The translations under genes were made by a program, and so were the position numbers. Shown here one piece after another: positions 1 through 64,000 of a stretch of 64,000 nt of DNA. The stretch's first letter is position 1, and every line of letters begins with the position of its first letter. Under the pieces are notes generated by a model. The model saw only the letters and a program-made list of their open reading frames with translations, did no database searches and had not been told where the DNA came from. The stretch is from assembly GCF_000429925.1 (NCBI RefSeq), contig NZ_KE386988.1, forward strand, positions 13,783-77,782, in the 5' to 3' direction. Source of the stretch: Desulfatirhabdium butyrativorans DSM 18734. Lineage in GTDB: Bacteria; Desulfobacterota; Desulfobacteria; Desulfobacterales; Desulfatirhabdiaceae.

Positions 1-71
1 CGTCATGTGCCCACTTCGTGGGCGTCAGGTGCTGCTTCGCAGCGTCAGGTGGCCGCAAGCGGCCGTCAGGG
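1..71. repeat. Tandem GTCAGGT-hairpin repeat array
   Basis: Four copies of a heptamer linker (GTCATGT at 2-8, GTCAGGT at 24-30 and 44-50, GTCAGGG at 65-71) are separated by three unrelated GC-rich hairpins: GCCCAC-ttc-GTGGGC (9-23), GCTGC-ttc-GCAGC (31-43) and GGCCGC-aa-GCGGCC (51-64). The linker is conserved while stem sequences differ but stay complementary, so structure seems to be what is kept. The array runs off the left edge and lies at the 3' end of thiE. Confidence 0.75.
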
Positions 72-703
72 GTTGGTTTTCGGATTTTTCGGTAGATTTC
101 GTGCAATGCCATCGCCGCTTGCGCTGGATTCCCGGCAGCGCAAATGGCGGAGACGACCGCCAGGGCATCGGCCCCGGCTTCGAGAACGGCGGCGGCGTTT
201 TCTTTGCCAATGCCGCCGATGGCAACGAGCCGGTGGCTTGACATCTTCCTCGCCCGCCGAAGACCATCTATCCCCCAGCAGTATTTTGTATCGATTTTGG
301 TCGGCGTCGGAAAGATCGCGCTCACCCCCAGATAATCCACGTCCAGCATTTCGGCAGCCATCAACTGTTCCTCGTTTTCTACGGAAAGCCCGATGAGCGC
401 CTGGCTGCCGAGAAGTTTTCTGGCCAGCGGATAGGGCATGTCGGACTGGCCGATGTGCACGCCATCGGCTCCTGCAGCCAGTGCCACATCGATCCGGTCA
501 TTGATCAGAAGCGGCACGCCTTTCGGCTTCAGCAGGCGCTGCAACCGGATGGCTTCTTCGACAAAACCCCGGGTATCGAGTTCTTTTTCCCGAAGCTGCA
601 CCACCGAAACGCCGCCTTCCACCGCCTGAAGCACCACATCTTCGATCCTGGCCGGTGCGCACGCCTTGCGGTCGGTGACCAGATAAATGCCTTCGATCTT
701 CAT
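1..703 (-). CDS. thiE: Thiamine-phosphate synthase ThiE (3' end outside window)
   Basis: ThiE couples the pyrimidine pyrophosphate and thiazole phosphate to form thiamine phosphate. The protein begins MKIEGIYLVTDRK and continues with VVQLREKEL, a GVHIGQSD segment and an AIGGIGKENA phosphate-binding loop, which is the usual TIM-barrel synthase order. The ATG at 703 follows an AAGGAG site. It lies 9 bases after thiM and is last in thiC-thiM-thiE. The natural C-terminus would be expected near residue 205, but the frame stays open to the window edge through the hairpin repeat array. That adds more than 20 low-complexity residues, so the tail looks like a repeat-derived extension. The stop codon is not visible. 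Confidence 0.9.
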   Translation of the reverse strand, partial: MKIEGIYLVTDRKACAPARIEDVVLQAVEGGVSVVQLREKELDTRGFVEEAIRLQRLLKPKGVPLLINDRIDVALAAGADGVHIGQSDMPYPLARKLLGSQALIGLSVENEEQLMAAEMLDVDYLGVSAIFPTPTKIDTKYCWGIDGLRRARKMSSHRLVAIGGIGKENAAAVLEAGADALAVVSAICAAGNPAQAAMALHEIYRKIRKPTPDGRLRPPDAAKQHLTPTKWAHD

Positions 704-712
704 GGGGCTCCT

Positions 713-1525
713 TCAGTTCCGTTGTTCTTCCGCCCGAATTCGGCCAACAATCGTTTCCTGCCGCATGCCGTAGAGCGCATCCAGAAAGTGGGGGACGAAA
801 CTGCCGGGCCCCGGGGCCTGCCCGGCAGCGATCTCGCCGGCAATTCCCATCACGGCCATGGCCGATGTTGCGGCTGAAGCGGCATCGGGATTTACGGCAA
901 CAAAAGCGCCGCACAGGGCGGAGGCGCTGCATCCCATTCCGGTGACCCGGCTCATCAAGGGATGGCCATTGAAAATTTTTACCTCCCGATCATTGGCGAC
1001 AATCCAGTCGATGGCGCCGCTCACACAGACCGTGCAACCGAACCGGCTGCAGAGTTTTCTGGCTGCCTCGGCGGCATCGGCGGAATCGGCCAGGCTGTCC
1101 ACCCCCCTGGTCCGGCCGACGGTGCCCGCAAGGGCCAGAATTTCGGAGGCATTGGCCCGGATCAACCGAACCGGGGCCGTTCCCAGCAATTCGGACGCCA
1201 CCCGCGTCCGGTAGCCCGTGGCGCCCGCGCCTACGGGATCAAGCACAATGGGAACCCCCAGTCGATCTGCGGCCGCCATTGCCAGTTTCATGGAAGCGAC
1301 CCATGCCTCGCTCAAGGTACCGATGTTGATGACCAGCGCTTTTGCCAGCCGGACCATTTCCGCCGCCTCCTCGTGCGCATGCGCCATGACCGGCGATGCG
1401 CCGATGGCCAGCAGGGCGTTGGCCGTCACGTTCATCACGACATAATTGGTAATATTGTGCACGAGCGGATTTTCATTTCGGATGTTCTCCACATCCTTCC
1501 AGACGGCATTCACGCGTTCTTGCAT
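713..1525 (-). CDS. thiM: Hydroxyethylthiazole kinase ThiM
   Basis: ThiM phosphorylates 4-methyl-5-(2-hydroxyethyl)thiazole, allowing salvage of the thiazole half of thiamine. The 270-residue protein has the family signatures in order: PLVHNITNYVVMN near the N-terminus, GASPVMAHA, NIGTLSEAW, the LDPVGAGATGYR motif around residues 100-110, an IRANASEI segment, and a C-terminal GMGCSASALCGAF anion-hole loop. Length matches the family. It sits between thiC (13-base gap) and thiE (9-base gap), so the three genes very likely form one transcript under the TPP riboswitch. Confidence 0.95.
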   Translation of the reverse strand: MQERVNAVWKDVENIRNENPLVHNITNYVVMNVTANALLAIGASPVMAHAHEEAAEMVRLAKALVINIGTLSEAWVASMKLAMAAADRLGVPIVLDPVGAGATGYRTRVASELLGTAPVRLIRANASEILALAGTVGRTRGVDSLADSADAAEAARKLCSRFGCTVCVSGAIDWIVANDREVKIFNGHPLMSRVTGMGCSASALCGAFVAVNPDAASAATSAMAVMGIAGEIAAGQAPGPGSFVPHFLDALYGMRQETIVGRIRAEEQRN

Positions 1526-1538
1526 GTCTCAATTCCTT

Positions 1539-2801
1539 TCATCGCTTCATGGCGCACCATTCCCCGCACATCGTGCAGGGTCGCTGGGCATCGGCTTGGC
1601 CTTCCGCCTGCTCCACCGTCTCCAGGTACCGGTCGAATTTTTCCGGATCGAGGGCAAATGACTTCTGCCCCTGCCAATCGAATGCTTTTCGTGCCCGGGA
1701 AATCCCGAGGTTCGCCTCGACTTCGGCGCGCCGCTTCCTGGCCAGATCCGCTGCAGAAGCGGCAATCCGAGATGCCATCACGCCCTCGAAGACATCCTCC
1801 GGCTCCGGAAGCCGCAAATGCTCGGCTGGCGTCACCACACACAGAAAATCGGCCCCGAACATGCCCGCCATCGCTCCGCCGATGGCGCCTGCAATGTGAT
1901 CGTAGCCCGGACTTCGATCGATGACCAGCGGTCCAAGCACATAAAAGGGCGCCTGATCGCAGATACGCTTCTGTCTGCGTACATTCTCTTCGATATCCGC
2001 CATCGGCACATGTCCCGGACCCTCCACCATCACCTGCACATCCGCAGCCCGGCACCTGCCCACCAGCTCGCCGATCACATCCAGCTCGCCGAACTGGGCG
2101 GCATCGTTGGCATCCGCCGTGCAGCCCGGCCGCAGCCCGTCCCCCAGCGACAAGGTCACATCGTAGGTTTTGGCCACTTCCAGAATGTCATCGAAACGCT
2201 CATACAGGAAGCTTTCCGCACTCCGATGCTTCATCCACTGGGCGATGAGCGCACCGCCCCGGCTCACGATCCCCATCACCCGATTGGCAACAAACGGCAA
2301 ATGCCGCTTGAGAAGCCCCGCATGAATGGTCATGAAATCCACACCATCCCTGGCCTGGCTTTCCATGACGCGAAGGAATCGGTCGAAATTCAACTCATCC
2401 GTAGCGTTCAGGCCGATCACCGCTTCATATATCGGTACGGTTCCCACCGGAATATCGAACGTGTCCAGGATGCGGCGGCGCAATGCCGGGACATCGCCCG
2501 CTATGGACAAGTCCATGATGGTATCCGCCCCTGCCCGAATGGCGGCCTCGACTTTCCGGATTTCAACCTCCTCGTCACAATGGGAAGGCGATGTGCCGAT
2601 ATTGGCGTTGATCTTCACCCGCATCCCATTGCCGATGGCAATCGGCGTAATCGCCTGATGGTTACAGTTTCGCGGTATGACGATCCGGCCTTTTACGATT
2701 TCACCGGCCAGCCATTCCTGCCCGGCGCCTTCCTTCCGGCTGACCATCTCAATTTCTTTTGTGCCTTGTTGTTTCCTGATCGCCTCGATGAGCGTTCCCA
2801 T
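1539..2801 (-). CDS. thiC: Phosphomethylpyrimidine synthase ThiC
   Basis: ThiC is the radical-SAM enzyme that rearranges aminoimidazole ribotide into HMP phosphate, the pyrimidine half of thiamine. The 420-residue protein has the core motifs NANIGTSPSH, DLSIAGD, GTVPIYEAV, FMTIHAG, SRGGALIAQWM, LSLGDGLRPG and VEGPGHVPM. Its C-terminal cluster-binding cysteines are C409, C412 and C416 (CTMCGEWC), a CX2CX3C spacing one residue shorter than the common CX2CX4C form. It is the first gene of the thi operon, directly downstream of a TPP riboswitch and terminator. Confidence 0.97.
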   Translation of the reverse strand: MGTLIEAIRKQQGTKEIEMVSRKEGAGQEWLAGEIVKGRIVIPRNCNHQAITPIAIGNGMRVKINANIGTSPSHCDEEVEIRKVEAAIRAGADTIMDLSIAGDVPALRRRILDTFDIPVGTVPIYEAVIGLNATDELNFDRFLRVMESQARDGVDFMTIHAGLLKRHLPFVANRVMGIVSRGGALIAQWMKHRSAESFLYERFDDILEVAKTYDVTLSLGDGLRPGCTADANDAAQFGELDVIGELVGRCRAADVQVMVEGPGHVPMADIEENVRRQKRICDQAPFYVLGPLVIDRSPGYDHIAGAIGGAMAGMFGADFLCVVTPAEHLRLPEPEDVFEGVMASRIAASAADLARKRRAEVEANLGISRARKAFDWQGQKSFALDPEKFDRYLETVEQAEGQADAQRPCTMCGEWCAMKR

Positions 2802-2819
2802 GATACGTCTCCTTGAAAA

Positions 2820-2863
2820 AACAAAAAAGCGGATGAGAGCGCAAGAAAACGCTCATCCGCTTT
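2820..2863 (-). terminator. Riboswitch-controlled intrinsic terminator before thiC
   Basis: On the minus strand a stem of AAAGCGGATGAGCG pairs with CGCTCTCATCCGCTTT (one small bulge) and is followed by a T-run (plus-strand A-run 2823-2828). It lies between the TPP aptamer and the thiC start. It is therefore the likely expression platform: TPP binding would favour termination. Confidence 0.85.
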
Positions 2864-2879
2864 GGAAAAAGGCTGTTTC

Positions 2880-2952
2880 CTTACGCTGGCATGACCCAGG
2901 TCAAGTTCGAGGGTATGATCTCAGCCCCGTTTGCAGGGCACCCCTAACAGAA
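2880..2952 (-). promoter_or_regulatory. TPP (THI-box) riboswitch
   Basis: Read on the minus strand the segment contains the conserved THI-element blocks in order: GGGGTGC, a short variable arm, GGGCTGAGA, ATACCC, GAACTTGACCTGGGTCATG and GCCAGCG. CTGAGA and the CTGG/TGCCAGCG part form the pyrimidine- and pyrophosphate-sensing helices of the known aptamer. Position upstream of thiC and the adjoining terminator support TPP feedback control of thiC-thiM-thiE. Confidence 0.95.
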
Positions 2953-2978
2953 TAAAATGTTGCTGCCGCCGACCATTG

Positions 2979-3275
2979 GTACCTGAACGGAAACCCCGTT
3001 TTGGATACAACCTGAGCCGGAGGGCGGGCTGTTTTGCGATGCAGCGGGAACTTGTCTGAAGCCGCCGGAAATCGTTGGGCCGGGCGTTCTCCAGGAGAAA
3101 GCACAATATAAACCCCTCATTCATTGGATTCGGCTTTTCTGGATGGATCCGGACCCGCCCGGCCCGTACGATATCGGGCGGCTGTCCTGCGTTCCGCAGG
3201 ATTTCACGCTGTATCGCAAAATTGCCTGCCCGCAGGCGGCGCGCTGCTCCGAATAGGGGGTTTCCGTTCAGGCAC
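2979..3275. mobile_element. MITE-like element, family 1, copy 1 (full length)
   Basis: A 297-bp non-coding block bounded by inverted termini (left GTACCTGAACGGAAACC, right GGTTTCCGTTCAGGCAC). The same ends and interior recur at 6417-6620, 13092-13180, 33572-33868 and 52888-52991, including a TTTTGCGATGCAGCGGGAAC block and a GCCTGCCCGCAGGCGGC palindrome. Copy 4 is also 297 bp but inverted. No credible protein is encoded, so transposition would need a transposase elsewhere. Confidence 0.75.
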
Positions 3276-3343
3276 TATTTATGTACCATTACCCCTTCCT
3301 CCGCCACAAATCAACACGGAATATTCAACCATCTTCTTTTCTC

Positions 3344-3373
3344 TTGACGGATTCTCCGGTCTTCGCTTATGAT
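3344..3373 (+). promoter_or_regulatory. Sigma70-like promoter upstream of fusA
   Basis: TTGACG (3344-3349), an 18-bp spacer and TATGAT (3368-3373) each match consensus at five of six positions. Transcription would start near 3380, giving a leader of about 200 nt before the EF-G start codon. Confidence 0.65.
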
Positions 3374-3409
3374 ATGCAACCTGTTTGGATGAACCAGCCA
3401 ATCTGGAAA

Positions 3410-3443
3410 AGTCCCTTTCTCAAGGGGCTTTTTCTGTTTTTTG
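3410..3443 (+). terminator. Intrinsic terminator/attenuator in the fusA leader
   Basis: AGTCCCTT (3410-3417) pairs with AAGGGGCT (3422-3429) around a TCTC loop and is followed by a T-rich run (TTTTTCTGTTTTTT). It lies about 35 nt downstream of the predicted promoter and about 140 nt before fusA. It could end a short RNA or attenuate fusA. Confidence 0.7.
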
Positions 3444-3581
3444 GTCCTCGCTTTTTTCGCCGGATAAACAGCGTTTATCTTCTTCATTTCAATCAGCGCA
3501 AACATTTTCAGCACGGTGTCAGGCGGTGCGGATACCATCAGCCGCCTCATGATGAATTATGTGTATTCAAGGAAGAACGAG

Positions 3582-5666
3582 ATGGAAAAACGAATTGACA
3601 ACGTCCGCAACATCGGTATCAGCGCCCACATCGATTCCGGAAAAACCACGCTGACCGAACGCATTCTGTATTATACCAACCGTATCCATGCCATTCACGA
3701 CGTGAAGGGCAAGGATGGCGTCGGCGCCACCATGGATTCCATGGACCTCGAGCGGGAGCGGGGCATCACCATCGCATCCGCAGCCACCTACTGCGAATGG
3801 GAGGGGCATCAGATCAACATCATCGACACCCCGGGGCATGTGGATTTCACCATCGAGGTGGAGCGCTCGCTGCGCGTGCTTGACGGCGCGATCCTCGTGC
3901 TGTGCGCTGTTGGAGGGGTTCAGTCCCAGTCCATCACGGTGGACCAGCAGATGAAGCGCTACAATGTTCCGTGCATCGCCTTCATCAACAAGTGCGACCG
4001 AAGCGGCGCCAACCCGAAGCGCGTCATCCAGCAGCTTCAGGAAAAGCTGGGCCACAACGCCGTCGCCCTGCAGATTCCCATCGGCGCTGAAAGCGATTTC
4101 GAGGGGATCGTGGATCTGGTCCGGATGGAAGCCATCACTTTTGACGGCCAGAACGGGGAATTCATCCGGAAGGGCCCCATTCCGGAGACGCTGCTGGCCG
4201 AAGCCCGTGAAGCCCGAGAACAACTGCTCGACGCCGTATCGGTGTTTTCAGACGAGCTGACCGAAGCGATCCTGGAAGAGCGGGAAATCCCGGTAGAGAT
4301 GATCATGAGCGCCATTCGTACAGGTACGCTCAAGCGTGGCCTCACACCGGTGCTGATGGGCTCGGCCTACCGCAACAAAGGGGTTCAGCCGCTGCTGGAT
4401 GCCGTTCTCAGTTACCTGCCCTGCCCGTCGGATGTGGAAAACACCGCCCTCGACATGGAACACGACGAGGCGCCGGTCCGGCTCGAACACAATGCGGAAC
4501 TTCCGGTCGTGGCCCTGGCCTTCAAACTCGAAGACGGGCAATACGGGCAGCTCACGTATATCCGGGTCTATCAGGGAACGATCGCCAAGGGATCCACCAT
4601 CGTCAACACCCGAACCGGAAGGAAAGTCAAGGTCGGCCGGGTGGTGCGGATGCATGCCGACCAGATGGAAGACATCGAGGCCGTTCCTGCCGGATACATC
4701 GGCGCGCTTTTCGGCATCGAATGCGCATCGGGGGACACCTTCGTTTCGACAGGATCGAGACTCACGATGAGCTCCATGTTCGTACCCAAACCGGTCATCT
4801 CGCTTTCCATCGTTCCCAAGGACAACAAGAGCCAGATCAACATGTCCAAGGCCCTGAACCGCTTCACGAAGGAAGACCCGACTTTCAAGGCGCATTTCAA
4901 CGAGGAAACCAACGAAACGATCATCGAAGGCATGGGCGAGCTGCATCTCGATATCTACGTGGAGCGCATGAAGCGCGAATACAATGCCGAAGTGACCACC
5001 GGCATTCCCCAGGTGGCTTATCGCGAAACGATCACAAAAACAGGGGAGTTCAATTACACCCACAAGAAACAGACGGGCGGTGCGGGTCAGTACGGCCGGG
5101 TGGCCGGATACCTGGAACCCTGCGAAGAGGATTTCGTCTTTGACAACCAGATCACCGGCGGTGCCATCCCCACCCAGTTCATCCCGTCCTGTGAAAAGGG
5201 TTTCCGGCAGTGCCTGGCCAAGGGTCCGCTCATGGGTTTTCCGGTAACCGGGGTGAAGGCCGTGATCACAGACGGCGCCAGCCATGCGGTGGACTCCTCC
5301 GATATGGCCTTTCAGGCCGCTGCCCGCGGGGCATTCCAGGAAGGATACCGCAAAGCCAAACCCGTCATTCACGAGCCCATCATGAAGGTGGCCGTCGAGA
5401 GCCCCACGGAATTTCAGGGGGCTGTCATGGGTCTTTTGAACCAGAGGCGGGGAATGATCGTCGGCTCGCAGGACGAAGGCAATTTCTGTGTCATCGAAAG
5501 CCATGTGCCGCTTGCCGAAATGTTCGGTTTCTCGACGGTGCTGCGATCCGCCACCCAGGGCAAGGCCCAGTTCACCATGGAATTTCTGGCATACAAGCAG
5601 ATTCCGCAGTCCGTAGCCGACCAATTGGCCAAAAAAGCGGCCGACACCAAAAAACATGCTGCATAG
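3582..5666 (+). CDS. fusA: Elongation factor G, spd/mitochondrial EF-G1 type
   Basis: EF-G drives tRNA-mRNA translocation on the ribosome with GTP. The 694-residue protein has the G1 loop AHIDSGKTT (residues 15-23), the switch-II DTPGH (82-86) and NKCD (136-139), followed by domains II-V (for example GGAGQYGRV and RRGMI). The segment [20 protein letters not shown] and the Ser in HIDSGKT are characteristic of mitochondrial EF-G1 and the spirochaete/planctomycete/deltaproteobacterial spdEFG1 group, as opposed to canonical bacterial EF-G. A longer in-frame start exists at 3516, but the ATG at 3582 has an AAGGA site and gives the family N-terminus. In spd-type organisms a second EF-G usually handles ribosome recycling; none is in this window. 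Confidence 0.93.
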
Positions 5667-5757
5667 GATCGGGGAGCGGTCATGGCCCGCAAGAGCGGCG
5701 GCCCCGGTTGTCCGGGGCCCTGCCCGCGTATTGAACCTGAAAGAAAGGAGCCGTTTC

Positions 5758-6417
5758 ATGCTGATTGCAGACGCCATCCAGAAAAGTCCGATCCGTCACC
5801 TCGGCACCAACCCGACAACCATCCTCGAACCTGGCCGCTTCGGCGCCATCGTCGCGGAACCCGGCATGGGAAAAACCTCTCTGCTCGTGCAAATCGGCCT
5901 GTATGCCCTGCTCAACGAAAAGCCCGTCCTGCATATCAGCCTGAACGATCCGGTACACAAGGTCAGTCTGTGGTACAAGGAACTGTACCGGCACTTCGTA
6001 CGAACGAACGACATCGAAACAGCGGCCGACATCTGGGAAAGCATCCAGAGCCACCGCTTCATCATGACCTTCCAGGTGGAAGGCTTCAGCGTTCCGAAGC
6101 TTCGGGAACGTTTGACGGATCTGACCGAACAAGGCATTTTTGCTCCGAGGGTCCTCATGATCGATGGGCTTCGCTTTGACGAGGGGGTTTCGGAGACGAT
6201 CTCGGCCATCGGCGAGTTGTGCGATTCGATGGGACTGAGCGCCTGGTTTACGGCCTCCGCCACCCCGCAAGCCCGGGCCATCGTGGCGGCAGACCCGTTC
6301 GATGTCGTGCTCGGGCTGCAAATGGAAGACAAGACCGTTCGGATTTCGGTGGAAAGAGGAGGCCGGGAGGCGCCTGCAGATTTGAGCTTCGACCCGGATA
6401 CGATGCTGATACGGTAG
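5758..6417 (+). CDS. P-loop ATPase of RecA/KaiC-like fold, function unknown
   Basis: A 219-residue protein with a Walker A motif AEPGMGKTS (residues 33-41), a Walker B-like VLMIDGL segment near residue 135, and no transmembrane segment or signal peptide. The layout resembles single-domain RecA/KaiC-like ATPases, but I do not recognise a named family. The ATG at 5758 follows an AAAGGAG site. It lies 91 bases after fusA with a 7-bp GCCCCGG/CCGGGGC hairpin (5701-5718) between them, which lacks a T-run and so may not separate transcripts. The stop codon overlaps the first base of a MITE-like element, so insertion may have set the 3' end of the gene. Confidence 0.75.
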   Translation: MLIADAIQKSPIRHLGTNPTTILEPGRFGAIVAEPGMGKTSLLVQIGLYALLNEKPVLHISLNDPVHKVSLWYKELYRHFVRTNDIETAADIWESIQSHRFIMTFQVEGFSVPKLRERLTDLTEQGIFAPRVLMIDGLRFDEGVSETISAIGELCDSMGLSAWFTASATPQARAIVAADPFDVVLGLQMEDKTVRISVERGGREAPADLSFDPDTMLIR

Positions 6418-6620
6418 TACCCGAACGAAAACCCGGTTTTGGTTACAACCTGATCCGGAGGGCAGACTGTTTTGCGATGCAGCGGGAACTTGTCTGAAGC
6501 CGCCCGACCCGTAAGAGATCGGGCGGCTGTCCTGCGTTCCGCAGGATTTCACGCTGTGTCGCAAAATTGCCCGCCCGCAGGCGGCGCGCTGCTCCGAATA
6601 GGGGCTTTCCATTCAGGCAC
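6417..6620. mobile_element. MITE-like element, family 1, copy 2
   Basis: A 204-bp copy with ends GTACCCGAACGAAAACCC and TTTCCATTCAGGCAC, lacking about 90 bp of the interior of the 297-bp copies. It keeps the TTTTGCGATGCAGCGGGAAC block and the GCCGCCCG...CGGGCGGC inverted arms. Possible flanking duplication CGGTA: before the left end and two bases after the right end. It fills most of the gap between the ATPase and the metallophosphoesterase. Confidence 0.72.
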
Positions 6621-6720
6621 TGCGGTAACATTCTGCGTCTCCGAGACCACCATGGCGGGGATGTATCTTCGCCCCGCCGAATGATCAATCTGCATTCCGT
6701 CATTTGCAAGGCATCCATCC

Positions 6721-7860
6721 ATGACCCTTTTCTTCCTCACTTACCTGTTGCTCTACGGCGGCATTCACCTGTATGTATTTTACCGGCTTCAGGCCGCCTA
6801 CCCAATGTCGCTGCCTGCCAAAACGCTGGTGATCGGCGCCCTGGCATCGATGGTGATCTCCCCCGTCCTGGTGCGGTTTCTCGAACGAAACGGTTACGAG
6901 CTGCCCGCCAATGCCTTCGCCCATGTCGGTTATCTGTGGATGGGGTTGATTTTCCTCTTTTTTTCCACTTCCCTGATTTTCGATTTCTACCGGCTCATCC
7001 TGCATGCAGGCACCTGGTTTGGCATTTCGGGGCTTTCCGGCTGGGTACCGCAAAGCCGGTTGCGGCTTTTGCTGCCGCTTGCGGTTTCCCTGTTGCTGAC
7101 AGGCTACGGATATGCGGCTGCGCTTCGGATCGTACCGGAAACGGTTACCATCGAAACCGGCAAACTGCCTCAGGGCATGCAGCGGCTTCGGATCGCACAG
7201 ATTTCAGATGTCCATCTGGGCCTGATCGTATCGGGTATGCGGGTTGAACGGATTTGCAAGGCCATTGAAAAAGCCAACCCCGACATTCTCGTATCGACCG
7301 GAGATTTGATGGACGGTCAGCTCGACGGTCTGGCCGCTTCCGTCGAACGCCTGCGCCGCATACAGCCGCGGTTCGGGAAAGTGGCCGTGACGGGAAATCA
7401 TGAATTCTACGCCGGGATCGAACAATCCCTCCAATTGACAAAAGCTGCCGGATTTCGGGTGCTTCGTGGAGAGCGATTCGATGTCGGCAATATTGTCCGC
7501 TTTGTCGGCATCGACGAGCGTACAGTGCAATGGAACGATGGATCCTTTTCTTCCGAAAAGGACCTGCTGCCGCCGGCGTCCGATCGAAACATGTTGACCG
7601 TTTTGCTCAAACATCGCCCCGTTGTTCGCCAAGCTTCCCTTGGGGCCTTCGATCTGCAACTCTCCGGCCACACACACGCGGGCCAGATCCTGCCATTTTC
7701 GCTGGTTACCCGCCTCTTGTTTCCCTACCACCGGGGTCTGTATCCACTCCAGAACGGCTCGGCCATTTACGTCAGCCGCGGCACCGGCACCTGGGGTCCG
7801 CCCATCCGAATCGGCTCGGCCCCCGAAGTCACGATCATCGATTTTGTGCAGCGGGGTTGA
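6721..7860 (+). CDS. Membrane-anchored metallophosphoesterase (YkuE-like)
   Basis: A 379-residue calcineurin-like phosphoesterase. The first 130 residues contain about four hydrophobic membrane helices, and the catalytic domain follows. The dinuclear metal-site motifs are all visible: D163 and H165 (SDVHLG), D195 (STGDLMDG), N226-H227 (GNHE) and H317/H319 (GHTHAG). This N-terminal membrane plus C-terminal phosphoesterase layout is typical of the YkuE/YaeI group; YaeI-like members act on lipid-linked substrates such as UDP-diacylglucosamine. Substrate cannot be read from the sequence. It appears to be a single gene, flanked by a MITE-like element and the liv cluster. Confidence 0.88.
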   Translation: MTLFFLTYLLLYGGIHLYVFYRLQAAYPMSLPAKTLVIGALASMVISPVLVRFLERNGYELPANAFAHVGYLWMGLIFLFFSTSLIFDFYRLILHAGTWFGISGLSGWVPQSRLRLLLPLAVSLLLTGYGYAAALRIVPETVTIETGKLPQGMQRLRIAQISDVHLGLIVSGMRVERICKAIEKANPDILVSTGDLMDGQLDGLAASVERLRRIQPRFGKVAVTGNHEFYAGIEQSLQLTKAAGFRVLRGERFDVGNIVRFVGIDERTVQWNDGSFSSEKDLLPPASDRNMLTVLLKHRPVVRQASLGAFDLQLSGHTHAGQILPFSLVTRLLFPYHRGLYPLQNGSAIYVSRGTGTWGPPIRIGSAPEVTIIDFVQRG

Positions 7861-7993
7861 TTCCTCCCGCTGCACCGGGCGGCTGCATCATTCCGATGCG
7901 AAGCAAACGGATCCTCAACCCATCCGCTCAGTTGTGACCAACCGGCTGTTTGCGGATCCTGCAATTTCCGTATTGGATTCCGCTCACTTTTCC

Positions 7994-8023
7994 TTGACAC
8001 ATTCCGCTTCACTCCCCTATATT
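7994..8023 (+). promoter_or_regulatory. Sigma70-like promoter of the liv operon
   Basis: TTGACA (7994-7999, perfect match), an 18-bp spacer and TATATT (8018-8023, five of six) lie 59 bases upstream of livK, which also has an AAGGAGG ribosome-binding site. Confidence 0.7.
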
Positions 8024-8082
8024 CCATCCGGTTTTCAGTATGCCCCGTCTTTTTTTCTTACCCCCAAATCAAGGAGGCCGAT

Positions 8083-9306
8083 ATGAAACACCGATGGTTA
8101 AGCGTTTTACTGATGCTGCTCGTCGTTTTTGCCATGGCAGGAGCAGGTTTTGCCGCGGAAAAACCGGTGAAAGTTGGATTCGTCTATATCATGTCCGGCC
8201 CTTTCGCCACCTACGGCCAGTTTGCCAAACAGGGAGCGGAGCTCGCCATCGATGAAATCAATGCGGCAGGCGGCATCAACGGTCGGAAGGTCGAAGCCCT
8301 GTTCGAGGACAGCACCGGCAAACCGGATGTCGGCATCCGGGCCATCCGCAAACTCGTTTACGAAAACGAAGTGGACGTCGTGATGGGGATCGATTCGAGT
8401 GGTGTGGCCTCTGCCGTAGCGCCCATCATGAACGAGCTCAAGACCCCGCTCATCATCACCCATGCCGCCACCCCCGATGTCACCGGCACCAACTGCAACC
8501 GGTACACCTTCCGCGTGTCGCTCAACATCAACCAGAACATCGCCATGGCATCCAAACTGGCCGCAAAGCTCAAGGCCAAAACCTGGACGACCGTCGGCCC
8601 CGATTATTCCTTCGGGCATCAGTCCTGGGAATATTTCCAGAAATACCTGCAACCGCTCAAACAGGATGCCGTTTTCCTGCCAAAGGATCAGGTCGCCTTC
8701 TCGCCGATGTCAACCACCGATTTTTCGCCCTACATCACCAAAATTCTCAATTCCAAGGCCGACGGGGTGCTCATCTCGCTCTGGGGCGGCAACCTGATCG
8801 ATTTCATCCGTCAGGCATCGGATATGGGTTTTTTTGACGGAAAGCGGGAAGTGCTCATGACGCTCGGCGCTGCCACCGAAGTCCTGTATTCCCTGAAAGA
8901 CAAGATGCCCGAAAATATCTGGGTGGGCACCCGCTACTGGTTTGCAGCGAACGATTCGCCCGTGAACAAGGCCTTCGTGGATGCCTACATGAAGCGCTAC
9001 AACGTCTATCCGTCCTACAACGCCCACGGTGCCTATGCGGCGCTGAAGGCCTATGCCGCCGCAGCCAAGAAAGCCAATTCGGTCGACAAGGAAAAAATCG
9101 TCACCGCCCTCGAAGGACTGTCCATCGAAGTGCCCGTCGGCAAGATCACCATTCGGCCGGAAGACCACCAGGCCGTTACCGACGGTGTGTGGGGACAGAC
9201 CACAGCCGATCCCAAGATGCCGATCCGTACACTGAAAAACATCTTCCAGCTCCCCGGGGATGCCATCACGCCGCCGGTGTCTGAAACCGGGTGCAAGATG
9301 AAATAG
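8083..9306 (+). CDS. livK: Branched-chain amino acid-type ABC transporter, substrate-binding protein
   Basis: A 407-residue periplasmic binding protein. A signal peptide (MKHRWLSVLLMLLVVFAMAGAGFAA) is followed by the type-I binding fold starting VKVGFVYIMSGPFATYGQ, with the GAELAIDEINAAGGINGRKVE block typical of LivK/Peripla_BP_6 proteins. It heads a five-gene liv cluster (binding protein, two permeases, two ATPases). The substrate may be a branched-chain amino acid, another amide or a carboxylate, because this family is broad in Desulfobacterota. A perfect-consensus -35 lies upstream and a GGGCGCATC palindrome (9316-9335) just after the stop. Confidence 0.92.
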   Translation: MKHRWLSVLLMLLVVFAMAGAGFAAEKPVKVGFVYIMSGPFATYGQFAKQGAELAIDEINAAGGINGRKVEALFEDSTGKPDVGIRAIRKLVYENEVDVVMGIDSSGVASAVAPIMNELKTPLIITHAATPDVTGTNCNRYTFRVSLNINQNIAMASKLAAKLKAKTWTTVGPDYSFGHQSWEYFQKYLQPLKQDAVFLPKDQVAFSPMSTTDFSPYITKILNSKADGVLISLWGGNLIDFIRQASDMGFFDGKREVLMTLGAATEVLYSLKDKMPENIWVGTRYWFAANDSPVNKAFVDAYMKRYNVYPSYNAHGAYAALKAYAAAAKKANSVDKEKIVTALEGLSIEVPVGKITIRPEDHQAVTDGVWGQTTADPKMPIRTLKNIFQLPGDAITPPVSETGCKMK

Positions 9307-9315
9307 GGCGTGCAG

Positions 9316-9335
9316 GGGCGCATCGTGATGCGCCC
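9316..9335. repeat. GC palindrome after livK
   Basis: GGGGCGCATC-GT-GATGCGCC hairpin ten bases after the livK stop. It belongs with similar GC palindromes at 16846, 30484 and 50543. It could modulate expression between livK and livH or protect the livK mRNA end. Confidence 0.6.
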
Positions 9336-9465
9336 GTTATGCGTGCGCCCGTCATAGACGAAAAACCGATCCGCATACCATTCCCTTCGCGTCCTTCGCG
9401 TCTTTGCGGTTCATTTTTCTTTTCTGCGATGTCATCAACCCTGAACGGTTGCAACTGGAGCAACG

Positions 9466-10326
9466 GTGGAAGGATTTCTGGCGAACATTCTGAACGGCCT
9501 CTCGTGGGGAATGCTGCTCTTTCTCATTTCGATGGGCCTCACGACGGTCTTCGGGGTCATGGGCGTATTGAATTTCGCCCATGGCTCCCTGTTCATGCTG
9601 GGTTCGTATCTGTGCATGCAGTTCGTACGATGGTCCGGATCCTTCTGGATGGGGCTCATCTTCGGCCCGCCCATCGTTGCCGCGCTTTCGATCCTGATCG
9701 AACGGTTCCTGTTGAGACCGTTGTATGGAAGGGATGTAAGCTTTCAGTTGCTGCTCACTTTCGGCCTGATGCTGTTTCTGGATGACGGGGTTCGCCTGAT
9801 CTGGGGCCCCGCCTACCATGTCGTAGCACCCCCCGCCATTCTGGCCGGTGTCATCCCCTTCTTCTCCCAGAGCTATCCCGTCTATCGCATCTTTCTCGTC
9901 ATCCTGGGGCCCCTGGTCGGTCTCGGCCTCTGGATGTTCTTCACCTTCACCCGGTGGGGAAAAATTCTGCGCGCCTCGGCCATGGACCGTCAGATGGCGG
10001 AAATCATCGGGGTGCGTGTGCCCATCCTGTTCACCGGTGTGTTCGCCTTCGGCGCCTGGCTTGCCGCATTGGGCGGGGCGCTTGCCGCGCCGCACCAGAG
10101 CGTCGGACCGGCCATGGGCGAGCGGATCATCATCGAAAGCTTCATCGTCGTCGTCATCGGCGGAATGGGAAGCTTTCCGGGGGCTTTCGTGGGCGCGCTG
10201 ATCCTGGGGCTTCTCAATTCCTTCGGCACCACCTGGATCCCGGATCTGCAGATGGCGCTTCCGTACCTTTTCCTCGCCGTGATCCTGCTCACCCGTCCCC
10301 GGGGCCTTTTCGGCGGAGAAGCCTGA
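9466..10326 (+). CDS. livH: Branched-chain amino acid-type ABC transporter permease LivH
   Basis: A 286-residue inner-membrane permease with about eight hydrophobic helices. It carries the LivH hallmark GVMGVLNFAHGSLFMLG near residues 25-40 and the cytoplasmic EAA-like loop (AMDRQMAEIIGVRV). It pairs with LivM to form the channel. The start is a GTG at 9466, followed by a typical EGFLANILNGLSWGM N-terminus. It is separated from livK by 159 bp, which include a palindrome, and runs directly into livM with a one-base gap. Confidence 0.92.
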   Translation: MEGFLANILNGLSWGMLLFLISMGLTTVFGVMGVLNFAHGSLFMLGSYLCMQFVRWSGSFWMGLIFGPPIVAALSILIERFLLRPLYGRDVSFQLLLTFGLMLFLDDGVRLIWGPAYHVVAPPAILAGVIPFFSQSYPVYRIFLVILGPLVGLGLWMFFTFTRWGKILRASAMDRQMAEIIGVRVPILFTGVFAFGAWLAALGGALAAPHQSVGPAMGERIIIESFIVVVIGGMGSFPGAFVGALILGLLNSFGTTWIPDLQMALPYLFLAVILLTRPRGLFGGEA

Positions 10327-10327
10327 C

Positions 10328-11296
10328 ATGAGCCGCAGATTCCTCGGTTATCCGCTCCTTTTCGGACTGCTCCTTGCCGGGCTCCTCAGCCTTCCGCTCT
10401 TCCTGTCCACCTACTGGGTGCTCATCGTCACCGAAATCCTCACGATGGGCCTGTTCGCCATGAGCTTCAACCTGCTCTTCGGAAACACAGGGCTGCTGTC
10501 CTTCGGACAGGCCGGATTTTTCGGGGCAGGAGCCTATTTCGCCGTGTTCTGCATTCTGCATCTCAGTCCGTCCCTTTGGCTGGCGCTGATCTGCGCCTGT
10601 CTGGGGGCGGCCGTGCTGGCACTCATCATCGGATGGCTGAGTGTTCGGCTCGATGAAATCTATTTCGCCATTCTCACCCTCGGCTTCGGCATGATGCTCT
10701 TTACGGTCGCCCACAACTGGCGATCGGTCACCGGCGGAAGCGACGGGCTGGGCAATTTCGCGCTGCCCGCCCTGAACCTCATTTTCTGGAAGGTATCCAT
10801 CGGCCATCCCCGCCATTTCTACTACCTCGTTCTCGTCGTTGTCATTGCGGGCGTCCTGTTTCTCAACCGCATCACCCGCTCTCCCTTCGGATTGATGCTG
10901 CGTGCCACCCGGGAAAACAGCAACCGGGTATCCTTTGTCGGCGCCGACCTCCGGATGATCCGTCTTCAGGCCTTCGTTCTGGCCGGAGCCCTGGCCGGTC
11001 TTGCAGGCGCGCTGTTCGCCCTGTTCAACCGGATCGCATCCCCGGAAATGCTCCACTGGTCCTTCTCCGGAAAAGCCGTTCTCATGACGATTCTGGGCGG
11101 ATCGGGAGTTCTGCTGGGCCCGGTGGCGGGTGCGGCGATCTTTTTCGTTCTCGAACACTGGATCACCTCGTTCACGAACAGTTGGATGATCTTCCTGGGG
11201 GCCATCCTGGTGTTTCTGGTGCTCATCTTTCCGAAAGGTGTGCTGGGAACCCTGATGGCCTGGGTGGACAAACAGGGAAAGGGCAAAGACTCATGA
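10328..11296 (+). CDS. livM: Branched-chain amino acid-type ABC transporter permease LivM
   Basis: The second permease of the transporter, 322 residues, strongly hydrophobic throughout. It has LivM signatures such as MSFNLLFGNTGLLSFGQAGFFG, GWLSVRLDEIYFAILTLGFGMM, and the RATRENSNRVSFVGADLR coupling loop. Its stop overlaps the livG start (ATGA), indicating translational coupling. Confidence 0.93.
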   Translation: MSRRFLGYPLLFGLLLAGLLSLPLFLSTYWVLIVTEILTMGLFAMSFNLLFGNTGLLSFGQAGFFGAGAYFAVFCILHLSPSLWLALICACLGAAVLALIIGWLSVRLDEIYFAILTLGFGMMLFTVAHNWRSVTGGSDGLGNFALPALNLIFWKVSIGHPRHFYYLVLVVVIAGVLFLNRITRSPFGLMLRATRENSNRVSFVGADLRMIRLQAFVLAGALAGLAGALFALFNRIASPEMLHWSFSGKAVLMTILGGSGVLLGPVAGAAIFFVLEHWITSFTNSWMIFLGAILVFLVLIFPKGVLGTLMAWVDKQGKGKDS

Positions 11297-12063
11297 GCGA
11301 GGCGCCCATTCTCGAGGTCCGCAACATTACCCGGAATTTCGGGAAATTTCAGGCCATCGGAGGCGTCTCCCTCCGGGTGCCCCAGGGAAGGCTCAGCGCA
11401 CTGATCGGCCCGAACGGGGCGGGGAAAACCACCTTCTACAATGTCATCAGCGGCAAGTACCGGCCGACGACGGGAACGGTCCATTTCGACGGCCGGGATG
11501 TCACCGGCCTTGCCCCTCACCGGCTGGTGGCCCGCGGGATGCTTCGCTCCTTCCAGATCACCAACGTGTTTCCGGAGCTGACCGTTCTCGAAAACGTCCT
11601 TGTTCCGCTCGTGGTGCATCACAGAGCCAGTTTCGCTTTTCTCAAATCGCTTGCCCGGCGAAGCGACTGGGTGGAGGAGGCGGAGTCCATTCTGGATCGG
11701 GTGGGGCTTCGGGAAATGCGGCACCGGGTGGTCTCGACCCTGGCCTACGGGGACAAGCGGCTCATCGAAATCGCCCTCGTCCTGGCCCGAAAGCCAAAGC
11801 TCGTGCTGCTCGATGAACCGACGGCAGGAATGAATCCGGAGGAAACCGACCGCATGATCCATCTCATCCGGGAGCTTGCCGATCAGTCCGGCACGACGTT
11901 CTTCATCACCGAGCACGACATGAAGGTGGTCTTCTCCGTTGCGCAGCAGATTTATGTGCTGCATCAGGGAACGCTGCTTGCCGAAGGAGCTCCCGACGAA
12001 ATCCGGTCAAACGATCAGGTCAAACAAGCCTATCTGGGAGGCAGTCTGTATGCTCCACCTTGA
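11293..12063 (+). CDS. livG: Branched-chain amino acid-type ABC transporter ATPase LivG
   Basis: A 256-residue ATP-binding subunit. Walker A is GPNGAGKTT (residues 39-47); the signature region reads LAYGDKRLIEIA, the LivG variant of LSGGQ, followed by Walker B VLLDEPTAGMNP and a switch His in ITEHDM. The ATG at 11293 overlaps the livM stop. The 3' end overlaps livF by 14 bases. LivG and LivF normally form the ATPase heterodimer. Confidence 0.94.
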   Translation: MSEAPILEVRNITRNFGKFQAIGGVSLRVPQGRLSALIGPNGAGKTTFYNVISGKYRPTTGTVHFDGRDVTGLAPHRLVARGMLRSFQITNVFPELTVLENVLVPLVVHHRASFAFLKSLARRSDWVEEAESILDRVGLREMRHRVVSTLAYGDKRLIEIALVLARKPKLVLLDEPTAGMNPEETDRMIHLIRELADQSGTTFFITEHDMKVVFSVAQQIYVLHQGTLLAEGAPDEIRSNDQVKQAYLGGSLYAPP

Positions 12064-12748
12064 AGCGGTACACGCCTACTACGGAGACAGCCACGTGTTG
12101 CAGGGTGTGTCGCTTTCGGTGCGGCAGGGGGAAATCGTGTGCCTGCTGGGACGCAACGGGGCTGGAAAATCGACGACCATGAAGGCTGCTGTCGGGGTGG
12201 TGCCGCCTCGAAGCGGAAGCGTGCGGTTTCTCGGAGAGGAAATTGCCGGCAAACCCGTCTATACCATCGTCCGGAAAGGGCTGGCCTTCGTTCCGGAAGA
12301 CCGGCGCATCTTCGCCGGACTGACCGTGACCGAAAATCTGGAGGTTGCCCTGCTGCCGCCAAGGCCGGGGCTCGATCCCTGGACGATCGACCGGCTGTTT
12401 CAGGTGTTTCCGCTGCTGGATCGGCTGCGGGAGCGAAAAGGGGGCAATCTTTCGGGCGGGGAGCAGCAGATGCTCGCCATCGCCCGTGCGCTCGCCGGCA
12501 ATCCGGCCCTGCTGCTGCTCGACGAGCCTTGCGAAGGACTTGCACCCGTCATCGTTGAGGAGCTGGCCCGGGTCATCCTCGAAATCAAGAACACCATCCC
12601 CGTTCTTCTCGCCGAGCAGAACGCCCTCTTCGCCCTCTCCATCTCCGATCGGGGCTATGTCATCGACAAAGGCCTCATCCGCTACGAAGGCACCAGGCAC
12701 GAACTGCTGGCCAACACCGAGATTCAGTCGCGGTATCTTTCGGTATAG
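12050..12748 (+). CDS. livF: Branched-chain amino acid-type ABC transporter ATPase LivF
   Basis: A 232-residue ATP-binding subunit with Walker A GRNGAGKST (about residues 34-42), LSGGEQQ signature near residue 133 and Walker B LLLLDEPCEGL. The start at 12050 lies inside livG, 14 bases before its stop. The segment 12377-12699 is base-for-base identical to part of a truncated copy at 16472-16794, while the flanking livF-like sequence there is clearly diverged. That points to recent gene conversion or recombination. Confidence 0.94.
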   Translation: MLHLEAVHAYYGDSHVLQGVSLSVRQGEIVCLLGRNGAGKSTTMKAAVGVVPPRSGSVRFLGEEIAGKPVYTIVRKGLAFVPEDRRIFAGLTVTENLEVALLPPRPGLDPWTIDRLFQVFPLLDRLRERKGGNLSGGEQQMLAIARALAGNPALLLLDEPCEGLAPVIVEELARVILEIKNTIPVLLAEQNALFALSISDRGYVIDKGLIRYEGTRHELLANTEIQSRYLSV

Positions 12749-12975
12749 CAACGCCCAAACCTATCGCCCTTGCCATTGTCACACAGCCTTACGATGGATG
12801 TGATGTCACCATCCCCCCAACATTTTTCAGCATGGGTGATGGATGCCTTTTTCCTTGAACTTCCATCTATAGGATGTTATACGAAACCAGTCGGGGGCTG
12901 AAGCCGCCAAGCAAATACGTATAATTTTTCCGCTCATCCTCCCCTTGATATTTTCTTTCAGGGGGCCATCAAACG

Positions 12976-13029
12976 AAAAAAGGCCATGAAGGTCTTCCAA
13001 AACCGGAGGATTCTTCATGGCCTTTTTTT
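12976..13029. terminator. Bidirectional intrinsic terminator after livF
   Basis: AAAAAAGGCCATGAAG (12976-12991) pairs with CTTCATGGCCTTTTTT (13013-13028) around an internal loop, giving a long stem with A/T tails on both sides. It sits between livF and the TonB receptor gene and would end the liv transcript. The rest of the 12749-13270 gap holds MITE copy 3 and a possible TATAAT at about 12921-12926. Confidence 0.8.
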
Positions 13030-13091
13030 ATCCAAGTCCAACTTTCAGACGTCCTCGAAGCCCCGTCGCAGTTCTTCCGAGTTCCAAAATA

Positions 13092-13180
13092 GCGCCTGAA
13101 CGGAACACCCGTTTTGGGTACAAGCTGAGCCGGAGGGCAGGCGGCGCGCTGCTCCAAATAGGGGTTTTCCGTTCTGGCAC
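13092..13180. mobile_element. MITE-like element, family 1, copy 3 (internally deleted)
   Basis: An 89-bp copy with ends GCGCCTGAACGGAACACCC and GGTTTTCCGTTCTGGCAC. The left part (GTACAAGCTGAGCCGGAGGGC) joins directly to the right part (GGCGGCGCGCTGCTCC), so nearly the whole interior is deleted while both ends are retained. AATA occurs on both flanks. Confidence 0.72.
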
Positions 13181-13270
13181 ACAATAGCTGCCCTCCCCTG
13201 CCCCATACCATCCACATGAATTGAATCGGCCTCAAAGGCCATATTTTTCATATCATAAAGGAGGAACATC

Positions 13271-15343
13271 ATGATGTCGTGGAAAAAGAGATGGCAAGGA
13301 TATGCAATCGTTGTATTGCTTCTGGGTTTGGCGATGACGGTTTATGCCGATACCGGACCAGGCGCTACCTCGTATCAAATGGAAACCATGGTCATATCCA
13401 CCACGCGAACCGAAATTCCGGTCTTCGATGCAGTGCAAAACGTTACGGTGCTCACTTCGGAAGACATCGAGGCGTCTCCTTTCGATCGGGTAGAGGACAT
13501 CGTTCGCAGTGTTCCAGGCATGTACAATTTCAGACATTATGGGCTGCAAACCAACGGTATCGTCAGTCCTCTGGAAATGCGTGGTGTTGGAAACAACCGG
13601 GTATTGCTGCTTGTGGATGGAGTCCCACAAAATGACAATTTCAACAACTCCATTGCTTGGGTCGGATGGGGCCATATTCCCAAGGAATCCATCGAACGTA
13701 TCGAAATCGTTCGAGGCACGACTTCTGCGCTTTACGGTTCCGAAGGGCTTGGCGGCGTTGTTCACATCATCACCAAGAAACCCTCAACCATCAGAAAGAC
13801 ATCCATTCGAGCCGAAGCCGGGAGCGCACAAACCTATGCAGGGTATGGTTTTCACAATCAAAAAATCAACGATTGGGGAATACTGATCAATGGAGGCTAC
13901 GAAACCTCAAACGGTTTTTACATGGTTGAAAATCCGAAATCTTACGAAATCGAGCGCTATCGGAATATGGGAAAGGTATTCGGGAAAGTCGGCTACGATA
14001 TCGATCCTTCGAGCGATGTCGCCGTATCGGCGCTGTATTTCGATCAGGACGCCGGTCAGGGGAGGACGTATTTTCACAACGATCTTGAACTCGACCAATA
14101 TTGGACAACCTACCGGAAAAAATTCGATATGGTTTCCCTGAAAGCCCTGGCCTATCTCAACCGAGCCGACAAGACCGCCTACCAGGATAACGCTACCAAC
14201 AATTACACATCTCTCGATCATACCGAAAAGTTTCATGGCACCTATACATGGGGTGCGGACATACAGGGTACGCTGGCTGCTTCCAAATCGGCGCCATTCA
14301 CCATTGGTGCGGCATTCAAAGAAGCCAATCTGGACTATGACGAAGACTACGTGACCAGCAGTCGAGATGCCGGTGCAAAAGGCACCCAGCGTTTCATCTC
14401 CCCTTTCCTGAACCTGGATGTGCACCTGCTTGAAAAGCAACTGATCCTCAATGTCGGCGCTCGGTACGACTGGATCGAAACATCCGACGGGATGAACTGG
14501 GATACGGCTTCATCTGCCGGAAAGCCTCCCTATTCCAATCATTATGGTTCCAAAACGGACGAAAGCTTTTCTCCCAAGCTTGGACTGGCCTGGCATCCAG
14601 ACGGTCGGACAACACTCCGTGCATCCGGCGGTAAAGGCTTTCGCGCTCCCAGCCTGTTCGAATTATACAAGGTCCATGTCCGTGGAGGCGGCACCTATTA
14701 CCGGTATGCCAACCCGTATCTGTCCCCGGAAGAAATCTGGTCCTACGATATTGGCGGGGAAAGATTGTTGACGGATAAATTGTTGGGGAAACTGACATTC
14801 TACCAATCCTTTGCGAGTGATTATATTGGGGACAGGCTGGTGGGAACCAGCAAGATTTCCGGCGGGAAGACACGATACGAGTACAAGCTCGACAATATCA
14901 GCAAGGTACATATTCACGGAATCGAAGCAGAGTTTCAATATGAAATCCGAAACAATTTGAACGTGTTTGCAAACTATACCTACAATATCTCCAAAATTGA
15001 CGAAGACCTGAACAACAAAAACCTGGAAGGCAATTATCTGCCCAACGACCCCCGACATAAAGTTCACGGCGGATTCCGATATCAGAATCCGGATACGATC
15101 AACGCTTCGATCATTGGGAATTATTATAACAACATTTATTATGACAACGAGAACACGCTGAACACCGGAGACTACTGGACTGTCGATCTGGCATTATCCA
15201 GAATGTTTCTGAAGCATTACACCGTTTATATCAATATCGAAAATCTCTTTGATAAAGAATATCCGATCTTTCTCTCCTCATCCTCGGGAGACACCATTGC
15301 CCCAGGCATCATTGTCACAGCCGGTCTGAAATTCGAGTTTTAG
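13271..15343 (+). CDS. TonB-dependent outer-membrane receptor
   Basis: A 690-residue gated outer-membrane transporter. It has a signal peptide (about residues 1-26), a TonB-box/plug domain (VISTTRTEIPV, EDIVRSVPGM, RVLLLVDGVPQNDN, IERIEIVRGTTSALYGSEGLGGVVHIITK) and a long beta-barrel ending in Phe (TAGLKFEF), the usual outer-membrane insertion signal. An AAAGGAGG site precedes the start. The immediate downstream DUF4198 protein suggests uptake of a metal ion or metal chelate. No B12 riboswitch is apparent upstream, so I do not call it BtuB. GC content looks lower than the liv genes beside it, and the module is flanked by livF and a partial livF copy, consistent with acquisition. Confidence 0.9.
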   Translation: MMSWKKRWQGYAIVVLLLGLAMTVYADTGPGATSYQMETMVISTTRTEIPVFDAVQNVTVLTSEDIEASPFDRVEDIVRSVPGMYNFRHYGLQTNGIVSPLEMRGVGNNRVLLLVDGVPQNDNFNNSIAWVGWGHIPKESIERIEIVRGTTSALYGSEGLGGVVHIITKKPSTIRKTSIRAEAGSAQTYAGYGFHNQKINDWGILINGGYETSNGFYMVENPKSYEIERYRNMGKVFGKVGYDIDPSSDVAVSALYFDQDAGQGRTYFHNDLELDQYWTTYRKKFDMVSLKALAYLNRADKTAYQDNATNNYTSLDHTEKFHGTYTWGADIQGTLAASKSAPFTIGAAFKEANLDYDEDYVTSSRDAGAKGTQRFISPFLNLDVHLLEKQLILNVGARYDWIETSDGMNWDTASSAGKPPYSNHYGSKTDESFSPKLGLAWHPDGRTTLRASGGKGFRAPSLFELYKVHVRGGGTYYRYANPYLSPEEIWSYDIGGERLLTDKLLGKLTFYQSFASDYIGDRLVGTSKISGGKTRYEYKLDNISKVHIHGIEAEFQYEIRNNLNVFANYTYNISKIDEDLNNKNLEGNYLPNDPRHKVHGGFRYQNPDTINASIIGNYYNNIYYDNENTLNTGDYWTVDLALSRMFLKHYTVYINIENLFDKEYPIFLSSSSGDTIAPGIIVTAGLKFEF

Positions 15344-15495
15344 CATGAGTAGATTGTAAAACTTTTTCTGCATCCTCCTATGGAGACAACAGGATAACGT
15401 TTTATCAACCGGGGCGCATCGGGGGCCGCATGGGCGATTCCGACTTCAGCCGGAATCCGGTATTTTTCGTACATGATCAAGTTAACAGGCCAAAA

Positions 15496-16251
15496 ATGAA
15501 CAGGACAATTCTTTTTTTTGGAATAACCATCGGTTATTTATGCTTCAGCATTCAAGCAGCAGCGCATTTTCTTTGGGTTTATCCGGAGGATACCCGCTGG
15601 GTAATTGCAAGAGGCATTTCGCCAACAAATCTCCTGCCATACAATCCGGAAAACATCGTTGATATTCGTGCGTTGGACCAGCAGTGGAACAATATACCCA
15701 TTCACCGTACGGATGAAAACCAACGGTGCGTTTTTCAGGCGGATCAAGCGCCAACAGTTGTAGTTGTCACATCTGAATGGGGAATGCGGGTGAATACCCC
15801 AGATGGCAAGAAATTGATGACCAGACAACAGGCCCTCGAACGTGGCCTGCAGGTGCAATCGGCGTTTTTATCGACCCAATACTCCAAGAACTTTTTCGGA
15901 CCTGTCTCCGATTGGTCAAAACCTGCCGGTCTTCGATTCGAAATTGTCCCACTGACTTCATTGGATCAAGCAAGGTCAGACCATACCCTGCCTATCCGCA
16001 TGCTCTTCGATGGAAAACCGCTTTCCGGATGTCAGGTTTTTTCGACGGAGGATCGAAAAGGTGTTACAACCGATCCGGAAGGAAAAGTTGTCATCCCCAT
16101 TCGATCCGGGAGTATGCCACTCATTTGGGGGCATCTCGACGTTCCGGTATCGAACGATCCACAGATCGATTATCATCAGTTTATGACCTTCCTGCAGGTC
16201 CATACCCCTGAATGGCAACCGAATGCGGCCCGCCAGGGAACCGATAAATAA
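15496..16251 (+). CDS. DUF4198 periplasmic protein
   Basis: A 251-residue exported protein. A signal peptide (MNRTILFFGITIGYLCFSIQ...AA) precedes AHFLWVYPED, the start typical of DUF4198/NikM-like proteins, and a C-terminal Ig-like part includes the PIRMLFDGKPLSGCQVFST and TDPEGKVVIPI motifs. Such proteins accompany nickel/cobalt or other metal transport systems. It follows the TonB receptor by about 150 bp on the same strand. I chose the ATG at 15496 over an earlier in-frame start at 15430 because the signal peptide begins there. Confidence 0.7.
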   Translation: MNRTILFFGITIGYLCFSIQAAAHFLWVYPEDTRWVIARGISPTNLLPYNPENIVDIRALDQQWNNIPIHRTDENQRCVFQADQAPTVVVVTSEWGMRVNTPDGKKLMTRQQALERGLQVQSAFLSTQYSKNFFGPVSDWSKPAGLRFEIVPLTSLDQARSDHTLPIRMLFDGKPLSGCQVFSTEDRKGVTTDPEGKVVIPIRSGSMPLIWGHLDVPVSNDPQIDYHQFMTFLQVHTPEWQPNAARQGTDK

Positions 16252-16312
16252 GGTGGGCCGGACCATCGGATTTTCCAAATAGGTGGATCGCCTCCTTTAC
16301 TCTGGGGCGGGT

Positions 16313-16843
16313 TTCCTGCGGTTTCTCGGAGAGGAAATTGGCGGCAAACCCGTCTATACCATCGTTCGCAAAGGGTTTCCCTTCGTTCCTGAAGACCGGC
16401 GCATCTTCGCCGGGCTGACCGTAACCGAAAACCTGGAAGTGGCGCTGCTGCCGCCGAGACCGGGTCTCGAACCCTGGACGATCGACCGGCTGTTTCAGGT
16501 GTTTCCGCTGCTGGATCGGCTGCGGGAGCGAAAAGGGGGCAATCTTTCGGGCGGGGAGCAGCAGATGCTCGCCATCGCCCGTGCGCTCGCCGGCAATCCG
16601 GCCCTGCTGCTGCTCGACGAGCCTTGCGAAGGACTTGCACCCGTCATCGTTGAGGAGCTGGCCCGGGTCATCCTCGAAATCAAGAACACCATCCCCGTTC
16701 TTCTCGCCGAGCAGAACGCCCTCTTCGCCCTCTCCATCTCCGATCGGGGCTATGTCATCGACAAAGGCCTCATCCGCTACGAAGGCACCAGGCAGGAGCT
16801 TCTGGCCAACACCGAGATTCAGTCGCGGTATCTTTCGGTGTAG
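16313..16843 (+). pseudogene. Truncated livF copy (lacks Walker A)
   Basis: This open frame matches the C-terminal three quarters of LivF from RFLGEEI onward, including LSGGEQQ and LLLLDEPCEGL, but has no N-terminal region and no Walker A motif, so it cannot be a working ATPase. Its 16472-16794 portion is identical over 323 bp to livF 12377-12699. The 5' part carries many mostly silent differences. It lies in the same orientation as livF about 4.1 kb away, so the two copies are direct repeats flanking the TonB/DUF4198 genes. It abuts the CRISPR locus. Confidence 0.9.
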
Positions 16844-16845
16844 TT

Positions 16846-16873
16846 GTAGGGGCGGTTCGCGAACCGCCCCTAC
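16846..16873. repeat. GTAGGGGCGG palindrome
   Basis: A perfect 28-bp inverted repeat (GTAGGGGCGGTTCG / CGAACCGCCCCTAC) three bases after the livF-remnant stop. The same kind of palindrome with a different centre occurs at 30485-30513. Confidence 0.8.
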
Positions 16874-16889
16874 GCATGCCCATCCATTT

Positions 16890-17072
16890 GTCCGTCGATC
16901 AAGCTGCTTTCACCATCGGAACCCCGGCCACCGAGGCAGCCAACACCACCCAGGCCGAGCTGTGTCAGTCGATCAAGCTGTTTTCACCATCGGAACCCCT
17001 TGAATTGAGACGGTTCCGGAGCGCAATATGGTGAGTGTCAGTCGATCAAGCTGTTTTCACCATCGGAACCCC
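16890..17072 (-). CRISPR. Three-repeat CRISPR array (type V-B)
   Basis: Three 36-bp direct repeats lie at 16890-16925, 16964-16999 and 17037-17072 (spacing 74 and 73). The plus-strand repeat contains GTCAGTCGATCAAGCTG followed by TTTTCACCATCGGAACCCC. Repeats 2 and 3 are identical; repeat 1 has two changes. The two spacers are 38 bp (16926-16963) and 37 bp (17000-17036) and unrelated to each other. I assign minus-strand transcription because the degenerate repeat, usually leader-distal, is at the low-coordinate end, and because cas12b and the tracrRNA candidate lie upstream on that strand. The leader would be 17073-17286; it has a TTGACA (17133-17128) but no convincing -10. Confidence 0.88.
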
Positions 17073-17286
17073 CCCCGGCCATCCAAGCCTTTGATGACAC
17101 TTCGCTTTTTTGCCACTTTGCGAGCAGTGTCAAAAATTGGGGAAAAAGCATCTTTCGACGGGCACTTCCAAGAGGCTTGGATCCCTCATTTTTTGAGTAA
17201 TTTGAATGGGTTCGAGCGCCTCCCATATCTCTCAACACCACATCGCCGCTCGCTGGGACCATTGCGGGTTCCGTTCATTCATCGGC

Positions 17287-17366
17287 AAAAAATTGATCGA
17301 CTCCACGCTGCCAAGCCCATTGAAGGGGGAGACACATAGCGTGGCTTTCTTGCCTCCTATAGAGGC
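17287..17366 (-). ncRNA. Candidate tracrRNA of the Cas12b system
   Basis: About 80 nt on the minus strand between cas12b and the array. In order: a 5' hairpin GCCTC-loop-GAGGC (17366-17352), a linker, a 7-bp stem CCACGCT (17344-17338) pairing with AGCGTGG (17309-17303) enclosing a small CCC/GGG hairpin, then immediately the anti-repeat AGTCGATCAA (17302-17293), perfectly complementary to ten bases of the crRNA repeat, and a T6 run (17292-17287). This order (5' hairpin, closing stem, anti-repeat directly after the stem, near-80-nt length) matches the known AacCas12b tracrRNA design. A promoter sits at the right distance. Not experimentally shown. Confidence 0.75.
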
Positions 17367-17372
17367 ACTTTG

Positions 17373-17402
17373 TTTATACCTTGTCAACGACAACAAAGTC
17401 AA
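17373..17402 (-). promoter_or_regulatory. Promoter of the candidate tracrRNA
   Basis: On the minus strand TTGACT (17402-17397), an 18-bp spacer and TATAAA (17378-17373) each match the sigma70 consensus at five of six positions. A start about seven bases downstream, near 17366, would begin exactly at the first hairpin of the tracrRNA candidate. Confidence 0.7.
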
Positions 17403-17469
17403 ACAGCAACGTATTCGTTTACCAGTACGGCTTCTACATGATCATCAGGGTTCTTTTAGAGCCTCTTTG

Positions 17470-20400
17470 TCAACCTTCGACATTGTCGCCCGTTCGGTTG
17501 TCAAGGCTTTTGATGTGTTCTTTCAACATCCGAATAACCCGATATTGAACATCGTTCTGATAGGCAGAGGTCTCTTTCCACTCTCCAATTTCGTTCGATT
17601 CGAGAGGGAAGGCCGAAATGTCCCGCCACAGATACACTTTTTCCTTTGATGTGCCAGCAGTCCTATTTTTCTTTCCTTTTCTGATTTTAGATGCAGCACC
17701 ATCCGCATTTGTTTGAGCAGGTTGTCGAAGCGGCTGCCCCACTTTCACAGCCGCACAGCCTTTTACATAATCCATTTTCGATTCGAAGCTGACCGGATCG
17801 CATGGTACGTACCACCACTTTCCGGGCCAATCGGGATCAGTAAGCGCCCGCAATCCGATGTTGGCCGCAGCGTTGAGATCCGCATGAATACCCTTGGCAG
17901 ACGGAGACTTGGAATCAGCCGAAACAAATATCTCCCCTCCTCTCAAGGGAATACGGACAAACCCAGCTTTCTTCCACTCGGCCGGCGTTTTGGCTTTCCA
18001 CGTTTTATTCAATTCACAGAGGAATCTCTCACGTGCATCGCCTTTGTTCTCGTCATGCTTGGCCTCCGCTTGCTTGACCTGCTTGCGCCAGAACGGTGAC
18101 TGCATGAATTCCCTGACAGAAACATCCTGACAACGGATTCCGGGCGCCCCCGTGCGGGAATCCTGGCGTGACGTGTACCATGCCGAGACTGTACAAAGGT
18201 AAAGGCCGTTGAGCTGGCAGGCTTCAGACAAATATTTATGGACTTTGGAAGCCGACCACGTCATGAGGCGGCGGTTTTCGAGGCGGGTGCGGGTTTCATC
18301 CGGACGATAGTTGGCAAGGTTTTCGATAACGACAGCATGGCATGGGGCAAAACGCGAGTCGTTTATGCGCTGGCGAGGACGTTTTCCACCGTCCCATCCC
18401 TTGCCTCCTTCGCTTCCGATGCCGAGCGCTGCCTCGGCAATTCGGCTGGCAAGTTGCTTGACGCGCTGTTCGCGCAAAAGTTCCAAGGCATCCAGCGTTT
18501 TCTGCCCGAATTGTTCCCCGATTTCATGCCTCGTGCCGTCAGGCCGAAGACGGGTGAAGAATCCGACTTGAACCTTGCGTCGGAACTCGGTAATCGTTGC
18601 AAGTCTGGATAGGGAGAGGCCGCCGACGTTTCGGATGGTCGCATTATTCGCTTGTGTTCCGCTTGGGAGTACCCAGTCTTTGAACCAGCGGAGCAGCTTT
18701 TTCCATCGCTGATCTTCGTCTTCCCAGCGTTCTTTCCAAGCATCACTCAACTCCTTACATGTTATCACATCCCCGGACAGCGTCTTCGCTACATTCCGGA
18801 GTTGTTCCCGATAGACCTGTTGCTTCTTCCGATACGCCACATCCGAAACATTGTCACCATTTTCTTCCGGAGCCTTGTACCCGGCCAATGTGGCAATCCG
18901 ACTGTCCCACAACTGCTTTGCTGCCTCATCCCGCCACCCAGGAGACGAGAACAATTCGTGCCAGAGGGCAAGCGCATCCTGCAACAGATCGATTCGACCA
19001 TTCTCGTCAAGCTTTTCCTGGATGCCGCCCGGTCTGATCTTCACTTCTGAAATAAGGTAATAAGCGATTCTCGCCCGGTTTCCATGTCGTTGTAGGGCGA
19101 GGCGCAAGGTGCGGACTGCAGAGAACATCAGATCATCCACAGCAAGGGATTCCCTGTAATCTTTCGCTTCACCGTCTTCGCGGGATAAATTTTCTGATGA
19201 ATCGGGCGCAGGTATCCAGCCGAGTTCTTTCAAAGCGTCCAGGCGCGCCATCTGTCTTTTTAGAAGGCCCCATCCGGAAGCGATTAGCCGATCGATCAGA
19301 GGTTTCGTGCGGTCAAGTTTGCACTCCATTTGATGCAACGCCCAGATTTCTTCATTGGAAGCCTCTCGGGCATCCTTCTCTTCACCCTGAAGTTTGATGA
19401 GGAACTGACGATCCAGCCTTGCCCAGGGAGCCGGATGGGGGCGGCCGTCCGGCAACGTATCCGCTCCGATGCGCCGATAAATGGTGGTTTTATCAACCTC
19501 GGTTTGTTTGCCTATTCCCTGCTTCTTCACCTTTATATGCAGGTAGAGATCGTGTTCCTTCGGCATATCCCGCCCGACGTTCTGGCAGGCTTCCTTGACC
19601 GTTTCCGTGTTCACAGCCTCCCATACGGCGCATGCAGCGGCGTAACGATGGCCAAGGTCCACGGAAAGCACGCGAAGGCCCGGTAGACGGGGGAGGATGA
19701 GCCGGGCGTGGACTTTCCGGTCCCGATTCGTATCAGCATGTGGCCAGTATTGGGGATTTGTATTCAGCCCGTGTTGTTCGGCATACGCGCACCAGGGGCC
19801 CTGCGGCTGCAACTTAACCGAGAATGTCACCAGCCAACGGATGTGTTCAATCATACCGCACATCCGGAGATTACGTTCTTGTTCGGATAAACGAGGGTTG
19901 TCCCTTACTACGGCAATGGCTTCCAACTGCTGCCTGGGTGCCTGCAAACGGCCATTCCAGTCTGCCTGTTCAAAGAGCCCAGTGATATTCACCATATCGC
20001 TCTTGGTCACATTTGAAGCAGCTCGCCCCAATCTGTCCGCGCGGGTGACCGCGGAAGCCGCATCATTTCTATGGTTGTTTCCAAGGGCCAAATCTCGTGT
20101 CAATCTCTTGGATTGCCAGCACAGCGGAACTGGCTTTATCTCGCTCCCGGTCCAAAGTGTCAGGCAAAGTCCACGATAAAAGGGTGCTTGAACGTTCTTG
20201 TGAACATCATAATTGATTTTCCATCGAGATTTTCCAAAATCACAGAAAACCGGATGCAACAATTCATCCGGGTGGCGGTATGCAGGCACCTTGAATTGCC
20301 TCTTCTTGAATTCCGCTTCAATTGCAAGAGAATAGTCAATCAGCGGTTGAAAGTCGGGCTCATTTGTAGCTTCTCCGTCCTTGTGCCAAACACATAAGGC

Positions 20401-21939
20401 GTCGTCTTCAGCAAGGGCTTCGAATAGCTGGATGTCGCCAAACTTGTCGATTTCGGAATCGTCCTGCAGCGCCCGTGCTGCGGCAATTCGATCTTCAGTT
20501 GATTTGCAGTCCGACTTGCTCCAAGCGGCGACCACTTCTTTCCATCCATCCACAGCCCGCCTACGGATCCGGTAGGGCTCTACAGCACCTGACGTTACCG
20601 AACGTTCCTTGCAGAACGAATCCAGCCATTCCCTGGCCCTAGCCGGGACATTGGCAATTCTTTTGGCATCTTCCTCAAATTTATGGCGTTCCGCCTCGGC
20701 ACGCTTTATCCACTTATGAGCCAGCGAAATACGACGCGCCGCGTGGTCAAGCATGACTGCGAAAATGTAATGCCTCGCTGTACCCCATTTGTAATCGACG
20801 TCATATTTTGAATAATCAGCAACTGAAACGGGTTGACCATCCTTATCGACTCGATAGGTGAACCCACAAACAGACTCCACGTCATTAAGGATGGCGTCGG
20901 AGTATGGTCGTTGCCCCTTCGATCCGATTTTAGATTTACAGCTTTCCGCACGCGTATTTGCCTTCTTCTTGAGATCGTCAAGGTGCGATTTGTTCAGTGA
21001 CGTATTCTGTCGAAGCAGTTCATGAACTGGATTGGGCGTATGACCAGTGTAGCTGCTCAGCCCAATTATCCAGTCAAGTCCATTTGTTGCTTTGGATTCC
21101 TTGGTATCGAAATGCTGCCGGAGTTCACTCACGAGGTCATCTACTGTAGATGATCCACCCTGGCTGGCATTGTCAGCCCACGCCGCGATTTTTCCATAGA
21201 TGTCGGACATGCGGCAGAAGTCGGCTCCTTCACTGGTACCGTATCGGCTGCTGAGCCATTGCCCTGCCTTCTGGACGAGATCCTTCGCTTTGTCCTCTTG
21301 CTCTGTCTCGGAAGATTTATCTTCGGGGTCTTTCATCGGGGTTAGATAGGCATCACGACTTCCGAAAAAGCGTTCCAGCATATCCCATGCTTCCTCGCGT
21401 GTGAGTGAGGAACCTACTGATTTGACCGCCTCATCAAACACCTTGCTCCGGTTGACCCAAACGGCGTCGTCACGGATGGCAGCCGAAAGAGATGCAGAGC
21501 AATCCCTCTTCCAATCGTCAATCTCGCTTTTCGCAACTTTCCTGCTTTGGAGGATTTCTTCAAGCGCCGATACAACGTTGTCGTTCCGATCTTTTGCAGG
21601 CTCATCACCGGATGCAACGATGTAACTCGACGGAGCCCCAAGCTTCGACTCCACCGAAAGCCATGACAGGGCTAACAGAATACGCCGCGCCTTGCGCTCC
21701 TCTGGTGTAGGATCACGGTCAGGTTTCCCTTTCCCACCCTTGACTTTTGTATCCGCCAGCGTATGGTCCAACCCTCCGCGCAACGTGAGCAGCCAATCGC
21801 CGAACACTTTGGCCCCTTTATTGACTGCCTCATGGGTATGCCAAAGCGCCTCACGCCATGAAAGATCACTCGGGTCAGCTCCACGGAGTCGAAGTGTGTA
21901 GGCTCGCTGGGTGACGGGTGGATTATTGGATAGCGGCAT
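17470..21939 (-). CDS. cas12b: Cas12b (C2c1)-like type V-B CRISPR effector nuclease
   Basis: A 1489-residue RNA-guided DNA endonuclease candidate. The N-terminus resembles Cas12b (LWHTHEAVNKGAKVFGDWL). RuvC-I is RVLSVDLGHRYAAA with D761, RuvC-II is VVIENLANYRPDE with E1206, and RuvC-III is GIHADLNAAANIGLRAL with D1354, so the catalytic triad is intact. The segment SRQDSRTGAPGIRCQ before RuvC-III and ENRRLMTWSASKV after RuvC-II are close to those of Alicyclobacillus Cas12b. There is no HNH domain. It is larger than usual for the family (about 1100-1300), with extra length before RuvC-I and between RuvC-I and RuvC-II. A GGGAGGGG site precedes the ATG. A tracrRNA candidate and array lie downstream; no cas1, cas2 or cas4 is nearby, so new spacers would need adaptation proteins from elsewhere. 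Confidence 0.95.
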   Translation of the reverse strand: MPLSNNPPVTQRAYTLRLRGADPSDLSWREALWHTHEAVNKGAKVFGDWLLTLRGGLDHTLADTKVKGGKGKPDRDPTPEERKARRILLALSWLSVESKLGAPSSYIVASGDEPAKDRNDNVVSALEEILQSRKVAKSEIDDWKRDCSASLSAAIRDDAVWVNRSKVFDEAVKSVGSSLTREEAWDMLERFFGSRDAYLTPMKDPEDKSSETEQEDKAKDLVQKAGQWLSSRYGTSEGADFCRMSDIYGKIAAWADNASQGGSSTVDDLVSELRQHFDTKESKATNGLDWIIGLSSYTGHTPNPVHELLRQNTSLNKSHLDDLKKKANTRAESCKSKIGSKGQRPYSDAILNDVESVCGFTYRVDKDGQPVSVADYSKYDVDYKWGTARHYIFAVMLDHAARRISLAHKWIKRAEAERHKFEEDAKRIANVPARAREWLDSFCKERSVTSGAVEPYRIRRRAVDGWKEVVAAWSKSDCKSTEDRIAAARALQDDSEIDKFGDIQLFEALAEDDALCVWHKDGEATNEPDFQPLIDYSLAIEAEFKKRQFKVPAYRHPDELLHPVFCDFGKSRWKINYDVHKNVQAPFYRGLCLTLWTGSEIKPVPLCWQSKRLTRDLALGNNHRNDAASAVTRADRLGRAASNVTKSDMVNITGLFEQADWNGRLQAPRQQLEAIAVVRDNPRLSEQERNLRMCGMIEHIRWLVTFSVKLQPQGPWCAYAEQHGLNTNPQYWPHADTNRDRKVHARLILPRLPGLRVLSVDLGHRYAAACAVWEAVNTETVKEACQNVGRDMPKEHDLYLHIKVKKQGIGKQTEVDKTTIYRRIGADTLPDGRPHPAPWARLDRQFLIKLQGEEKDAREASNEEIWALHQMECKLDRTKPLIDRLIASGWGLLKRQMARLDALKELGWIPAPDSSENLSREDGEAKDYRESLAVDDLMFSAVRTLRLALQRHGNRARIAYYLISEVKIRPGGIQEKLDENGRIDLLQDALALWHELFSSPGWRDEAAKQLWDSRIATLAGYKAPEENGDNVSDVAYRKKQQVYREQLRNVAKTLSGDVITCKELSDAWKERWEDEDQRWKKLLRWFKDWVLPSGTQANNATIRNVGGLSLSRLATITEFRRKVQVGFFTRLRPDGTRHEIGEQFGQKTLDALELLREQRVKQLASRIAEAALGIGSEGGKGWDGGKRPRQRINDSRFAPCHAVVIENLANYRPDETRTRLENRRLMTWSASKVHKYLSEACQLNGLYLCTVSAWYTSRQDSRTGAPGIRCQDVSVREFMQSPFWRKQVKQAEAKHDENKGDARERFLCELNKTWKAKTPAEWKKAGFVRIPLRGGEIFVSADSKSPSAKGIHADLNAAANIGLRALTDPDWPGKWWYVPCDPVSFESKMDYVKGCAAVKVGQPLRQPAQTNADGAASKIRKGKKNRTAGTSKEKVYLWRDISAFPLESNEIGEWKETSAYQNDVQYRVIRMLKEHIKSLDNRTGDNVEG

Positions 21940-22305
21940 CTGTCCCCTCCCGCAATTTTCATATGCCTTTTTGACGATGTGTGATTTACAATCTCTCGGA
22001 ATGATTCCCCGTTGTCCATATAATCAACCGATTGAAATTCGACAAATCCATTGAATCGTCACTCATGGTTATGGTATAAATGCCGGATCGCTCATGGCTT
22101 ATACTGTTTTCTCGGAAAAATACGCGAGGGAAAAATGGGAATCAGAGTCTTTTCGCGATACGCCGCGAAAATCGATTGGGGGTGCCTTCGATGTTCTTCG
22201 TTCCTTGCTTTCCGGTATGGATAAGCACCCGCTTGAAACAGCAAAGAACCATGCTCGAAAAGTCAGCAATTCTTTCGGTATTGTTAATGCTGATTCAAAT
22301 AGCTA
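21940..22305. other. Intergenic region upstream of cas12b; possible gene remnant
   Basis: This 366-bp gap must hold the cas12b promoter, but I see no clear -35/-10 pair. On the plus strand a 93-codon open frame (22094-22375, starting MAYTVFSEKYAREKW) has protein-like composition up to about residue 75, then overlaps the 3' end of the opposite-strand ATPase gene. It has no clear ribosome-binding site. It may be a truncated gene or chance. Confidence 0.3.
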
Positions 22306-23670
22306 TCATGGTTCTCCCCCTGACGGCCCCGATGCATGTCCACCGATTAGCCATTCAATGACATCCACCACCTGAATCTCCATCCCCTCATGCCGGATGA
22401 CCTCTCCCGGCCCTTTGGACAAAATAAGAAGTCTGGCATCATGGGCATATGGAATGTCTACCGCTGCCTTGAAGAGCGCCCTGATCTCCCGATTGCGTGT
22501 TTTAGGTTTGATCATCTCCTGGCAGACCTGCATCAACAGATGGATCTGCCCATCCTTCAATGCAATACAATCCACCTCCAGGCCTTTGCTCGTCTTGCCG
22601 TAGTACAACTCCCATCCCTGACGAAGGAGTTCGTTGATCACAACGGTCTCCAGCAGTTTTCCGCTGTCTCGATGGCAAAAACCGCGCGAAAGGGCAGAAA
22701 GTCCCGTATCCACGGCATGAATCTTTTTAGGGTTTGCCGCTTGTCGCCGCTGGGACCAATCGAAAAGCGGCAGGCGATTGATCAGAAAGGCCCCTTCCAG
22801 GTACTCCACATAGCTGTTCAGCAGATGATACGAGCTGCCGAAGCTCCCCTTGAGAGAGTTCAGCGACAGGATAGTGGCGGTGTTTGCCAGTAAATATCTT
22901 GAAAGGTTCAGGAGGGATTCCACACTGTCCAGCCGGTGGCGTGCTGCCACATCCCTGAGCAGTATCGAATCGAAGTATGCACGAAGCTCCAGCCTCTTTA
23001 CTTCGGGATCTTCAATTCTGGCGACTCTGGGAAAGGCGCCCCAGGCAAGATAATCGTCAAAGGCGCCGGCGATTTCAATTCGCAACCGGATTATATCCAG
23101 CGGTGAGCTTACGGATATGCCACGAAATGTAAGGAACTCGGCAAATGAGAGGGGATGCACGGTTAAAGTCAGATAGCGTCCGCTCAGGACCGTGCCGATT
23201 TCCCTTCCCAGAAGATGGGCATTGGAACCGGTGACATAGAGCCGCGACCGGTGCAGTTCATATTCCGTGAGCAGCCATTTGTCAAATCCCGAAATATTCT
23301 GCACTTCATCCAAGAAGATATGCGGCGGGCCAACCGGGCGAAAATGACGTTGGTGCAGTTCGCGGATGCGAGTCAGAAGCGTTGGTGTAAGGTCACCCAT
23401 GAATCGGGGATCTTCCATGTTGAGGAAGAGAATGTCGCTTTTTGGCACACCATCAGCCAGCAGATAACGGACAGCATTGCGCAGGATGGTAGATTTGCCG
23501 CAACGCCGCACTCCCTGAAGCACAACAATCTCACCTGTTGCGCTCAGGGCGCGCAACCGATTTTCGTAAAACGGACGGGATACCGTCTCAGGCTCAGGAC
23601 GGTCCCAGTCATTCCAATCCGTCAAAGCCTGAAGGATTTCATGGTCCAATACACCTGAATCGGTTCTCAT
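22306..23670 (-). CDS. AAA+ ATPase with DUF4143 domain
   Basis: A 454-residue protein of the widespread AAA_14/DUF4143 family. It shows Walker A GVRRCGKST near residue 58, Walker B-like HIFLDEVQN, an sensor-like YVTGSNAHLL, then the C-terminal DUF4143 region with LETVVINELLRQG and EVDCIAL, which resembles a PD-(D/E)XK nuclease core. Cellular role of the family is poorly known; members occur in genomic islands and beside toxin-antitoxin and defence genes. It is the nearest upstream neighbour of cas12b, on the same strand but about 370 bp away. I see no evidence that it works with the CRISPR system. Confidence 0.85.
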   Translation of the reverse strand: MRTDSGVLDHEILQALTDWNDWDRPEPETVSRPFYENRLRALSATGEIVVLQGVRRCGKSTILRNAVRYLLADGVPKSDILFLNMEDPRFMGDLTPTLLTRIRELHQRHFRPVGPPHIFLDEVQNISGFDKWLLTEYELHRSRLYVTGSNAHLLGREIGTVLSGRYLTLTVHPLSFAEFLTFRGISVSSPLDIIRLRIEIAGAFDDYLAWGAFPRVARIEDPEVKRLELRAYFDSILLRDVAARHRLDSVESLLNLSRYLLANTATILSLNSLKGSFGSSYHLLNSYVEYLEGAFLINRLPLFDWSQRRQAANPKKIHAVDTGLSALSRGFCHRDSGKLLETVVINELLRQGWELYYGKTSKGLEVDCIALKDGQIHLLMQVCQEMIKPKTRNREIRALFKAAVDIPYAHDARLLILSKGPGEVIRHEGMEIQVVDVIEWLIGGHASGPSGGEP

Positions 23671-23777
23671 AGTGACTGATAATTACACCATATCGGTTGA
23701 CATGACAATCGATATCTTTATGCGTGTGATATTGAGGCAAAGCTTACCATAAGGCTTGCCTTCACAAGATCGCCTGT

Positions 23778-24035
23778 TCAATCAATCACGATGCAGGGTT
23801 TCTCGCATTCAAGGGATGTTTCGGAGAGGACTTCGGCAATCCTGAGAATGGCATTCATGGGGGCCCGGATTTCATGGCTCATGCGGGCCAGAAAATCGCT
23901 CTTGTGCCGATTTGCCTTATCCGCCGCATCCTTGTCACTCCAGAATCGCTGGGCCTGAATGGCGACCTTCACGAAGGCGGATTGAAAATACGTCTTCCAG
24001 CAGGCTTCCCGGACAAACCGGATGGACATGAACAA
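23778..24035 (-). pseudogene. Histidine kinase remnant (HisKA H-box only)
   Basis: An 85-codon frame containing the dimerisation/phosphoacceptor helix FLARMSHEIRAPMNAI of a hybrid-type sensor histidine kinase, followed by a stop. No sensor domain precedes it and no HATPase domain follows. It is therefore an isolated fragment, possibly what remains of a kinase that once partnered the response regulator at 24655. Confidence 0.6.
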
Positions 24036-24078
24036 GTCAATAGAGCAGGATCAACCAAAGGGTTTTCTTCATGGACGT

Positions 24079-24639
24079 TCAATTTCCCTTATAGACGATT
24101 CGTTCATCGAGCGGAGTTCGGACAAAATTTTCGGGAAATGCGCCCGATACGGGATCAGCGCCCTTACGGGCTTCAAGGCATGGAGACGGATCGGTGACGA
24201 GCGGGTTTTTCCGGATATCGATTCCCGATACGGGTGCGCTGAATTCCAGAGCGATCTGGTTCGGGTCGAAGGTATAAATGGAATGAATGAAATGGTGATC
24301 GATCGGCTCGGAAACCCAGAAGCCTGCGGCATCCAGCCGATCCCGAAGCTCCCACAGTTCTTCCTCGTTCTCCACACCGATCGATACATGATCGAAAACG
24401 AAAGGCCCTTTCACCGGCACGCCGGGATCCTTGGGTTTGGCGGGCAGGACATCGGGCCATTCGAAAAAGGCGATCATGTCGGTTGCGGAGACTTCGAAAA
24501 AATAATGGCGGTATCCGGGCCTGCCGAGACACGCCACCAGCCGCAAACCGATTAAATCCCGCCAGAAGCGGATGGTCATATCCATGTCGGATGTGGCCAT
24601 CGCCAGGTGATGGATGCCGGTGGTTTGAATGCTTCGCAT
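24079..24639 (-). CDS. VOC (glyoxalase/bleomycin-resistance) family protein
   Basis: A 186-residue protein with the VOC fold pattern: GIHHLAMATSDMDMTIRFWRDLIGLRLV at the N-terminus and FDHVSIGVENEEELWELRDRLDAAGF in the second half. His residues at the start of each module and a Glu (IALEFSAP) fit a metal site. The substrate is unknown. It lies 15 bases after the response regulator and may be cotranscribed with it. Confidence 0.8.
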   Translation of the reverse strand: MRSIQTTGIHHLAMATSDMDMTIRFWRDLIGLRLVACLGRPGYRHYFFEVSATDMIAFFEWPDVLPAKPKDPGVPVKGPFVFDHVSIGVENEEELWELRDRLDAAGFWVSEPIDHHFIHSIYTFDPNQIALEFSAPVSGIDIRKNPLVTDPSPCLEARKGADPVSGAFPENFVRTPLDERIVYKGN

Positions 24640-24654
24640 GGCGGAAAGAGACCG

Positions 24655-25005
24655 TTATCCGATTGCCTGTTTGACAATGCCAAGCAGCTTGTCGCGATCG
24701 AAGGGTTTGTGGATGTAGGCGATGGCATCCTTCACCGCGTGCTGCCCGGCAAGCCCCGTAATCACGATGATCGGAATCTTGCGAAGCTCCGCATCTTTGG
24801 TAAGCTTCCGATAAAACCGGCTTCCCCACTCGTTGGGCATTTCCAGATCGAGCGTGATCAGATCGGGCCTTTCCCGCTGCACCACTTCCATGGCCTGGAG
24901 CCCGTCCGATGCCGTGCAGGTTTCGTATCCATTGTCCTGAAACAGCGTTTCCAGGTATGAAACAATGATCGGATCATCGTCGATGACCATGATTTTTTTC
25001 GGCAT
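24655..25005 (-). CDS. Single-domain response regulator (CheY-like)
   Basis: A 116-residue receiver domain with no output domain. Conserved residues are the acidic DDDP near residue 8, the phosphoacceptor Asp in LITLDLEMP near residue 54, Thr in VITG near residue 83, and Lys in HKPF near residue 101. An AGGAGG site precedes the ATG. It lies 95 bases downstream of tmcA on the same strand. Response-regulator genes beside tmc are also known in Desulfovibrio, so a regulatory link is plausible. Confidence 0.88.
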   Translation of the reverse strand: MPKKIMVIDDDPIIVSYLETLFQDNGYETCTASDGLQAMEVVQRERPDLITLDLEMPNEWGSRFYRKLTKDAELRKIPIIVITGLAGQHAVKDAIAYIHKPFDRDKLLGIVKQAIG

Positions 25006-25100
25006 GATGCGCCTCCTGATCTCGCCAACTCCCTATGCGGGATTCGTTTCAACCCGGGATGGGATTTCCGGATTCGGATGGCTTTCCAGTTACCCAAATA

Positions 25101-25481
25101 TCATTTCACATGGCATTGCCCGCACATGATAGGACCTTTGCCGCTTTTCTCGTGACAACCTTTGCAATTGAGATGAAAAGCCTTGGTAAGTCCCGGCTGG
25201 GCGCCCTTGTCCTTCAGGCCGTGGCAATCGGAGCACCTGCGGTCTTCGGATGTCTCGTTCTCCACTTTTTTCCCGTCCTTGTACACATGATGGCACTCCC
25301 CGCAATCCTCGATCTTTGCAGCCTCGTTGTGCTGCTCGTGTTGAAACACGGCCGCCGGTCTTTGCGGATTGGGAAAGACCTTGTTGTCCACATGGGTCAT
25401 GTTCTCCTGAGAAAAACCCACAACGACCCAGCAAAGGAACCCCTCAACGGCGGCAAGCCCGTAACCGATCCTTCGATTCAT
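25101..25481 (-). CDS. tmcA: TmcA, tetraheme cytochrome c3
   Basis: A 126-residue periplasmic cytochrome with an N-terminal hydrophobic export segment and four CXXCH heme motifs: CGECH, CSDCH, CKGCH and CGQCH. Extra His residues (FQHEQH, ECHH) fit bis-His ligation as in class III cytochromes c3. Together with the three upstream genes it makes up a Tmc complex, which moves electrons from periplasmic cytochromes across the membrane in sulfate reducers. An AAAGGAGG site precedes the start, 12 bases after tmcB. Confidence 0.85.
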
Positions 25482-25493
25482 GGCGTTCCTCCT

Positions 25494-26837
25494 TTACGCT
25501 TTCTCGGGTTTTTCCATGACGGCATAGAGAATGTCGCTGATGAATTTGACATCCATTTCGAGGCCGTAATGGTGGTTGATGTCCTCGAGGCCGCTGTGGC
25601 AGTTGTGACAGGGAGCGATGAGCGTCTTGGCGCCCTTGCTCTTGGTCTCGAACAACTGTTCGGCCTTCACCCGGTTGCCCAGCATGCGGGTCATTTTGTA
25701 GGGAGGCCCGCAATTGATGACCCCGCCGCCTGCGCAGCAGCAGTAATTGTGTTCCCGGTTGGGGTGCATCTCGATCAGGTTTTCACATATCTGCGAAACC
25801 ACATACCGGGCCTTCTCGTGCAGCCCCCGGCCCCGCACCACATTGCAGGGATCGTGCAGCGTCACCGGATCGGTCCATTTTTTGGCGATCTTGATGCGGC
25901 CTTCCTTCAGCAGATCGTAATAGAACTCGATGGCATGCACGATGGGAATGGGCGGCATTTTCCAGCCCAGCCACCGGTTTCCCATATCATAAACCGATCG
26001 GAACGCATGGCCGCATTCGCCCATCACGATTTTCTTCACCTTGAGCCGAATAGCCGTTTCGAAATGCCTGCGCTTGATCCGGCCCATCAGTTCATTGTCT
26101 CCGGTATACATCGCCATATCGCTGTTGTCCCAACCGGAAGTCGCCGGCATTGTCCAATTCATTCCGGCTGCGTTCATGATGATGGCTGCCTGATAGATGA
26201 GCTGCGCCTGAAATTTGGGCTCCGGACCGATCACCGAATACATGATCTCTGCCCCTTCCTTCTCGAGCGGAATCCGCAGGCCGGCGACCTCGCCTCTGGC
26301 CTCATCTTCCTGCCACTGGAGGGTATCCGGCCATTCGTCTCCCTTCACCCACATCTGGTTCATCGTTGCCGAATGGCTGTGGGCCGTCGACTGGATATAC
26401 AGCGGGGTCATGCCGAGCAGATGAACGATGCGCCGGACGACGAGCATGAGATAGGCGATATCGATGCCAAAAGGGCAATACATGGAGCAGCGTTTGCAAG
26501 CATTGCATTGGGTGTGAGCGATTTCGGCCGCACGCTTCATGAACTCGGGTGATACCCGGCCTTTTTTGCGGATCATCTCCCAAAGCGTCTGCTTGACCTT
26601 TCCTGCAGGGGAATAATGCGGATCCTTGTCATGGGAAAGATAATAATGGCAACCCTCGGAGCACAGGCCGCAATGCACACAGGTATCGACATACACCCGT
26701 ATCCGGGCCCCGCCTTCGCCATAGAGTACCCGATTGATCACCTCGGCGATCCGCTCTTCCGTCAGACGCGAGGCCCCTTTCTCGATTCCTTCGTCCAGAA
26801 CGGTCTTTTCTTCCGCTGGCACAGCATCGTGAACCAT
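25494..26837 (-). CDS. tmcB: TmcB, HdrD-like FeS protein with CCG domains
   Basis: A cytoplasmic electron-transfer subunit. Two 4Fe-4S ferredoxin motifs (CVHCGLCSEGC and CNACKRCSMYC) are followed by two cysteine-rich CCG-type domains (HDPCNVVRGRG with CCCAGGG, and PCHNCHSG). This matches HdrD/TmcB proteins that carry a catalytic-type non-cubane cluster. I chose the ATG at 26837 because AAGGAGGG lies just upstream; an in-frame ATG at 26921 gives 28 more residues but has no ribosome-binding site. It is between tmcC and tmcA in a four-gene operon. Confidence 0.88.
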   Translation of the reverse strand: MVHDAVPAEEKTVLDEGIEKGASRLTEERIAEVINRVLYGEGGARIRVYVDTCVHCGLCSEGCHYYLSHDKDPHYSPAGKVKQTLWEMIRKKGRVSPEFMKRAAEIAHTQCNACKRCSMYCPFGIDIAYLMLVVRRIVHLLGMTPLYIQSTAHSHSATMNQMWVKGDEWPDTLQWQEDEARGEVAGLRIPLEKEGAEIMYSVIGPEPKFQAQLIYQAAIIMNAAGMNWTMPATSGWDNSDMAMYTGDNELMGRIKRRHFETAIRLKVKKIVMGECGHAFRSVYDMGNRWLGWKMPPIPIVHAIEFYYDLLKEGRIKIAKKWTDPVTLHDPCNVVRGRGLHEKARYVVSQICENLIEMHPNREHNYCCCAGGGVINCGPPYKMTRMLGNRVKAEQLFETKSKGAKTLIAPCHNCHSGLEDINHHYGLEMDVKFISDILYAVMEKPEKA

Positions 26838-26980
26838 ACGGTATCCCTCCTTCCATCCATCCCGGGCTATCGCCAACAACCCAAATCCATGCCTGTTGTT
26901 TTCCGATGGCTCGTTGGACATCGAAAAGATTGCTTACGCGGTTTCGGTTCGAATGTCATCATTCTAATGGCAAAATGGAA

Positions 26981-27640
26981 TCACCAGTCTCTGGCATGTC
27001 GAACGGCACCGAATTCCGAACCGGTATAGGCCCGGGTGAACGGGAAAAACAGCATGTGCGTCAATCTCGTAAACGGAATGATCATCAGCATGATCTCCCC
27101 TGTCAGCACATGCAGAATGGAAAACAGGGGATATCCGGAAACCTGATGGTATGCCAGAAATCCGGTAACGAAGGGAGCCGCTACCAGCAAGAGGATGACG
27201 TAATCGGATGCCGATGTCAAAAAGCGCACCTCAGCCTGAGTCATTCGCCGGATCCAGAAAAACGCGCAGCAGGCGATCACGACAACCGTCAATATGTCCG
27301 CTGCGGCATCCGGCAGGCTCCAATAGGACACATTCCAATTTTCATCCCAGAGAACGACATGCGAGAGCAAAAAGATGGGAGTGAAGATGAGCGCCAGATG
27401 AAAGATGAAGGTGACCGCCGTCAGCACCGCATGCCGCCGCATGTTGACTGGGCCGTACGGGATGAGCCAGTTGAAGATCGACCGAAGGCCATAGCTCATG
27501 CTGAAATAGGAAAAAATGAATGCTTCCTTTTTGCGCACCAGATAGAGCATATGGCCGATGCGAACGAGAGAACCCGCCACAAAGACCAGAAAGGCGATCC
27601 ATGCCAGCGGGCCGGTGACGAATCGATACAGATCGTTCAT
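26981..27640 (-). CDS. tmcC: TmcC, integral membrane cytochrome b subunit
   Basis: A 219-residue membrane protein with about five helices, similar to the NarI/DsrM cytochrome b type. Conserved His residues suitable for heme b lie in the helices, for example RIGHMLY and the RLTHMLFFPF segment near the C-terminus. It would link periplasmic TmcA to cytoplasmic TmcB and the quinone pool. A GGGAGG site precedes the start. Confidence 0.85.
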   Translation of the reverse strand: MNDLYRFVTGPLAWIAFLVFVAGSLVRIGHMLYLVRKKEAFIFSYFSMSYGLRSIFNWLIPYGPVNMRRHAVLTAVTFIFHLALIFTPIFLLSHVVLWDENWNVSYWSLPDAAADILTVVVIACCAFFWIRRMTQAEVRFLTSASDYVILLLVAAPFVTGFLAYHQVSGYPLFSILHVLTGEIMLMIIPFTRLTHMLFFPFTRAYTGSEFGAVRHARDW

Positions 27641-27689
27641 TTCCGTCCTCCCAGATCAAAAAGTGTTCCTTCAACAGCCAGACAAACCA

Positions 27690-28949
27690 TCACAGAACAT
27701 CCCCGATCGGCAACACCCGGCGCACATAGACACCCTGCTCGATCGAGCGCAGGAGAATTTGGGTGCCATCCGGATTGAATTCGGGATTCCATGCCGCCTC
27801 ACCACGGAATGGCAGCAGCCTGTCGTTGATCAGAAAACCGTATTGTTTTTCGATTTCCACCTTGGCAGCCACACAAGTTGCATCCGCATTGAACACCGGC
27901 TGCCACACCATGTCACAAGGCTTCGACCACAGATGGTTATCGACCAGAACGAACCATTTTCCGCCGTTCTTGGCGACTGCGCCGACATGTTTCCCATCCG
28001 GTGAAAAACACATATCGGTCACGAGCTCATCCACCCATGTCGACCAGGAGGAATCGTTCACGGCAATCGTCCATTTTCCGAATTTGGGGCTGACAATGGC
28101 CCCAATTTGGTTTCCATCCGGACTGAAACACACATGCCACAATTGCCCATAGCGATTGGCCCACAGGATATCACCGTCTTTGGCCAGGGTCCATTTTCCG
28201 TCGGTGCGCACCGGCGCCACGATGGAGCCATCGGCTGGATGGAAACACGGCTCCCAGACTGTCTGGAAGGTTTTTCCCCAGGGAACGCCGTCGACCGCTA
28301 TCGTGTAATCGTAGAGCGACAGGCGCACTTCCGCCGCAAGCCGCTGGCCATCCGGGCTGATCCGCTTTCCCCAGACGTTGACGAAGTTCCGATCCCAGAC
28401 CTTGCCATCGAGAGCTGCCGACATGATGCCTTTTTTGAACATGTCGATGTCCGTCTCGGATGCGGCGATCACCTGAACCGTTGCAGCCGTACGCGCGCCG
28501 TCATCACTGATCGTCGGGTCGGTGATGTGCTGGTACGTCTCTTCCCAGGGGTTGTCCTCTACGGCCATTCCGTAAGTCATGTCCTTTTGAAAACAAACGG
28601 CTACGGCATCTCCCGCCGGGTTCCAGAGCATATCCCAGACATAGCCGAAGCGGTTTTCCCAAGGGGTTCCATCGACGGCCACAGTCCATTCACCGGAATC
28701 CGAAACGATGGCTACCAACCGGTTGTCCGGCGTAAAACGGAGGTTCCATATCTTTTCGAAAGGAGTTTCCCAATCTTCCCCGTTCACACAGACCGTGAAC
28801 TCCACTTCACCGATGTTGGCAACTGCTGCAACCCGCTCCCCATCGGGGCTTGCCTGAAACTCTTCCACCCATTCGAAGCGGGATTTCCAATCATCCACAT
28901 CGATCCGTTTCTCTTTCGTTTCCCAATCCCAAAGTCGAGGATCACTCAT
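27690..28949 (-). CDS. tmcD: TmcD, tryptophan-rich WD40-like subunit
   Basis: A 419-residue soluble protein built from repeated beta-blade units with recurring W-E-N/K-x-F, SPDG and V-D-G-x-PW motifs, giving an unusually high Trp content. This fits the Trp-rich TmcD of the Desulfovibrio Tmc complex, whose exact role is unknown. It is the first gene of the operon (D-C-B-A in transcription order) and has an AAAGGAGG site. No signal peptide is seen, suggesting a cytoplasmic location with TmcB. Confidence 0.8.
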   Translation of the reverse strand: MSDPRLWDWETKEKRIDVDDWKSRFEWVEEFQASPDGERVAAVANIGEVEFTVCVNGEDWETPFEKIWNLRFTPDNRLVAIVSDSGEWTVAVDGTPWENRFGYVWDMLWNPAGDAVAVCFQKDMTYGMAVEDNPWEETYQHITDPTISDDGARTAATVQVIAASETDIDMFKKGIMSAALDGKVWDRNFVNVWGKRISPDGQRLAAEVRLSLYDYTIAVDGVPWGKTFQTVWEPCFHPADGSIVAPVRTDGKWTLAKDGDILWANRYGQLWHVCFSPDGNQIGAIVSPKFGKWTIAVNDSSWSTWVDELVTDMCFSPDGKHVGAVAKNGGKWFVLVDNHLWSKPCDMVWQPVFNADATCVAAKVEIEKQYGFLINDRLLPFRGEAAWNPEFNPDGTQILLRSIEQGVYVRRVLPIGDVL

Positions 28950-28987
28950 GAAACCTCCTTTCGGGCCTTTGTTTTTCTACAGATCGC

Positions 28988-30322
28988 TCATGGCATGTTT
29001 CCATGCGCCTTCGTTCCAAAGACAAACGGCTGCGCGGCTTCGGCGCTCAAAACCAGAAACACCCGGTTGTCCCGATATTCGTTGTCTGCGTTGTCGCTGA
29101 CCACTCTCCGATGATCATAGCCCAGACTCATGTAGAGCCACTGCCGAAGCCGGGCTGTAATCCCGATGCCTGCCTGATAAAATGTATCGTCATCCCGGAT
29201 TTCATAATCGTTGCTGCGAACCAGGGACCCGATGTACGCCTCGATCCGTTGACTCAATTGCCGGCTCACCCGACCCTGAAACGCCCAATATCGAGTGAAG
29301 CCGCGAACTTCGTCTTCGAGAAGCCCGTCATCCCATCCATGTTGAACCCCCAACACCAGATTGCCATGCTCGAAACGCTGGTTCCAACTGGCATTCACGA
29401 GATAACTTTCCACCGTTTCATGAGGGGGATTGTCCCGCTCTTTCCACAAATATCCGCCTTCCAGCGACAGGCTGATGCGCCGCGAAAAGGCATGATCGAT
29501 ACCCGTGGCCGCTTCATGGACGTTGTAGTCTTCAAACGATATCCGGTCGAACCGCCGCGTGCTGTACCCGTACCGCGCGTTCCAGCTCGTATGCGGATTG
29601 AAGCGCAACGAATATTGCGCATCCATCCGGTGACCCGCATAGTCGTCCGTGTTGACCGTCAAAGGTATGGCTTCACCCGAATCATACGTACCCCGAACAT
29701 AACGATATCCCAGGCGGATGCCATGCCGTTTGTTGAACCAGTAATCCAATGCTGCAAAAGGACCGTATTCATCGGCATCATTGTATCGCGGATCCTGATT
29801 TCGCAGTAACCGATACCGATAGCCGCCGGTCAGGTGGTTTTCCTGACCGAAAATATAATCCAGACTGGCCACCCCATCATTGCTGTCTACGGAATTTCGA
29901 CCGTTTCGAATACGCAGATCCCTGGCTGTCGCATTCTGGGGCAGTTCGAAAAAATCCTCCGTTCTGTAGTACTGGTCCCGCAAATTGAACTGAACATTTT
30001 TGGAAAACCGGTAAAAATAATCGAGATTCGCCCGCTGCCGAACCGTATTGTATTCGTTGTATTTGGCGTAATAAACGAAACCAGGCGCATAGTCGACATT
30101 GAGCCTGCTTTTTTTGGTGCTGGCCAGCAGCTTGATTCCCGGTGAAACGACGACGATATAGTCTGACTTGGTATTGGTTTTCTCGAGATCGATGTTGTCT
30201 TCATAGCTTTGGCTGACGGTCAACATCGGCGTGATGCGGATATGGGTCTCGGCATGCAACCCACCGAAACCCATCAGCAGGAACAATCCCGTGGTCAGCC
30301 AGATCATTCGAAGGATTTTCAT
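28988..30322 (-). CDS. Outer-membrane beta-barrel protein (EPS-associated type)
   Basis: A 444-residue exported protein. The signal peptide MKILRMIWLTTGLFLLMGFGGLHA is followed by alternating aromatic/polar beta strands (LDYFYRF, GGYRYRLLRNQDPRY, IRLGYRYVRGTYDSG, YMSLGYDHRRV). It resembles beta-barrel proteins found with polysaccharide export and exosortase-type clusters. The start at 30322 was chosen because it begins the signal peptide; an upstream in-frame start at 30484 would add 54 residues with no such feature. It lies 270 bases after the SLBB export gene on the same strand. Confidence 0.72.
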   Translation of the reverse strand: MKILRMIWLTTGLFLLMGFGGLHAETHIRITPMLTVSQSYEDNIDLEKTNTKSDYIVVVSPGIKLLASTKKSRLNVDYAPGFVYYAKYNEYNTVRQRANLDYFYRFSKNVQFNLRDQYYRTEDFFELPQNATARDLRIRNGRNSVDSNDGVASLDYIFGQENHLTGGYRYRLLRNQDPRYNDADEYGPFAALDYWFNKRHGIRLGYRYVRGTYDSGEAIPLTVNTDDYAGHRMDAQYSLRFNPHTSWNARYGYSTRRFDRISFEDYNVHEAATGIDHAFSRRISLSLEGGYLWKERDNPPHETVESYLVNASWNQRFEHGNLVLGVQHGWDDGLLEDEVRGFTRYWAFQGRVSRQLSQRIEAYIGSLVRSNDYEIRDDDTFYQAGIGITARLRQWLYMSLGYDHRRVVSDNADNEYRDNRVFLVLSAEAAQPFVFGTKAHGNMP

Positions 30323-30483
30323 GACCCATCCGAGATAACGGATTTCATGGTACCGTGAAAATACATCCCCTGCAACGCGGGGAAGAGTCGTTGTCGCTAT
30401 CGTTGTCGTAATCGCAATCGAATCCCCGAATCCACAAACCAAGGCTGTTTCACTTGCCATGAGCATTTCAGGATTCCTGCCCA

Positions 30484-30515
30484 TGTAGGGGCGGGTTTAA
30501 AACCCGCCCCTACAC
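30484..30515. repeat. GTAGGGGCGG palindrome
   Basis: Near-perfect 32-bp inverted repeat (TGTAGGGGCGGGTTT / AAACCCGCCCCTACA) between the SLBB gene and the barrel gene. It has the same outer arms as the palindrome at 16846. Confidence 0.8.
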
Positions 30516-30591
30516 ATATTCTTATGCAGCCCGGGTTGCCGGAGGGATAATGAAACAATCGTTGAAAGAATATCCTGCAACCTTCATCCCG

Positions 30592-33384
30592 TCAGGGCAC
30601 ATAAATGGTATCGTTTTCCATGATCCGCAAATTGATTTCCGGATATTTTCCAGCAAGGCCCCGGTAATAATTGTACGGAATATTCTGCTGAATTCCCTTG
30701 ACCATCCGGATGATGACAATGTGTTCGGGATCGGCCCACTCATCCAGTCCACCCGAAAGCGCAATTGCCTGGATGGGGGTAAGTCCACTTTCGGGAATTG
30801 AGAATTCACCTTCATGCCGCACTTTGCCTGCCGTATAGAAAGCCTTGTTCTTCTGGTAGTCCGCTTTTTCCACGTAACCGACAAAAACGGTATCCTTCGC
30901 CCGCACCTTTGGGATGCTGACCGCATTTCCCTTGCGCAGATTCAGGAAAATGTCGTTCAGGTCATACACTTCAGCCTCGTTCGTATCCCCCCGGATGATC
31001 TGAATGTTGCCGAGGTTGGCATCATCCCGGATACCGTAGGCCAGGGTCAGGATTTCCAGCAGATCCATGTTCTCGATTGGACTGTATAGACCCGGTTTGT
31101 TTACGGCGCCGAAAATACGCACCATCGTCCGGGTATCTTCCCGCTTGTAGGCGTCTTTGGCCACAAAAGCCACATATACCGTATCCTTGGGGAAAATTTT
31201 CGGCATGGGCAGTGCGCCTGGCTCGCCATAATCTTTCAGCAACGCCTTGAAATCATATTTTTCCTGGACCGTGCCGGTTCCCCGCAAAATCTGAACATTG
31301 CTCAGTTCGGCATCGTCCCGTGTTCCACCGGCCAGAGCCAGGGCGTCAAGCAGGTCCATGTTGTCGATCGGATCGAAGAGCCCCGGCCTGTAAACGGCAC
31401 CGACCACCCGGACCTGTTTTGTCGGATCCTGTTTCTTATAGGCCTCTTTGGCCACATAATTGACATATACCGTATCCCCGGCTCTCACCTCGGGAATCTT
31501 TTCGGTGGATTTTCCATCGATCAGGGTTTTGATGTCATAGGTTGTTGCCTTACCGTCGCGAATGATCAAAACACGGGTCAAATCCGCATCGTCCCGGTTT
31601 CCGCCGGCCATCAGGAGCAAATCCAGCAGATTGATATCTTCCTTGGCTTCATAGACACCGGAATTGTTCACAGCCCCGAAAATGCGTACTTTCTGTTTGG
31701 TATCCTGTTCGAGTTTTTCCTGGGGCGGATCCCATTGGCTCAGGGTTCGCTTGATCCCTCCGAAGGAGGATGAAATGGGAACGAAGATGGCATCTCCTTC
31801 ATGAATGGGCGGAAGCAGCCTGGCATCACCCGTAATACTGAATTGATACAGATTGACCTTGAATCTGCGTGTTTCGGTGCCGACCTTCCGGATGATGGCG
31901 ATATCCGTCATGATGGCGCCGTCAATGGCGCCGCCCGCGGCACTCAAGGCTGTCTGTACATTGTCGAGCTCGGAAATGTTGTACCATCCCGGATGGGTCA
32001 CATGCCCGAGCAATTGGACCCAATGCCGTTTTTCGATGATGCTGACCTGAACCCTTCCGCTTTTGGCGAGATATTTGGGCAGACGTTCGGAGATCTCGCC
32101 TGTAATCTGTTCCGTACTCATGTTGTTGACAAAGATGTGGCCATACTCCGGAATGTAGATGTATCCGTTTCGGTCAACTTCAATCTGGTTCTGTTTGACC
32201 TTTTGCTCCGGTGTCACGCGGGCTTCCGTGGTTCCCTGAATCTGCTCCTGCGGAACGCTGACGAAAAGCAAATCGCCGCTGTCCACTTTCTGAATGAAAT
32301 CTTTCGGTGTTGGCACGACAAGAACTTCATTGGGCTCGAGCTGGAATTTTTCTTCGAATTTCACGGATTCCCGGGCCGTTCCATCCCGGCGCTGCAACGT
32401 GATATCGGCTTCCTTGACCCCCGGCAGAAGTCCGCCCGCAGAGGCAATCATGTCCCGGATGGTGGAGACGGCTGCGACACGGTACCAGCCCGGATAACGA
32501 ACACCTCCCTGAATGAGGATATAGCGTTTGGACTCGACCAGATCAGCCCGCACATTGCCTTCTTTACCGACATAGGCTTTTGCCGATTTCTGTATGGCCT
32601 GCTCCACATCCGCCAGGGTCAGCCCCTTAACGTTGATGGGCCCGGAAAGAAGATAAATGTTTCCTTCAGGGTCGATGTCGTAATCCGAGGTCATCTCTTT
32701 CTGACCGGGTATCGAAATATGAATCACATCGCCCGGATAGAGCTTCTCCGTCAATCCCTTCGATGAATCCGTGACAGATGATACATTTCGCAAGACAGGG
32801 GTTTCTGATGGCGTGCCGGTATCTTTTGGTGCGGTTTGGGTTTGCCGAATATCGGGTTCCTTGCTTTCAGTGGATTCGGATGCGGGTTGTTTCGCGGGCT
32901 GAGAAATCGCATAAGGCGGGGGAGACCCGGAAGATTCCGTAATGGATGCGATTGCGATCCGGGGTTCGTCTTCATTTCGGGTATCCGTTTCCGATCGAAC
33001 CGGTTCCGCTGCTTTTGATGGGGTTGAAGACTTTTCCGTCTTGAGTTCTTGGATGGTTGATTTGGCGGCAGATTTTGCGGGTCTTAGCGAGCTGTCTGCA
33101 ATAAAAATATCTTTCCCTAATCCCTTTGCCTTGATGCTGCGCACTTGATCGGCAGCCTCTTTTCGCGTTGAGAAAGGCCCGATATAGACCCGATACCATA
33201 GTCCCTTGTCTGGCAGTTGAATTTGATATATATCGGCATTACGCTGAAATGTTTGAATCTGTTTCAGGGCATTCTCCGCTTGCCCAAGCGATTCATGAGA
33301 TGATACGATAATGTCGTAATCGGCAAACGCAGCGGAATGGACAAATAACAAGGCAAGCAGAAAGATCAGGCATTTACCTTGCAT
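30592..33384 (-). CDS. Giant SPOR-SLBB polysaccharide export protein
   Basis: A 930-residue exported protein. After a signal peptide (residues 1-21) comes a SPOR-like peptidoglycan-binding domain (IIVSSHESLGQAENAL ... VYIGPFSTRKEAADQV), then a Pro/Ser-rich linker. Two Wza-type polysaccharide-export modules follow (YPGDVIHISIPGQ; SGDLLFVSVPQ), with about six SLBB repeats of the form V-R-x-x-G-A-V-x-x-P-G-x-(Y/F). Three of these are near-tandem, repeating LLDALALAGGTRDDAELSNV with variations. Wza homologues are usually about 350-400 residues. It probably forms or feeds a periplasmic/outer-membrane polysaccharide conduit together with the downstream barrel. Confidence 0.85.
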   Translation of the reverse strand: MQGKCLIFLLALLFVHSAAFADYDIIVSSHESLGQAENALKQIQTFQRNADIYQIQLPDKGLWYRVYIGPFSTRKEAADQVRSIKAKGLGKDIFIADSSLRPAKSAAKSTIQELKTEKSSTPSKAAEPVRSETDTRNEDEPRIAIASITESSGSPPPYAISQPAKQPASESTESKEPDIRQTQTAPKDTGTPSETPVLRNVSSVTDSSKGLTEKLYPGDVIHISIPGQKEMTSDYDIDPEGNIYLLSGPINVKGLTLADVEQAIQKSAKAYVGKEGNVRADLVESKRYILIQGGVRYPGWYRVAAVSTIRDMIASAGGLLPGVKEADITLQRRDGTARESVKFEEKFQLEPNEVLVVPTPKDFIQKVDSGDLLFVSVPQEQIQGTTEARVTPEQKVKQNQIEVDRNGYIYIPEYGHIFVNNMSTEQITGEISERLPKYLAKSGRVQVSIIEKRHWVQLLGHVTHPGWYNISELDNVQTALSAAGGAIDGAIMTDIAIIRKVGTETRRFKVNLYQFSITGDARLLPPIHEGDAIFVPISSSFGGIKRTLSQWDPPQEKLEQDTKQKVRIFGAVNNSGVYEAKEDINLLDLLLMAGGNRDDADLTRVLIIRDGKATTYDIKTLIDGKSTEKIPEVRAGDTVYVNYVAKEAYKKQDPTKQVRVVGAVYRPGLFDPIDNMDLLDALALAGGTRDDAELSNVQILRGTGTVQEKYDFKALLKDYGEPGALPMPKIFPKDTVYVAFVAKDAYKREDTRTMVRIFGAVNKPGLYSPIENMDLLEILTLAYGIRDDANLGNIQIIRGDTNEAEVYDLNDIFLNLRKGNAVSIPKVRAKDTVFVGYVEKADYQKNKAFYTAGKVRHEGEFSIPESGLTPIQAIALSGGLDEWADPEHIVIIRMVKGIQQNIPYNYYRGLAGKYPEINLRIMENDTIYVP

Positions 33385-33571
33385 GGAGATTCCCTTATCC
33401 AGGATAGGTTGGTTCGAAAACGATTCAACGAAATTTACTGACGAATGTCATGGAGATGCGGTCTGCAGCCATTCGGCAAGAAACTTCTTACATCTTTCTC
33501 GATAGCAGAAATTTCCATGGAGCGCAAACGAATTCATTCCTGGCAATGGGTTGCAGCATTGGCTTTATATA

Positions 33572-33868
33572 GTGCCTGAACGGAAAATCCCTGTTCGGAG
33601 AAGCGCGCCGCCTGCGGGCAGGCAATTTTGCGATGCAGCTCGAAAACTCATCCGCCCGATCTCGTACGGGTCGGGCGGGTCCGGATTCATCCAGAAAAGC
33701 CGAATTCAATCAATGAGGGGTTTATTTGGTGCTTTCTCCTTGGGAACGCCCGACCCAATCACGCCTTTGGCGTGATCTCCTGCGGCTTCGGCCAAGTTCC
33801 CGCTGCATCGCAAAACAGTCTGCCCTCCGGCTCAGGTTATAACCAAAACTGGCTTTCCGTTCAGGCAC
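33572..33868. mobile_element. MITE-like element, family 1, copy 4 (full length, inverted)
   Basis: A 297-bp copy, same length as copy 1 but in the opposite orientation, with ends GTGCCTGAACGGAAAATCCC and GGCTTTCCGTTCAGGCAC. ATATA lies before the left end and one base after the right end, a possible target duplication. It contributes most of the 33385-33905 gap; I see no gene in the rest of that gap. Confidence 0.75.
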
Positions 33869-33905
33869 GATATACCCTGTGCGGGGAAAAAAGGAAAATA
33901 TCATC

Positions 33906-34475
33906 ATGATCAAAGCATCCAATTTGAAAAAAGGAAACGTTGTCACAATCGGAAACCAGATTTATGTGGTCAAACACATCGATGTCAAGACCCCCTCTGC
34001 AAGAGGTGCACTGACACTTTACAAGGTTCGGTTCGCCCAGGTCCAGACCGGACAGAAATATGAACAATCCTTCAAGGGGAGCGATGCCCTTACCGATATC
34101 GAGCTCACCCGAAAGCCAGTGCAGTTCATTTTTCGGGAAGGGTCGATGTACGTGTTCATGGATACGGAAGAGTATGCGCAACATAGCCTTCCTGCCGAAG
34201 CCCTTGAAAATCAGGCGGAATGGCTGGACGAATCGCTCGAGGGTATTGTGGGACTCTTCATGGATGGGAAATTGATTGCAGTGGAGCTTCCACAGATCAT
34301 CGTCATGGAAATTGCGGAAACGAGCCCGTCCATTCGGGGAGCAACAGTCACCGGTCGAACCAAAACGGCAACACTGACAAACGGTGTTGAAATTCAGGTA
34401 CCGGAATACATGTCATCGGGAGAGAAGGTGAAAGTCGAAGTTGAAAACGCCAGATTCATTTCCAGGGCTGGATAA
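33906..34475 (+). CDS. efpL: Elongation factor P-like protein (EfpL/YeiP type)
   Basis: A 189-residue three-domain EF-P family protein, which helps ribosomes through polyproline stretches. The N-terminal KOW-like domain has the tip loop VKTPSARGALTLYKV, where canonical EF-P carries a modified Lys/Arg. The SARGA loop with Arg matches the YeiP/EfpL subgroup, and no epmA-like or earP-like modification gene is nearby. The C-terminal OB domains end KVEVENARFISRAG. The start at 33906 gives MIKASNLKKGNVV; an upstream in-frame codon would add nine residues lacking homology. Confidence 0.85.
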   Translation: MIKASNLKKGNVVTIGNQIYVVKHIDVKTPSARGALTLYKVRFAQVQTGQKYEQSFKGSDALTDIELTRKPVQFIFREGSMYVFMDTEEYAQHSLPAEALENQAEWLDESLEGIVGLFMDGKLIAVELPQIIVMEIAETSPSIRGATVTGRTKTATLTNGVEIQVPEYMSSGEKVKVEVENARFISRAG

Positions 34476-34586
34476 ATGGCTCATAGGAGATCTGGCGGAT
34501 GAATTTTTCCGGGGCAGTGAAAGAAGTGCCTCATTTCCCTTGCGGCTCACGGGAGAATCACTGAATTTTTTTGAGATCATCAAACA

Positions 34587-35240
34587 TCATTGTTTCATTG
34601 TGCGCAGTTTGGCCAATTCCCAAATATAATCATAGAGATGTAGACCCTTGCTTGCTGCGATGATCTCGCCGTCCGCCACGCCGATCTCGGATGCCATATA
34701 TTCTTTGAGCAGTTGAATGGCGCCAAGATTTGCCGGGAACCCGTTCCATAAATCCCAGGATCGGAAATACACCATAAAATGCAGTTTTCCGTACCGAATG
34801 CGGGTATCGATGCCGCGCAGGCAAGGCGGATCGTTCAAATAAATGGTGGTCGGATCTCCGACGGTCATGTAGGCCTGATTGGTTCCATGACCGTCCTTTC
34901 GATACATCCGGATGACTTCATCGATCTGGGCTTCCAGATACTGGCCGTATGTATAGTCTTCGTTGGGCTGTTTCACCGACGTCATGAGATAGGGCAGGTA
35001 GGACTCGATATATCCGTCTGCAACCGGATTGGGAATGCCCAGAGCAGGGGGAATGTCTGGAATGAGCGGCCTGGCACCCGGGCTGGTGATCTGTATGGTG
35101 ACATAGTCGAATTCAAGCCGCTGTTGACCTTCATAACTGCCTCGATCGATGACATATCGATGCCCGTGATCAATGATTTCATAGACACACTGAAACCAGG
35201 CATCCGGAATATCCCGCGCCCGAATGAAAACCGGATTCAT
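34587..35240 (-). CDS. Thymidylate synthase-like protein (archaeal ThyA type)
   Basis: A 217-residue protein whose C-terminal half follows thymidylate synthase: a PPC active-site Cys motif (DPPCLRG), DTRIRYGKLHFMVYFRSWDLWNGFPANLGAIQLL in place of the RS(V/N)D(V/L)F-GLPFN block, and the GEIIAASKGLHLYDY segment. Thymidylate synthase converts dUMP to dTMP using methylene-tetrahydrofolate. The short length and divergent N-terminus match the archaeal/bacterial short ThyA branch more than E. coli ThyA. It could alternatively be a dCMP hydroxymethylase-like relative. It stands alone next to gyrB. Confidence 0.72.
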   Translation of the reverse strand: MNPVFIRARDIPDAWFQCVYEIIDHGHRYVIDRGSYEGQQRLEFDYVTIQITSPGARPLIPDIPPALGIPNPVADGYIESYLPYLMTSVKQPNEDYTYGQYLEAQIDEVIRMYRKDGHGTNQAYMTVGDPTTIYLNDPPCLRGIDTRIRYGKLHFMVYFRSWDLWNGFPANLGAIQLLKEYMASEIGVADGEIIAASKGLHLYDYIWELAKLRTMKQ

Positions 35241-35378
35241 GCTTTCACCGCTTTCTTTTTAAGTCGTGCGATTGGACCCCCATTACCGCCGAAGTGACGA
35301 CTTTTTTACCCAGACACCGAATTTGCCGAAGTCGCAAAAACGCGTAGCCTTGCCTCGTCGGGGATATTCCCTATTTCA

Positions 35379-38923
<3,545 letters not shown>

Positions 38924-38963
38924 GACGCATGATCCATTGGCTCAAAGGTCCGATGTTGATGGT

Positions 38964-39494
38964 TCACTCCCTGTCCGAAATCCACCGACGCATGTCAACA
39001 ATCACCTGACGATCCCAATCATCCGAAAGTAGTGTTTTCAAAAAAATGCGAAATACGGAAAACAACCATTCCATCACCTGTTCACAAGTAGCGATTCGAT
39101 CAAGCAGGATGGCTTCCTGATCTTCTTCCGGCTCCGTTTCCATCGTATCGAGTATTTTCAGGCCGGAAACTGTCAATCCTTCTCCTTTGACGGTCAATTG
39201 CCACTGCTGGCGATCTGAAGAAACGATCAGATTCATCTCGGAAATCATCCCCCCTTTTTTCAGGGAAAGCATGGCTTCCTCGAGTCCGACATCTTCACCC
39301 TTGATAATGAGCGTTTCGGTAGACTGATGATACGTATTTTCCAGGACCATTCGATTCCCGATCCTGGCTGAAAAACCTGCAAATTTTTCAATCTCGATTT
39401 TCCTTGGCTCCTGCTCCAGAACAAACCACAACCACGTTAAAAATTCATGGCCGACAAATCGATATCGATGATAGGCAACAGATAGATCGAGCAT
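38964..39494 (-). CDS. Conserved protein downstream of rdgC, function unknown
   Basis: A 176-residue acidic protein (MLDLSVAYHRYRFVGHEFLTWLWF...) without signal peptide or recognised catalytic motif. The ATG at 39494 has an AAAGGA site; an earlier TTG in frame would overlap rdgC and lacks one. It lies between rdgC and dnaN on the same strand. Its position suggests a partner for the shortened RdgC, but this is inference from context only. Confidence 0.7.
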   Translation of the reverse strand: MLDLSVAYHRYRFVGHEFLTWLWFVLEQEPRKIEIEKFAGFSARIGNRMVLENTYHQSTETLIIKGEDVGLEEAMLSLKKGGMISEMNLIVSSDRQQWQLTVKGEGLTVSGLKILDTMETEPEEDQEAILLDRIATCEQVMEWLFSVFRIFLKTLLSDDWDRQVIVDMRRWISDRE

Positions 39495-39528
39495 AATTTC
39501 CTTTCGAACACCATGCACAAACGCTGAA

Positions 39529-40143
39529 TCACATGACAAAGGATACAGGCGTCAGGCTGTGGAGTCGATCCGTTTCCATAGGGTTCAAATCACCCAGCAA
39601 CATCGCAACCGTATAGGGAAACATCTGGATCAGATTCATTTCAAAGGATTTGGTGAACAGCGTTTCGAATTCCTCGTTGGCTGTTTTCTGATTTGAAAAG
39701 AAATAAACCAAGTTGGCTTCATAATTCCAGATCACATCAACTGTCCTCGGTGTTGCCGGAATCCTTCGATTCAAATCAGCGATGACGGCATCCTTGACGG
39801 CTTTCTTTTCACCTTTGTTGAGATATTCCCGGCCCGATTCTTTGAGCTTGCGAGACATTTCCTTCTGAAATTGCTTGGCTATGACTTTTGGTGACAGGAC
39901 TTTTTTATCGATACGGAGGGCAAACACGAATAGCGAACCGACGAGAAAGGATGAGCCTGAAAAATCAGGATCGAGAGGCTTATCCAGCGATGTCCATCCG
40001 ATACTTTTATCGATGCTTTCACCATCGATATCCAGAATGGTGTATTTGCTTAAACCCTGATATACCGCATCGATAATGGATTCTTTGGGTTCAGATTCAA
40101 CCCGGTAGGTCGTTATGGCCATATTGGATGTTACAAGCCCCAT
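39529..40143 (-). CDS. rdgC: RdgC-like recombination-associated protein (short form)
   Basis: A 204-residue protein matching the RdgC family in SFLVGSLFVFALRIDKKVLSPKVIAKQFQKEM and the YLNKGEKKAVKDAVIADLNRRIPATPRTVDVIWN segment. RdgC forms a ring around double-stranded DNA and restrains RecA. E. coli RdgC is about 300 residues, so this is a short form, and the missing part may be supplied by the adjoining 176-residue protein. The ATG at 40143 follows a purine-rich AAAAAGGAGAATGAA site. Confidence 0.8.
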   Translation of the reverse strand: MGLVTSNMAITTYRVESEPKESIIDAVYQGLSKYTILDIDGESIDKSIGWTSLDKPLDPDFSGSSFLVGSLFVFALRIDKKVLSPKVIAKQFQKEMSRKLKESGREYLNKGEKKAVKDAVIADLNRRIPATPRTVDVIWNYEANLVYFFSNQKTANEEFETLFTKSFEMNLIQMFPYTVAMLLGDLNPMETDRLHSLTPVSFVM

Positions 40144-40459
40144 TTCATTCTCCTTTTTCCAGAATTGGCCGTATAATAGCATATCTTCAACGGAAGCAAC
40201 AGCAGAAACCAGATGAGGGAGAAATGATCGGATAACGTTTCCATTTCATAGACGACTGTCTCGAATAATCTGTTTGTTTGATAAAACACACATCAAAGAG
40301 AACAAATCACGGATGAAAACGATGATAACTTCGTAACTTATTCAAAATAATAAATATATCTATCCATGATCTTGACGATAACCTTGTTGATAACAGGATG
40401 AATACGCAGGGTTCGTGCACCATTTTCAGATGATTGTGGAAAACCGAGGATTTTTAAAC
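40144..40459. other. AT-rich intergenic region between rdgC and the PHP nuclease gene
   Basis: A 316-bp divergent gap. It holds an AT-rich tract (about 40335-40370) and several GATAAC/GTTATC-type words, one of which (minus-strand TTATCAACA) differs from the DnaA box consensus at one base. On the minus strand a TATTAT could serve as an rdgC -10. Promoters for both genes must lie here. An origin role is possible because dnaN and gyrB are near, but a proper DnaA-box cluster is not evident. Confidence 0.35.
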
Positions 40460-41716
40460 ATGCTGATGAACACTGAAAATGCCGTTATTGCCGATTTTCA
40501 TGTACATTCCAGATTTTCAATGGCGACATCCCGGAAAATGGACTTGGAAAATATGGTTGTTGCGGCTCAGCACAAAGGAATTGATCTCCTTGCTACAGGG
40601 GATTTTACGCATCCGGAATGGATGAACGAAATCCAGCAAAAACTGGTTCCTGCAGAATCGGGTTGGTATCGATTGAAGCCGGAAATCGAGTCGCGGCTTG
40701 TCGAACGAATACCGGAAACATGCCGATCTCCGGTTCGTTTCATGCTGGTTGGTGAAATCAGTTGCATATACAGGCAGGGCGGAAAGGTTCGAAAAGGTCA
40801 TTATCTGATCTTCATGCCGCATATCGAGGCTGCCAAACGATTTTGCGCTCGACTGTCCCAATACGGCAATCTATGTTCCGACGGCAGACCGATTCTGGGA
40901 ATTTCAGCAGTACAACTGCTGGAAATGGTACTTGAACAGGCAACAGAGGCCTTCGTGGTTCCGGCACACATTTGGACACCATGGTTTTCATTATTCGGCT
41001 CGAAATCCGGCTTTGATTCAGTGGAAGAATGTTTTGGCGATCTGTCCGACCAGATTTTCGCTCTGGAAACGGGTTTATCTTCCGATCCGCCCATGAATCG
41101 AGCCATTTCGGGACTGGATCGATTTACCCTGATTTCCAATTCGGATGCGCATTCACCGGCGCATTTGGGCAGGGAAGCCAATGTGTTTTATGGGGAACGT
41201 TCGTTTTCTGGAATTCGAAAGGCGCTCGATGGAACTCGGCCGGACGATTTTGCAGGCACAATCGAATTTTTTCCGGAGGAAGGAAAATACCATCATGACG
41301 GTAATCAAGCCTGTCATATCCGCAGTCATCCGAATCAGAGCCTTCAATGGGAAAATCGGTGCCCGGTATGTGGAAAGCCTTTGACGATCGGGGTTCTGAA
41401 TCGGTGTTTGAGTCTATCGGATAGGGAAGCGAACGATTGCTCGAAACTTCCTTTCACATATTCCATCCCGCTTTTGGAAATCATTTCCCAATTGACGGGT
41501 AGAGGCGTTCATACAAAAACCGTTCAAAATGCCTATTTTTCCCTGCTCTCCAAACTCGGTCCCGAGCTGGATATCCTGCATCGGAAAACCGTTTCAGAAA
41601 TCGAAGAAAAAGCAGATCCTTCCCTGGCACATGCGATTGCCAACATGCGCAACCGCAATGTGCATATTGAACCGGGATACGATGGCGTATATGGTCAGAT
41701 TATCGTGAAAATCTGA
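40460..41716 (+). CDS. PHP-domain nuclease, endonuclease Q-like
   Basis: A 418-residue protein. An N-terminal PHP domain shows the metal-binding HVH motif (ADFHVHSRFS, H14/H16), GDFTHPEW, VGEISCIY and SNSDAHSP. A zinc-ribbon-like CPVCGKPL (C301/C304) and a helical C-terminal region (SLLSKLGPELDILHRKTVSEIEEKADPSLA) follow. This order is that of archaeal/bacterial endonuclease Q, which cuts 5' of deaminated bases such as hypoxanthine and uracil. Start at 40460 chosen over a GTG at 40415 because of a GAGGA site and homology. The neighbourhood (rdgC, dnaN, gyrB) fits DNA maintenance. Confidence 0.82.
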   Translation: MLMNTENAVIADFHVHSRFSMATSRKMDLENMVVAAQHKGIDLLATGDFTHPEWMNEIQQKLVPAESGWYRLKPEIESRLVERIPETCRSPVRFMLVGEISCIYRQGGKVRKGHYLIFMPHIEAAKRFCARLSQYGNLCSDGRPILGISAVQLLEMVLEQATEAFVVPAHIWTPWFSLFGSKSGFDSVEECFGDLSDQIFALETGLSSDPPMNRAISGLDRFTLISNSDAHSPAHLGREANVFYGERSFSGIRKALDGTRPDDFAGTIEFFPEEGKYHHDGNQACHIRSHPNQSLQWENRCPVCGKPLTIGVLNRCLSLSDREANDCSKLPFTYSIPLLEIISQLTGRGVHTKTVQNAYFSLLSKLGPELDILHRKTVSEIEEKADPSLAHAIANMRNRNVHIEPGYDGVYGQIIVKI

Positions 41717-41718
41717 AT

Positions 41719-42195
41719 TCAGGCATCAGACGTTTCATCAATCACCCGAAAATACAGGACATCCCGGATGGATGCCTTGCGCTGGTCTGCGAAGACCGGC
41801 TCGACGCGGGCGCCGATCCGGATGCGGGATTCGTCCTGAATGTCGATATAGTGCTGAAACAGGGTGTCTGCTCCGTCGAGCCGAATGAAGCCGTAACCGT
41901 AGGGCACGGGTTTCTGCTCCCCGGTTTCCGGATCGATGAAGGCGTAGCGCAGGATCGTGAACGTGCCGATCCGGCCAAGGGGACCGACGTCGACGAAATC
42001 CGTCATTTCGACGAGGCACTCACCGCATACCCGCCGGGGCGGCACGAACACCTTGTGACATTTCGGGCATCGAACGCCCAGGAAGCGGCGGTTCTCCTTG
42101 AGTTCTTTCAGAAAGACACTGCCGTAGCTTCCGACGGCATATCGAAAGGGCTGGCTGACATCACCGGATTCGATGACAAGGGGATCGTTCTGCAT
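41719..42195 (-). CDS. DUF35 OB-fold zinc-finger protein, thiolase partner
   Basis: A 158-residue protein with a rubredoxin-like zinc site (CPKC and CGEC, near residues 45-65) and an OB-fold (GRIGTFTILRYAF, PYGYGFIRLDGADTLFQHYID). DUF35 proteins pair with thiolase-superfamily subunits, as in BbsA/BbsB of toluene degradation and ChsH2/Ltp2 of steroid degradation. It lies 14 bases after a thiolase-like gene, which would be its partner. It is the last gene of the acyl-CoA cluster. Confidence 0.88.
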   Translation of the reverse strand: MQNDPLVIESGDVSQPFRYAVGSYGSVFLKELKENRRFLGVRCPKCHKVFVPPRRVCGECLVEMTDFVDVGPLGRIGTFTILRYAFIDPETGEQKPVPYGYGFIRLDGADTLFQHYIDIQDESRIRIGARVEPVFADQRKASIRDVLYFRVIDETSDA

Positions 42196-42209
42196 AGCGC
42201 TCCTTCTTT

Positions 42210-43373
42210 CTAAAAATCGGGTTTTTTGCGGCCGTGCAGCAGCATGTCCGTCCACATGCATCCGCCGAAACCGGTGCTGACGGCGACCTTGGCATCCGGA
42301 ACCTGTCTGGCTTCGGCCTTGCCCATGATCTGTAGCGCCGCCTCCGCACAGCGGATAAGCCCCGTCGCACCGATGGGATTGCAGGCAATGACACCTCCCG
42401 ATGGGTTGATGGGAAGCTCCCCGCCCATGTCGGTGGCCCCGCTCCAAATGTACTCCGCTCCCTTTCCTCGCTCGACCAGACCCATGTCCTCGATCCAGAT
42501 AATTCCGGCAAAGGAATAGGGCTGGTACATCTCGATGACGTCGATTTCCTTTCGAGGCTCCCGAATGCCTGCCTTGGCGAAAAGTTCCCGGGCTGCTTCG
42601 TTCATACTGTCGAGTTCTCCCCAGTTGACATCTCCCAGATAGGTATATGTGTGCCGGTTGGCCGTGGCCCAGATCCAATCTGGAACGGGGGTGAGTTTTT
42701 CGGCCACTCCCTCGCAGGCCATGATGACCGCGCAGGCCCCATCGGTTCTGGGGCAGACATCGAGCAGGTGGATGGGATCCGCCAACATGGGGGATGCGAG
42801 CACATCTTCGATGGTGATGGGCTTGCGCAATTGCGCATGGGGGTTGTTGCAGGCATGCCGCCGGTCTCGAACGGCCACCCGGGCGGCATCCCGGTCTGTG
42901 GCGCCGTATCGGGCCATGTATGCCTGAGCCTCTGCCGCAAGCCCCGAGATGGCCCCGGCGAACACCAGCCTGTCCCAGACCGGATCGAAGGCCGTCGTGA
43001 TGGCTCCGGTGGTGTCGGATTCGGAATTCTTCTCCCATCCGACAATGAGTACCCGATCGAACATTCCGGATGCCACCAGGTGCACCCCGCCGATGGCAAG
43101 CGTACTTCCGGTCGTTCCCCCTGTGGTCAGCTTGATGACGGGCTTCAGGGTACCCCCCGTTCCATCGACGCTCCAGCAGTCGACGGCGTTGATGCCTTCG
43201 AAATGGTCCATGTTGCCGATAACGACGGCATCGATATCCGCTATGGTCAGGCCGGCGTCCGCAAGGGCAAGGCGCACGGCCTCGTGAATCAGCTCCTGTC
43301 CGTTCACATCGGGCCTATGGCTTCGATGCAGGGTTTGTCCGGTCCCGACGATGGCGACCCTTCGTTTTCCCAT
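42210..43373 (-). CDS. Thiolase-superfamily protein (SCP-x/lipid-transfer type) 1
   Basis: A 387-residue thiolase fold protein (MGKRRVAIVGTGQTLH, ALADAGLTIADIDAVVIGN, NPSGGVIACNPIGATGLIRCAEA). At the place of the usual CSTGS nucleophile motif it reads GTTGS, so the standard catalytic Cys seems to be missing; His-Glu/Asn loop motifs later in the chain are retained in part. Cys-less members paired with DUF35 include retro-aldolases of steroid side-chain degradation (Ltp2). Role here may thus be aldol or thiolytic cleavage of a beta-hydroxy or beta-keto acyl-CoA. Confidence 0.85.
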   Translation of the reverse strand: MGKRRVAIVGTGQTLHRSHRPDVNGQELIHEAVRLALADAGLTIADIDAVVIGNMDHFEGINAVDCWSVDGTGGTLKPVIKLTTGGTTGSTLAIGGVHLVASGMFDRVLIVGWEKNSESDTTGAITTAFDPVWDRLVFAGAISGLAAEAQAYMARYGATDRDAARVAVRDRRHACNNPHAQLRKPITIEDVLASPMLADPIHLLDVCPRTDGACAVIMACEGVAEKLTPVPDWIWATANRHTYTYLGDVNWGELDSMNEAARELFAKAGIREPRKEIDVIEMYQPYSFAGIIWIEDMGLVERGKGAEYIWSGATDMGGELPINPSGGVIACNPIGATGLIRCAEAALQIMGKAEARQVPDAKVAVSTGFGGCMWTDMLLHGRKKPDF

Positions 43374-43388
43374 GATTCCTCCTATTGT

Positions 43389-43704
43389 TGATGGCCTCGC
43401 AAAAAGTCAGTGAGTCTCCAGTGAGCCGCATGGGAGCGGGCACACCTTTTTCGCTGCATCGGAAAAACTCAGCCGCCCGAGCTCGTAAGGGCCGGGCATG
43501 GTGCCAGACGCTCCAGGAGAGAGCATCTCATTGAAATGGAAAGCTTTTCAAACACAAGCCGAAGCGTATTGCATGCCCGGCCCAACGATCTCCGGCGGCT
43601 TCAAACAAGTTTCCGCTGCAGCATCAAAAGGCGTACCCGCCCCCATGCTCAGGCCCGAAAAGACCCCCAAATCGGGGGTACAGCGACTTTTTGCGAGTCT
43701 ATCA
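43389..43704. mobile_element. MITE-like element, family 2 ends with family 1 core
   Basis: A 316-bp non-coding block with inverted ends TGATGGCCTCGCAAAAAGTC (43389-43408) and GACTTTTTGCGAGTCTATCA (43685-43704). Its interior, read in reverse, resembles family 1 (GCAGCGGAAACTTG, GAAGCCGCCGGAGATCGTTG, GGCCGGGC). It separates the two thiolase genes, and its right end overlaps the stop codon of the upstream thiolase gene. Confidence 0.7.
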
Positions 43705-44847
43705 TTGTTCAGAACCCAATACCCAGACGCAGTGGGATTGGCCGCAAATGCCGTTGATGCCGTGGGCAACCCCTATTCGGGCTCCGTCCACCTGATAGTC
43801 CCCGGCTTCCCCCCGCAGTTGTCGCACGACTTCGGCCATGCGGATGAGGCCGGCCGCAATGACCGGATGTCCGGAAAGAAGTCCGCCAGATGGGTTGACC
43901 GCCAGCCGATCGCGAATGCCGAACCGGCCATCTGCCAGCAGCTTTCCGGCCCGCTCCGCCCCACAAAGCCCCATGGCTTCGATCCACATCAATTCCTGAA
44001 ACCCGAAGGCGTCGTAAACTTCGGCCACCTGGATTTCGGAAGCCGGGTTCGATACGCCTGCCTGTGCATAGGCTTTTCGGGCGGCTTCCACCAGGGCCGG
44101 AGCTTCGGCCAGATTTCGGTCGCCCAGATAATAGGCATCCGAACAGAAGGCGACCCCCTTCACCCAGACCGGCTTTCTGCCGATCTTTCGGGCACGTGCT
44201 TCACTGGCCAGCACGATGGCGCAGCACCCATCGGAGATGGGGGAGCAGTCGAGCCTGTGCAGGGGATCGGCGATCCTTTCGGAGGCGAGCACATCCTGGA
44301 CGGTGATGTCCATCGGAAGCTGGGCGTTGGGATTGTACCGGGCGTTGCCATGGTTCTTTACGGATACGAGGGCGGCCTCTTCTGAAGTCGTCCCCGTGCG
44401 GTGCATGTAGATGTTGGCCTGGATGGCTGCAGCCGTGAGGGCATCGAGCCCCAGGGCACGGTCCGTCAGCGGGTCGAAGGCCGCATTGGTGATGAGACTC
44501 GAAACGCTTTCGCTTCCCTTGCTGTGGGCCGTCACAAGGGTGGTGCCATATGCACCGCTGAGAATCCGGCACAGGCCGTAGAACGCCCCGAACGTTCCGT
44601 CGCCTTCCACACAGGAGACGTTCTTGTGTCGGGCGCCGCTGGCATCGCCGACGGCCATGCAGGAAATGGTCCGTCCGTCCCAGAAGTCGTTGGATGTGGT
44701 AATGACATTGTCGATGTCGTCAAAGCCGATGCCTGCATCCGTCAGCGCCTGGGTAACCGCCTCCCAGGCCATGTCGGCGAAGGTGTCTCGCGGCTTTTGG
44801 GCCTCGATCTTCGTCATGCCGATACCGATGATGGCTGTGTGTTCCAT
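43702..44847 (-). CDS. Thiolase-superfamily protein (SCP-x/lipid-transfer type) 2
   Basis: A 381-residue thiolase fold protein (MEHTAIIGIGMTKIEAQKPRDTFADM, LTDAGIGFDDIDNVITTSNDFWDG, VAEVYDAFGFQELMWIEAMGLC, NPSGGLLSGHPVIAAGLIRMAE). The nucleophile position lies in CVEGDGTFGAF, where the residue aligned with the thiolase Cys is again not Cys, although a Cys occurs four residues earlier. Its DUF35 partner would be the upstream gene at 44987. BbsB-type thiolases carry a comparable EGDGTF-like segment, as far as I recall. Both thiolase/DUF35 pairs lie in the same strand and may act in successive rounds of a dedicated degradation pathway. Confidence 0.83.
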   Translation of the reverse strand: MEHTAIIGIGMTKIEAQKPRDTFADMAWEAVTQALTDAGIGFDDIDNVITTSNDFWDGRTISCMAVGDASGARHKNVSCVEGDGTFGAFYGLCRILSGAYGTTLVTAHSKGSESVSSLITNAAFDPLTDRALGLDALTAAAIQANIYMHRTGTTSEEAALVSVKNHGNARYNPNAQLPMDITVQDVLASERIADPLHRLDCSPISDGCCAIVLASEARARKIGRKPVWVKGVAFCSDAYYLGDRNLAEAPALVEAARKAYAQAGVSNPASEIQVAEVYDAFGFQELMWIEAMGLCGAERAGKLLADGRFGIRDRLAVNPSGGLLSGHPVIAAGLIRMAEVVRQLRGEAGDYQVDGARIGVAHGINGICGQSHCVWVLGSEQ

Positions 44848-44869
44848 GGGGTATCCTTTTTTATAGGAG

Positions 44870-44890
44870 TCAGAAGTCAGAAGTCAGAAG
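44870..44890. repeat. Heptamer tandem repeat (TCAGAAG)3
   Basis: Three perfect copies of TCAGAAG between the thiolase and DUF35 genes. The reverse-complement triplet occurs at 53267-53287. Confidence 0.8.
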
Positions 44891-44986
44891 ACTTGTGTTC
44901 AAACGACGTATCTTGTTTTTCCCAATCGATCCGATCCACCCCTTTTCCCTTTCCCTGTCCCTAAATCAATGGTTCCAACCGTGACG

Positions 44987-45451
44987 TCAAGAAACGACTG
45001 GTCGAAAATACGCGATATCGAGAATGTGGCCCTTACGGACCTCGGCGAACTTGGCCTTCACCCGCATTCCGATATGAACCGCTTCCGGATCGACGTCCGC
45101 AATGGCGTGAAGTAACGCCGTGGTAGCGCCGTCGAGCAAAATGAGCCCCATCACGGCCGGAACCGGCCTCTTCAACGCAGCCCTTTCCTTTCGGATGATC
45201 GTGAATCCCTGAACCGTACCGGTGTCGGCTACTTCCTGCCACGGAAGGTTTTCGGCAAAACACAACGGGCATGTCTTTCGGGGCGGGACCATCACCCGAT
45301 GACAACGGTCGCATCGGGTGGCATAGATACGGCGCTCATCCCGCAGGGCCGTCAAGAAACGGCCGATGGTCTCTCCCGCCCACCACGAGTAGGGAACCCG
45401 GATGCCGCTTTCGACAACCAGCGGTTCGACGGCAGCCAACAAATCGTTCAT
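44987..45451 (-). CDS. DUF35 OB-fold zinc-finger protein 2
   Basis: A 154-residue protein with zinc-binding CDRC and CPLC pairs (near residues 48-65) and an OB-fold segment (GTVQGFTIIRKERAA, VMGLILLDGATTALLHAI). It is the second DUF35 protein of the cluster, placed between the CoA ligase (13-base gap) and a thiolase-like gene, its probable partner. The ATG at 45451 has a GGAGGA site; a longer frame upstream overlaps the ligase. Confidence 0.87.
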   Translation of the reverse strand: MNDLLAAVEPLVVESGIRVPYSWWAGETIGRFLTALRDERRIYATRCDRCHRVMVPPRKTCPLCFAENLPWQEVADTGTVQGFTIIRKERAALKRPVPAVMGLILLDGATTALLHAIADVDPEAVHIGMRVKAKFAEVRKGHILDIAYFRPVVS

Positions 45452-45464
45452 CGTCTGTCCTCCT

Positions 45465-47267
45465 TCATTCGGCATACATTGCCTCGATTTCCCGTTCATA
45501 TTTCTTGAAAATGACGTTTCGCTTCAGTTTCATCGACGGGGTGAGTTCCCCGGTTTCCTGGGAAAGCTCCTGTCGCAGGATATGGTATTTCTTGATGGTT
45601 TCAAACCGGGCCAGGTGGGTGTTGCGCTCCTGAACGTGTTCCTCGACGATCTGCAGGAAGGCCGGATTGTCGAGTAGATCCGCAGGCTTTCCGAAGGCAA
45701 TTCCCCGAGCTCGGGCCAAATGCGCCGCCTGATCGAGCTGGATACCGATCAGCGCACTCAAGAATTTGCGTCGTTCTCCGATGACGATAACATGCTGGAA
45801 CAGCGGATCGCTCAAAAAGAGGTTCTCGATTTTCTGGGGGGCGACGTTCTTGCCCCCCGATGTGATGATCAGATGCTTCTTTCTGTCCGTGATCGTGAGA
45901 AAGCCTTCCTGATCCAACACACCGATATCCCCGCTTCGCAGCCAACCGTCTTCGGTGAACACGGCAGCGGTTTCCTCCGGCAGGTTCCAATATCCCTTGA
46001 AGACGTTTTTCCCTTTGATGAGGATTTCTCCGTCTTCCGCGATTCGGATCGATACGCCGGGAATGGCTTTTCCGACCGTTCCGATCTTGTAATCGTCCAG
46101 ATGGCTCATTGTGGCCGGGGCAAAGCATTCCGTCATCCCGTATCCTTCAATCACGGTAATGCCCGATGCGTTGAAAAACAGGATGATGTCCCGCGAAGTC
46201 GGTGCGCCGGAGGCCGTCATCCAGCGGACCCTGCCGCCAAGATTGTCCCGAAGCTTCTGGAAAATCATCCGGTAGGCGACATCGTATTGCCATTTCAACA
46301 GCGGCGGAATCGGTTGGTGGGCTTCCCGGAGTGCGCTGATCCGAAGCCCGATATCGTGTCCCCAATGGAAGATCTTCTGTTTCCATTTCGGCTGAGACTG
46401 CACCTGAAGCAAAATCTTCTGATAGACCTTCTCACACACCCGGGGAACAGCCAGAATGATGGTCGGCTTTCGCTCCGCAAAATCGGCAAGCAGGGTGTTG
46501 ATGCTTTCGGCGTAGGAAGAGGTGATGCCGACATACATGCCGTAGAAATGGCCGGCAGCTCGTTCGAAGACGTGGGTCAGCGGCAGGAAGGGGACGGCCT
46601 GGTCGGTATCGTTGGCAAATTTGGGATGGATGGCATCCAGGGAGAGAACGACAGCCATGATGTTTTCGTGGGTGATCATGGCCCCCTTGGGAAGACCCGT
46701 CGTGCCGGATGTGTAGACGATGGTGGCCAAATCCGACGGTTCCACTTCGCCTGCCATGACCGAAAACGCTTCGGGCGAGGCGTTTCGCAACACAGCCCCT
46801 TTTTCGAGCAAGGCATCGAAGGTCATGATTCGGGGATTGTCGGCCGCCGATGGGCAAGGATCGCAAACGATCACCCGTTCGAGTGCGGGGAGCCGATCCC
46901 ACACGGTCAGGGCCTTACGGAGCTGTTCTTCGTTTTCGACCACGAAGATCCGACTTCCGGAATCTTTCAGCAGGTGATGGACGTCTTCCGCCGTCAGGGT
47001 CGGATAGACGGGTACGAGAACTGCCCCGATGCCGAGCGTTCCCATGTCCGTATAGAGCCATTCGAGACGGTTTTCCGAGAGAATGGCGATGCGATCGCCC
47101 TTGACGATGCCCATATCCCGAAAGGCCAGCCCGACGGCGGAGGCTCTTTCATAGTACTGCCGCCATGTGGCTCCATGCCAAACACCACCCCGTTTCTTTT
47201 CGACGGCAAGCCGATCCTTGTAGCGTTCGCATCGGTTCCGGAACACCTCGTTGATGGTCTTTTCCAT
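45465..47267 (-). CDS. Long-chain-type acyl-CoA ligase (AMP-forming)
   Basis: A 600-residue ANL-superfamily enzyme that activates a carboxylic acid to its CoA thioester through an acyl-adenylate. Motifs are VYTSGTTGLPKGAMITHEN (P-loop), VIEGYGMTEC, WLRSGDIGVLDQEGFLTITDRKKHLIITSGGKNVAP and PSMKLKRNVI with the catalytic Lys near the C-terminus. It is the closest relative of FadD15-like ligases. It is the first gene of the minus-strand cluster and starts about 170 bp from the divergent promoter palindrome at 47434. Confidence 0.93.
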   Translation of the reverse strand: MEKTINEVFRNRCERYKDRLAVEKKRGGVWHGATWRQYYERASAVGLAFRDMGIVKGDRIAILSENRLEWLYTDMGTLGIGAVLVPVYPTLTAEDVHHLLKDSGSRIFVVENEEQLRKALTVWDRLPALERVIVCDPCPSAADNPRIMTFDALLEKGAVLRNASPEAFSVMAGEVEPSDLATIVYTSGTTGLPKGAMITHENIMAVVLSLDAIHPKFANDTDQAVPFLPLTHVFERAAGHFYGMYVGITSSYAESINTLLADFAERKPTIILAVPRVCEKVYQKILLQVQSQPKWKQKIFHWGHDIGLRISALREAHQPIPPLLKWQYDVAYRMIFQKLRDNLGGRVRWMTASGAPTSRDIILFFNASGITVIEGYGMTECFAPATMSHLDDYKIGTVGKAIPGVSIRIAEDGEILIKGKNVFKGYWNLPEETAAVFTEDGWLRSGDIGVLDQEGFLTITDRKKHLIITSGGKNVAPQKIENLFLSDPLFQHVIVIGERRKFLSALIGIQLDQAAHLARARGIAFGKPADLLDNPAFLQIVEEHVQERNTHLARFETIKKYHILRQELSQETGELTPSMKLKRNVIFKKYEREIEAMYAE

Positions 47268-47433
47268 AGAAGCCTCCCGATGGGTTGGTGGTACGGCGGA
47301 AATCGGATCTCAGAAGTCAGAATACAAGAGTCGAAATCAGATGCTCGGGGAACGGCGATTGACTCCTGGTATAACGCAACAATCATCTTCGACTCATGAA
47401 GAAAGTTCATGTTTATAATCAGGTTCAATTTTA

Positions 47434-47469
47434 TTGACTTTCCATAATGTACCGATTATGAAAAGTCAA
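47434..47469. promoter_or_regulatory. Symmetric divergent promoter/operator palindrome
   Basis: A 36-bp inverted repeat, TTGACTTTCCATAAT, six bases, then ATTATGAAAAGTCAA (14 of 15 arm positions match). Each strand carries TTGACT, a 17-bp spacer and a TATGaA/TATGgA -10-like hexamer, so the same dyad could drive both the ligase operon (minus) and the synthetase gene (plus). The arms could equally be a regulator site. Confidence 0.6.
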
Positions 47470-47588
47470 ACACTAAATGCTCATGGCAGTCGTCGCCGTT
47501 TCCACGGATAACCAGGCGGAGGCAAGATGCTCTTGTCCCTGCCCCATCTAACCGTTCCTACATCTCCCTAACTTCTAACCCTTAACCC

Positions 47589-47693
47589 TGATGGTCTCTC
47601 AAAAAGTCAGATGCTCTTGTTTAACCTGCCCTCCTGCTGGAAGACCGGTATTAGAAGGAAATCGGTAAGATGCGACTTTTTGCGAGTCCATCA
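47589..47693. mobile_element. MITE-like element, family 2 (short copy)
   Basis: A 105-bp block with inverted ends TGATGGTCTCTCAAAAAGTC and GACTTTTTGCGAGTCCATCA, the same termini as 43389-43704 with a different, shorter interior. Flanks contain CTTAACCC/ACCTTAA-like sequence. Confidence 0.68.
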
Positions 47694-47710
47694 ACCTTAA
47701 GCCCTTAACC

Positions 47711-47748
47711 CTTAAAACTTAAAACTTAAAACTTAAAACTTAAAACTT
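47711..47748. repeat. Heptamer tandem repeat (CTTAAAA)5
   Basis: Five perfect consecutive copies of CTTAAAA just upstream of the acyl-CoA synthetase ribosome-binding region. A related CTTAAAACTTAACCC occurs at about 51820-51835. Confidence 0.8.
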
Positions 47749-47773
47749 CTTTTAACCCCGGAGGACACCCACC

Positions 47774-49648
47774 ATGGATAGCGAATTTGTCATTCAAGGT
47801 CCCAAAAGCGTGGAAGAAATCGAGAAGGTTCCTTACCTGGAGCGGTTTCCCGAACGGAACACCCTGCAGGCGATCGAAGCCGGGGCCGCCATCGACCCGA
47901 AGGCCGTTGCCATCAGCTTCCTGATGAACGGGGATGCCTATGAAACACCGATTCAGGTCACCTACGGCCAGCTCATCCACCGGATTCGGCAATGCGCCAA
48001 CATGTTCGCCGATCTGGGGATCGGACCGAACGACGTCGTCACCTACCTCTTGCCCAATCTTCCCCAGACCCATTTCGTGCTCTGGGGAGCCGAGGCCGCC
48101 GGAATCGTCAATCCGATCAATCCCTTGCTGGAGGCAGGCACCATCCGGGATATCTGCCGGGCCGCCAAAACCAAAGTGCTGGTTGCCCTCACCCAGTTTC
48201 CCGGCTCTCAGATCTGGGAAAAGGTCATGGCCATCAGGAACGAGATTCCCACCCTGACCCACGTGATCCGGGTGATGGGGCCCTCCGATCCGGCGGAAAA
48301 CATTCTCGGTTTCGACGAAACCATCGAAAAGTATCCGGGGGATCGGCTGACGTTTTCCAGAACCATTCAACCGGACGACATTTCCTCCCTCTATCATACC
48401 GGTGGAACCACCGGAACGCCGAAACTGGCGAAAAGAACGCATTTCAACGAAGTCATCATGGGTTGGGACATCCGGGCCATGGGAGGTTTGAGCCGTTCCT
48501 CCTCTCTGTTGTGCGGTCTTCCGCTGTTTCATGTCAACGGAACGACCGTGACCGGCCTTGCGCCCTTTTCGGTCGGCGCCCATGTCGTCATCCTTTCTCC
48601 GTCCGGGTATCGGGAGCCGACCATCATCAAGAATTTCTTCAAGATCGTCGAAAAATACCGGGCGACGAATTTCTCGGCGGTTCCGACGGCCCTTTCCACC
48701 CTGCTCGATGTGCCGGTTGCAGGAGCGGACATCTCCTCTCTTCAATATGCCATCTGCGGGGCTGCACCGCTCAGCGTCGAATTGTTCCGGCGGTTCGAGG
48801 CCCACACCGGCATGAAGATTCTGGAAGGATACGGATTGACGGAAGGGGCATGCGCTTCTTCGATCAACCCCAAAGACGGGGAGCGAAAGATCGGCAGTAT
48901 CGGCATCCGCATGCCTTATCAGGAGATGCGGGTCGTCATCCTGGATGAGGCAGGCAACTATGTTCGGGATGCGAAGCCGAACGAAATCGGAGTCGTCGCC
49001 ATTCACGGACCCAATGTATTCAAGGGTTATGTGGAGGACGTGCACAACAAGGGCATCTGGATCGACGGCGACTGGTTCAACACGGGGGACTTGGGACGGA
49101 TGGACGAGGATGGCTATTTCTGGCTGACCGGCCGGAAGAAGGAGCTCATCATCCGGGGCGGGCACAACATCGATCCGGCGGCCATCGAAGAACCCATTTA
49201 CCGCCTGCCGCAGGTGAAGGTCGTCGCCTCCGTCGGAAAACCCGATCCCCATGCCGGAGAGGTTCCGGTGGCCTATGTCGAGCTGGTGGAAGGAGCGGGG
49301 CTCACGGAAGAGGCCATTCTGGAACATGCCAAACAGACGATCGGGGAACGAGCCGCCGTTCCCAAGGAAATCATCGTCGTAGACAAGATCCCGCTTACGC
49401 CGGTCGGCAAGATCTTCAAGCCTGCGCTGCGATGGGATGCCATCCGGCGTACCTACAGCCAGGAATTGACTGCGCTGGGCAGCCTTATCCGAAAGGTAGA
49501 CGTTCAGGTGGGCGAAGACAAGGTGCACGGAACGCTTGCAACCTTTCACGTCACGCCTGCGGAAGGCGTCGATCCGGATATGATTCGGGAGAAGATCCGT
49601 GAAATTTTGGCCCGGTACACCGTGAAGTATGAGGTGGTTTTCGGGTAG
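47774..49648 (+). CDS. Acyl-CoA synthetase (AMP-forming)
   Basis: A 624-residue ANL enzyme with SLYHTGGTTGTPKLAKRTH as the AMP-binding P-loop, LEGYGLTEGACAS, WFNTGDLGRMDEDGYFWLTGRKKELIIRGGHNIDPAAIE, and a C-terminal catalytic Lys in PLTPVGKIFKPALR. The C-terminal tail (about 100 residues after this Lys) is longer than in most relatives and contains LATFHVTPAEGVDPDMIREKIREIL, resembling the tail of some fatty-acid-CoA ligases of proteobacteria. It is transcribed divergently from the ligase/thiolase operon and followed by an enoyl-CoA hydratase. Confidence 0.92.
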   Translation: MDSEFVIQGPKSVEEIEKVPYLERFPERNTLQAIEAGAAIDPKAVAISFLMNGDAYETPIQVTYGQLIHRIRQCANMFADLGIGPNDVVTYLLPNLPQTHFVLWGAEAAGIVNPINPLLEAGTIRDICRAAKTKVLVALTQFPGSQIWEKVMAIRNEIPTLTHVIRVMGPSDPAENILGFDETIEKYPGDRLTFSRTIQPDDISSLYHTGGTTGTPKLAKRTHFNEVIMGWDIRAMGGLSRSSSLLCGLPLFHVNGTTVTGLAPFSVGAHVVILSPSGYREPTIIKNFFKIVEKYRATNFSAVPTALSTLLDVPVAGADISSLQYAICGAAPLSVELFRRFEAHTGMKILEGYGLTEGACASSINPKDGERKIGSIGIRMPYQEMRVVILDEAGNYVRDAKPNEIGVVAIHGPNVFKGYVEDVHNKGIWIDGDWFNTGDLGRMDEDGYFWLTGRKKELIIRGGHNIDPAAIEEPIYRLPQVKVVASVGKPDPHAGEVPVAYVELVEGAGLTEEAILEHAKQTIGERAAVPKEIIVVDKIPLTPVGKIFKPALRWDAIRRTYSQELTALGSLIRKVDVQVGEDKVHGTLATFHVTPAEGVDPDMIREKIREILARYTVKYEVVFG

Positions 49649-49732
49649 TCTGGCGGTTCATACGAAACAGGTCATAACGACGAGGCTGAAGCTTTTGCTG
49701 AATCCACAACCATATCCATGGGAGAATTGGAC

Positions 49733-50536
49733 ATGTCCTTGAATATCGATATCACGAATCACATTCTCACCATTACGCTCAACCGACCCGAAGCCCGAAA
49801 CGCCGTCGATCCGGAAACCGTTCTGGAGCTGGTCGACATCTGGACCCGCTACAGGGACGATGGGGATCTGCGCTGCGCCATCCTGACGGGCGCAGGAGAC
49901 AAGACGTTCTGTTCCGGGGCGGACCTGGCGAAGTTGATTCCGCTGTTCACAGGTGCCCGAAAACCCGAAACCGATGCGGACAGGGCGGTCGCCAAGAACG
50001 GCATGCTGGCTCAGCAGGCATTCCTGCGGGATTTCGAGCTGAACAAACCCCTGATTGCAGCCATCAATGGAGATGCCATTGCAGGCGGCATGGAGTTGCT
50101 GTATTCAACGGATATCCGCATCGCTTCCAACAAAGCCCGCTTCGGGCTTCAGGAGGTCAAATGGGCGATTTTTCCGATGGGCGGATCCACCGTGCGGCTT
50201 CCTCGGCAGTTGCCGTTTGCCAAAACGATGGAGCTGTTGTTGACCGGTGAGTTGATGGATGCCGAAGAAGCCTGGCGGCTCGGATTCGTCAATACTCTTT
50301 GTGAGCCTGCCCAGGTTCTTGAAAAAGCGATGGCCGTCGCCGAAACCATTGCCAAGAACGGCCCTCTGGCCGTGTCCGCCGTCAAACGCTCCGTCCTGGC
50401 CAATTTCGGAAGGCCCATTTCCGAGGGGCTTGCCAAGGAACTTGAATTCGGTATTCCGGTTTTTCTGAGTAAGGATGCCCAGGAAGGACCCAGGGCATTC
50501 AAGGCGAAACGGGAGCCTGTTTATCGCGGGGAATGA
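49733..50536 (+). CDS. Enoyl-CoA hydratase/isomerase family protein
   Basis: A 267-residue crotonase-fold enzyme. The signature blocks are ITLNRPEARNAVDPETV, CFCSGADLAK-like (KTFCSGADLAKLI), AINGDAIAGGMELLYSTDIRIAS and GLQEVKWAIFPMGGSTVRLPR, with the oxyanion-hole Gly and a catalytic Glu position in EVKWAI. It hydrates trans-2-enoyl-CoA in beta-oxidation. The ATG at 49733 has GGAGA upstream; the ATG at 49718 does not. It is about 70 bases after the synthetase gene, probably one operon. Confidence 0.92.
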   Translation: MSLNIDITNHILTITLNRPEARNAVDPETVLELVDIWTRYRDDGDLRCAILTGAGDKTFCSGADLAKLIPLFTGARKPETDADRAVAKNGMLAQQAFLRDFELNKPLIAAINGDAIAGGMELLYSTDIRIASNKARFGLQEVKWAIFPMGGSTVRLPRQLPFAKTMELLLTGELMDAEEAWRLGFVNTLCEPAQVLEKAMAVAETIAKNGPLAVSAVKRSVLANFGRPISEGLAKELEFGIPVFLSKDAQEGPRAFKAKREPVYRGE

Positions 50537-50542
50537 TGTTTT

Positions 50543-50570
50543 GCGGGGGCGCATCCGCACGCGCCCCCGC
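50543..50570. repeat. GC palindrome after enoyl-CoA hydratase
   Basis: GCGGGGGCGC-atccgcac-GCGCCCCCGC hairpin seven bases after the stop codon. No T-run follows, so it is more likely a repeat-type hairpin than a classical terminator. Confidence 0.65.
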
Positions 50571-50599
50571 CGAGAGGCTTTTCAACAGGAGCGATTCAA

Positions 50600-50617
50600 A
50601 ATGAATAGTCATTCATT
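50600..50617. promoter_or_regulatory. Operator-like dyad AATGAAT-AGTC-ATTCATT
   Basis: A perfect 7+4+7 inverted repeat 80 bases before the toroid-protein gene. The TGAAT/ATTCA half-site with short spacer is of the kind bound by TetR-family repressors of fatty-acid degradation genes. No such regulator gene is in the window. Confidence 0.5.
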
Positions 50618-50696
50618 ATCCGTTTGAAAAATTGCTCCCATTCCTCTATGATTTGCCCGCCTTTGAATCGCAACAGCTCATACAGGTAAACCCAAA

Positions 50697-51740
50697 ATGA
50701 ACCGGATCAGTGCACCGTTACGCCAGACGACGCCCTTTGCCCTGGAGCATACCGCTCAAACCATACTCGATACACAGCTTTCATCAGGGGAAATTCCCTG
50801 GCACACCAGCGGGAAAACCGATCCCTGGGACCATATTGAGTCCGCCATGGGCCTGTGTGTGGCAGGCTGCATTTCCGAAGCCCGGAATGCCTATATCTGG
50901 CTGGCCGAAAACCAACTGGCGGATGGTAGCTGGTATGCCGCATACCGAAACGGCGTACCCGAAGACCGGACCCGGGAGGCGAACCATGCGGCATACATCG
51001 CTGTCGGGCTGCTGCAGTATGCGCTGATTACACGGGATATGGGGTTTGTCAAGAAACTCTGGCCCACGCTTCGGGCAGCACTCGATTTCGTTGTTGGGCT
51101 TCAGGCGCCTGGCGGTGAGATTCACTGGGCCATCAGCCCGGAAGGCCAGGTGGATCCCATGGCGCTGTTGACCGGATCGAGCTCCATTTCTCTGAGTTTG
51201 AAATGCGGGCTTGTCATCGCACGCCGGCTTGGATATGCCCTGCATCGATGGGAGAAAGCGCTGGAGGCTTTGCAGAACGCCATTCGGACCAAACCCCATC
51301 ATTTCAACATGACCAAGTCCCGTTTTTCGATGGACTGGTTCTATCCCATTCTTTGCGGCGCCCTGACGGGTTACGATGCCCAGCAGCGAATCCATCGGCA
51401 CTGGAAGAAATTCGTGGTTGAAGGCCAGGGGGTTAAATGTGTTTCCGATCAGCCCTGGGTGACCATTGCGGAAACTGCCGAGCTTTGTCTTGCCCTGCAT
51501 GCCATGGGAAATCACCGGCTCTCGGAAATTGTGTTCGGCTGGATTGTGGAGAAGCGCGACGAAGAAGGCGGGTTCTGGTGCGGATACACCTACCCGGACA
51601 TGACGATCTGGCCGGAGGAGCGGATGAGCTGGACCAACGGGGTCGTGCTGATGGCGGCGGACGCCATTTATGGGCTCACAGCGGCAGCGAAACTGTTTGA
51701 TCATACATGGTGGGGTGAATACGGGTTGATTCCGCTATAA
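50697..51740 (+). CDS. Alpha/alpha-toroid (prenyltransferase/cyclase-like) protein
   Basis: A 347-residue protein built of repeated helical hairpins with the motifs AENQLADGSWYAAYRNG, QAPGGEIHWAIS, ALHAMGNHRLSEIVFGW and EEGGFWCGYTYPDM. Such repeats are found in terpene-cyclase/prenyltransferase-like and six-hairpin glycosidase folds. No signal peptide is seen. Function is unknown. The following gene is an acyltransferase of the polysaccharide type, so a glycan role is possible but not shown. Confidence 0.65.
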   Translation: MNRISAPLRQTTPFALEHTAQTILDTQLSSGEIPWHTSGKTDPWDHIESAMGLCVAGCISEARNAYIWLAENQLADGSWYAAYRNGVPEDRTREANHAAYIAVGLLQYALITRDMGFVKKLWPTLRAALDFVVGLQAPGGEIHWAISPEGQVDPMALLTGSSSISLSLKCGLVIARRLGYALHRWEKALEALQNAIRTKPHHFNMTKSRFSMDWFYPILCGALTGYDAQQRIHRHWKKFVVEGQGVKCVSDQPWVTIAETAELCLALHAMGNHRLSEIVFGWIVEKRDEEGGFWCGYTYPDMTIWPEERMSWTNGVVLMAADAIYGLTAAAKLFDHTWWGEYGLIPL

Positions 51741-51875
51741 CCCGGACTTCCCGATCTGAGAATTGGCACGATTTTTCAGAGGTAGTTTCAAAACCGGCCT
51801 ATTTTGGATCCCTACCTTAACCCTTAAAACTTAACCCTGAATTCGTATTTTCACGATAAACGCAGCGATCTCTTA

Positions 51876-52595
51876 ATGCGAAAAGACCATCGCCCGTATG
51901 CCCTGAAAAAAGCCCATCAGCATTTCGAACGATGGTACACCCGAAGATGGCTCAAACCCCATTTCGCATCGTTCGGAAGGGGAGCAAGCGTCTTGCGACC
52001 CTGGTTTGTCGAAGTTTTCGGCGGACCGGTTCGACTTGGAGATTACGCCACTTTGATCGCCACCCCGGATCGCAGAATTCGGCTTTCGGTGTGGTCAAAC
52101 GAACCGGGCAAGGGGGAAATCCGCATCGGCAACTATTGTCTGATCAGCCCCGGCGTCCGGATCGGAGCATCGGTGTGCATCACCATCGGCGACAACTGCA
52201 TGATCGCCAGCGGCGCCTACATTACCGATTGCGACTGGCACGGCATTTATGACCGGGTGGCGCCCGGCGAAAGCCGGCCGGTGACAATCGAAAATAATGT
52301 CTGGATCGGAGATGGGGCCATCATCTGCAAAGGGGTTTCGATCGGCGAAAACAGCATCGTGGGCGCCGGGGCTGTCGTCACCCGCGGCATCGAGCCCAAC
52401 GTCATCGCAGCCGGAAATCCAGCCCAACTCGTCAAACGGCTCGATCCCGATCACCCCATGCGCACCCGGGGCGACTGGTTCCGGGAGCATCCCGATCTGG
52501 GGCGGGAGCTGGAAATCTGGGACCGCTGCGTCATGCAGCAGAACAGCTTCCGGGGATGGCTCCGGGCACTCCTGTTTCCGAAGCGGGGGGATTGA
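51876..52595 (+). CDS. Left-handed beta-helix acyltransferase 1
   Basis: A 239-residue hexapeptide-repeat transferase. Repeats of the [LIV]-G-x4 type run from IRIGNYCLISPGVRIG through VWIGDGAIICKGVSIGENSIVGAGAVVTRGI to the ANVIAAGNPA-like PNVIAAGNPAQLVK cap, and a catalytic-type His lies in TDCDWHGIYD. It probably O- or N-acetylates a sugar or lipid. A close functional counterpart is at 57683 beside a flippase. The start at 51876 has no strong ribosome-binding site. Confidence 0.8.
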   Translation: MRKDHRPYALKKAHQHFERWYTRRWLKPHFASFGRGASVLRPWFVEVFGGPVRLGDYATLIATPDRRIRLSVWSNEPGKGEIRIGNYCLISPGVRIGASVCITIGDNCMIASGAYITDCDWHGIYDRVAPGESRPVTIENNVWIGDGAIICKGVSIGENSIVGAGAVVTRGIEPNVIAAGNPAQLVKRLDPDHPMRTRGDWFREHPDLGRELEIWDRCVMQQNSFRGWLRALLFPKRGD

Positions 52596-52887
52596 AACGG
52601 GATGTCGGGCGCCTGATCGGGATGGGGGGCTGTTCGAAGAACGTCCCTGGATTGTCAGGAGATGATGGTTTCACAAAAAGCCCATCCTTTGGCTCATGTC
52701 TGTCAGAAAGCGGGGTTTGCGTTCAAGCCCTGTCTATGAATTTCGATTTTTCCCGCTCCTCGGTAACGCAATAAATGCCGCCTCCTTCCAGGCCCGGTGA
52801 TGATCAGTCCCACGCTACCGGGCCGATTCGAAAACCTATCACAAACCAGTGGTACTACCAATACCCCATTGCTTGCCCCAAAATTTA

Positions 52888-52991
52888 GTGCCTGAACGGA
52901 AAACCCCTATTCGGAGGAGCGGGCCGCCTGCGGGCAGGCAATTTTGCGATACAGCGTGAAATCTTGCGGAACACAGGACAGCCGTCCGATT
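52888..52991. mobile_element. MITE-like element, family 1, copy 5 (half element)
   Basis: Inverted right half of the 297-bp element, starting GTGCCTGAACGGAAAACCC and containing GCCTGCGGGCAGGC, TTTTGCGATACAGCGTGAAATC and ACAGCCGTCCGAT. The other half and its terminus are missing. Confidence 0.7.
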
Positions 52992-53040
52992 TATAGCCAC
53001 ACCATTCCCCTCTCTTCTCAATTTGTGCGGGTGTGTCTGA

Positions 53041-53228
53041 ATACCGGTGGGATCAAATCCCGTTGATCATTTCGGGTTAAATCGGTATTACAGCCTCATT
53101 CTGCCCTTCTCCTCGCTGGTAGTGAGGAGGGCAGGGTGAGACTGCCGTCCCGGAGACTTTCATTTATCGGGGTGAATGGCTTAGGAATCCCCCATGCAGC
53201 CGGGGCTGCACCCCGGTTAATGAAAGTC
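53041..53228. repeat. Chain of three imperfect inverted repeats
   Basis: Three successive hairpin-capable blocks: ATACCG...CGGTAT (about 53041-53089), CTCATTCTGCCCT...AGGGCAGGGTGAG-type arms (53095-53140), and GACTTTCATT...AATGAAAGTC with inner CGGGGTG/CACCCCG (53155-53228). They fill much of the 52596-53485 gap, which holds no gene I can support. Confidence 0.55.
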
Positions 53229-53266
53229 GCAGGAGCAAGCTACAAAAAATGGGAGCCATCCGCTTT

Positions 53267-53287
53267 CTTCTGACTTCTGACTTCTGA
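53267..53287. repeat. Heptamer tandem repeat (CTTCTGA)3
   Basis: Three perfect CTTCTGA copies, the reverse complement of TCAGAAG at 44870-44890. Confidence 0.8.
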
Positions 53288-53485
53288 TATTCGACTTTCG
53301 TAGAAGTGAGGCGGGAGAATTGCCCAGGATTTTGGGTTGTGAACGAAAACCCGATTTGGTTTCAGAACAGAAAGCCATTCTTCGAGGCGATGTGTTGCCT
53401 GATGAAGATTTCGCAAGCATTCGGTTGTTCATGGAAAAGGCTGTTGCAGGGTTGCGGCAGAGATAGGCGAGAAGGAGACGGAGGA

Positions 53486-55159
53486 ATGTCTGAACAATGG
53501 ATTCGCGGGAGATGTTTCAGGTGGATTGCGGCGGCGGCATGGCTCTTTCTGCTGGGTGTATCGATTGCACAGGATGCCTTGGCCGCGAAAAACGTCATCG
53601 TGTGTATTGCGGACGGCTGTTCGGCCGAACAGTACACCTTCGCCCGATGGATGAAGGGCGCGCCGTTGTCCTTTGACGGGCTTCAGGTCGGCGCGATCCG
53701 CACCCATATCGCGGATTCCGTCGTTGCGGATTCCGCTCCTGCAGCCACGGCATTTGCCACCGGCGTTCTGTCGAGTGACAAACACATCGGCGTCGGTCCG
53801 GGGCCAAGCGTTTTGACCGGCATCTCTCCACCGGATCCGGGCATGCAGTACAGGCCGGTGGCTACCGTTCTCGAAGGGGCGAAACTGCTGGGCAAATCCG
53901 TTGGTGTGGTCGCCACAAGCCGGGTCAGCCATGCCACGCCTGCTGCCTTCATCAGTCATACGCCTTTCCGCGACAAGGAAACCGACATCATGGAACAGGC
54001 TGTGTACCAGCGGCTCGATGTGGCCTTTGGCGGCGGGAAAAGCTGGCTGATTCCCAAAGAAGCCGGGGGAAAGCGAGCTGATGGCGAGGATTTGCTCCAG
54101 GTTCTGCACCATGCGGGGGTGCAATGGGTGGCGGACCGGCAACAGCTTGCAGCGGTGAGAAGCGGCAGGGTATTCGGCCTCTTTGCCGACAGTCATCTCG
54201 ATCCGGATATCGAACGCTCCCGGTTCCATCCATCGCAACCGTCCCTGAAGGAAATGACGGAAAAGGCGATCGAAGTGCTTTCCCGGGATCCCGACGGATT
54301 TTTTCTCATGGTGGAAGGAAGCCAGATCGACTGGGCCTGCCATGCGAACGATCCGGCCTATCTGCTGAGCGAACTCCTTGCATACGACGCTGCGGTAGAG
54401 GTCGCCGTCCGGTTTGCGAAGTCGCATCCGGACACACTGCTTCTCGTGATCTCGGATCACAACACCGGCGGATTTTCCATCGGCAATTCCGCTTCGAATG
54501 CCATGTATTCCCAGATGACACGGGAGGCCTTCCTTGATCCGTTTCAGAAAATGACGCTGACAGCGGCAACGATGTGGGGGCAAATCGGGGAAAACAGAAC
54601 ACCGGAGCGGCTGGCAGAGATCATTCGAGAGGGTTGGGGGATGGATATTTCGGTGGAAGATGCCTCGAGCATTCTGAAGCTATCCGAACGATACAAGACG
54701 GCGCCGTCTTCCGCAATTGGTGAGGTGCTCAGCCCGAAGTACACCTATGTGGGCTGGACGACGCACGGCCACTGCGGCGGGGATGTTCCGCTCTTTGCCT
54801 ATGGCCCCGGAAAGCCGCACGGCAACCTACACGCCACCGAAATTGCCGGTGTCTGCGTTCGTGCGCTGGGTGTCGATCTTCGGAAACTGAACGAGCGGCT
54901 GTTTGTGGATGCCGCCCAGGTATTCGATTCGGTGCGGATCGATACCCCGCGAACGGACAATCCGGTGGGCGTCGTTACCTGGAAAGGCAGGCAGGCGTCC
55001 TTCATGGTGAACAAGAATCTCATGGAAATCGATGGAAAGGCCTATCCATTGGAAGGTGTCGTCGTGTATATCCCCAATACCGGGAAACTCTATGTTCCGC
55101 TGGATGCCGTTCAACGACTCCAGGGAAAACCGCGACGACTCCCTGCGGTCCGTCTATAG
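53486..55159 (+). CDS. Alkaline phosphatase family protein
   Basis: A 557-residue exported hydrolase of the alkaline phosphatase superfamily. An N-terminal signal peptide (residues 1 to about 33, ending ...AQDALAA) precedes KNVIVCIADGCSAEQ, the first metal ligand Asp, and DSAPAATAFATGV with the nucleophilic Ser. Later metal motifs are EGSQIDWACHAND, ISDHNTGG and TTHGHCGGDVPLFAYGPG. It releases phosphate from organic esters in the periplasm. The C-terminal 100 residues form an extra domain (NKNLMEIDGKAYPLEGVVVY). Start at 53486 has a GGAG site; an earlier in-frame start at 53306 is unsupported. Confidence 0.88.
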   Translation: MSEQWIRGRCFRWIAAAAWLFLLGVSIAQDALAAKNVIVCIADGCSAEQYTFARWMKGAPLSFDGLQVGAIRTHIADSVVADSAPAATAFATGVLSSDKHIGVGPGPSVLTGISPPDPGMQYRPVATVLEGAKLLGKSVGVVATSRVSHATPAAFISHTPFRDKETDIMEQAVYQRLDVAFGGGKSWLIPKEAGGKRADGEDLLQVLHHAGVQWVADRQQLAAVRSGRVFGLFADSHLDPDIERSRFHPSQPSLKEMTEKAIEVLSRDPDGFFLMVEGSQIDWACHANDPAYLLSELLAYDAAVEVAVRFAKSHPDTLLLVISDHNTGGFSIGNSASNAMYSQMTREAFLDPFQKMTLTAATMWGQIGENRTPERLAEIIREGWGMDISVEDASSILKLSERYKTAPSSAIGEVLSPKYTYVGWTTHGHCGGDVPLFAYGPGKPHGNLHATEIAGVCVRALGVDLRKLNERLFVDAAQVFDSVRIDTPRTDNPVGVVTWKGRQASFMVNKNLMEIDGKAYPLEGVVVYIPNTGKLYVPLDAVQRLQGKPRRLPAVRL

Positions 55160-55221
55160 CGCTCATGTGGGGGCATTTTCGGATACCATCCATCGTACTC
55201 GCATTGAATGAGGAGAATGAT

Positions 55222-56160
55222 ATGGAAGATCGTGTTAGCCGAAAGAACTGTCCTTCCTGTGGCGAGCCGGTCGAGGATGGCTGGCGTATCTGCCCGGTGT
55301 GTGAAGCGGATCTTCGCGGGCTTGCCTGCCCGAAGTGCGGGAAAGCCGTTCGGGAAAACTGGAAACGATGTCCGTATTGCGAGACCGCCCTGTTCTGCAG
55401 CACCTGCAACAAGCGTATTCCGGCCGGACACGAGCGTTGCCCCGAATGTCGGCCGACCGAACCGGAGGCCATCCTGATCGAGCCGGTAACGGAGCTCGTT
55501 TTCATCCGGATTCCGGGGGGGACGTTTTCGATGGGGGATGTGTTCGGCGACGGTTTGGAAAACGAGCGGCCGGTTCATTCCGTGAAGCTCGCCCCGTTTT
55601 GCCTGTCCGTCTGCCCCGTGGCCCAAAGAGCCTGGGGTCGAGTGATGGATCGCAATCCGTCCCGGTTTGTCGGGGACGATCTTCCGGTGGAATCCGTTTC
55701 CTGGTTCGATGCCCAGGAATTTCTCACGCGGCTTCAGGAAAAAAGCCCCCTGAAGGCCCGGTTCAACCTGCCGACGGAAGCCCAGTGGGAATATGCCGCC
55801 CGAAGCGGCGGAAGACCCGAGCGCCATGCAGGCGGCGATGATCTGGATCTGCTGGGATGGTACGCCGACAATTGTGATGGAAAGCCGCAGCCGGTCGGAA
55901 AGAAACGGCCCAACGGACTGGGGCTTCACGACATGAGCGGGAATGTGTGGGAATGGTGCGCGGATGTATTTCGTGACGATGCCTACAGCCGTCATGCGGC
56001 CGAAGATCCTGTCGAAACCCGAAGCGGCGAGGAGCGGGTACTTCGCGGCGGAGCCTTTCACCTCGATGCATGGAGCGCCCGGACGATGCGGCGATTTTCC
56101 CTGAATCCCGAATTCTGCGGTCCTGCCGTCGGGTTTCGGGTGGCTCTTCAGCCGGAATGA
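55222..56160 (+). CDS. Zinc-ribbon plus formylglycine-generating-enzyme-like protein
   Basis: A 312-residue protein. The first 75 residues hold five CXXC pairs (CPSC, CPVC, CPKC, CPYC, CSTC, CPEC), forming tandem zinc ribbons. The rest is an FGE-sulfatase domain: FIRIPGGTFSMGDVFGDGLENERPVH, LPTEAQWEYAARSGG, LGLHDMSGNVWEWCAD and VLRGGAFHLDAWSARTMRR. FGE proteins oxidise Cys to formylglycine, but most bacterial members with this domain, lacking the paired active-site Cys, are binding or signalling proteins. The combination with double-zinc ribbons suggests an intracellular adaptor. Its stop overlaps the convergent flippase gene by 13 bp. Confidence 0.83.
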   Translation: MEDRVSRKNCPSCGEPVEDGWRICPVCEADLRGLACPKCGKAVRENWKRCPYCETALFCSTCNKRIPAGHERCPECRPTEPEAILIEPVTELVFIRIPGGTFSMGDVFGDGLENERPVHSVKLAPFCLSVCPVAQRAWGRVMDRNPSRFVGDDLPVESVSWFDAQEFLTRLQEKSPLKARFNLPTEAQWEYAARSGGRPERHAGGDDLDLLGWYADNCDGKPQPVGKKRPNGLGLHDMSGNVWEWCADVFRDDAYSRHAAEDPVETRSGEERVLRGGAFHLDAWSARTMRRFSLNPEFCGPAVGFRVALQPE

Positions 56161-57686
56161 GCCGAGCGCCATTGCAAGAGGCTTCGGATGCGCTCTCCGG
56201 CTCTCAGATAGTGCTGCTTTTCGGTTCCGGTGAAGGCAATCCCGTAAATCACCGGGAAATAGATGAGTGACAATCCGGCTGCCGCCGTCAACCGGAGGTA
56301 ATCGGGAACGATCCAGAAGTGGACGGCTGCGGCGTATATCCCCATGACCATGCAGGCCCTCAGCATCACGAGTCCATAGGTGCGGACCCATTCTTCCGGT
56401 TTCAGGAATCCGACCGAGCGCATGGCGATCATCGGGCCGAGGATGCCTGCAAAAACGGTGATCGGAATCGCCGTTCCCAGGGCGACGCCCACCAGGCCCA
56501 TCGATTGCACCAGCAGCAGGCTCAGCCCGAGATTCGCCGCCCCCTCCACGATGTTCAGGAAACTGATGGTGGTATGCAGGGAAAGCCCACGCAGGAGATT
56601 GACGGTGGGATATTGGGAGAGGGCGATGCCGATGCCGATCGTCAGAATGACGAGAACCGGGTAACTTTCCGTAAAATCCCCCCCCACCCACCGCACGATG
56701 AAGGCCCTGCCCAGCACGAGAAACATCCCCCCGATATAGACGCTCAGAACGGATGCGATCTTGATGAGCAGGTAGTAGACATCCCGGAGGAGATCCGGGT
56801 TCCCCCGGGCGTCGAGGCCGCTGAACAGGGGGATGCTCATGCCGATGAAGGCAGCGACCGATTCCATGAAATAGGCGCTTAGCCGCGATGCGATGGCGTA
56901 GACGGCGACATGGGAAAGGGGACAGAAGGCCGAGATGACGACCAGATCGATCTGAAACCGCAGGATGTCCCCGATGGCTGCGATCAGGTTCTTGTAACTG
57001 TAGTCGAGCATCCGCAGGGCGGTTTCCATTCGGACGAAGCGCCTCGATAGATGCATATCCCCGTAGAGCATCCGATAGAGGACGACCAACAACAGGCCGC
57101 CTGCGGCATTGACCCCGAAGGTGATGAGGGCCAGGGCGACGATGCCGTGACCGCTCGAAAGCGCATACACGACGAGAGCCGCCCGAAGAACGGCCTTCAG
57201 CGTTTCGACTGCCGAAAGGATGTCCTGCCGAAGCCTGGCTTCGAAATATCCGATCCATGTTCTCAGCGGAAACTGAACGGCCGTATCGACGACGAGAACG
57301 ATCCATACCGCCTGGAACAGGGAGAACACGGTTTCCCGGGCCACCCATGCATGAATGGGCCGTGCACCGACGCCAAGACCGAAGGCGATGCAGATGCCGA
57401 TGCCGACGAACACGGCAAGTGCCGAGCAGAAGATCTCGCTTGCCAACCGCCCGTCTTGTTTCTCGAAGGCTTGGGGCAGGAATCGTTTGAGAGCGGAATT
57501 GAGGCCGAGATCGAGAAGGCCGGAAAACCCCATGATACCGCCGATGAGCGACCACAGGCCGAAGAGAGAAGAGCCGATATGCCGGATGATGAAGGGAGTC
57601 AGGACGAGACTCAATCCGACGCTGACGGCCAAGGAAAGGACGCGGCCGAGCGAGCCGAGGATAAGGCGCTGTCCGGTGCCGCTCAT
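56148..57686 (-). CDS. Polysaccharide flippase (Wzx/MVF family)
   Basis: A 512-residue integral membrane protein with about 12-14 helices, starting MSGTGQRLILGSLGRVLSLAVSVGLSLVLTPFIIRHIG and containing the Wzx-type GLWSLIGGIMGFSGLLDLGLNSAL. It would translocate lipid-linked oligosaccharides across the inner membrane. The ATG overlaps the stop of the upstream acyltransferase by four bases (ATGA), so the two are coupled. A longer in-frame reading upstream is out of register with the true acyltransferase gene. Confidence 0.88.
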   Translation of the reverse strand: MSGTGQRLILGSLGRVLSLAVSVGLSLVLTPFIIRHIGSSLFGLWSLIGGIMGFSGLLDLGLNSALKRFLPQAFEKQDGRLASEIFCSALAVFVGIGICIAFGLGVGARPIHAWVARETVFSLFQAVWIVLVVDTAVQFPLRTWIGYFEARLRQDILSAVETLKAVLRAALVVYALSSGHGIVALALITFGVNAAGGLLLVVLYRMLYGDMHLSRRFVRMETALRMLDYSYKNLIAAIGDILRFQIDLVVISAFCPLSHVAVYAIASRLSAYFMESVAAFIGMSIPLFSGLDARGNPDLLRDVYYLLIKIASVLSVYIGGMFLVLGRAFIVRWVGGDFTESYPVLVILTIGIGIALSQYPTVNLLRGLSLHTTISFLNIVEGAANLGLSLLLVQSMGLVGVALGTAIPITVFAGILGPMIAMRSVGFLKPEEWVRTYGLVMLRACMVMGIYAAAVHFWIVPDYLRLTAAAGLSLIYFPVIYGIAFTGTEKQHYLRAGERIRSLLQWRSAHSG

Positions 57687-58396
57687 GGCTTCAGGATCTT
57701 GACGATTTTGGCCGGATTCCCGGCGACAACGGCAAACGGCGGAACGACACCCGTGACAACGCTTCTGGCCGCAATGACTGCGGCTTCTCCGATGGTCGAC
57801 CCCTTCAGGACAAGCGCCCCTTCTCCGATCCAGACCCGATCGCCGATGGCGACGGGATGGACGTCTTCGGGATCGGGGGGAAGATGGGCGGTTCGCTTGT
57901 CGGGATCGAGGGGATGCCCGTCGTTGTCGAAGATGCCGACATTGGAGGCGATGTAGCCGTGGGAGCCGATCGAAATGGATCGGGCGACCCCGATGGTGAG
58001 GCCCGGCCCGAGATAGGTGTGGTCTCCGACCGTGAAGACGGGATCGTCGAAAATCTTCGATGCCGAAAACGTCGAACGGCTGTGCATCGTGACATCGGCT
58101 CCGAAGCGCATCCGGATCGGGCCGCTGATGTAGGGAAAGGCTCCCAGGACCTGAACGTATTGAAAGCGGGGGCCGACCGATTCGCATCGGCTGCGGAAGA
58201 GCGGATCGTAGTAGAAGAAGGTGGCGAACCTTCGAAAGAAAGCCCTTCGGGCGGTTCGCTCGTGATAGAGCAACCGGTAGAACGGGAGAACGGCATCCGG
58301 CAGATTGCCGTGCTGAAAGCCTTTGGCCATCCGGTAGAGGAAATCGGCGAAGGGGGTTTGGCGCCGTTTGATCCAGAGCGCCCATTTTTCGAACAT
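57683..58396 (-). CDS. Left-handed beta-helix acyltransferase 2
   Basis: A 237-residue hexapeptide-repeat transferase (ADVTMHSRSTF, TVGDHTYLGPGLTIGVARSISIGSHGYIASNVGI, VWIGEGALVLKGSTIGEAAVIAARSVVTG, FAVVAGNPAKIVK). The HPLDPDKR region has the substrate-side loop. It is cotranscribed with the flippase (four-base overlap) and lies ten bases after the gene at 58407, forming a three-gene surface-glycan operon. Confidence 0.84.
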   Translation of the reverse strand: MFEKWALWIKRRQTPFADFLYRMAKGFQHGNLPDAVLPFYRLLYHERTARRAFFRRFATFFYYDPLFRSRCESVGPRFQYVQVLGAFPYISGPIRMRFGADVTMHSRSTFSASKIFDDPVFTVGDHTYLGPGLTIGVARSISIGSHGYIASNVGIFDNDGHPLDPDKRTAHLPPDPEDVHPVAIGDRVWIGEGALVLKGSTIGEAAVIAARSVVTGVVPPFAVVAGNPAKIVKILKP

Positions 58397-58406
58397 CGGA
58401 TCATCC

Positions 58407-59582
58407 TCAGTGAGGGTTCAGATAGACATATCGGGGAACGACGAAATCTCTATACAGATTGGGGTCGCCGGATTTTCCGGCTTCCGCGGCCCGGGCGATG
58501 TTGTACATTTCCCGGGCGGATACATAGTGCAGCACGAAGCGCTTGCCGTCGTTGTATGCCTCTTCCAGATACCGAAAGAGCCGATCCGCTCCTTCGCCCA
58601 GCAGCACATCTCGGTCTTCCTCTCGGGCTCCGTGGGTATGCACCTTGATGAATACCCAGTCGGGCCTTCCGCTGACATGAATCCATTTGTTCACCCAGTA
58701 GTCCACCCTTCCCGGCGTGGGGGAATCGCTTGCATCGATGTTGGATTGTTCGATGCTCGGCTTGTGGGCCGTCTTTCGGGATTTCCATCGCAGGCCGATG
58801 ATCCCCTGCATCAAGAGCAGCCGGTCAGCGGGAGCCGGTTTTCCGACAGTCATGGGGATCGGATGGCAGGCATAGCCCTTGGGACGATCCGAAAAGCTGT
58901 TTCCATAGAAAAACGTGTTGGTCAACCAGGGTTGGGATTCGTTCGAGACAGGAAAGGTGAAATCGGCGAAGCACCCGGTTTCTTTCAGCAGGGCCGTCTC
59001 GTTGTTCACGCCGCAGAAGGCCCCGCCTTTTCGGGAATTGGCCAGGGCCCAGTCGCCGTGGATGAAGCCATAGGCTTTTCGACCGTCCGGAAGACAGAAG
59101 ACACCGCAGCGGGAAAACCGCTCGATGCAGTCGAGGAGTTTGTTTCGGAGGGTCACCTCGGTGTCCGGCCAAGGGGGCTGGTGGTCGTGATGCAGGTGCA
59201 TCTCCACTTCTCCGAAGCCCCGGCTGCACAGATCGACGATGCGCGGCAGATGGTCGTGACTGTCGTAATGGGGCGGAAAGAAAAACGTGTGCTGGGGATG
59301 GACGCCGTCGGCATCCCGGTGGCATCCGGCCATTTCGGGATAGTGCTCGGTCCAGGCACTGACCCGTTCGATCTGGCGGGCGGGATCGGCTTTTCGGTTT
59401 CCAGGTTCGAAATGATCCACGAATGCGAACAGCAGGTGGGTTTTTGTTGGCTTCCGAAAGAATATCTTCATCCAGACAGCCCGGAAGGTGTCGTGAACGA
59501 TCCACTGGTGCATGTTCTTGCGGTAGCCGATATAGCATGCCCCCATTGCCGCACAGGCGGCTGCAGTACTCCACAGCGGCAT
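58407..59582 (-). CDS. Uncharacterised protein, glycan-operon associated
   Basis: A 391-residue protein. A short N-terminal hydrophobic stretch (SSMPLWSTAAACAAMGACYIGY-like) is followed by LLFAFVDHFEPGN, FFFPPHYDSHDHLPRIVDLC, GEVEMHLHHDHQPPW and YGFIHGDWALANS. The pattern of Asp/His-rich strands resembles polysaccharide deacetylase or TIM-barrel-like enzymes, but I cannot place it in a family. The ATG at 59582 has an AAAGGA site; earlier in-frame starts lack one. It heads the operon with acyltransferase 2 and the flippase. Confidence 0.7.
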   Translation of the reverse strand: MPLWSTAAACAAMGACYIGYRKNMHQWIVHDTFRAVWMKIFFRKPTKTHLLFAFVDHFEPGNRKADPARQIERVSAWTEHYPEMAGCHRDADGVHPQHTFFFPPHYDSHDHLPRIVDLCSRGFGEVEMHLHHDHQPPWPDTEVTLRNKLLDCIERFSRCGVFCLPDGRKAYGFIHGDWALANSRKGGAFCGVNNETALLKETGCFADFTFPVSNESQPWLTNTFFYGNSFSDRPKGYACHPIPMTVGKPAPADRLLLMQGIIGLRWKSRKTAHKPSIEQSNIDASDSPTPGRVDYWVNKWIHVSGRPDWVFIKVHTHGAREEDRDVLLGEGADRLFRYLEEAYNDGKRFVLHYVSAREMYNIARAAEAGKSGDPNLYRDFVVPRYVYLNPH

Positions 59583-59775
59583 CGATGATTTCCTTTCGGG
59601 CTGGGTTGAAACACATCTTGACAGAAAAAACGGATTCTCCCATAGTACTTTGGAAAATGGAAATGCAGGATGCAAATCAGCATACTCTCTTCCTCTATTA
59701 CGAAATGGCCCAGAAATTCAAGAAGGATTCTGCTTGATGCCCGTGCGGCAATCATCAATTTATCGGAGGCTGTCG

Positions 59776-60291
59776 ATGAAATTCTCGATCTGCAAATTGT
59801 GTTGTGTTGTATGCTGCCTGTTCTGGCTGGCGGTCGTCTCGGGGTGTGATTCCATCGATTCCAAAGACGACAGCAATTTCAGCCTGACCCTGTCGGCCAA
59901 TCCGACGACACTCAACACCAAGGAATACAGCAATATCACAGCCACCCTCACTTATGCGGACAAAACGGTTTCTTCCTCCTCCAGCAGCACCACAACTACC
60001 GGGTCATCTGCCACCACCATCACGACCGGCACCGCTACCCCGGTGCCCAATCGTGTGGTGAGCTTCTCTTTCGTGCAGAACCAGAGCGGGGCCAAACTGA
60101 CCGTTGTCAACGGCACAACGGATGCCAATGGCCAGGCTGCGGCCATCTATCAGGCGGGGAATGTCGACGGCATCGATATCGTCCAGGCATCCATCGACAC
60201 CGGCCTCAATGCGAGGACCAGTGTGATTGTCGGAACGACGACAACAACAACGACAACGAGTTCAACAACGACGACAACGGTGGCGGGTTGA
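59776..60291 (+). CDS. Ig-like (Big-1 type) lipoprotein with Thr-rich tail
   Basis: A 171-residue secreted lipoprotein. A signal peptide with lipobox LAVVSGC (lipidated Cys near residue 24) precedes a single Big-1/invasin-like Ig domain (SLTLSANPTTLNTKEYSNITATLTY ... GTTDANGQAAAIYQAG). The C-terminus is a Thr-rich low-complexity tail encoded by imperfect ACA/ACG triplets, ending TTTTTVAG. A run of Ser/Thr also splits the domain near residues 70-95. The ORF may be shorter or longer in relatives because the repeat continues past the stop. Confidence 0.7.
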   Translation: MKFSICKLCCVVCCLFWLAVVSGCDSIDSKDDSNFSLTLSANPTTLNTKEYSNITATLTYADKTVSSSSSSTTTTGSSATTITTGTATPVPNRVVSFSFVQNQSGAKLTVVNGTTDANGQAAAIYQAGNVDGIDIVQASIDTGLNARTSVIVGTTTTTTTTSSTTTTTVAG

Positions 60292-60360
60292 AGGTTGTGG
60301 ATGGGAGGACGACTACGATTACGACAACGACAACGACAACGAAGACGATAGGGATAGGGA
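60236..60360. repeat. Simple-sequence repeat at the lipoprotein 3' end
   Basis: ACA/ACG-rich triplets (60236-60283) cover the Thr-rich tail. After the TGA stop a second repeat follows with three consecutive GACAAC hexamers, then GATAGG copies. The second part is in another frame, where it would encode alternating Asp/Asn/Tyr/Arg. Confidence 0.7.
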
Positions 60361-60448
60361 TACCGGAAACAAAGGCGATTGTTTTTTCGGGAAGCATTCG
60401 GGAACTGCATCGTTTTCGGGGTCGGAAGGTTCCGTCGGGAAATATGCC

Positions 60449-61450
60449 ATGAAATCAAAAGAGCCGTTTCAAGCGCTGGTCGTTTCCGTCGATTCGGAGG
60501 GAAAGCCGGTCCGAATCCTGACCACGCGGCATATCGACGATCTTCCGGATGGGGATGTCCTCATCCGGGTCCGGTATTCCTCCCTCAACTACAAGGATGC
60601 GCTCTCTGCTTCGGGTAACCGGGGTGTGACCCGCAACTACCCGCATACGCCCGGAATCGATGCGGCGGGTGAAGTCGTCGAGAGCAAGGACGCATCGTTT
60701 CATGCGGGGCAGGCGGTCCTGGTGACCGGGTATGATCTGGGGATGAATACTTCCGGGGGGTTCGCGCAATATATCCGGGTGCCGAAGGGTTGGGTTGTAC
60801 CGATTCCAAAAGGGTTGACCCTCAAAGAAACCATGATTTTCGGAACGGCCGGGTTCACTGCGGGGCTTTCGGTCAACAAAATCATCGCTCACGGGCTCTC
60901 ACCCGAGGAGGGAGACGTCCTGGTCACAGGCGCAACCGGCGGTGTCGGTACGATGGCCGTCGGAATCCTGGCGAAACTGGGCTATCGGGTCGTTGCGGCA
61001 TCGGGAAAACCGGATGCCGCCGAGCGGCTCAAAGCCATGGGTGTCGGCAGGGTCGTCTCCAGAAGCGAGGTGACAGACCATCCGGAGAAACCGTTGCTTC
61101 CCGCTAAATGGCACGGGGTTGTCGATACGGTCGGCGGTGATGTATTGGCCTGTGCCATCAAATCCACACATCCGCATGCTCCGGTAACGACTTGCGGCAA
61201 CATCGCATCGCCAAACCTTTCCCTGACGGTATATCCGTTCATTCTGAGAGGGGTGAGCCTGTATGGGATCGACTCCGCGCAGACGCCGATGCCGCTGCGG
61301 CGCTTCATCTGGGAAAAACTGGCCACCGAATGGCGGCCGGATGCGCTTTTGCAGATTTGCCGGGAGGTGACCCTCGAAGCACTCGAGACGGAAATTCAAA
61401 CCATGCTGGCCGGAAAGGGAGCGGGTCGGGTTCTGGTAAACATGGGTTGA
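60449..61450 (+). CDS. acuI: AcuI/YhdH-type acrylyl-CoA reductase (NADPH)
   Basis: A 333-residue medium-chain dehydrogenase/reductase without zinc-binding cysteines. It has RVRYSSLNYKDALSASG at the N-terminus, PGIDAAGEVVES, MIFGTAGFTAGLSV, the Rossmann VLVTGATGGVGTMAVGIL, and VVDTVGGDVLA. AcuI reduces acrylyl-CoA to propionyl-CoA with NADPH, and YhdH is its E. coli relative. The ATG at 60449 is used because the longer frame upstream is an extension of the simple-sequence repeat. Confidence 0.85.
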   Translation: MKSKEPFQALVVSVDSEGKPVRILTTRHIDDLPDGDVLIRVRYSSLNYKDALSASGNRGVTRNYPHTPGIDAAGEVVESKDASFHAGQAVLVTGYDLGMNTSGGFAQYIRVPKGWVVPIPKGLTLKETMIFGTAGFTAGLSVNKIIAHGLSPEEGDVLVTGATGGVGTMAVGILAKLGYRVVAASGKPDAAERLKAMGVGRVVSRSEVTDHPEKPLLPAKWHGVVDTVGGDVLACAIKSTHPHAPVTTCGNIASPNLSLTVYPFILRGVSLYGIDSAQTPMPLRRFIWEKLATEWRPDALLQICREVTLEALETEIQTMLAGKGAGRVLVNMG

Positions 61451-61473
61451 AGCCTTGAGATAGCCAAACCCGG

Positions 61474-62478
61474 TCAACCGCCGATCATCCAGGTTTTGGC
61501 CTCCTGAGCCGATCGGGGAAGCACCTGGATGGTGTCGCTGAATCCTGCGCCGCTGAGGCTCACCGAAACCCGGCTGTCCGTTGAAGCTTTGCTGTATCCT
61601 GCACAAATGCCCGCTGCAAGACCAAGCATGGACGCATCTTCCGTAAACTCCGGCAAGACGGCCGTCGGCCCTGGAATTCCCCGGGTTTTCAGCACCACAT
61701 CGACCGATGGCTCCACATACAGGAGCAACTGCTCATTTTCTTCTTTCGTTCTTCCCACGATCAGCCGTGTTTTCTCGCTCAACCGGAAATGCCTGCCAAA
61801 TCGCAACAAATGCAACTCCGATTCCCGGTATGCGCTCTGATGAGCGAACAAGTCCCGCAATCGCACCGAAAATCCCTTATCTGTCAGCAAACACCCACCT
61901 GCGGGTGTGGGATAGCTGCGGATACCCCATTGTTCCGCAAGAGTCATCTGGGCTTTTCGGCTCCTGCCGGAAATGGCCAGCAGCCTGGCTCGATCGACCC
62001 AGCCGTTCTTCTCGGGTACGGTTTCATCCAGCAGTTGGGCGCTGAGCGGTCTCAGAATATATCCGCTCCTTCCGGAATGTTTTTCGACATATCGAAGCGA
62101 AGGACGGGTTTGGGACATGGGGCGCTGACCCAGAACTTCCCCGCTGAAGAGAAAATCGAAACGGTTTTCATCCATCCATTCGCCTGCAAGCCGAAACATC
62201 AGGGTGTGACAATCCATGCAGGGATTCATGTGCTGCCCGTAACCGCAAGGTGGGGCGACGAGCATTTTCATGTAGGGAGCGGTGATGTTGCGGACCGTCA
62301 ACGGAATACGCAGCATGTTGGCGGCTTGTCTTGCCTTTTCGGCGGAGAAAAAAGGGGTTTCAAAGCTGATCCATTCGACCTCGACATGCTGTTGACGGAG
62401 GATCAGGGCGGAGAGCATACTGTCAAGCCCGCCCGAGCACAATCCAAGGCCGCGGGCTTTATTTTTGGCATGATTCAT
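61474..62478 (-). CDS. ThiI/MnmA-like PP-loop ATPase (tRNA sulfurtransferase-like)
   Basis: A 334-residue protein with an N-terminal PP-loop LCSGGLDSMLSAL (SGGLDS near residues 15-20), a conserved MNPCMDCHTLMF cysteine pair near residue 85, and DFLFSGEVLGQRPMSQ. The C-terminal part has no recognised THUMP or rhodanese domain. Such proteins are adenylation enzymes related to ThiI and MnmA and may thiolate tRNA or make thiazole sulfur. I chose the ATG at 62478; an ATG at 62511 adds eleven residues. It overlaps no neighbour. Confidence 0.78.
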   Translation of the reverse strand: MNHAKNKARGLGLCSGGLDSMLSALILRQQHVEVEWISFETPFFSAEKARQAANMLRIPLTVRNITAPYMKMLVAPPCGYGQHMNPCMDCHTLMFRLAGEWMDENRFDFLFSGEVLGQRPMSQTRPSLRYVEKHSGRSGYILRPLSAQLLDETVPEKNGWVDRARLLAISGRSRKAQMTLAEQWGIRSYPTPAGGCLLTDKGFSVRLRDLFAHQSAYRESELHLLRFGRHFRLSEKTRLIVGRTKEENEQLLLYVEPSVDVVLKTRGIPGPTAVLPEFTEDASMLGLAAGICAGYSKASTDSRVSVSLSGAGFSDTIQVLPRSAQEAKTWMIGG

Positions 62479-62502
62479 GATAGGGTTCCGGAACAATTTT
62501 GA

Positions 62503-62620
62503 GAGACTCATAAAAAGCTGAAAAATATCTCATTCCGTCATTTCTACGCAACTTGCTCCAGCGAATTGCATTCATCTGGAGCAATCCTGCCTGCAGGGCA
62601 TGACGGCTTTTTGTGAGTCC
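62503..62620. mobile_element. Short inverted-end element before nth
   Basis: GAGACTCATAAAAAGC at 62503-62518 pairs with GCTTTTTGTGAGTC at 62606-62619. The termini resemble family 2 (GACTCGCAAAAAGTC-like), but with one or two base changes, so membership is uncertain. Confidence 0.5.
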
Positions 62621-62633
62621 GGCAATTTTCAGG

Positions 62634-63344
62634 ATGTCATGGCGAGCAGAAACGATCGGCAGCGTGAAACGAACATCTGAAAACCAGCGGGTGACCGAGA
62701 TTATCGGAATCCTAAGTGGATGCTATCCGGATGTCAAGACGCAACTGGATCATGGGGATGCCTTTCAATTGCTGGTCGCCACCATTCTATCGGCGCAATG
62801 CACGGATCGCCAGGTCAATCGGGTAACACCCGGACTTTTTCGGAAATTTCCGAACCCGCAGGCATTTGCGGATGCGGACCCAACGCTTCTGGAAAATCTC
62901 GTTCGGCCCACAGGGTATTTTCGGAGCAAGGCCAGACACATTCGTGAGTGCGCCCGGGCAATCATCGGGCAATATGGCGGGCGGGTTCCGGATTCCCTCG
63001 ATGCATTGATCAAGCTGCCCGGGGTCGGTCGAAAAACGGCGAATGTCGTTTTGGGTGCCGCTTTCGGGCAGCAGACCATCGTGGTCGATACCCATGTCAA
63101 ACGGATCGCCAGGCGGCTTGGGCTGACCGGAAGCGCTGATCCGGGTCGCATCGAACAAGACCTGATGAAAGTCATTCCGAAAGCGGCGTGGAGCGCTTTT
63201 TCCCTTCAGCTTATTTATCTGGGGAGGGAATATTGTATCGCCAGAAAACCCAGATGCGCGGTTTGTCCCTTGAATGCCCTTTGCCCGTCTGCGATCCGGC
63301 CGGAAGAGAGCCCGGAAAAACTCGATGGGCGTGACGATGCATGA
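62634..63344 (+). CDS. nth: Endonuclease III
   Basis: A 236-residue DNA glycosylase/AP lyase that removes oxidised pyrimidines. The helix-hairpin-helix and catalytic Lys are in LPGVGRKTANVVL, and catalytic Asp is in VVDTHVKR. The C-terminal 4Fe-4S cluster motif is CIARKPRCAVCPLNALC (CX6CX2CX5C). Start at 62634 chosen because the GTG at 62613 lies in inverted-repeat sequence; the true N-terminus may be a few residues different. Confidence 0.93.
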   Translation: MSWRAETIGSVKRTSENQRVTEIIGILSGCYPDVKTQLDHGDAFQLLVATILSAQCTDRQVNRVTPGLFRKFPNPQAFADADPTLLENLVRPTGYFRSKARHIRECARAIIGQYGGRVPDSLDALIKLPGVGRKTANVVLGAAFGQQTIVVDTHVKRIARRLGLTGSADPGRIEQDLMKVIPKAAWSAFSLQLIYLGREYCIARKPRCAVCPLNALCPSAIRPEESPEKLDGRDDA

Positions 63345-63362
63345 AGAGGAGGGAGAAACACA

Positions 63363-63701
63363 ATGAATTTCAAAAACCTCGCCGAAAGGCTCGGTCTCGA
63401 TGAGGAAGATATAGTTGAAGTGGCGCAGCTTTTCATTCAGACGGCGCCTGTCGAACTCGAAAAACTGACCCGGGCGCACCAGACCCGGGATGCCAGACTC
63501 GCAGCGGAGGCGGCGCATTCCATCAAGGGCTCATCCAGCACGCTCGGGTTGGATGATACGGCAAAACTTGCCCAGCTTGTCGTCAGAAATGGCAGGGAGC
63601 AGGATATCGAAGCCCTCGACCAATCCCTGCCCAGGCTCATCGGTGTGTTGAAGGCGACCGTGGAAACTATTGCCGAGCAAATTCGTGATCGTCAACGTTA
63701 A
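63363..63701 (+). CDS. HPt domain phosphotransfer protein
   Basis: A 112-residue all-helical histidine phosphotransfer protein with phospho-accepting His in AAHSIKGSSSTLGL near residue 52. It relays phosphate between a hybrid kinase and a response regulator. It is 18 bases after nth and 30 bases before argS, and no kinase or regulator is adjacent. Confidence 0.82.
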   Translation: MNFKNLAERLGLDEEDIVEVAQLFIQTAPVELEKLTRAHQTRDARLAAEAAHSIKGSSSTLGLDDTAKLAQLVVRNGREQDIEALDQSLPRLIGVLKATVETIAEQIRDRQR

Positions 63702-63731
63702 CCCGGAATGATCGAGGAAGATTCCCTTTCC

Positions 63732-64000
63732 ATGAAACAACGATTGAACGAAGTGATTCGGCGGGCTCTGGATGCAGCCGTACAAAGCGGTACGCTTCCG
63801 GCAGCCCAGCCCTGGCCCGACATCGATATTGATATTCCCAAGATTTCGGCCCATGGCGATTTTGCCAGCAACATCGCCATGGTGCTGGCAAAATCGCTCA
63901 AGATGCCACCAAGGGCCATTGGCAAGGCGATTCTATCCCATATCGGCAATGAAGATGGTTTTCTGGCTTCAGCCGATATGGCAGGGCCGGGTTTCATGAA
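63732..64000 (+). CDS. argS: Arginyl-tRNA synthetase (5' part only)
   Basis: The first 89 codons of ArgS, which charges tRNA-Arg. The N-terminal additional domain is visible: MKQRLNEVIRRALDAAV, DIDIDIPKISAHGDFASNIAMVLAKSLKMPPRAIGKAIL and GPGFMK. The class-I HIGH and KMSKS motifs lie beyond the right edge. A GAGGAAG site precedes the ATG at 63732; an ATG at 63708 in frame is less likely. Confidence 0.9.
   Translation, partial: MKQRLNEVIRRALDAAVQSGTLPAAQPWPDIDIDIPKISAHGDFASNIAMVLAKSLKMPPRAIGKAILSHIGNEDGFLASADMAGPGFM

Follow-up and report, generated by a model that had tools for sequence, protein, structure and literature searches.

The Cas12b nucleases of type V-B CRISPR systems require a small helper RNA, the tracrRNA, for guide binding. 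In the pathway described for these systems, this RNA pairs with the repeat and the spacer guides cutting near a T-rich 5′ motif (available text of PMC6255809, PMC6342934 and PMC11246509). The available part of PMC11423069 describes tracrRNAs for 15 Cas12b orthologs, which range in size over 1064-1529 aa; 11 of their loci are arranged in the order Cas12b, Cas1, Cas2, tracrRNA, array. Thirteen of the repeats in that set end in CAC, and the majority of the RNAs form three stem-loops, the second of which has a bulge that is often able to pair with the 3′ end of the repeat; for NiCas12b, editing is dramatically reduced without this bulge. The AacCas12b protein has 1129 aa, and for AaCas12b truncation of stem-loops 1 and 2 abolished activity, with stem-loop 3 tolerating shortening (PMC6255809, available text). 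The BhCas12b duplex consists of a 30-bp stem with a bulge and a 5-bp short duplex (PMC11246509, available text).

The window analysed here is a stretch of 64,000 nucleotides from the genome of Desulfatirhabdium butyrativorans DSM 18734, and a minus-strand element within it is almost certainly the tracrRNA of a type V-B (Cas12b) CRISPR system, with expression that is predicted. This reading is supported by the sequence, its placement, its conservation, covariation in its stems and predicted pairing with the repeat. The first-pass annotation had arrived at a Cas12b tracrRNA from the letters alone, and the neighbouring Cas12b gene, the placement, the covariation and the published layout all bear this out.

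The Cas12b locus and its effector

On the minus strand of the window, the order of elements is cas12b, promoter, tracrRNA, leader and a three-repeat array, with the tracrRNA on the same strand as the effector gene and the array and located between both. The cas12b gene (17470-21939) is a full open frame of 1489 aa whose product is assigned to Cas12b by NCBIfam NF033949 (1347.9 bits versus a cut-off of 150) and by PADLOC (1397.5 bits), and a relative of solved structure, PDB 9kln (1496 aa), matches it over residues 10-1479 with 1731.8 bits. Residues D761, E1206 and D1354 are invariant in an alignment of four Cas12b proteins and are presumably the RuvC acidic residues with a catalytic role.

Cas12b is rare around this organism. 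Matches above the cut-off are found in one of 57 relatives and in one of 389 genomes of the class, in both cases Desulfatirhabdium itself, and in five of 297 genomes of the phylum, Desulfatirhabdium included; this rarity suggests horizontal arrival of the locus. Searches for relatives of the effector gave none in IMG/VR with the full protein as query and none in phages with the last 510 residues as query, and a single plasmid record with a Cas12b relative was found both with the last 510 residues and with the Alicyclobacillus dauci protein. A scan of genome contigs returned seven relatives, six of which carry a homologous RNA, the seventh (L002) ending inside cas4/cas1. Altogether, the same RNA is found between the cas genes and the array in nine other Cas12b loci.

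Among other features of the window, 300 nt from an ABC transporter ATPase gene are duplicated with 94% identity (12222-12521 and 16317-16616), and Pfam ABC_tran is present in both copies. The duplicates flank genes for a TonB-dependent receptor and a DUF4198 protein and adjoin the CRISPR locus. A TPP riboswitch is located at 2861-2955 on the minus strand (70.1 bits).

Structure and conservation of the tracrRNA

As modelled, the tracrRNA covers 103 nt (17266-17368, minus strand, covariance model R1), its 5′ end near 17368-17370 being estimated from the promoter and its 3′ end from the predicted pairing. Model R1 scores 111.3 bits in the window, which is itself one of the 10 model rows. In the predicted sigma-70-like promoter (17373-17402), TTGACT (17402-17397) is separated from TATAAA (17378-17373) by an 18-nt spacer (17396-17379), exactly the letters noted for it in the first-pass annotation. 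A promoter consensus scan called no promoter on the minus strand, TATAAA being without the final T that the scan demands. As judged by eye in the alignment, TTGAC precedes the RNA in six of the nine relatives, with 17-nt spacing to TATATT or TATACT; L015 has TTAAC at the -35 place, and L004 and L006 are without a good -35 element. Stem-loop 1 (TGCCTCTATAGGAGGCA, 17351-17367) is defined by folding and covariation. Stem-loop 2 (17303-17344) is closed by CCACGCT (17344-17338) and AGCGTGG (17309-17303) and contains an inner CCC/GGG hairpin (17316-17327) that rests on folding. The first hairpin, the closing stem with its inner hairpin and the ten-base anti-repeat had all been placed correctly before this analysis. 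No Rfam family matches the RNA at gathering thresholds.

Folding of single sequences gives a mixed picture, and the stronger support comes from the comparison of loci. Folded alone, a 76-nt form of the RNA reaches z = -2.52 (3 of 200 dinucleotide shuffles are equally stable), and the form extended to 17260 (109 nt) is not unusual (z = -0.92, 37 of 200 shuffles). Single relatives are likewise not unusual (L007, z = -1.46; L004, z = -1.47; L003, z = -0.25, with its stem-loop 1 cut by the chosen ends). Across the ten aligned rows, pairing holds in 98.9% of 178 cells, and 7 of 18 base pairs have changed on both sides yet are still paired, values that none of 500 shuffles match. Nor does any of the 500 shuffles attain the observed covariation score or as many doubly changed cells; a fifth measure, further pair types, shows no excess (327 of 500 shuffles reach the observed value). 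The changes retain pairing in both stems, at three of six counted pairs in stem-loop 1 and four of six in the closing stem of stem-loop 2; the six inner pairs of stem-loop 2 never vary across the 10 rows. When the structures are slid by 1 to 3 columns, at most two pairs are changed on both sides. The rows of this alignment are not independent: L003, L005, L008 and L017 form a close group, and L004 is nearly identical to L006. In these last two, the closing stem is interrupted by an alignment gap, which counts against the structure. Covariance among related Cas12b loci had been set beforehand as the test that could refute the prediction, and the prediction passed it.

The RNA can also be recovered from its profile. 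A seed of six sequences (window, L003, L004, L005, L007 and L008) finds the RNA outside the seed in L017, L014, L006 and L015 (E 3e-34, 6e-26, 1e-23 and 6e-21, respectively), the L006 match being near-identical to the seed member L004. With strict filters, the covariance model matches four of the 297 genomes of the phylum, all at Cas12b loci, and it has no match in the 292 phylum genomes without Cas12b over the cut-off; because the four matched genomes were in the model, the information lies solely in the lack of matches elsewhere. The model misses the fifth genome with Cas12b, G283 (locus L016), and the locus of G683 (L020) scores only 15.4 bits (E 0.094); the model therefore covers one Cas12b branch and not all. 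L016 (3660-3900, minus strand, of G283) is a divergent Cas12b locus with a repeat that is without the CAC end, and by eye the stretch from cas2 to the array holds a shorter putative tracrRNA that has two hairpins and whose bulged anti-repeat appears to run into the leader box.

Array, leader and adaptation genes

The CRISPR array (16888-17072, minus strand) consists of three repeats of 38 nt and two spacers of 35 and 36 nt, and its leader-distal repeat is degenerate and ends in GACAA. A 19-nt stretch of the repeat, with two mismatches at most, has three matches in the 4.48-Mb genome, all of them in the array. Phage and virus searches found no protospacer for spacer 1. With E values of 10 or below, spacer 2 matches 76 phage records, and TTN followed by its first 21 bases is found exactly in IMG/VR contig L030. 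That partial match (L030 6849-6884, 28 of 36 over the whole spacer) has TTC in front and is located in a phage baseplate hub gene; the first 27 bases of the spacer have no exact match. An Acidovorax phage matches spacer 2 at 95.8% over 24 bases (E 0.03), in a different, hypothetical gene. Regulation of the locus by its own spacers was considered and set aside, the best seed match of spacer 1 elsewhere in the window being 9 nt long, within cas12b and next to TAT rather than TTN, and judged to be chance. Just past the distal end of the array is a perfect 28-nt palindrome, GTAGGGGCGGTTCGCGAACCGCCCCTAC (16846-16873). The genome contains a second CRISPR array (L039, 2252-2889) near a Cas1 match on contig C10, with a repeat of what we take to be a type I-E look.

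The leader (17073-17265, minus strand) contains three short boxes, CGAG at -180 and CTCG at -144 and -52. The last of these starts at -52 from the first repeat in all 12 type V-B loci compared (window, L003-L008, L014-L017 and A. dauci, L040), a register that depends on the chosen repeat start; other stretch ends, with L017 trimmed by 8, place the box at -51 to -53. No other 4-mer between -200 and -6 is found in more than 9 of the 12 loci within a 3-nt window. Ungapped identity over the last 120 nt of the leader is 28-67% for most pairs of loci, and the near-identity of L005 and L008 (95%) and of L004 and L006 (100%) means that about 9 or 10 of the loci are independent. The inverted CGAG box is found 35-37 nt upstream of the second CTCG box, and where extra CTCG sites occur (L004, L006, L014 and A. 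dauci) the one at this distance from CGAG was taken. The two CTCG boxes are separated by 81-84 nt in four loci and by 90-92 nt in eight, two classes that are roughly one helical turn apart.

A conserved RNA structure in the leader was rejected, as the RNAalifold covariation term is against structure (+0.77 kcal/mol), although 3 of 19 pairs in the leader alignment have a row changed on both sides. The boxes, which RNA covariation fails to explain, are better read as a DNA motif. A short open reading frame seen by eye in the leader was dropped, its frame not being kept in all rows. There is an even chance that the three boxes in fixed register act as a DNA platform during spacer integration, one that holds Cas4/1-Cas2 or a bending protein in position, and the register, if true, would make type V-B spacer integration directly testable. 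No earlier report of a V-B leader motif was found in the literature searched, including the available text of PMC9419969.

The leader boxes are intact in the window although cas4/cas1 and cas2 are absent from the locus, where only a 67-nt gap (17403-17469) separates the cas12b stop from the -35 element. Of 11 relative loci, 9 have a cas4/cas1 fusion beside cas12b; the fusion is broken into pieces in L003 and L017, and Cas2 follows it in L005. The stretches examined of L004 and L006 have no cas4/cas1. Seven comparisons of the 67-nt gap with a cas2 3′ end gave one unusual result (L014, reached by 12 of 500 shuffles) and six between 206 and 418 of 500, which is suggestive, at the level of sequence, of a possible relic of the cas2 3′ end. 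Elsewhere in the genome, Cas1 matches are found on contigs C10, C21, C30 and C66 and Cas2 matches on C21, C30 and C66, with neither on the contig of the window (C69). The match on C66 is a Cas4-Cas1 fusion that is 37% identical to the fusion of L005, and the RAMP-family gene close to it points to perhaps a type III system. Adaptation in trans by this fusion is possible.

Anti-repeats, the 3′ end and relation to described systems

The RNA contains two regions complementary to the repeat. The short anti-repeat, GTGTC (17331-17335), was overlooked in the first-pass annotation and complements the repeat 3′ end, GACAC. It is invariant in all 10 rows and complements the last five bases of all seven repeats read. 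In A. dauci the corresponding pair is GTGCC/GGCAC, with both sides changed. When the RNA is folded alone, the last three bases of GTGTC pair inside stem-loop 2. The effect of bulge removal in NiCas12b fits this short anti-repeat.

The long anti-repeat (17266-17302) is bulged and consists of AGTCGATCAA (17293-17302), a middle run using the T-stretch, and CGGAACCC (17266-17273). In the predicted duplex with the repeat, ten pairs are followed by a bulge, a second run that includes the T-stretch, and then CGGAACCC, with an energy of -31.4 kcal/mol over 17302-17266 against -14.4 kcal/mol if the RNA is cut at T6; A. dauci shows the same pattern at -46.8 kcal/mol. When the 45-nt tracr 3′ region of the window is paired with its own repeat, 1 of 1000 shuffles does better; in six other loci 0 to 35 do, so that all seven beat at least 965 of 1000. 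These are 7 of the 10 tracr loci, L006 being set aside because it duplicates L004, and L005 and L017 because they are without a full array. Among the seven repeats, the cognate one scores best in three loci only (window, L007 and L015), with L003, L004, L008 and L014 scoring higher with a foreign repeat, which in three of these is the repeat of L014. The distal half of the long anti-repeat, taken from a split point picked after inspection, stands out against 1000 shuffles in L015 (0), L007 (17) and the window (22) and is weak in L008 (190), L004 (454), L014 (586) and L003 (744). On the basis of this modelled pairing, the RNA probably extends beyond T6, which would fall within a longer bulged anti-repeat reaching at least 17266. 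The ten-base anti-repeat described previously does follow directly after the stem and forms its ten pairs with the repeat, and T6 is present at 17292-17287; the anti-repeat is probably longer than ten bases, however, and both T6 as the RNA end and the length of about 80 nt are judged unlikely.

An RNA of that length, ending by intrinsic termination at T6 after the ten-base anti-repeat, is nevertheless a rival with evidence of its own. Both hairpins and ten perfect anti-repeat pairs precede the T-run, a form of 76-82 nt out-folds its shuffles where the longer form does not, and the distal half of the anti-repeat is weak in four of the seven loci noted above. None of the nine relatives has T6 at the corresponding place, the longest T-run there being 4, and T6 itself stands 10 nt from the stem, where a terminator scan called no terminator on the minus strand. 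Pairing moreover crosses T6 to 17266, as in A. dauci and in the bulged 30-bp stem of BhCas12b (PMC11246509, available text), and termination at T6 is accordingly judged unlikely. There is only a very slight probability that the element acts in cis, as a leader or riboregulator for the array or for cas12b, and is not a partner of the crRNA in trans. Its location upstream of the array on the same strand means that read-through transcripts could include it, but each anti-repeat is complementary to the repeats, in A. dauci the short one and the repeat end have changed in step, and the Rfam comparison gave no family.

The locus has two spacers only and is without cas4/cas1 and cas2, which may mean that the system is in decay; the tracrRNA would then be the remnant of a system that stopped working after losing its adaptation genes. 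The presence of cas4/cas1 beside cas12b in most relative loci, the location of Cas1 and Cas2 on other contigs, the degenerate last repeat and the lack of a clear protospacer in the searches are in keeping with such decay. Interference is not known to need adaptation genes. The effector is a full open frame with its RuvC acidic residues, the stems, both anti-repeats and the leader boxes are intact, and L004 and L006 are also without cas4/cas1 in the stretches examined, yet have 38 and 9 exact repeats. Decay is therefore considered improbable, to about the same degree as termination at T6, and a working tracrRNA is the preferred reading.

By analogy with published Cas12b systems, the sigma-70 promoter (17402-17373) would start a minus-strand RNA near 17368, whose stem-loops 1 and 2 would serve as the scaffold that Cas12b grips. 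Both GTGTC (17335-17331) and the long anti-repeat (17302-17266) would pair with the repeat in the array transcript, the resulting duplex would be trimmed, and Cas12b loaded with crRNA would cut DNA bearing a 5′-TTN motif. The RNA is a likely guide-RNA scaffold for another long Cas12b, and the revised 3′ boundary matters for sgRNA design. The covariation-supported structure also provides a model for the long Cas12b branch, which is without an Rfam match here.

The first-pass annotation had likened the element to the Cas12b tracrRNA layout, and its placement, hairpin order and anti-repeat position do match the published descriptions and A. dauci. The A. dauci locus, on an Alicyclobacillus plasmid (NZ_CP104065.1), has stem-loop 1, the closing stem, and the short and long bulged anti-repeats in the same order, but by eye its RNA has little primary sequence in common with that of the window and its inner hairpin is longer. 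Its cas12b is annotated as two overlapping genes, so the locus may be damaged. The Cas12b of PDB 9kln, for which the literature search found no paper with that entry code, belongs to the same long branch, a likeness that is by protein alone. The window Cas12b is 53% and 54% identical in two aligned segments to that of the Nitrospira sp. locus L008 (57% in the four-protein alignment). The closest described systems are the long orthologs NiCas12b (Nitrospira sp., 1440 aa) and DtCas12b (1529 aa), which by their description in the available part of PMC11423069 have the same layout and guide-RNA fold; compared with these, the window locus is without Cas1/Cas2, has a T-run in the anti-repeat and has its own sequence. 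As the published set already shows this layout and fold, the window tracrRNA belongs to a known kind: the gene is real and conserved, and it is a new example of a kind of RNA already described.
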